From positions 1 through 23,778 of the IMG/VR virus record IMGVR_UViG_3300020470_000978: a stretch of 23,778 bases of DNA; one strand, given 5' to 3'. This DNA comes from a virus. Position 1 is the stretch's first letter. Each line of letters starts with the position of its first letter. Below, piece after piece: positions 1 to 23,778 of the stretch. The position numbers were made by a program, and so were the translations under genes. The notes below the pieces were generated by a model, which worked only from the letters and a program-made list of their open reading frames with translations, had not been told where the DNA came from and did not search any database.

Positions 1-3000
1 CACCGTATGGTTGGTATTTCTCTGCTACTTTCATATACCTATTAATTTTATGGTTGTCTGGGAATATTCTTTGAAACAATGGTATTAAATCTGGGTCTAC
101 GAAATCAGTAGCTTGTTCACCCATAGAAAGACCGAAATATTTGGTCATAATATGTTTAACTTTTTTAGCTACTTCTGACCATAATTGAGACAAAGTTCCG
201 ACATCACCTGCCTTATTTCTACTTAAAGCGAACTGTACGAATTGCTCTGCAAAGAATTCAGCAGGACTTTCTAGTTCATTAGAAGCTGCACCTGGAAGTA
301 TATTGCCTATTCGAGTTCTTAAACCTTCAGCAGTTACATCGTCTTGGTCTATATACTTACCTATAGAATTCCAGAAATGTCTTTTTTCTGTAGGCGATAA
401 TATATTAGCGTATGCCCAATGTCCTATTTCGTGAATAATTTTTGCGAAGTCTGGTGCTACGTCTCCACCCAAACTTCCCATAGGTCCAATACCTATAGAG
501 TTATTTAAACCATCTACAGCTTTACCAGTTTGTGGGTCTGTATATCCGTCTGGGATATATTGGAACCCATCTCTAGCCTCAAAGAATTTAGGCATTTGAC
601 CTGTTTCAGCACCTTCAATCTGTCTTAATAGATTAAAGATAACAGCCATTTGATGTTTAGGTTGGCTACCTACAGGTCTGTTTGTCATTATTGTTCTTAA
701 CTGTTCTAATGATGTAGACCTTTGAACATTGTCATATATAATACCGTGAGGTGCTTCTCTTTCTAATATTGAATAAAGGAAGTCCATATATACAGTAAAG
801 TTCTTATACTCTTCTTTATTTTTAATTCGTCTGTCTGACCATCTAACCTGCTCAAGATTATTTATCTCGTTCATAACATCACCAAGAGTTCTAAACTTAC
901 CCTTCATTGGTGGGTTAGTATTAGGTAAAGCATCTTGGTCTATTTCAAGCTCTTTAGCTTGTTTAATTCTTATAGGTTTCTCTCTAGGATTAACAATGTC
1001 TGGGTCATCCAACATTGTATTTCTTTTATTCTTACCGTCTGCACGTCTGTTCTCAGGCATTTTAATCTGAGGTTGGTCATCAAATGGTTTGAATGTTAAT
1101 TGTGCTTCTTTAGTTGTACCTCTTTTAGAAGCGTCCGTATGACCTAACACAAATCCATCTTCAGAAGTTTTACCAAATATAGCGGCTAATGGTTTATCTT
1201 CTTGATATGGTTGAACAATTCTAACTACAAAAGGATACTTAGCTTCCTTAGTATACATCCAAGCTAAACGTCTACCTGCTGGTACCTTATCTTTAAAATC
1301 TGTAGCTGTTTTTGTTAGGTAAGGATTTTTACTTTGAACTATTTCTTTAGAAGCATCATCTACAGGTGCGTCTAGTGGCTCCTCTAATGCATTTCTATAT
1401 GTGTTTGTTTCCTTATGGTTATTAACTTTAAATGTTTTACCCTCATCCTTTTTAGTTAAAGATGATGCTTGTAATAACCCATCGTCAAATGCTTTAACAA
1501 CACGTGCTTTAAAAATAGATGGCAAGTTTCTTTTTAATAATTCTAAACTAGAAAACTCTGGGACAAACTCTAACTCATTAGACTTTATTTTAAACGTACC
1601 TTTTTTAGTCTCAAATACTCTACCCAAAGATTCATCAAATAGTTTAAGGTTGGCATTCATACGACCAACTGGTTCCATATCAGTAAATTTAAAGTCATTA
1701 GCTACATCAACCTCTATACCGTCCATATGAACTACTTCTGGTTTATTCTTACCTACTGGTTTACTATCTTGGATAGCATCAGAAAGTAGTTTGTCATACT
1801 TCGCCTGAATTTGTTTCAGAGCTGCAGTTAGTCCTGCTTCGTCTATCTCACCCCTGACTAATTGTTGAACAGCATCATTTAATTCTTTAGACCTAGCTAT
1901 ATTCAGAGCATCTTCTAGACCAGCTTTATCAGCCATTCCTCTACCAACCAACTCATCTTCGGCAGTAATCTTTGTGCCAAGTAGTTTTTCTGCACTTTTC
2001 TTTTCTATCTCAGCATTCTTTTGTTCTATTAATCCTTTGTCTTTTGCTTCGTCTAATGCTTTTTGTGCTTTCTTAATTCTAAATCTTGATTTATATAAAC
2101 CAAGTTTACCTAGTTTACTTAGGTCATCTTTAAGGGTTGCTATCTCATTATCAAGAACAGCATTCTGTGTTTCTATATCTTTAAAGTTAGTGCCTGGCTC
2201 AGCTCTTTTTAGTCGCTGATTGTTTTCACTCTTTTTGTCTTGTCTTGCTCTTATTCTACTTATAATTCTATAAGCCAAGTAGTTAGGGTCTGTTCTTTGT
2301 TTAACAACAGTTTCTGCTGTTATCTCTAAATGAGTAGAATTCTTTAATTCAAATAGATGATTATTAAGTTGTTCTAATAAACTATCTCTACTTTGAATAT
2401 ACTTTTGATTGAATTGTGGAATATCGTCTGTACTTCTGTAAACACGACCATCAAACATTACTCCAGCACTTACACTTTGTTTTTTAGTTCCATACTTAAC
2501 TCTTAATTTTTTAAATCTAACACCATCAATAGTTACTAGATTAGCAGGAGTTACTTTTTCTCCTGTTTCTGCTAATTGTAATGCGAAGAAACCATTCTTA
2601 TCTGTGTTATTTGGATATAATGGAGCAGTAACTTCTTTATTAGAAAGTTCAATTCGTTCTAGATTATCAGCAGTTCTAGAACCCAAATCTCTAGACATAG
2701 TAATAAGGTCAGAACCACCTTTATTAACTGGCTGTTCTAGTTCTCTACGTATCTTAGCAACTTCTTCTGGAGTTAATAGTTTTGGTCGAGGTGGATTTTC
2801 CCCATCTTCAACAGCTTTATTATATTTATTTTCCTTTAATCTATCTGCACGAAGAATTTTTCTTGCTTCTTCTGCTCTTAAAACTGATTGAGCATTAGTT
2901 CCTTCGGCTGTACCACCATCTAATATCTCATTAATTTTATTTGTTTTGTTTCCGTTTTTATCATAGCCTTGAAATTTATGTGGGTCATTCATCCATCTTC

Positions 3001-6000
3001 CACTAGCATTATCTATCCAGCTTTGTTGCATACCTGTTAATGCGGCATCTTCACCTGAAATCTTTTCACCATCTTTATACCTATCTTCAAGTAGACGACC
3101 GTGATATCCATACTTATTAGAGCCTCTTAATATTCCTTGAATTTTTCCTGCTCTAGTACCAACATCTACAAGTTTACCATTAATGGTCATCTTGCCACCC
3201 TGAACGTGAATACGACCCATCTCTGGAGCTAAATCAACATCAGCTTGAGATGCAGGTTTACCTTGTTCAACACTAAATACTTTACGTCCACCTTCTCTAT
3301 TAGCAATAACCTTTTCAATAGCACCCCTTAATGCGGCACGTATAAAGTTATCATCCATAGTTTTACCAACTTGGGTATCTAATAACTCTCTCATTTTAAC
3401 TATTGCTCTATCAACCATACGTCTTTCGTGAGGTTGTAGCTTCGCTAAATCTGGCTGTATTTCTTTTAAGAAATCTTTAATTGGTTTTCTTGTGAATTTT
3501 ACAGATTGTTTACCACCACCTGACATTACTTGAGTTAGCACATCAGCCATCTCTGAACCGAAACGAATGTTTATTTCTTTTAATACTTCCTCATATGGAA
3601 CATCTGGCATTTCATTTGCCATAGCTACGAATAGTTTTGTAGAATTTGTTCTTACATACTCATCGTAATATCTATTAATATCTCCTAGTTTCTTCGCCTT
3701 GATGTTAGCGTCACCAGGTGATGCATCATAAGATGCTTGGAATATGGCTCTTATTTTAGGTATATCAAAAGGAACTAAGCCGAACTCTAATTCACTTGTT
3801 TGAGTAAATTTACCTTTCGATACATCGTCTGCTACTAACTGAGCAAATAATTCTTCTACTTCTTGCTTGGCAAAAAACTCGTCTGTCTTTTTATTAATAA
3901 ATTTTTGTCTCGCTAAAACTTTATCGCTGTTCTTTTTAAGTCCTTTTAATTCAATCCTTAGAGCTTTCTTTATTAAACCTTCTTCGTAACCTAAAGCCTT
4001 TAAGAAGCCTATAGAAGTTTCGTCTGAGTTAGCAGCTTTATTAATTTCGCTGTCGATTGTAGGTATTTCACCAGTATCTTTTAGATTAGCTTCTTTTAAT
4101 TCAGCCTGAGTTTCTTCTACTTTTGTAGCAGTATCTTTAGTTTGTTGTATTTCATTAGATAAATTATCTAGGTCTTGTTCTAGTTTTGATGCTTCTTTTT
4201 GAAACTTATTCTTTTCTGTTAATAGCTTCTTACGTTGAGCTTCAATATTTTTTAACTCTGCCTTTTCGTCTGCGTTTAAATTTCTGTTTGCTCTAGTAGC
4301 ACCCTCAGTAATTCTACGTCTTGCATTCCTATTATCAACAAGTGCATCTGAAACTCTTGTGAACTCTGACTTAGCTTTATCTAATTTTTTATTAACTTCT
4401 ACTGTTGCTAATTCTGCTTCAGTTGGTTCTGGTTCAGTAGCTTTTTGTATTGTTGCATCATCCTCTGGTTTAATTCCTTCGGGTATTGCTTTTTCTGTAG
4501 TAGTAGTAGTTGTTGGCTCTTCAGCAACTGGTTTTGTTCCAGTTGTATCAGCAGTAACATCAGCATCTACTCTAGCTGATGGTAAAGATTGAGAAGTAGA
4601 TATAAGTTGTTCTATACCTTTTCCTGTTTCTTTATAATCTACAAGAATTTTATTATAATTATCATATGCTCTTCTATAGTCATTAGCTCTTGTTAATAAA
4701 TCATCTCTTTTTATACTTAGCTCTTGATAAGTTTTTTCTTCTCTTAAACCTCTTTGCTCCATATCAGTAAGCTGTGCAGTCATTGTTTCTGCATCAGATA
4801 TCATCTTAGTAATTTCTTCTGGAGCAGATTTCATCTTCAGGTGAGCAGATAATGCACCTCGTCTTTCTAAAATATCATCAGCTAACGATTGGTCTATTAC
4901 ACCATCATCAACCAACTTCCTAAGCATCGCATCTTCGCCTCTACCATAACCAGGTATTTCTTCACCAGCGACAATTCTTGCTCTATAACCTTGTGGAAGT
5001 TGTTCTTCTAATAGACTTAAGTTGGCTCTTAATTCATCTTCATAACTATCAAAATGTTCTTTTCTTATTGCCTGTACTTCTGGTGCGTTACCTTCACCCA
5101 AATCAGATTTCATATTAGCTTCTTTTACATCTGCTAAATGTCTGGCATAGGCTTCTTTATGTCCTTCTCTTAATCCTTTAGCCCAAGCAGGTTCGAATTT
5201 TAATCCACCACCTAGTTTAGTTCGATGTTTGTGTAGAGGAGCTAGAGCACCAAGAGTACCAAAACCAGCACCAAGCAAACCACCTGCTGCAGCACCTACA
5301 CCTGTGGCTAATGCTGTTGAACCAATACTATAATCATCTTGTAATCCAACCTTTATATTTCGTCTTTGTTGTAAATCTGTTTGTACTCCCTCTATTGCAC
5401 CTGAAGCACCACCTTCAACTATCCCACCTCTTATAGCACCAGCTTTTATAGCTTCCTTTTTAGCCTTTGCTCTGATTGCTTGTTTGGCTCCTTGTTTTTG
5501 TACGCCTTTTAAGTTCTGCTTCATAAGAGCTTTCATACTCTCTTGAGCAACCTTTCTAGCTGCAGCCTTCGCTCCAATAGCACCAAAACCAAAACCTAAA
5601 AGATTGGCTGGGTCTAATAGTACGTGTTTAACATTGTTCCAAAAACCAGCAGAACCCCTACCACCTTCTTGATAGAAGTGAGGTAAAGCATCAAATGTTT
5701 TTTGGAGCCTTGCTAATCTTGCGTTTTGTTCGGCTGAGTTGGATGTTGTAGCATCAATTACTTCTTTAGTGATATGAGCCGTATTTACGTTTTTACCTGT
5801 TCTATCATTAAAGAAGTAGTCAATAGCTTCTTCTGGACCAGAAAAAGTTTTTTGGTCTCTATCGTAATAGAAGTCATATATGTCTTTAATAAATGCTGTG
5901 TTATCTAGAAGTCCTGCTGCGTCTGATTTTGATAATGCTCCACTAGCATAACCAAGTGGATTACTAGGGTCGGTACCACCTTCCCTGATAAGTCTCATAC

Positions 6001-6100
6001 TCTCTTTAAATTGCTCTGAGACTTTGTTATCTTTCCAAAAATTTGTTTCGTGTCCTATCGGATTGCCGACAGACGTATCCTTTGTGTCGTTTATTGCCAT
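1..6100 (-). CDS. Giant internal virion (ejection) protein with HExxH motif, 3' end outside window
   Basis: One uninterrupted frame runs from an ATG at 6100 to the left edge, giving at least 2033 codons with no stop, so the gene is partial. Residues about 155-290 are rich in Ala, Gly and Lys with hydrophobic stretches (GFGFGAIGA, GVGAAAGGLLGAGFGTLGAL), as in proteins that enter or cross a membrane. A threonine run near residue 533 marks a linker. Charged coiled-coil-like stretches lie near 605-670 and 1295-1375. At residues 1890-1894 is HEIGH in the context IIHEIGHWAYAN. Residue Glu1948 in SPAEFFAEQF is a plausible third zinc ligand, which gives the layout of a gluzincin-type metallopeptidase. 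The gene follows the 291-aa and 795-aa genes, where T7-type phages encode gp16. The ejection role is inferred from size, composition and position. No lysozyme or transglycosylase motif was recognised. It could also be called a polyvalent protein. Confidence 0.8.
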   Translation of the reverse strand, partial: MAINDTKDTSVGNPIGHETNFWKDNKVSEQFKESMRLIREGGTDPSNPLGYASGALSKSDAAGLLDNTAFIKDIYDFYYDRDQKTFSGPEEAIDYFFNDRTGKNVNTAHITKEVIDATTSNSAEQNARLARLQKTFDALPHFYQEGGRGSAGFWNNVKHVLLDPANLLGFGFGAIGAKAAARKVAQESMKALMKQNLKGVQKQGAKQAIRAKAKKEAIKAGAIRGGIVEGGASGAIEGVQTDLQQRRNIKVGLQDDYSIGSTALATGVGAAAGGLLGAGFGTLGALAPLHKHRTKLGGGLKFEPAWAKGLREGHKEAYARHLADVKEANMKSDLGEGNAPEVQAIRKEHFDSYEDELRANLSLLEEQLPQGYRARIVAGEEIPGYGRGEDAMLRKLVDDGVIDQSLADDILERRGALSAHLKMKSAPEEITKMISDAETMTAQLTDMEQRGLREEKTYQELSIKRDDLLTRANDYRRAYDNYNKILVDYKETGKGIEQLISTSQSLPSARVDADVTADTTGTKPVAEEPTTTTTTEKAIPEGIKPEDDATIQKATEPEPTEAELATVEVNKKLDKAKSEFTRVSDALVDNRNARRRITEGATRANRNLNADEKAELKNIEAQRKKLLTEKNKFQKEASKLEQDLDNLSNEIQQTKDTATKVEETQAELKEANLKDTGEIPTIDSEINKAANSDETSIGFLKALGYEEGLIKKALRIELKGLKKNSDKVLARQKFINKKTDEFFAKQEVEELFAQLVADDVSKGKFTQTSELEFGLVPFDIPKIRAIFQASYDASPGDANIKAKKLGDINRYYDEYVRTNSTKLFVAMANEMPDVPYEEVLKEINIRFGSEMADVLTQVMSGGGKQSVKFTRKPIKDFLKEIQPDLAKLQPHERRMVDRAIVKMRELLDTQVGKTMDDNFIRAALRGAIEKVIANREGGRKVFSVEQGKPASQADVDLAPEMGRIHVQGGKMTINGKLVDVGTRAGKIQGILRGSNKYGYHGRLLEDRYKDGEKISGEDAALTGMQQSWIDNASGRWMNDPHKFQGYDKNGNKTNKINEILDGGTAEGTNAQSVLRAEEARKILRADRLKENKYNKAVEDGENPPRPKLLTPEEVAKIRRELEQPVNKGGSDLITMSRDLGSRTADNLERIELSNKEVTAPLYPNNTDKNGFFALQLAETGEKVTPANLVTIDGVRFKKLRVKYGTKKQSVSAGVMFDGRVYRSTDDIPQFNQKYIQSRDSLLEQLNNHLFELKNSTHLEITAETVVKQRTDPNYLAYRIISRIRARQDKKSENNQRLKRAEPGTNFKDIETQNAVLDNEIATLKDDLSKLGKLGLYKSRFRIKKAQKALDEAKDKGLIEQKNAEIEKKSAEKLLGTKITAEDELVGRGMADKAGLEDALNIARSKELNDAVQQLVRGEIDEAGLTAALKQIQAKYDKLLSDAIQDSKPVGKNKPEVVHMDGIEVDVANDFKFTDMEPVGRMNANLKLFDESLGRVFETKKGTFKIKSNELEFVPEFSSLELLKRNLPSIFKARVVKAFDDGLLQASSLTKKDEGKTFKVNNHKETNTYRNALEEPLDAPVDDASKEIVQSKNPYLTKTATDFKDKVPAGRRLAWMYTKEAKYPFVVRIVQPYQEDKPLAAIFGKTSEDGFVLGHTDASKRGTTKEAQLTFKPFDDQPQIKMPENRRADGKNKRNTMLDDPDIVNPREKPIRIKQAKELEIDQDALPNTNPPMKGKFRTLGDVMNEINNLEQVRWSDRRIKNKEEYKNFTVYMDFLYSILEREAPHGIIYDNVQRSTSLEQLRTIMTNRPVGSQPKHQMAVIFNLLRQIEGAETGQMPKFFEARDGFQYIPDGYTDPQTGKAVDGLNNSIGIGPMGSLGGDVAPDFAKIIHEIGHWAYANILSPTEKRHFWNSIGKYIDQDDVTAEGLRTRIGNILPGAASNELESPAEFFAEQFVQFALSRNKAGDVGTLSQLWSEVAKKVKHIMTKYFGLSMGEQATDFVDPDLIPLFQRIFPDNHKINRYMKVAEKYQPYG

Positions 6101-6103
6101 ATT

Positions 6104-6124
6104 ATTGGTACTCCAGTTTCCAAT
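6104..6124 (-). promoter_or_regulatory. Ribosome binding site of the giant gene inside a short hairpin loop
   Basis: Upstream of the ATG at 6100 the minus strand reads ATTGG, an 11-nt loop, then CCAAT. The arms are rc(6120-6124) and rc(6104-6108). The loop carries the GGAG Shine-Dalgarno (complement of 6111-6114), 10 nt from the ATG. This SD supports 6100 as the start. The stem is only 5 bp, so a regulatory role is uncertain. Confidence 0.4.
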
Positions 6125-6148
6125 TATTACAGTAAATATAGGCTATCT

Positions 6149-6166
6149 AGACCGTCTGGTCGTCCT
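6149..6166 (-). repeat. GGACGAC hairpin element, copy 1
   Basis: The minus strand reads AGGACGACCAGACGGTCT, starting a few bases after the stop codon of the 83-aa gene. It shares the GGAC-GAC core and the closing GTCT arm with copies at 17656-17670 and 19010-19026. A competing inner stem, GACC-AGAC-GGTC, is also possible here. It fills most of the 70-nt gap before the giant gene. Function unknown. Confidence 0.45.
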
Positions 6167-6170
6167 AGTA

Positions 6171-6422
6171 TTATTTAACTTCTTTGATTATTTTTCTGAT
6201 ATGCAGGGATTTATCTATCTCTAGTATCTCAAGCTCTACCTCTGCCTGTATACATTTAAAAGTTAACCTTCCACCATCTGTGTTTCTAGTCGCTTCTCTA
6301 CGTAATTTAAGGCAAGTTGAAGGGCTGTCAGTATACATAAACTCCTTAGCTGTACGCCAGTCTTGTATATCACCTGTGCTATCAAACATTAATAATGCAA
6401 ATACTACTGCTACTGTGTTCAT
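6171..6422 (-). CDS. Small probably exported protein, second gene of a coupled pair (spanin partner?)
   Basis: This 83-aa protein has a short hydrophobic N-terminus (MNTVAVVFALLMF) that could be a weak signal peptide, followed by a polar body with two cysteines (in PSTCLK and FKCIQ) that could form a disulfide outside the cytoplasm. Its ATG overlaps the stop of the preceding gene as ATGA, a typical sign of translational coupling. The partner has an N-terminal membrane segment plus coiled coil, so the two could be an inner/outer spanin pair. However, there is no lipobox cysteine right after the hydrophobic segment, so an outer-membrane lipoprotein spanin is not shown. An unrelated periplasmic role is equally possible. 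Confidence 0.6.
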   Translation of the reverse strand: MNTVAVVFALLMFDSTGDIQDWRTAKEFMYTDSPSTCLKLRREATRNTDGGRLTFKCIQAEVELEILEIDKSLHIRKIIKEVK

Positions 6423-6808
6423 TCGTGTTTACCATTCCTTACTTTTTCTAAAGAGCTTTCTAACTTATCTATACGATTTGTCAAAAACTCTATTTGTAGA
6501 TTTAACTTCTTTAATTCTGGAAGTTCGTCCTCTACATTTTTCTTTAATTTTTCCTGATTGGCACTAAGAAATTCCACAAGCATAAAAAGCTCATTGATTT
6601 GGGGGGAGACCATATCACCTTTAGGAACACCAGATATAAACTCATTGGCTTTATCTAGGTCTGTATACATTAATTTTTGTTCTGTTTCGATTACATTTAG
6701 GCGTTCAATAACTGAGAAGGCAAACCACGCTCCGATAAGACAGGCTCCTACTATGCTAATTAGGTTTTTCATCGGCATACTGATAGGTGTCTTTTCGCTA
6801 ATTTTCAT
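6419..6808 (-). CDS. Small membrane-anchored coiled-coil protein (inner-spanin-like layout)
   Basis: This 129-aa protein has one membrane segment near residues 16-34 (LISIVGACLIGAWFAFSVI). It is followed by an extended charged stretch with heptad-like spacing of Leu/Ile up to the C-terminus (residues about 70-125). One N-terminal anchor plus a coiled coil is the layout of Rz-type inner-membrane spanins. No sequence family was recognised, so this is a topology argument only. It lies 7 nt after the 795-aa internal protein gene and is coupled by ATGA to the next gene. No strong Shine-Dalgarno is visible, and internal Met11 or Met13 are possible later starts. A virion or superinfection-related membrane protein is an alternative. 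Confidence 0.65.
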   Translation of the reverse strand: MKISEKTPISMPMKNLISIVGACLIGAWFAFSVIERLNVIETEQKLMYTDLDKANEFISGVPKGDMVSPQINELFMLVEFLSANQEKLKKNVEDELPELKKLNLQIEFLTNRIDKLESSLEKVRNGKHE

Positions 6809-6815
6809 ATGTTAT

Positions 6816-9203
6816 CTATTGTTGGCTCTCCTCAAATGCTTTTGCTTCTGAAATCGCTCTAATAAAAAGACGCTCTAAGAAAGTTGCTCCACCATATCCT
6901 ATACCATATCCAACGTGAGTGTCTTTCATTTTTTCAGAACTATATTGTCTGTGTCCTTTAGCCTTTTTACTCATAAAATTTCTAGTGTCATCATCTATTA
7001 TATATTTTCCGTTTTCATTCTCTAAGCCGAACATAACAATATTTCTAAATAATTTCTTTTGTTTGTCCACGTTATCAGTTTGGCTCATTATATCTAGTGC
7101 AATCGCAATCAAAGCTCCTCTATTTTTGTTACCATCGGCATTCATCCAAGCCTCATTTATTTCGTAACCGTTCCATATATTAGGATTAGGCTTCAATCCT
7201 TTATCTGCTTGGACAATAAGACTGGTATCATTATTACCAACTATCCAACCCCTAGCCTTAGCAGACGAGTTTAACTCTACTATTTTTTCTGTCGGCATAC
7301 CCCCTGCTTCTACATTATCAAATGAAACAACTACATTTTTCCCTTCTGGAGTTAGGTTTTTAAATTCATCATTTACATATTCAATTTGTTTGTCTACGTA
7401 TTTAATTAAGTGTTCTTTTGCTTCCTCCATACTTGTTACTCTTATGGTTTCGTCACCTAGCACAAGGTCGAATGGATTATCTTGATTTATAAAAGCATAT
7501 TGTCCATTACCTGTTATATGTTTAATAATTTGTTTCTTCTGTTTATTTAAAGCCTCCAAAGTTTTTTGCTTAATATCTTGAAATCTGGAGTTATACATCC
7601 AAACACTTCCCTGCTTATCTCTTTTAGGTAATTTAACTATTGTTTTTACTGCTTCGTCTACTATAGATGTTTTAACATTAATCGCAGCATTGTTCGCATA
7701 ATTTTGGAAATCTGTGTTAGGAGGTAATATAGCACCTTCATCATATGAAGCTCTATGAGCAATTTCATTTGCTTTCCAATCTTCTACTCTCTGTAAACCA
7801 AATTTTTCTACTACCTTATCTACTGCTGTGACTGAACTTATTCCTTCATCATCTTTAAATAAAGAAGCTAGGTAATCCACTACATCTTGTCTTTGGGTTC
7901 TTGGTACATAATAATCCTTAGCTAACTCGCCTAGTGCAGGGAAACCTATTCCATTATCTTTATCATCTTTACCAGTTTTAAAGATTTCTCCGTATCTTTC
8001 TTTATTCTCAGCTTGAAGAGTAAGTCCAGCAAAACTAGCTCCAACCATATCTTTAACTGTTGATTCCATAGCTGCTTGTTGCTCTTCGTCTTTCGTTTGC
8101 CAAGTTCTAGCGTACATAGCTCTTCTTATATCTGTAGACCAATTTGCACCTAATGCTTCGTCTATCCAAGAAGCCCATTGACCATCCTGCATTATAGTTT
8201 CGGCAGTAAACCCTTCCATATTAGATGCCCAAGCTGGTAATCCTGCTGTACCCATAGCTTCCATAATAACATTTTCAAGTTCATCATTACTTGGCATTAC
8301 ATCAGAGGATTTTTCTATCCACTCATTTAAAAACTTACTACCATAAAACGCAGACGAAAATTTTCTTTTAAACCCGTCAAGTTTAGTGTGACGTAAATGT
8401 TTTTGTCTTTGCTTTAATATCCCTAAAGCCTTCTGTATTTCTAGTTCACTAGGGTTTGTTATTCCATTGGCTTCAAATGTTAGTTTAACTTGTTCTTTTA
8501 AAAGAGCATCATCATAGCTAATGTACCCAGTAACATCTCTATTATCAACGTCCTGCATAACTTTTGCTATTCGTTCAGAACGAATTCTTCTTTCTTGTCC
8601 CTTAAAATTATTTTCAAGTATTGATATTATTTCGGCATTTTGATTTGGGAATAGTTTTTTTATATCACCTATTTCTTGTACGTTATCCCATTTATAACTT
8701 GTCATAATATCTTGGGCTTGAGCTTGATATAGTTTTTGGCTTTCTTTATTCCACCATTCTTCATCAATACCAGCATTTTTCATAGCTAGTTTACCTGCTA
8801 CTTCATCTCCCTTACCAAACAACTTAGACACTCTTTTTTGATATTCCTCAAAGTTTTTGTCTTTAGTGCTCATTTCACCTGCATATAAACTCTTCTGCTT
8901 AGATAGATTTTCTATACTAGCAGTAGCTTCAGCTACTAGCTTGTCAGCTACAACCTGATTATGTCTGAATGATTTATCTTTAAGTACAGCTTCATTACCT
9001 ATCATATTTGCATATAGGCTATCACCATTAGTTAGTTCGAACTTCTTTTGTTCTAACTCTTCTAGGCTCACACTTTCACCAGCTTCTCTTTTTTCTGATA
9101 GCCACGTGTCAAAGAGTTCTTTGTTCTTAAGTCTCTTACCCTTTAATCTTTCACGAGCATCTCTTAAATCTGAAGAATATCCAATTCCAAAACTTAAAGC
9201 CAT
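6816..9203 (-). CDS. Large internal virion protein (gp15-like by position)
   Basis: This 795-aa protein is mostly hydrophilic and probably helical, with no signal peptide or obvious membrane segment. The N-terminal 130 residues are very rich in Lys, Glu and Arg and look coiled-coil-like. The C-terminus (from about residue 690) holds a repeat-poor helical region ending in EAKAFEESQQ. No catalytic motif was recognised. Its length is close to T7 gp15 (about 750 aa), and it sits between a 291-aa protein and the giant protein, the place gp15 takes between gp14 and gp16. On that basis it is likely part of the DNA-ejection apparatus packed inside the capsid. Assignment is by size, composition and context, not by a recognised sequence match. 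Confidence 0.65.
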   Translation of the reverse strand: MALSFGIGYSSDLRDARERLKGKRLKNKELFDTWLSEKREAGESVSLEELEQKKFELTNGDSLYANMIGNEAVLKDKSFRHNQVVADKLVAEATASIENLSKQKSLYAGEMSTKDKNFEEYQKRVSKLFGKGDEVAGKLAMKNAGIDEEWWNKESQKLYQAQAQDIMTSYKWDNVQEIGDIKKLFPNQNAEIISILENNFKGQERRIRSERIAKVMQDVDNRDVTGYISYDDALLKEQVKLTFEANGITNPSELEIQKALGILKQRQKHLRHTKLDGFKRKFSSAFYGSKFLNEWIEKSSDVMPSNDELENVIMEAMGTAGLPAWASNMEGFTAETIMQDGQWASWIDEALGANWSTDIRRAMYARTWQTKDEEQQAAMESTVKDMVGASFAGLTLQAENKERYGEIFKTGKDDKDNGIGFPALGELAKDYYVPRTQRQDVVDYLASLFKDDEGISSVTAVDKVVEKFGLQRVEDWKANEIAHRASYDEGAILPPNTDFQNYANNAAINVKTSIVDEAVKTIVKLPKRDKQGSVWMYNSRFQDIKQKTLEALNKQKKQIIKHITGNGQYAFINQDNPFDLVLGDETIRVTSMEEAKEHLIKYVDKQIEYVNDEFKNLTPEGKNVVVSFDNVEAGGMPTEKIVELNSSAKARGWIVGNNDTSLIVQADKGLKPNPNIWNGYEINEAWMNADGNKNRGALIAIALDIMSQTDNVDKQKKLFRNIVMFGLENENGKYIIDDDTRNFMSKKAKGHRQYSSEKMKDTHVGYGIGYGGATFLERLFIRAISEAKAFEESQQ

Positions 9204-9207
9204 TTAA

Positions 9208-10083
9208 TTACCTTTGCTTCCAAAATTCGTCTATTTGATTTTGATTAAAACCATAGCCTTCCATAGCTTTTGTAAAAGTGGTCTTATCATTTAATCGTCC
9301 TGACTTTTTAAATTTGTCAGGGAACTCATTTATTATACGACCTTCTATTTCAGATAAACTATCTGAGAATGCTGTGCTACCTTTCTCCATAGATTTAGCT
9401 GCTAAGTCAGCTAATGACGTTAAATGCTGACCACCTCGGTATGATGGTGATGTAGGTAGTAATTCTTTCATAGTATCAAAACCTGTTTGATAAGGGTCTG
9501 TGTAATGTTTCTGTATTCTTTTTCTACTTTCATCATCAAGTAGCATTTGGCTTTCAGCTAACTTCATAGCATCTAGTTTTGCTTGTAAATCTGCATCCCA
9601 AAGTTTAGGAGCAAACTCATCTACAGTTTCTCTTGTGATATCTCTAGACATAGTATTACTATGTGCACCACCTAAGTCACGCATATTTTTAGCTGTCTTT
9701 TGACTATCAGATAATTCTGCAAGACGAAGAACATCATCAGAATAATTATTCTTTAGATTTAAGTAATCTGCAATAATATCTGCTCTACTTGGTGCATAAG
9801 GAACGCCAAGATAATTGTTTACTTGTGCTACTGCTTCTGAAAGATTAGCTGACTTTAATAAAAGTTCGTCTCTTATTGCTTTTTGTTCTGCCTTATCTCG
9901 GACATAATTCTCCATTTCCCATTGGTCACGTTTGACCTGCTCATTCGTTATCCATTCTCTGTAGGCTCTATCTTGTCTTAGTCTGTCCCAATCAGAGTAT
10001 GCATCCAGACCACTACCGACTATATCGGCACCTCGTATTCCAGCGGCTGTTCCTAAAGTTCCTAAAAATTGTCCCCAAGCCAT
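9208..10083 (-). CDS. Internal virion protein (gp14-like by position)
   Basis: This 291-aa protein begins with a mildly hydrophobic Gly/Ala-rich segment (MAWGQFLGTLGTAAG, continuing to about residue 27). It then becomes strongly charged and helical (residues 30-75, rich in Arg, Asp, Gln and Trp). A hydrophobic Gly-rich head followed by a helical body is common in the smaller ejection proteins that form a pore in the cell envelope. It stands 4 nt upstream of the 795-aa gene, so the two are almost certainly co-translated. No family was recognised from sequence. The role is inferred from neighbours. Confidence 0.6.
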   Translation of the reverse strand: MAWGQFLGTLGTAAGIRGADIVGSGLDAYSDWDRLRQDRAYREWITNEQVKRDQWEMENYVRDKAEQKAIRDELLLKSANLSEAVAQVNNYLGVPYAPSRADIIADYLNLKNNYSDDVLRLAELSDSQKTAKNMRDLGGAHSNTMSRDITRETVDEFAPKLWDADLQAKLDAMKLAESQMLLDDESRKRIQKHYTDPYQTGFDTMKELLPTSPSYRGGQHLTSLADLAAKSMEKGSTAFSDSLSEIEGRIINEFPDKFKKSGRLNDKTTFTKAMEGYGFNQNQIDEFWKQR

Positions 10084-10091
10084 AATTTACC

Positions 10092-10844
10092 TCACGTTAA
10101 AAATACGTTTCCCCAACCTGTTCGTCTGTTTCTTAAATTAGACGATATCGGACCTCTAGCAACATAAGCGGCATTAGGGTCGTTAGGTACAAAGGATATG
10201 ACTTGTTCCTCCCTTTCGACTGTTGGCACAATGTAATTAACATCAGGTGCCACACTTTCTGATGCCGAAACTAATGGTGCATTAGGGTCTTTCTGTAAGT
10301 CTGGGTTTGCTGTTGGTGAAGGTACTCCTGATTGGTCAGGTGTTGTAACAGGTCCTAAGGTTTCTTCCAAAGTTCCTTCGCCTGACATTAAAGCCCTTCG
10401 TCCAAAACTTTCTTCTCCAGTTCCTACCATTCCTCCAAAAGTTTGTTCTTCTGTATCTTGTAGTGGTACTGTTCCTGCGGCTGGAACTATTCCTTCTTGT
10501 GCTCCAGCGAATTGACCTGCGATAGCTTCTCGTCTATCTGGTGTACGAGGGTCTCCTCGACCTACTGCTCTTTTTCCTAAAAAACTTTCCTGTACTTGTT
10601 TATCTGGTTTTGCACCACCAGGATATAATATTTCGCCTGACTGACCCATAGCGTTATATTTAGCCGCTTCATCTGGATTAGCCATAATTTGATTCCAACG
10701 AGTTCCAGCAGTCAATGGGTTAAGTCCCATTGTCTTACCAAATTCACTTTCGTTTACTGTTTGTTTTCTGCCAAGAGGGTCTGTGTACTCTACCATAGTA
10801 GTCGTCTGAGTACCGCCGCCTCCTCCGCCGCCACCTCCACACAT
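10092..10844 (-). CDS. Virion-associated protein with MC-polyglycine N-terminus (second of two)
   Basis: This 250-aa protein opens with Met-Cys followed by nine glycines, then a Thr-rich stretch. The glycines use mixed codons (GGA, GGT, GGC), so the run looks kept at the protein level rather than made by triplet slippage. The rest is low in hydrophobic residues and rich in Gly, Pro, Thr and Glu, and probably largely disordered. No enzymatic motif is seen. A strong Shine-Dalgarno (AAGGAGG, complement of about 10851-10857) stands 6 nt before the ATG and fixes the start. The upstream neighbour also starts MCGGGG, while the bodies show no obvious similarity. A structural or ejection role is inferred from position. 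Confidence 0.65.
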   Translation of the reverse strand: MCGGGGGGGGGTQTTTMVEYTDPLGRKQTVNESEFGKTMGLNPLTAGTRWNQIMANPDEAAKYNAMGQSGEILYPGGAKPDKQVQESFLGKRAVGRGDPRTPDRREAIAGQFAGAQEGIVPAAGTVPLQDTEEQTFGGMVGTGEESFGRRALMSGEGTLEETLGPVTTPDQSGVPSPTANPDLQKDPNAPLVSASESVAPDVNYIVPTVEREEQVISFVPNDPNAAYVARGPISSNLRNRRTGWGNVFLT

Positions 10845-10862
10845 TAGGAGCCTCCTTTTTTA

Positions 10863-11696
10863 TTAGTTATAATTTCTACCGAATTCATCTCGTTGATTAG
10901 TCCTTTGTTGTCTTATTAAACCAGGTATATCACTAATATTGTTCTTAGTGCCTACAACTGGATTTGAATGTATCATACCTAAATTTGGGTTATTTGTAGT
11001 CCCACTAGAGCTTAAAGGTGCAGTATTAACACCACCCATAATAGTACTTCCAAAGCCTCGGAAGTTTCCTGGAATGTCACTCATATTAGATATCGCACCT
11101 CTTACTGTATTTGGATTTTGTGGATTAGCTAGATTTTTTCCTGAAGCCATATTACCTGCTATTGAAGTTAAGGCTGCCTGTCCGACCTTTCCTTTACTTA
11201 ATAAACCACCTGATAATGTATTTCCTATTGCCTCTGGTACACTAATACCTATTTGACTATTTGGATTTACGGCACCATATGCGGCTCTACCAGCATTTAA
11301 AACTGCCAGACCAGCAGGACCTCCAGCTCCAAAAGCAAGAGTGTTTACAATGGCATTACCGATTGCTGACATAATACCACCTTTTTTATCTGATGTAGGA
11401 TTGGCTGTAACATTAGTTGAGTTAGCAGAAATATCTTTTCCTGGATTACCACTTACCTTCGGTGATTTATCTACGGCTCCACCTTCATCTCTCATATTGT
11501 TATGTTCGTCTACGTCTCCAGACCACGAATCCAAATGAGGATTGTGTTCTTGAGTAACATTAGTAGGCTCAGTACCAAGAGATGCTAAATCTTCTACTAG
11601 CACATCACCTGGCTTGTACCCAACCATTGGACCTCTTATTGCTTTAGTTTGGTTGTCGTCACCACCACCAGAACTATCGCCACCACCACCACACAT
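10863..11696 (-). CDS. Virion-associated protein with MCGGGG N-terminus (first of two)
   Basis: This 277-aa protein starts MCGGGGDSSGGGDD. Residues about 105-150 are hydrophobic and Gly/Ala-rich (GIMSAIGNAIVNTLAFGAGG and on), a possible membrane-active segment. The C-terminal half is rich in Asn, Gly and Ser (many NPN and SNM/NIS motifs) and looks disordered or fibrous. The middle resembles in style the Gly-rich part of the 370-aa protein at 12142-13254 (both contain VNP, GGLxK and GNxxS-type stretches), so the two may be distant relatives. It lies 2 nt after the acetyltransferase gene. No known family was recognised. Confidence 0.65.
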   Translation of the reverse strand: MCGGGGDSSGGGDDNQTKAIRGPMVGYKPGDVLVEDLASLGTEPTNVTQEHNPHLDSWSGDVDEHNNMRDEGGAVDKSPKVSGNPGKDISANSTNVTANPTSDKKGGIMSAIGNAIVNTLAFGAGGPAGLAVLNAGRAAYGAVNPNSQIGISVPEAIGNTLSGGLLSKGKVGQAALTSIAGNMASGKNLANPQNPNTVRGAISNMSDIPGNFRGFGSTIMGGVNTAPLSSSGTTNNPNLGMIHSNPVVGTKNNISDIPGLIRQQRTNQRDEFGRNYN

Positions 11697-11698
11697 AA

Positions 11699-12142
11699 TT
11701 ATATCCTTTTCTTATATATAGCACCTCTCTCCGTATATCCCATACGAACCATAAATTTATTCATTTGTTCGTCTGGTTTACCTGAGTGAGTAATACTAAA
11801 GTTCACTTCGTATGCTCCTTTTTCTTTCGCCCACGCTTCAAAGTCTTTTGTGAGCTTAAGCCCTGCAAGTACGGATGTACTGTCAGTAAATAAATTTTCT
11901 TCACAAGCCAAGGTTTGATTGCTCCATAAGTAGTTCGTAATGAAACCCAGAAAGAATGCACAAGGCTCATTATCTTTGTCCACCACCCTAAAATAGTTAT
12001 TTGGATGGTCAATAAAACGTCTCGCATACCTTCTAACAACTTGTTCATCATATTCTGTATCCTTGTATATAGATGTTTGATGCATCTTATAGGCAAGAGG
12101 TAGCAGTTTTTCAATGTCATCATAAGTTGCATCCCTCACCAT
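11699..12142 (-). CDS. GNAT-type N-acetyltransferase
   Basis: This 147-aa protein has the length and layout of a single GNAT domain. It has an N-terminal strand-helix (VRDATYDDIEKLLPLAYKM), a central strand region, and an acetyl-CoA-side helix (residues about 90-110, TSVLAGLKLTKDFEAWAKEKG). It ends in the usual strand motif, MGYTERGAIYKK. The classical RxxGxG/A loop is not clear, so cofactor binding is not proven. GNAT enzymes transfer acetyl from acetyl-CoA to amines of proteins or small molecules; the substrate here is unknown. The ATG shares its A with the stop of the 370-aa gene (TAATG), implying translational coupling. Its place among virion genes suggests it modifies a phage structural protein or the host cell late in infection. 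Confidence 0.6.
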   Translation of the reverse strand: MVRDATYDDIEKLLPLAYKMHQTSIYKDTEYDEQVVRRYARRFIDHPNNYFRVVDKDNEPCAFFLGFITNYLWSNQTLACEENLFTDSTSVLAGLKLTKDFEAWAKEKGAYEVNFSITHSGKPDEQMNKFMVRMGYTERGAIYKKRI

Positions 12143-13254
12143 TAATAATATAATACCCCAACGCCACCTTGACCTCCTTTACCTAGGCTCCAGCCTCTAT
12201 CGGCTTTTAAGACGGCATTCCCAAACGCACCAACATTTCTGCTGATATCCCTACCCAATCTATCTCTAGCTTGTTCTATCATAGACACACCTGGAATACT
12301 CATTCCAAATGTACCTAAATCGGAACCGATAATATTTGCTCCTGTTCCTCTGCCATAAGTATTTAAAGGGTTAGCGACACCTACAGGTCCGAGATTACTT
12401 CCTGCATAAATCGGATTAGCTGAGGCACCTAAACCTAAATTCAATGTGCTTTGTGGTATTTGTCTTATTACATTTGTTGGGTTAGGGTAATTAACTCCCA
12501 TTGGTAAATTTATTTTTGGTGGGTCTATCATACCACCTGCCATAGTTCCTAAACCTTCTCCAGCCATAGCACCCAGAGATGAACCAAGGTTTATATTACC
12601 GATTGCACCACCGATAGTATCTCCTAGTAAATTAGTTACTCCATCAGTAAAGCTACCGAATTGATTTCCGATTGTATTAGCTACACCTGTTGACAATCCA
12701 CCTGCATCTGTCATTGAACCATACGACAACATACCTGGTTTTTGTCCTGCTGGTGTAGTTCCTCCCATTACTTTTGAACCGAGATAAGAACCTGCGGCTG
12801 AACCTAATGCTTGTCCCCACGAACCACCTGCGGCTTTTGTTAAACCTCCAGATACAGCGGCTCCTAATGTTGGGTTAACAGCAGTTGCCGCAGCAGTTGC
12901 TATAAATCTAGTGACTGGGTTCTTGGCTATTTTTTTAACAACTCTTTTAATTGCTCTAAAAATTTTACCAAAGAAAAAGTGTTGTGGACTATTAGGGTCT
13001 GTAGGGTCGTACTGACCCATTTCTGAACCAGCGATGGTAGCAAAGGGATTTTGTCCCTTCGCCATCATAGCCGAAAATATGTGCCGTATTAATTCTGGGT
13101 CATCCTTATAAACTTCTGGATGTAGTACAATTTCACCTGGTTCTAGCTTTGCATCAACGGTATCGTTCTTAGCTTCTTCTTGAAATTCTTTCGAAGCTCT
13201 TATATCGTCTGCATCGAAGCCACCGTATTGGTCTATGTAACTAGCAAAAGCCAT
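12142..13254 (-). CDS. Gly-rich internal virion protein with cationic-hydrophobic segment
   Basis: This 370-aa protein has a charged N-terminus containing LEPGEIVLHPEV (residues 37-48), a motif style (LxPGExVL) seen near the ends of several phage tail and ejection proteins. Residues about 93-140 run from a strongly basic amphipathic stretch (KIFRAIKRVVKKIAKNP) into a hydrophobic Ala-rich one (FIATAAATAVNPTLGAAV), a pattern typical of membrane-perturbing peptides. The remainder (150-370) is rich in Gly, Asn and Pro with no catalytic motif, ending in GGQGGVGVLYY. It follows the tail fibre gene after 19 nt and overlaps the acetyltransferase gene by one base. An ejection or tail-plug role is inferred. 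Confidence 0.6.
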   Translation of the reverse strand: MAFASYIDQYGGFDADDIRASKEFQEEAKNDTVDAKLEPGEIVLHPEVYKDDPELIRHIFSAMMAKGQNPFATIAGSEMGQYDPTDPNSPQHFFFGKIFRAIKRVVKKIAKNPVTRFIATAAATAVNPTLGAAVSGGLTKAAGGSWGQALGSAAGSYLGSKVMGGTTPAGQKPGMLSYGSMTDAGGLSTGVANTIGNQFGSFTDGVTNLLGDTIGGAIGNINLGSSLGAMAGEGLGTMAGGMIDPPKINLPMGVNYPNPTNVIRQIPQSTLNLGLGASANPIYAGSNLGPVGVANPLNTYGRGTGANIIGSDLGTFGMSIPGVSMIEQARDRLGRDISRNVGAFGNAVLKADRGWSLGKGGQGGVGVLYY

Positions 13255-13273
13255 AATTTTTCACCCATATCCA

Positions 13274-15106
13274 TTAAACTGATAGAGTAGCCGAAGCTAT
13301 CCCTACTTCCAATGTGTTAGCACCACTTGTATTTGTTACCACGAGTTCTAGTCGTCTACCAGTTGTCGTTCCATCTATCTCGATGGTAGTAGGCATATTG
13401 ACTGAAGCTGACGTTGTAGAAACCGAGAATGTACTTCCTATCGTAGCACCATCTACAGATAGTTGAATAGTACAAGTACCAGCAGCAAGTTTATGGGTGA
13501 TACCGTCTAATCGAAGTTTCTGTTTCCATATTTTGGCAACAAAATAAGTCTTGTTTGATACGTTAACAGAAGCATCTTCCCAGACGTTGAAAAAAGAAAT
13601 AGTACCTGTAGCAAAGATATCTGGTAATTGGTTAGTAGGTATCTTAGCAGAACTATCAAGGGATGCTACTCCATTAACAGAACCTCTCCAAGTTTTAGGT
13701 ACAACAGACGAAAGGTCTAAGTCACCATATTCTAGTGATGTACCAGTTCCATTTACACGGACATACTGTGAGGCATTTGATGCAACAAATGTTGGTAGAG
13801 AACTTTCTGGTGAAGTTTCTAACCATTGAGTACCTGTATAAAATTTTAATATGTTAGGTACTTGTGATGTATCAAGCCATAGGTCTCCTGTAGCAGAACC
13901 TGTTGGAGTTGTTAGTTGAGATTTAATATTTGCTTTATTTGCAAGACTTGTAGCTAGAGCATTTACTTTATTCTGTGGTATTTCGTTTTCAGCCACATTT
14001 AATTTGCTCCAATTAATAAATCCATTAGCATTTGTGTACTCATCTTCAAACATTAAACCTGCAATAGTTTTTTGTGCTTGGTTCTCAACAGTCATTACAG
14101 TTACTTTATCGTTAGTACTTAACTGAGTGTTGAATGTAATCGTTGCTGTAGTATGAGAAGCTATGTAGTCAGCACCACCACCTGGCTCCTGTAGAACACC
14201 GTTTCTCCACACAAGTAATGTTTCGTCTGACGTGTGAACAAAGGCAACTGATGATGTAGACGCAGTTATTAAAGTATCTTGTCTACGGAAGTTAGTTACG
14301 GTTTGTGCTCTAACTGAATAAATTGTTAATTTATCTCCAACAGCTACACCTGGTGTAGGAGTGGAAATTGTTATAGTGTTAGCCGCAGAGTTAGTTGCAT
14401 ATTCTGCTACACTTCCTGTTGTAGCTTTTGCTAGTAATACACCATTTTTATAAACAACAGTTTCTTCTGTATTAGCATCAAAAGAATAAGATATTACGTT
14501 AGCAGTTGCGGCAACAGCGGCAAGAGAACAAGTTGCAGTCGCAGTCGTTCCAGAAGTTGGAGCGGCTATAGTTAATGTCGGAGCCTGAGTATATCCAGAC
14601 CCTGCTGAGTTTATTGTAATCGAAGTAACTGCATCTCCAGTTAATACTGCTGTTGCAGTTGGTGGAGTACCTCCACTATCTTGAGGTGAAGAAAAAGATA
14701 CAGTTGGAGCAGAGTTATACCCTGACCCTCCTGCCGTTACGGTAGCGGCACCTACTCCTGTACCAATTAAAATATCTTGTCTATTGAAAAAGAATGGACC
14801 TTCTACTGTTCCTACGTTTGAACCAGACGGACCTCTTAATGATGTTATATCAATAAGGTTTATCCATCCATCGTCTGCACCTGTATAAACTCCTACTCTG
14901 TATTGTAAACCACTTACACTATCTACTCTTAATTCAATAGGACCTTGGAATTCACCACTCTCGTTAAAAAGAACAGCTAATAGTTCTCCAACGGTTTTGT
15001 CTCCTAGTTCTGCCGAGTTTATGTATCTGATTACGTTTTCAAAATCTGTATGAATGTTTCCTGAAGAAACATAGTTTTGTGGGTGTTGTTGTCTAAGTCT
15101 TGCCAT
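13274..15106 (-). CDS. Modular tail fibre protein
   Basis: This 610-aa protein has an N-terminal region (1-100) that probably anchors the fibre to the tail (helical ENVIRYINSAELGDKTVGEL, then a strand-rich part). Residues 108-266 and 273-340 carry two copies of a fibre domain marked by FxRQDxLI, a (V/L)xxNGVL turn and a (G/N)DKxTx(Y/M)xV end. Copy one is interrupted by two GSGY modules (GGSGYNSAPT and AGSGYTQAPT). Then come GDLWLDT...LKFYTGTQWLE (407-430), a common phage-fibre domain, and GSVNGVASLDSSAKIP (475-490), also typical of fibres. The C-terminal 90 residues form a strand-rich tip, the likely receptor-binding part. The gene directly follows the tail hub gene with a 1-nt gap. Confidence 0.8.
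   Translation of the reverse strand: MARLRQQHPQNYVSSGNIHTDFENVIRYINSAELGDKTVGELLAVLFNESGEFQGPIELRVDSVSGLQYRVGVYTGADDGWINLIDITSLRGPSGSNVGTVEGPFFFNRQDILIGTGVGAATVTAGGSGYNSAPTVSFSSPQDSGGTPPTATAVLTGDAVTSITINSAGSGYTQAPTLTIAAPTSGTTATATCSLAAVAATANVISYSFDANTEETVVYKNGVLLAKATTGSVAEYATNSAANTITISTPTPGVAVGDKLTIYSVRAQTVTNFRRQDTLITASTSSVAFVHTSDETLLVWRNGVLQEPGGGADYIASHTTATITFNTQLSTNDKVTVMTVENQAQKTIAGLMFEDEYTNANGFINWSKLNVAENEIPQNKVNALATSLANKANIKSQLTTPTGSATGDLWLDTSQVPNILKFYTGTQWLETSPESSLPTFVASNASQYVRVNGTGTSLEYGDLDLSSVVPKTWRGSVNGVASLDSSAKIPTNQLPDIFATGTISFFNVWEDASVNVSNKTYFVAKIWKQKLRLDGITHKLAAGTCTIQLSVDGATIGSTFSVSTTSASVNMPTTIEIDGTTTGRRLELVVTNTSGANTLEVGIASATLSV
14087..14785 (-). repeat. Two copies of a fibre domain, the first split by GSGY modules
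   Basis: In the fibre protein, copy two (residues 273-340) is continuous. Copy one starts at 108 (FNRQDILI) and resumes at about 204 (VISYSFDANTEETVVYKNGV). The gap, residues 117-203 (about 14498-14758), holds the tandem GSGY modules. The split is seen by aligning the two copies by eye. Confidence 0.6.
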
Positions 15107-15107
15107 A

Positions 15108-16604
15108 TTATTGTCCTGTTCTTACTGTCACGGCAAAGCCTATTACTTTTAATAGTCCTTTACCTTTAGTTGTTAATTTGAATTGTACGCCTCGATACCT
15201 ATGTTCAAATTTACGTTCATATTGTCTACTTAACGGCACATCAGGGAATTTGTCGTCCACTCCGTCACCTTCTATTAAAAAATTCATAGAACTTAAGTAT
15301 CTACCACGTTCATCAAAAGCCTCTACTATTAACTCTCCCTTACCCGTGGCTTGTAGAATAAAGGAATAGCTTTCCTTTACATCATTAATAGCACCTTGCC
15401 ATAATATTGGCGTAGTTACTACCATCTCAGGACTGAAGTCCGAAATATCCTCAATCCTTGCTCTTTCCCATACACCACCTGGAGTTCCCATTACGGTTGT
15501 TCCACCTAGTTGTCTGCCATTCATAGCATTTAAGAATGTTCCTTTAGACCATTTACTTTCACCACCTGACATTGGATTTAATGTTAATGTCAGACGAGTA
15601 CATAACAAGTCTGATACAGGAAAGAATATATGATACTGTCCTTCGTCTTGGTCAAAGAATGCAGAGATATTCTCTGGATTATCAACCTGTCTAACCAATG
15701 CTCTATAGGTTAAATCAATTTTATTAGACATAGGAACTGAGAAGATTGTTACACCATTCGTATCTGAACGTCTTAATGAGTGAACTCCCTCTCTAGAACA
15801 AAACATTAAATCAGAACCAGCAGGTGTTATAGTATTGTGACTGATAGTTCCTACTTTAACATTGGCTTTGTCATCAATTTGCCATTGTGTGTAATCTGGG
15901 TGTAGTGAATAAACTAGAGTTTGGTCGTTAGTAAACACAGCTAATTTATTACTTTCGAAAACTCCTAAACCTTTAATTTCATCAGCAGTACCAATAATAT
16001 TACCAATATCAATATCTGCGGCTTTTAGTACAGAAGTAGAAGCAGTATCTTCGTCTGCTGGGAATACATCCACTTCATCTACTCTGCTAATATCTATAAC
16101 TGTTCGTTTGTCTGGAGCACCTCCTATTGCTAATCGTCTTTGAATAGCAACTCCAAATGCTGGTCTTGGGTCAGAGTTAGGTGATACCCTAGTAAAGACC
16201 TGACCATTATATTTATAAAAATTATTATCTCTAGAAAAGAATAACACTTCGTTATTGTATAAAGTAGATGTTACTACATTGTTTTTAGGAAAAACTTCTT
16301 CTGCAAAACTATCTACATCCGATTTTAATGATATGCCTCCACCGTCTTTCTGTGCCCAGACGAGTGCATTTCTACCATAGAATGTTACGTGTTTAATTAA
16401 TCTATCGCCAGATGTTCTTTGTTTAGCACCTGGGTCTCTTATGATTGAACCTCTCCAATCAGCATAACCGTTATCAATGTCTAGTAAATGTTGTTTTTGT
16501 CCTGTATCTAATGCGGCTTTATCTCTTGAAGCATCAATACCTTGAAAATCTTCGTATGGATATACCTTTACTTTTACGCCTGAAGGTGCGTATGAGGTTG
16601 ACAT
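15108..16604 (-). CDS. Tail hub / nozzle protein, P22 gp10-like
   Basis: This 498-aa protein is strand-rich throughout with repeated short hydrophobic strands and turns (ALVWAQKDGG, VLFFSRDNNFYKYNG, LAVFTNDQTLVYS), consistent with a beta-propeller. The N-terminal part (DFQGIDASRDKAAL) and the end (YRGVQFKLTTKGKGLLKVIGFAVTVRTGQ in pieces) resemble P22 gp10-type packaged-DNA stabilisation proteins, which form the hexameric hub below the adaptor and close the short tail. Position supports this: it follows the adaptor gene by 3 nt and precedes the tail fibre gene by 1 nt. The start is supported by tight packing. Homology was judged by pattern only. Confidence 0.65.
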   Translation of the reverse strand: MSTSYAPSGVKVKVYPYEDFQGIDASRDKAALDTGQKQHLLDIDNGYADWRGSIIRDPGAKQRTSGDRLIKHVTFYGRNALVWAQKDGGGISLKSDVDSFAEEVFPKNNVVTSTLYNNEVLFFSRDNNFYKYNGQVFTRVSPNSDPRPAFGVAIQRRLAIGGAPDKRTVIDISRVDEVDVFPADEDTASTSVLKAADIDIGNIIGTADEIKGLGVFESNKLAVFTNDQTLVYSLHPDYTQWQIDDKANVKVGTISHNTITPAGSDLMFCSREGVHSLRRSDTNGVTIFSVPMSNKIDLTYRALVRQVDNPENISAFFDQDEGQYHIFFPVSDLLCTRLTLTLNPMSGGESKWSKGTFLNAMNGRQLGGTTVMGTPGGVWERARIEDISDFSPEMVVTTPILWQGAINDVKESYSFILQATGKGELIVEAFDERGRYLSSMNFLIEGDGVDDKFPDVPLSRQYERKFEHRYRGVQFKLTTKGKGLLKVIGFAVTVRTGQ

Positions 16605-16607
16605 TTA

Positions 16608-17291
16608 TTAAGTCCTCCCAGCATCATATGCCCTAGCATCACTTTTACTACCTTCTCCTCTATCTAGTGGAGATAATTCTATTTTAGCGTTTCCATATTT
16701 TCTATTGAATAATATTCTATTCATTGTTCTAAAGTACATAGGTCCGTATGCTTCAACCTTATTACTCTGTTGTTGAACAGAATAATGGTACAATAAACCA
16801 GCTACCATTATCTGGTCTGGCACTTGTCTGTGCTCTGTAGGATGTGTGTAATAATCTATTTCTAAATTATCCCAATATGGATGTGCTCTTAAATCCTCTA
16901 ATATTAAGTTAGCAAATTCAATGAACATCATTATTACTTCACCATCTACAGTACCTGGGTGCATATCTCCGTATCTACGTAATGATTGCATTACCAAAGT
17001 CTGTAATGATGAATATGGTTCTCCTAGATGAGGATTGTTAGCAGAGTATCTATGTCTCTCTTTAACATTCTCGTCTAAGTATTTTAATGTGGCTTCTGTT
17101 GTTTTTTCTGTTTTGTCTTTAGTAATAGTAGTTCTTAAGTCTACAGACCCAGGTCGTGTATTATTATTATGGTCTTGATTTGTTGGCTCCTCCGTTGGTT
17201 TTGACATATCCTTGTAATCAGTATTCTGATTAGCAGGACCTGGTTTAAACGGTTGTACCGTGCCTTTGTCTGTAGAGTTATACTGTGTCAT
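16608..17291 (-). CDS. Head-tail adaptor protein (P22 gp4-like)
   Basis: This 227-aa protein has a disordered polar N-terminus (1-80, rich in Thr, Asn, Pro, Lys). It is followed by a helical core (about 85-195) with SLQTLVMQSLRRYG, a long hydrophobic helix VIMMFIEFANLILEDLRAHPYW, and QIMVAGLLYHYSVQQQS. Short helical proteins of this kind placed between capsid and tail-hub genes are adaptors that join the portal ring to the tail. The C-terminal tail (SPLDRGEGSKSDARAYD) is polar and flexible. It starts 2 nt after the preceding stop. The call rests mainly on position and helical pattern. Confidence 0.55.
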   Translation of the reverse strand: MTQYNSTDKGTVQPFKPGPANQNTDYKDMSKPTEEPTNQDHNNNTRPGSVDLRTTITKDKTEKTTEATLKYLDENVKERHRYSANNPHLGEPYSSLQTLVMQSLRRYGDMHPGTVDGEVIMMFIEFANLILEDLRAHPYWDNLEIDYYTHPTEHRQVPDQIMVAGLLYHYSVQQQSNKVEAYGPMYFRTMNRILFNRKYGNAKIELSPLDRGEGSKSDARAYDAGRT

Positions 17292-17293
17292 TC

Positions 17294-17590
17294 TTATTCA
17301 CCATCGCCTGATATTATTCTACCAGTTAGGAACATAGTGTGTCTCTCCATATTCGCTTTTAATGATGAAGGAATTCTCCATACACAATGAGTATGTTCAG
17401 CATTCCACTTACCATTGAACTTTTCTCCAGCTAAGTTCATCTCCCATTTTACTGGTTCTGGTTTAGCTGAAACATAGTAAGCCCATTGAGAACCTACTTT
17501 ACCTAAAGTAACTTTAGGGTCTTTAGCAGCCTTTTTGGCTTCCTTAACTGAAGCCGATTTGACTGCACTATCTTTTTTGCTTTTTTTCAT
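17294..17590 (-). CDS. Small Lys-rich protein of unknown function
   Basis: This 98-aa protein has a very basic N-terminus (residues 1-30, almost only Lys, Ser, Ala and acidic residues). It continues into a small compact-looking domain with several aromatic residues (SQWAYYVSAK, KWEMNLAG, FNGKWNAEHTHCVWRIP). A strong GGAG site stands 7 nt before the ATG. It is the first gene after the capsid terminator and precedes the adaptor gene by 2 nt, so it heads the connector/tail operon. The basic tail could bind DNA or an acidic capsid surface. A head decoration or completion role is possible. No family was recognised. Confidence 0.6.
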   Translation of the reverse strand: MKKSKKDSAVKSASVKEAKKAAKDPKVTLGKVGSQWAYYVSAKPEPVKWEMNLAGEKFNGKWNAEHTHCVWRIPSSLKANMERHTMFLTGRIISGDGE

Positions 17591-17607
17591 TTTTTTCTCC
17601 TTAAACT

Positions 17608-17638
17608 AAAAAGGGCAGAGTAATAATACCCTGCCCTT
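17608..17638 (-). terminator. Intrinsic terminator after the capsid gene
   Basis: On the minus strand AAGGGCAG (rc 17631-17638) pairs with CTGCCCTT (rc 17611-17618) across a 12-nt loop. The stem is followed at once by T residues, giving a five-T run that includes the stem end. The stem is perfect over 8 bp with five G-C pairs. It lies 40 nt after the capsid stop and upstream of the 98-aa gene, so it should cap the capsid message or lower read-through into connector genes. Confidence 0.8.
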
Positions 17639-17655
17639 AATATTACCTTTATTAG

Positions 17656-17670
17656 AGAACGTGTCGTCCC
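17656..17670 (-). repeat. GGGACGAC hairpin element, copy 2
   Basis: The minus strand reads GGGACGACACGTTCT, 7 nt after the capsid stop codon and just before the intrinsic terminator. GGGAC pairs with GTTCT through two G-U pairs, and the loop starts with GAC. The arms are identical to copy 3 at 19010-19026. Function unknown. Confidence 0.5.
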
Positions 17671-17677
17671 AAGCTAA

Positions 17678-18862
17678 TTACGCAAGTCCAGACCAGTTCT
17701 TAATTCTGTGATGCACTTTAGAGTGGGTCATTTCTAATCCACACTCTGACATATACATATGTTTTACACCATCAAAATCGTTAGTTTGAACGTCTCTGAT
17801 TAGCTGAGTATCTCTTCCATCCATATATCTGTAGTTCAAGTGGTTCATATCTAAGATAATCATTTCTTGAGACAGAGCAGATATTTGTCTGAACATTGGG
17901 TGCATATACACAAGTAAATCACCTGCAAATGTAGTGTATCTAGTGAAAGCTACACCATAAGCATTATCTACTTGAGTAGGTTGCCATCTGTTTTTACCAA
18001 CTTCCATCATATTAGTTATGACACGAGGACCTGCAAAAGCTATCTTCTCGTTACTTCCGTAAGCGAAGATATCTTCGATAAGAAATTTATCGAATTCTTT
18101 CTCAGTCATCTTGTTAGTAGTAGCAGTAGCACTCGCACAGTCTGTGATGTTAGTGATTGATGAAATCAAACCACCAGTAGACCTTGTTGGAGATGCAGTC
18201 GAACCATTTGCAATACCTCTAGTTCCAAAGAAAAAAGCTCTTTCAATGTCGCCCATATGTAATTTAAGGGCTTTTGTAAGTTGCTCTTGTTCCTTATCCC
18301 CAGTTCTTAGGTAAGTGTTTTGCAAAGTTCCTGTAACTTGCACAGCAGTTTTGAAAATCTGTGTGTAGTTATAGTCAACTGTTGGGTCGAATGAAATAGC
18401 AGTTGGAGCAGTTCCACCTTCTTGGTCGGCAAATCCTGCAATACTTAATACTTCATTGTCTGCAACGGCTGAGGCTGTTGAACCTCCAAAACCTCTAGAG
18501 ATAGCTACAGTATTTGCAGATGTATCAGCATCAGCAGTACAAAGTAGATTTTCTCCAGTCGTATGGTTATGGATTACAGTACCTTTAACTAGGAAGCCTT
18601 CATCGTCAGTATCGTTGTCGAAAGCCAAGCTAGTCGCACTATTATTTAAAGCACCATTCACAACAATAGTTCTGTTTGGTAGTTCGTCCCTAAAATGATT
18701 GTATTTAGGGTCATCTGTGCTTTCAGATGATGTCATCGCCAATAGCGCCTGTAAAGGTGCTGTTCCATTTGGCTCTAACAGAGTGAACAACTCTCTATAG
18801 TTCGTAGGACGAAAGTCTGTACCGAATTGACCAGTCCCACGTAGTCCTTGAATTGCTGCCAT
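17678..18862 (-). CDS. Major capsid protein, SU10/DUF5309-like HK97 fold
   Basis: This 394-aa protein has the length and motifs of the SU10-type (DUF5309) capsid family. It has an N-terminal arm with YRELFTLLEPNGTAPLQALL, then a strand-rich insertion at about 67-145 (ending in VAISRGFGGSTA...NEVLSIAG) as that family has. The family-typical stretch QIFKTAVQVTGT...LRTGDKEQEQLTKALKLHMGDIERAFFFG lies at about 163-215. The C-terminal half contains strands that build the A and P domains and ends in HHRIKNWSGLA. A strong Shine-Dalgarno (AAAGGAGGG) 5 nt upstream indicates high expression. It follows the scaffold gene and is followed by a terminator, fitting the most abundant virion protein. Confidence 0.88.
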   Translation of the reverse strand: MAAIQGLRGTGQFGTDFRPTNYRELFTLLEPNGTAPLQALLAMTSSESTDDPKYNHFRDELPNRTIVVNGALNNSATSLAFDNDTDDEGFLVKGTVIHNHTTGENLLCTADADTSANTVAISRGFGGSTASAVADNEVLSIAGFADQEGGTAPTAISFDPTVDYNYTQIFKTAVQVTGTLQNTYLRTGDKEQEQLTKALKLHMGDIERAFFFGTRGIANGSTASPTRSTGGLISSITNITDCASATATTNKMTEKEFDKFLIEDIFAYGSNEKIAFAGPRVITNMMEVGKNRWQPTQVDNAYGVAFTRYTTFAGDLLVYMHPMFRQISALSQEMIILDMNHLNYRYMDGRDTQLIRDVQTNDFDGVKHMYMSECGLEMTHSKVHHRIKNWSGLA

Positions 18863-19028
18863 AATACCCTCCTTTATTGAGTTAGCAGTTTACGTGTTTT
18901 AAGTTAATCCGACTTCATCCGTTAAGACTACATTGAGTAAATCGTAGGAATTCCGTCTAACACAGTTAGCCGTAGCGATTTGTGTATGTTTCGATGATAT
19001 AGCTAAAAAAGAACTAAAGTCGTCCCTG
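18863..19028 (-). promoter_or_regulatory. Intergenic leader before the capsid gene
   Basis: This 166-nt stretch is the longest non-coding gap in the window. It holds hairpin copy 3 at its upstream end, a T-run after that hairpin, a short CTAAC-TGT-GTTAG stem (complement of 18963-18975), and the strong ribosome site AAAGGAGGG (complement of 18867-18875). The hexamer GCTAAC occurs at its two ends and in the middle. No convincing -35/-10 pair was found, but a capsid-gene promoter or untranslated leader is likely here. Confidence 0.4.
19010..19026 (-). repeat. GGGACGAC hairpin element, copy 3 (terminator-like)
   Basis: The minus strand reads GGGACGACTTTAGTTCT, starting 2 nt after the scaffold stop codon. 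GGGAC pairs with GTTCT through two G-U pairs around a 7-nt loop, and a run of T follows directly. This could act as a weak terminator or attenuator between scaffold and capsid genes. It shares its arms with copy 2. Confidence 0.5.
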
Positions 19029-20141
19029 TTAGCCCATATTTCTTTTTTTCATAAAGCCTTGTGCGACTTTACTAATAAACTCTTCGTCTGCATTAGGTTT
19101 TGGAGCTTCACCTACAGCACCTGGAGTTGCACCTATTGTACCTGTAAATGACTGCCTTCTTTTAGCCATATCCTGTAACCTAGCCATTTCTGGGCTATTG
19201 ACGTTGTTTTTAAAGTCACTAACAACTTGGTCTGTAAGTGATGGGTCTATAAAATCTTCAACAGTATAACCTCTACCAAAAGCAAAATCGAAAAACTTTT
19301 GTTCCATATCGTCTGGTAGTTGATATTTAGCTTGAGCTTGATTTAGGTTATTAGCCGCCATTTGTCTCATAGCTTGAGTTTGAGCATCACCTGCAGCCTT
19401 AACTTGTGCCTGAGTATTCTGAGCCAAACCTTGAGATTGATTAGCTATATTTTGAACCATTTTCTTCAAATTAGCATTATCATTCATTACTGTTTGTAAC
19501 ATTCCTGCGGCTTCCTTATACTTAGGAGGTAAGGATATTGCATTTTCTTCTTCCCATTTAGCCATATCTTTTTCTATTTCACCTAAAGGGATACCCATAC
19601 TATCTGGTGTTGGGTCTTTCTGCCCACCCATTGTAGGGTTTTTCATATACGCTTGTGAAGCGGCACTTAGAAACTGTACGATATCATCTGCTTTCACTTT
19701 AGTACCATCTTTTGCGACTTCAGCGGCAATCTGGTTAGCGAAATCTAACACAGGTTTCATTGGAGCAACTTGTGTTTGATGCATATAATTTAAGTCACTA
19801 TACCTTTTGTATGTGTCTTTTATCTGTTTCTCCGAAAGTGTTCGCATATCAGCGTCACTATCGCCCATCTGGACTTTGATGAAACTTTCTTCTTTTTGTT
19901 TATCACCTTCTGTTGTTGGACTTACTGCTTCAGCAGCTTGTTCAGATGGTGTTGGTTTAGCTTCGTCTGTCTTAGCGGCTGTTCCTTCATCTTTGACAGC
20001 TTGAGCCATAGCATCTTGCTGTGCTTGATGTTGTTGAGCGGCTTGTTGGTTAGCTACCCCTAATTTATCGTCTGCTAGTTTGTCGATTAGTTTTGCATCT
20101 GGTGTCATTGATGCTTTTTCTTCTATTGGTGTTCTTGCCAT
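19029..20141 (-). CDS. Capsid scaffolding protein
   Basis: This 370-aa protein is hydrophilic, rich in Gln, Ala, Lys, Asp and Glu, and probably mostly helical. The N-terminus (1-85) is disordered and acidic. A Gln/Ala/Asn-rich coiled-coil-like stretch lies at about 215-280. The C-terminus ends in a short basic helix (FISKVAQGFMKKRNMG), like the capsid-binding tail of known phage scaffolds. It sits immediately upstream of the capsid gene, the standard place for a scaffold. A strong GGAG site 7 nt before the ATG supports the start. No protease motif was seen. Sequence identity to a named family was not recognised. Confidence 0.7.
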   Translation of the reverse strand: MARTPIEEKASMTPDAKLIDKLADDKLGVANQQAAQQHQAQQDAMAQAVKDEGTAAKTDEAKPTPSEQAAEAVSPTTEGDKQKEESFIKVQMGDSDADMRTLSEKQIKDTYKRYSDLNYMHQTQVAPMKPVLDFANQIAAEVAKDGTKVKADDIVQFLSAASQAYMKNPTMGGQKDPTPDSMGIPLGEIEKDMAKWEEENAISLPPKYKEAAGMLQTVMNDNANLKKMVQNIANQSQGLAQNTQAQVKAAGDAQTQAMRQMAANNLNQAQAKYQLPDDMEQKFFDFAFGRGYTVEDFIDPSLTDQVVSDFKNNVNSPEMARLQDMAKRRQSFTGTIGATPGAVGEAPKPNADEEFISKVAQGFMKKRNMG

Positions 20142-20162
20142 TTTTTTCTCCTTTTCCTAGCC

Positions 20163-20486
20163 TTAGCGAGGCTTGTTGTTATTGGGAGCCGAAGCGCCCG
20201 TTACTTTATCTTTTTCTGTTTCGTCTAAAGTTGCAAATGCTAAATCATTCTTTAACTTTATTTCCAAAACATCTGGCATCTCTACCAGTTTACGTGAAGC
20301 CCATAAGGCTCCTCGTCTCCAGTTAATCTCATCAACTGACATTTTCGGGTCATTTGAAAGATTATATGCGGCTTGAAGTATCTCATCCTTCATTAACTTG
20401 GAAAGATATTTCCAGCCATCATTCTTTTTAAGGTTCTTTACTAATGCAAGACTTTCCTTTATCTCACTTACTGAGCGTTCATCCAT
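20163..20486 (-). CDS. Small helical protein of unknown function
   Basis: This 107-aa protein appears wholly helical and charged, with SLALVKNLKKNDGWKYLSKL near the start. A segment INWRRGALWASRKLVEMPDVL (residues about 62-82) recalls small phage proteins often found near terminase or scaffold genes. The C-terminus is polar and Asn-rich. The start overlaps the end of the preceding gene by 19 nt, and 21 nt separate it from the scaffold gene. A short stem AGCCT-CGCTA-AGGCT spans its stop codon, without a T-run. Function unknown. Confidence 0.6.
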   Translation of the reverse strand: MDERSVSEIKESLALVKNLKKNDGWKYLSKLMKDEILQAAYNLSNDPKMSVDEINWRRGALWASRKLVEMPDVLEIKLKNDLAFATLDETEKDKVTGASAPNNNKPR

Positions 20487-20851
20487 TCAGCACTAGCCTC
20501 TTCAATACCTTTAACATCTGTATACTCATCAATTAAATCATATCCCCAAGTCTTAAATGATGCAAGTTTATTCTCATCGTGTCCTTGTGGAAATACGCTT
20601 ATGCCTGAATTGATGTAGAAAGCGGCTATTTCTTTCATATTAGTAACTTTACTTAATTTCGCTTCGTCTGGTTGTGTAGCTATTTTACTGACCTTAGTTT
20701 TAGGTACGAAAATATAACCATTACCCATAAATCTATATGCACCCACAAACTCAAAATCATCATCACCTGTGTTGAAATCAGATTCTCCTGTTAGAGGGAA
20801 CTTATATATAGTTATTGCTTGGTCTGGAAGAAATCCTTGTTTTATTGACAT
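20468..20851 (-). CDS. Small protein of unknown function
   Basis: This 127-aa protein shows alternating strands in the N-terminal half (DQAITIYKFPL, FEFVGAYRFMGNGYIFVP) and helices in the C-terminal half (NMKEIAAFYINSG, DVKGIEEASAEWMNAQ). It has no signal peptide, membrane segment or recognised motif. It starts 8 nt after the RCC1 adhesin gene, with a GGAG site near the ATG, and overlaps the next gene by 19 nt. Position between an adhesin and the scaffold gene suggests a virion or assembly role, but nothing in the sequence shows it. Confidence 0.6.
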   Translation of the reverse strand: MSIKQGFLPDQAITIYKFPLTGESDFNTGDDDFEFVGAYRFMGNGYIFVPKTKVSKIATQPDEAKLSKVTNMKEIAAFYINSGISVFPQGHDENKLASFKTWGYDLIDEYTDVKGIEEASAEWMNAQ

Positions 20852-20859
20852 TTTTTCTC

Positions 20860-23571
20860 CTATTGTCTTGTTGGCATTTTACGAGTTAACATATAAGTTG
20901 ATACGTTATCAGTAAAGCCTTGTTGATAGTTATTGGAAGTTCCATTAGTCCACATTGTACCATCCATCATTAATACGTTGTAACCTGTTTCAATCGTACT
21001 ACCTGAACCGTAACCATTGATATCAATGTCTCTTACTTTACCTTGATATCCATAAGGCATTGGTAACGCTGTTGGAGAACTAAGGTTTATACCTGTTGCT
21101 ACACCATATATACCCATAGCATATTGTTGATATCCCCAAGCATATATAGTTCCGTTAACTTTGTTTTTCCAATCCTCTTCGTTGTCGTGAGCAATACACC
21201 ACGTAGCTCCATAGTAGTATGAAGTACTTGTGCAGTTGAAACCACTTACAACTTTAGAAACCCATTTCAACGAGCTATCTTTAACTGGCACGTTTTGGGA
21301 ACCTGAAGTAGAACCACATCCAGAAACTCCGTGAGTATTTGGACCCCACTTGTAGAAGTCTCCGTTATCAGTAGTTGCATACCAACACGCTTGACCATAT
21401 CCTTGTCCCATCCACATATCCATAACTTTTAGACCTGCTGTTGCAGAGTTAAATGTACTTACAAGAGTTGGAGTTGTTTTGTTTCCTGAAGCATTGTTGT
21501 CTCCAGATTGTCCTGTGTTATTGTATCCACAGTAGTATAACAATCCATCTTCGTTAAGTATCATTACTCCACCCATAGCATCTGCACCACTTGCGTAGAA
21601 TTTAACAATCTTCTTGTTAGTTCCAGCTTCTAATTGATTTGGTGAGTTAGCGGCTACTTGGTTTTGAGTACCATTACCACATTGGTAACTGTTGTTATAA
21701 CCCCAAGCATATAGCTTGTATCCATCGTTCGGACCTGAAAGTGCATAACAAGTTGGAGAGTTACTGTCGATTGATTGAATTGCTATTATATCTTTACCTG
21801 CAAGACCTGCAATTTCAGTAGGAACTCCTTGGTTATTAGTGTTACTAGAAGTTACTTGGTTGTGACCATTGTAACCCCAACACCAAACTTTTCCTGCATC
21901 ATCAAGTGCTAAAACAGTTCTATTAGTTGAACTGTGTCCACAAGGAGAATAGTAAACTATTCTACCAGCCGTACCTGGAAATTGAACTGGTACAACTCTG
22001 TATTCTGTAGTTGCGTGAGAAACACCTAATTGTTTAACATTGTTATATCCACCTGCCCACATTTGACCATTGTCGTCTAGATAATAAGATGAATCCCAAC
22101 AACGAGTTGATTGAATAACATTCCCGTTTTGATTTTCATAACTATATTGGTCATAGCCTTTAGTTTGGTCTTTGTATGCGTGTGGGTTCATTCCACTTCT
22201 ATTTGAGTTAGTAGGGTCTGGCATAGAATAGTTACTTGAACCACCCCACCAGAAAGCTACTTTATGTCCACCATCATTATACTGAACGACACAATCCCCA
22301 CCTCTGTAAATCATTTTACCTGTGCAAGGCATATCGTTTGGATAGATACCTTTGTTTGCGTGTAGTGGGAAACTAGAAGAATCAGTTACTTCTGAAATTA
22401 ATGAGAAGTGATTTCTAGTATATCCATTATTTTCTGCCCCTGGATAACCTGGTGCTTTAGGGTCAGCAACACGACAAGTAATATCATTACCTAGTCTGTA
22501 TACGTGACCTGCTTGTTTACCGACTTTCTCCCAAACAGGAAGTCCGTGAGAAGCCATTAATGCAGTACCAGTTTCACCGATTGGAAGTCTTGCTTCGCCT
22601 GAAGCAGTAACTAAATCAAATTGTGAATTTCCACCTACGCCTGTTGCAGAACTTGTTGCATCATATGGATAGATAGTATCTGCTGTTGCGTTAGAAGGTA
22701 CAACGATTGTTACTTTAGAAGATGCCTGACCAGCAGTTCCTGTATAAGTAATATCGTTTGTGCTATCTGTTGGAGCAATATCTAAAAGCTCTGTTCCACC
22801 AGATGCGTGTGTTCCATCTTTTGTTGTAGAAAACTTAAGAAGTTTACCTGACATTGAACTGTCAGAAACATCGAAGTCGTAAGTTTTTCCTCTAAAGATT
22901 TTATAATTTATATGATTTTGGTAGGCAGTTTCATTCGGTAGTCTGAATTGAAAATAATTTTGTCCACCCATAGTGTTCACTTTTACTTTGATAGAGAACG
23001 TAGTATCAACTGGAACACCTTGGTTGTAAATCATATCACCTTGGTTCGTTGTAACAGTAACTAAAGCAGAAGTAATTGCTTCAACATCTACAACGTGTGA
23101 AACTTGTGCAGTTCCAGTAGTTGCATAGTCACCCATTACCCAACCAGTTTTACCTGGTTTGATGATTGCTGTATCAGCGTCTGCTGCACCAGAATATTGT
23201 ACTCGTACATCTTTAGTTGTTGTATTTCTTATTACAGTAGTGAAGGCTCTATTTGGAACAATAACATCAAGTTCAGTTTGGCTAGGAGTGGAAGCCTGAG
23301 TTAACTTGATTACTGGTTTAGCAATATCATCTATTGTTAATGTCCATTGACCGTTCGTTGCTGTTGAATAATCTAAAACTTTTGAAGGCTCGTTTGCCTC
23401 ATCGAAAAGTTGTAGTAGTGCATCTGCACCTGTTATTGCCTCTACTGCTTTTGCAATATAGACCATATCGTTTGCAGTAGAACCTGCAACCGTACCAGTT
23501 GTAGTATTAGCTATCGTTTTGGAACGAGTTTTTATCGCCTCTACAACTTCTTTTAATGTGTTCATCGCCAT
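20860..23571 (-). CDS. RCC1-repeat adhesin / receptor-binding fibre protein
   Basis: This 903-aa protein has three parts. Residues 1-200 are a helix-then-strand N-terminal region, the likely virion-attachment part. Residues about 203-303 resemble the cupredoxin-like domain found in some cyanophage structural proteins (FRGKTYDFDVSDSS, LKFSTTKDGTHASGGTE). The usual C-terminal YYYCxxHxxM copper-site segment is missing and reads TIYPYDATS. Residues 500-885 carry seven repeats with the RCC1 signature, for example WCWGYNGHNQV, LYAWGYNNSYQCGNG and IYAWGYQQYAMG, spaced about 57-71 residues, enough for a seven-bladed propeller. A host-surface binding role is inferred. The ATG at 23571 has an AAGGAG site upstream. 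Confidence 0.8.
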   Translation of the reverse strand: MAMNTLKEVVEAIKTRSKTIANTTTGTVAGSTANDMVYIAKAVEAITGADALLQLFDEANEPSKVLDYSTATNGQWTLTIDDIAKPVIKLTQASTPSQTELDVIVPNRAFTTVIRNTTTKDVRVQYSGAADADTAIIKPGKTGWVMGDYATTGTAQVSHVVDVEAITSALVTVTTNQGDMIYNQGVPVDTTFSIKVKVNTMGGQNYFQFRLPNETAYQNHINYKIFRGKTYDFDVSDSSMSGKLLKFSTTKDGTHASGGTELLDIAPTDSTNDITYTGTAGQASSKVTIVVPSNATADTIYPYDATSSATGVGGNSQFDLVTASGEARLPIGETGTALMASHGLPVWEKVGKQAGHVYRLGNDITCRVADPKAPGYPGAENNGYTRNHFSLISEVTDSSSFPLHANKGIYPNDMPCTGKMIYRGGDCVVQYNDGGHKVAFWWGGSSNYSMPDPTNSNRSGMNPHAYKDQTKGYDQYSYENQNGNVIQSTRCWDSSYYLDDNGQMWAGGYNNVKQLGVSHATTEYRVVPVQFPGTAGRIVYYSPCGHSSTNRTVLALDDAGKVWCWGYNGHNQVTSSNTNNQGVPTEIAGLAGKDIIAIQSIDSNSPTCYALSGPNDGYKLYAWGYNNSYQCGNGTQNQVAANSPNQLEAGTNKKIVKFYASGADAMGGVMILNEDGLLYYCGYNNTGQSGDNNASGNKTTPTLVSTFNSATAGLKVMDMWMGQGYGQACWYATTDNGDFYKWGPNTHGVSGCGSTSGSQNVPVKDSSLKWVSKVVSGFNCTSTSYYYGATWCIAHDNEEDWKNKVNGTIYAWGYQQYAMGIYGVATGINLSSPTALPMPYGYQGKVRDIDINGYGSGSTIETGYNVLMMDGTMWTNGTSNNYQQGFTDNVSTYMLTRKMPTRQ
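20917..22062 (-). repeat. Seven RCC1-type repeats within the adhesin
   Basis: Repeat cores begin at about residues 504 (MWAGGYNN), 563 (WCWGYNGHN), 621 (YAWGYNNSY), 679 (YYCGYNNTG), 740 (YKWGPNTHG), 810 (YAWGYQQYA) and 873 (MWTNGTSNN). The G(Y/x)N(N/x) turn and the aromatic before it are well kept. An eighth weak candidate is FWWGGSSNY near 440. Confidence 0.75.
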
Positions 23572-23590
23572 TTGTATATCACTCCTTTTT

Positions 23591-23778
23591 TTATACTATG
23601 CCCAACTTCAACAAAACTTCCAGTTCTAAATCTTTCAGTCTCGGTGCAGTAGTTTGATTAAATGTTTGTATCTCTGCTAGAACCTGTGCTCCATCAAACA
23701 CTAAATTAAACTTGCTCTGGTCGATTTGCGAACCCGTGCTAGTATGTGCTGTATGACATACCCAGTACTTGCTGTCGT
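23591..23778 (-). CDS. C-terminal end of a probable fibre or adhesin protein, partial
   Basis: The last 61 codons of a gene that begins beyond the right edge, ending in TAA at 23591-23593. The visible part reads SKYWVCHTAHTSTGSQID, then a stretch ending KDLELEVLLKLGIV. The YWVCHTAHTS piece resembles the small carbohydrate-binding-like modules (YxVCxxxHTS) common near the ends of phage fibre proteins. The stop is 19 nt before the ATG of the RCC1 adhesin gene, so the two belong to one transcript. Confidence 0.6.
   Translation of the reverse strand, partial: DSKYWVCHTAHTSTGSQIDQSKFNLVFDGAQVLAEIQTFNQTTAPRLKDLELEVLLKLGIV

Follow-up and report, generated by a model that had tools for sequence, protein, structure and literature searches.

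A conserved 8-mer as the probable -35-region element of late promoters in marine phages related to Roseobacter phage CRP-810

Gene order and copies of the motif

The window, that is, the whole stretch of 23,778 nucleotides that was analysed, represents a 23.8-kb part of the genome of a tailed marine phage, and every gene in it lies on the minus strand. Among named isolates, Roseobacter phage CRP-810 is the nearest, with 58% amino-acid identity in the capsid protein. CRP-810 and the CRP-810-type phages (PMC11288001) belong to the same family as the window phage and have the same putative promoter sites; the main text of the CRP-810 paper (PMC11288001) contains no mention of a promoter or terminator. 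With the capsid as query, 80 relatives were retrieved from IMG/VR, and the larger contigs were read whole. All comparative counts come from this one phage family, and co-occurrences are therefore not many times independent evidence. Two neighbouring genes at 10092-11696 (minus strand) both encode glycine-rich products starting with MCGGGG and are possible paralogues, and the 903-aa protein encoded at 20860-23571 (minus strand) has C-terminal AWGYN-type repeated stretches that, by eye, resemble RCC1 repeats.

Non-coding DNA made up 1.8% of the window, the three largest gaps measuring 166, 87, and 70 nt and the next largest 21 nt. GGACGAC occurred four times, always on the minus strand (intergenic at 19025, 17669, and 6165; coding at 15258), compared with a mean of 0.82 in shuffled sequences, none of which reached four. 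The first-pass annotation had reported a repeated core behind the stop codons in the three largest gaps, together with a single further GGACGAC in coding sequence near 15250; both observations held, the core being commoner than in shuffles. The distances past the stop codon given there were correct for the first two sites (2 and 7 nt), but the third, put at about 7 nt, measured 4 nt. The capsid gene and the three intergenic copies are located as follows:

17678-18862, minus strand: major capsid protein gene (phrog_1328), the query used for finding relatives
19019-19026, minus strand: GGGACGAC, putative -35-region element of promoter 1, in the scaffold-capsid gap
17663-17670, minus strand: GGGACGAC, putative -35-region element of promoter 2, post-capsid
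6159-6166, minus strand: AGGACGAC, putative -35-region element of promoter 3, before a 2033-aa open-ended gene; present at the same place in relatives

GGACGAH was found in the pre-capsid gap of 73 of 77 relatives and in the post-capsid gap of 70 of 81, versus 3.6 and 0.7 in shuffled gaps. The enrichment in intergenic positions and conservation in relatives for which the first-pass annotation had proposed a scan were thus strongly evident. GGGACGAC, rarely ending in GAT or GAA instead, was present in nearly all relatives down to approximately 58% capsid identity, and its 7-8-mer was invariant across phages of 37-66% G+C. Bases flanking it varied among the aligned capsid-adjacent gaps, and no strongly conserved base was found upstream of the 8-mer. 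In relatives, additional copies occupied gaps on the late-gene strand before the large internal-virion gene and the portal gene. Relatives L073, L079, L080, and L081, which lacked the pre-capsid site, lacked the post-capsid site too. A literature search with the 8-mer returned just apparent primer-sequence noise.

In a related clade (L073, L079, L081, L225, L227, L228, and L231), the pre-capsid gaps without GGGACGAC held, after a terminator, a candidate promoter sequence of approximately GTTGCtTTtGTGGCATACT. This clade retains the GCTACGGC leader, in the form GCTGCGGC in L073 and L225.

Spacing to a -10-like box and folding around the motif

Each intergenic copy in the window is followed after 17-19 nt by a -10-like box, which the first-pass annotation had overlooked. 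Start positions were predicted as 7 nt past this box:

18994-18999, minus strand: promoter 1, putative -10 box TATCAT at a spacer of 19, with the start predicted at approximately 18987
18996-19001, minus strand: promoter 1, alternative -10 box TATATC at a spacer of 17
17640-17645, minus strand: promoter 2, putative -10 box TAATAT at a spacer of 17, with the start predicted at approximately 17633
6135-6140, minus strand: promoter 3, putative -10 box TATATT at a spacer of 18, with the start predicted at approximately 6128

Motif and box together were found three times in the window, each time in an intergenic position, while 0.09 occurrences were expected; the coding copy of GGACGAC had no -10-like box at that spacing. 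In CRP-810-type phages, TANNNT lay 17-19 nt past (A/G)GGACGA(C/T) in 60 of 119 non-redundant intergenic copies, approximately half of the sites thus being without a perfect match, compared with a mean of 9.2 and a maximum of 19 over 500 shuffles. The spacing was concentrated at 18 nt (26 copies) and 19 nt (27 copies), with at most 8 copies at every other spacer. When sites were separated by class, TANNNT at 17-19 nt was found in 12/30 pre-capsid sites (vs. 2.9), in 29/62 of the remaining intergenic sites (vs. 4.5), and in 19/27 post-capsid sites (vs. 1.4), where the A/T-rich signal may partly reflect the A-tract that normally flanks terminators, whereas the other two classes have no such terminator. 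Coding-strand copies within genes had it in 20/183 cases (vs. 8.9). Across whole contigs of motif-bearing relatives, the joint motif was almost exclusively on the late-gene strand.

These results revealed a sigma70-type -10 box at a fixed distance from an upstream element. A TTGACA-like -35 box was not found; GGGACGAC stood in its place, sharing only GAC with it when aligned. A generic sigma70 scan yielded fewer hits than in shuffles and was uninformative. The predicted late-promoter consensus, directly past stop codons, is (G/A)GGACGA(C/T/A)-N17-19-TANNNT.

The first-pass annotation had interpreted the motif as part of a hairpin whose G-U pairs favoured RNA over a DNA site. Folded alone, the three window hairpins had energies of -4.1, -4.1, and -5.5 kcal/mol (z = -1.4, -1.1, and -1.4). 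The GTTCT arm, described there as shared, was missing or different in most relatives, and without conserved arms the argument from G-U pairs has no force. The pre-capsid hairpin of the window is as follows:

19009-19027, minus strand: weak hairpin AGGGAC/GUUCUU, then a T-run (-4.1 kcal/mol, z -1.4)

At pre-capsid sites, the proposed hairpin did receive support, as 22 of 30 non-redundant relatives folded stably (z < -1.5) with the motif in the 5' arm or the loop; the arms had different sequences with pairing retained, and a T-run followed in some. Post-capsid motif sites showed no excess folding (3/27 with z < -1.5, mean -0.74), and arms paired and conserved at all sites were accordingly not found. 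An Rfam search gave no match at the gathering score and a single sub-threshold chance hit elsewhere. An RNA hairpin as the shared feature was rejected in view of the post-capsid folding statistics together with the weak folds in the window. The pre-capsid hairpin is most simply a terminator of the scaffold operon that overlies the -35 region, and the weak hairpin at 19009-19027 would be a remnant or weak form of it. An RNA element such as an attenuator, an mRNA 3'-end stabiliser, or a processing site would agree with the pre-capsid folds, but this reading of the motif is very improbable: window folds were no better than chance and post-capsid folds rare, the fixed spacing to the -10 box would be left unexplained, and the 8-mer is retained while the arms change or disappear. 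A phage-specific promoter, listed last among the functions suggested in the first-pass annotation, was the option supported by the data.

Terminator and leaders at the predicted starts

Three further elements lie in the same gaps:

17611-17638, minus strand: strong intrinsic terminator, AAGGGCAGGGTA-TTAT-TACTCTGCCCTT plus T-run (-19.9 kcal/mol, z -5.3)
18960-18985, minus strand: capsid mRNA leader hairpin ACACA...GC(UACG)GC...UGUGU with a UNCG tetraloop, at the predicted transcript 5' end
6105-6123, minus strand: TTGGAAACTGGAGTACCAA, conserved leader before the large gene, just upstream of its ATG at 6100

The element at 17611-17638 is a G+C-rich hairpin followed by a T-run and fits fully with known intrinsic terminators; the shared GGGACGAC is not one. 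Unlike in those systems, a promoter start is predicted here within the terminator stem: the 5' arm adjoins the -10 box and includes the predicted start of promoter 2. The stem began between -6 and +1 nt relative to the end of the -10 box at every one of the 25 non-redundant post-capsid loci for which a box could be assigned, and the predicted start fell within the 5' arm in 20 of 20 testable post-capsid cases. With the bases upstream of the predicted start removed, the average stem energy was -5.1 kcal/mol, compared with -20.0 kcal/mol for the whole stem. Polymerases coming from the capsid gene would make the complete hairpin and terminate, whereas those initiating at the post-capsid promoter would make an RNA in which the lower part of the stem is missing and would read on into the genes downstream. 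From a start inside the 5' arm and a stem weakened in this way, it would follow that the post-capsid terminator should stop read-through transcripts and spare those newly started. A literature search on promoter-terminator overlaps found nothing relevant.

The scaffold-capsid gaps of the relatives have in common GC(UACG)GC, a cUNCGg-type tetraloop separate from the motif, with UUCG as a variant in L067 and CACG in L005 and L049. At the two pairs next to GC(UACG)GC, both bases had changed in 14 and in 10 of the 28 sequences, indicating covariation. The inner stem could pair in 26/32 sequences (shuffle mean 3.8, maximum 10) and the outer stem in 18/32 (shuffle 4.7), pairing statistics being used for the latter because its variable loop length precludes column covariation. 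No Rfam family was matched at the thresholds used. This hairpin probably stabilises the 5' end or acts as a leader to which a protein binds. In TTGGAAACTGGAGTACCAA, the Shine-Dalgarno sequence GGAG lies within the loop of a possible hairpin, and GGACGAC was found 41-50 nt upstream of the large-gene leader in 10 of 11 non-redundant copies. In CRP-810 and G001-G016 this leader reads GGA(A)AACTGGAG(T/A)A(C/T)C, and it is kept in G016 although GGACGAC is lost there. As G016 retains both the capsid and large-gene leaders but not the motif, the motif is a separable module.

Candidate activator and proposed late transcription

No sigma region 2 was detected in the genomes searched for a phage sigma factor (0/11; controls positive), and no T7-type single-subunit RNA polymerase was detected in the relatives searched (T7 control positive, CRP-810 negative). 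Promoters driven by either were rejected, since no such genes were found. As late activator, the strongest candidate is a protein of approximately 100 aa that combines an HTH at its N terminus with a 4-Cys ribbon (alignments A1 and A3). D-T-x-x-R is invariant in its predicted recognition helix, and its gene lies beside those for primase and Holliday-junction resolvase, a region expected outside the 23.8-kb window fragment. Structure prediction yielded a three-helix HTH; a structure search gave non-significant hits to HTH regulators and no significant fold match. In the CRP-810 record, the corresponding HTH and zinc-ribbon ORF (L083:14026-14316, minus strand), flanked by the genes for Holliday-junction resolvase and primase, is unannotated.

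The protein was present in 11 of 11 near-complete motif-bearing genomes, a co-occurrence observed in a single phage family in which independent losses are few. It was absent from G016, in which the YdaS-like HTH/primase region is present and the motif missing, and from phages Mel-JY34, Kuura, and VS-ABTNL-3, distant capsid relatives without any motif copy with a -10 box. One contig, G048, only appears to be an exception: where it overlaps G028 the two are 100% identical, and it is truncated short of the regulator gene. Further contigs and a prophage of Poseidonocella sp. HB161398 had protein and motif together. In this CRP-810-type prophage in a named bacterial genome (L322-L324; G041:C233), the capsid gene (C233:22415) and candidate regulator (C233:52860) lie on one 292-kb scaffold, and motif-type sites, called with relaxed -10 boxes, are located as expected, including pre-capsid at 22239 and post-capsid at 23620. 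The prophage speaks for a temperate way of life in part of the family.

The motif is, with good probability, the -35-region half of phage late promoters that depend on an activator and of which the post-capsid one is merged with a terminator. The host would supply the RNA polymerase and the main sigma factor that read the -10 box; at GGGACGAC, a DNA-binding activator from the phage would take the place of -35 recognition. In the structural operon, fresh transcripts would arise from sites pre-capsid, post-capsid, and before the large internal-virion/transglycosylase gene; in relatives, the portal gene too would have such a promoter in front.

Reading by host sigma70 alone, with GGGACGAC as a variant -35 box (ACGACN vs. 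TTGACA), is unlikely. It would agree with the absence of a phage sigma factor and with an alignment of the motif's CGAC to the TGAC of TTGACA that gives spacers of 16-18 nt, but the invariance of the 7-8-mer over so wide a G+C range exceeds what a host -35 needs, and the motif is lost along with the HTH-zinc-ribbon gene. A loading site on RNA or DNA for an antitermination factor (Q-like or put-like) near a terminator, in place of a -35 element, is improbable as well. The strong post-capsid terminator approximately 25 nt downstream of the motif at a fixed distance, and the overlap of the pre-capsid motif with terminator-like hairpins, would fit such a site; at the large-gene and portal sites, however, motif and -10 box occur without a terminator. 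If a Q-like factor acted at a promoter, that promoter would be needed all the same, and the two explanations are thus partly compatible. As to the regulator, we see only a small chance that it is the LuxR-type protein encoded beside the integrase (CRP-810 gp13). This protein has a GerE domain and was found in G001, G002, G004, G005, G010, and CRP-810, but was unmatched in G003 (57.6 kb) and G006 (49.6 kb), both with integrase and motif; as sole regulator it was rejected on account of these two large contigs.

The activator-dependent late promoters proposed here can be compared with known systems. T4 middle promoters (MotA) and Mu late promoters (C) are activator-dependent phage promoters with a replaced -35 box. 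They likewise combine a phage motif in the -35 region with a sigma70-type -10 box, without a phage sigma factor; here the motif is GGGACGAC, the candidate is an HTH protein with a 4-Cys ribbon, and no MotA- or C-like protein was identified. P2 Ogr and P4 Delta are zinc-finger late activators whose motif lies near -55. A small Cys4 zinc protein is similarly proposed here for several late promoters, but with its motif at -35, and the one member of the candidate protein that was scanned had no Pfam match to the Ogr/Delta family. T7-type promoters are also short conserved sites before late genes that give transcripts with 5' hairpins; in contrast, no such polymerase was found here and the motif is bipartite with a -10 box. 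The lack of strong conservation in the upstream bases argues against a long T7-type promoter.

We tentatively propose that this marine phage family combines a new small HTH-zinc-ribbon activator at GGGACGAC promoters with a self-sparing fusion of promoter and terminator behind the capsid gene, a combination that we consider possible. If so, the capsid would be encoded on a separate short mRNA and transcription of the downstream genes would be restarted within a gap of 70-90 nt, one short gap both ending one mRNA and beginning the next in a simple arrangement. The consensus would provide a predictive rule for late promoters, and hence operons, in a marine phage family that occurs worldwide and is largely uncultured, with a concrete candidate regulator named for its late genes. 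The 8-mer may be used to recognise fragments of the family in metagenomes, and the prophage of Poseidonocella sp. HB161398 is a possible laboratory system.
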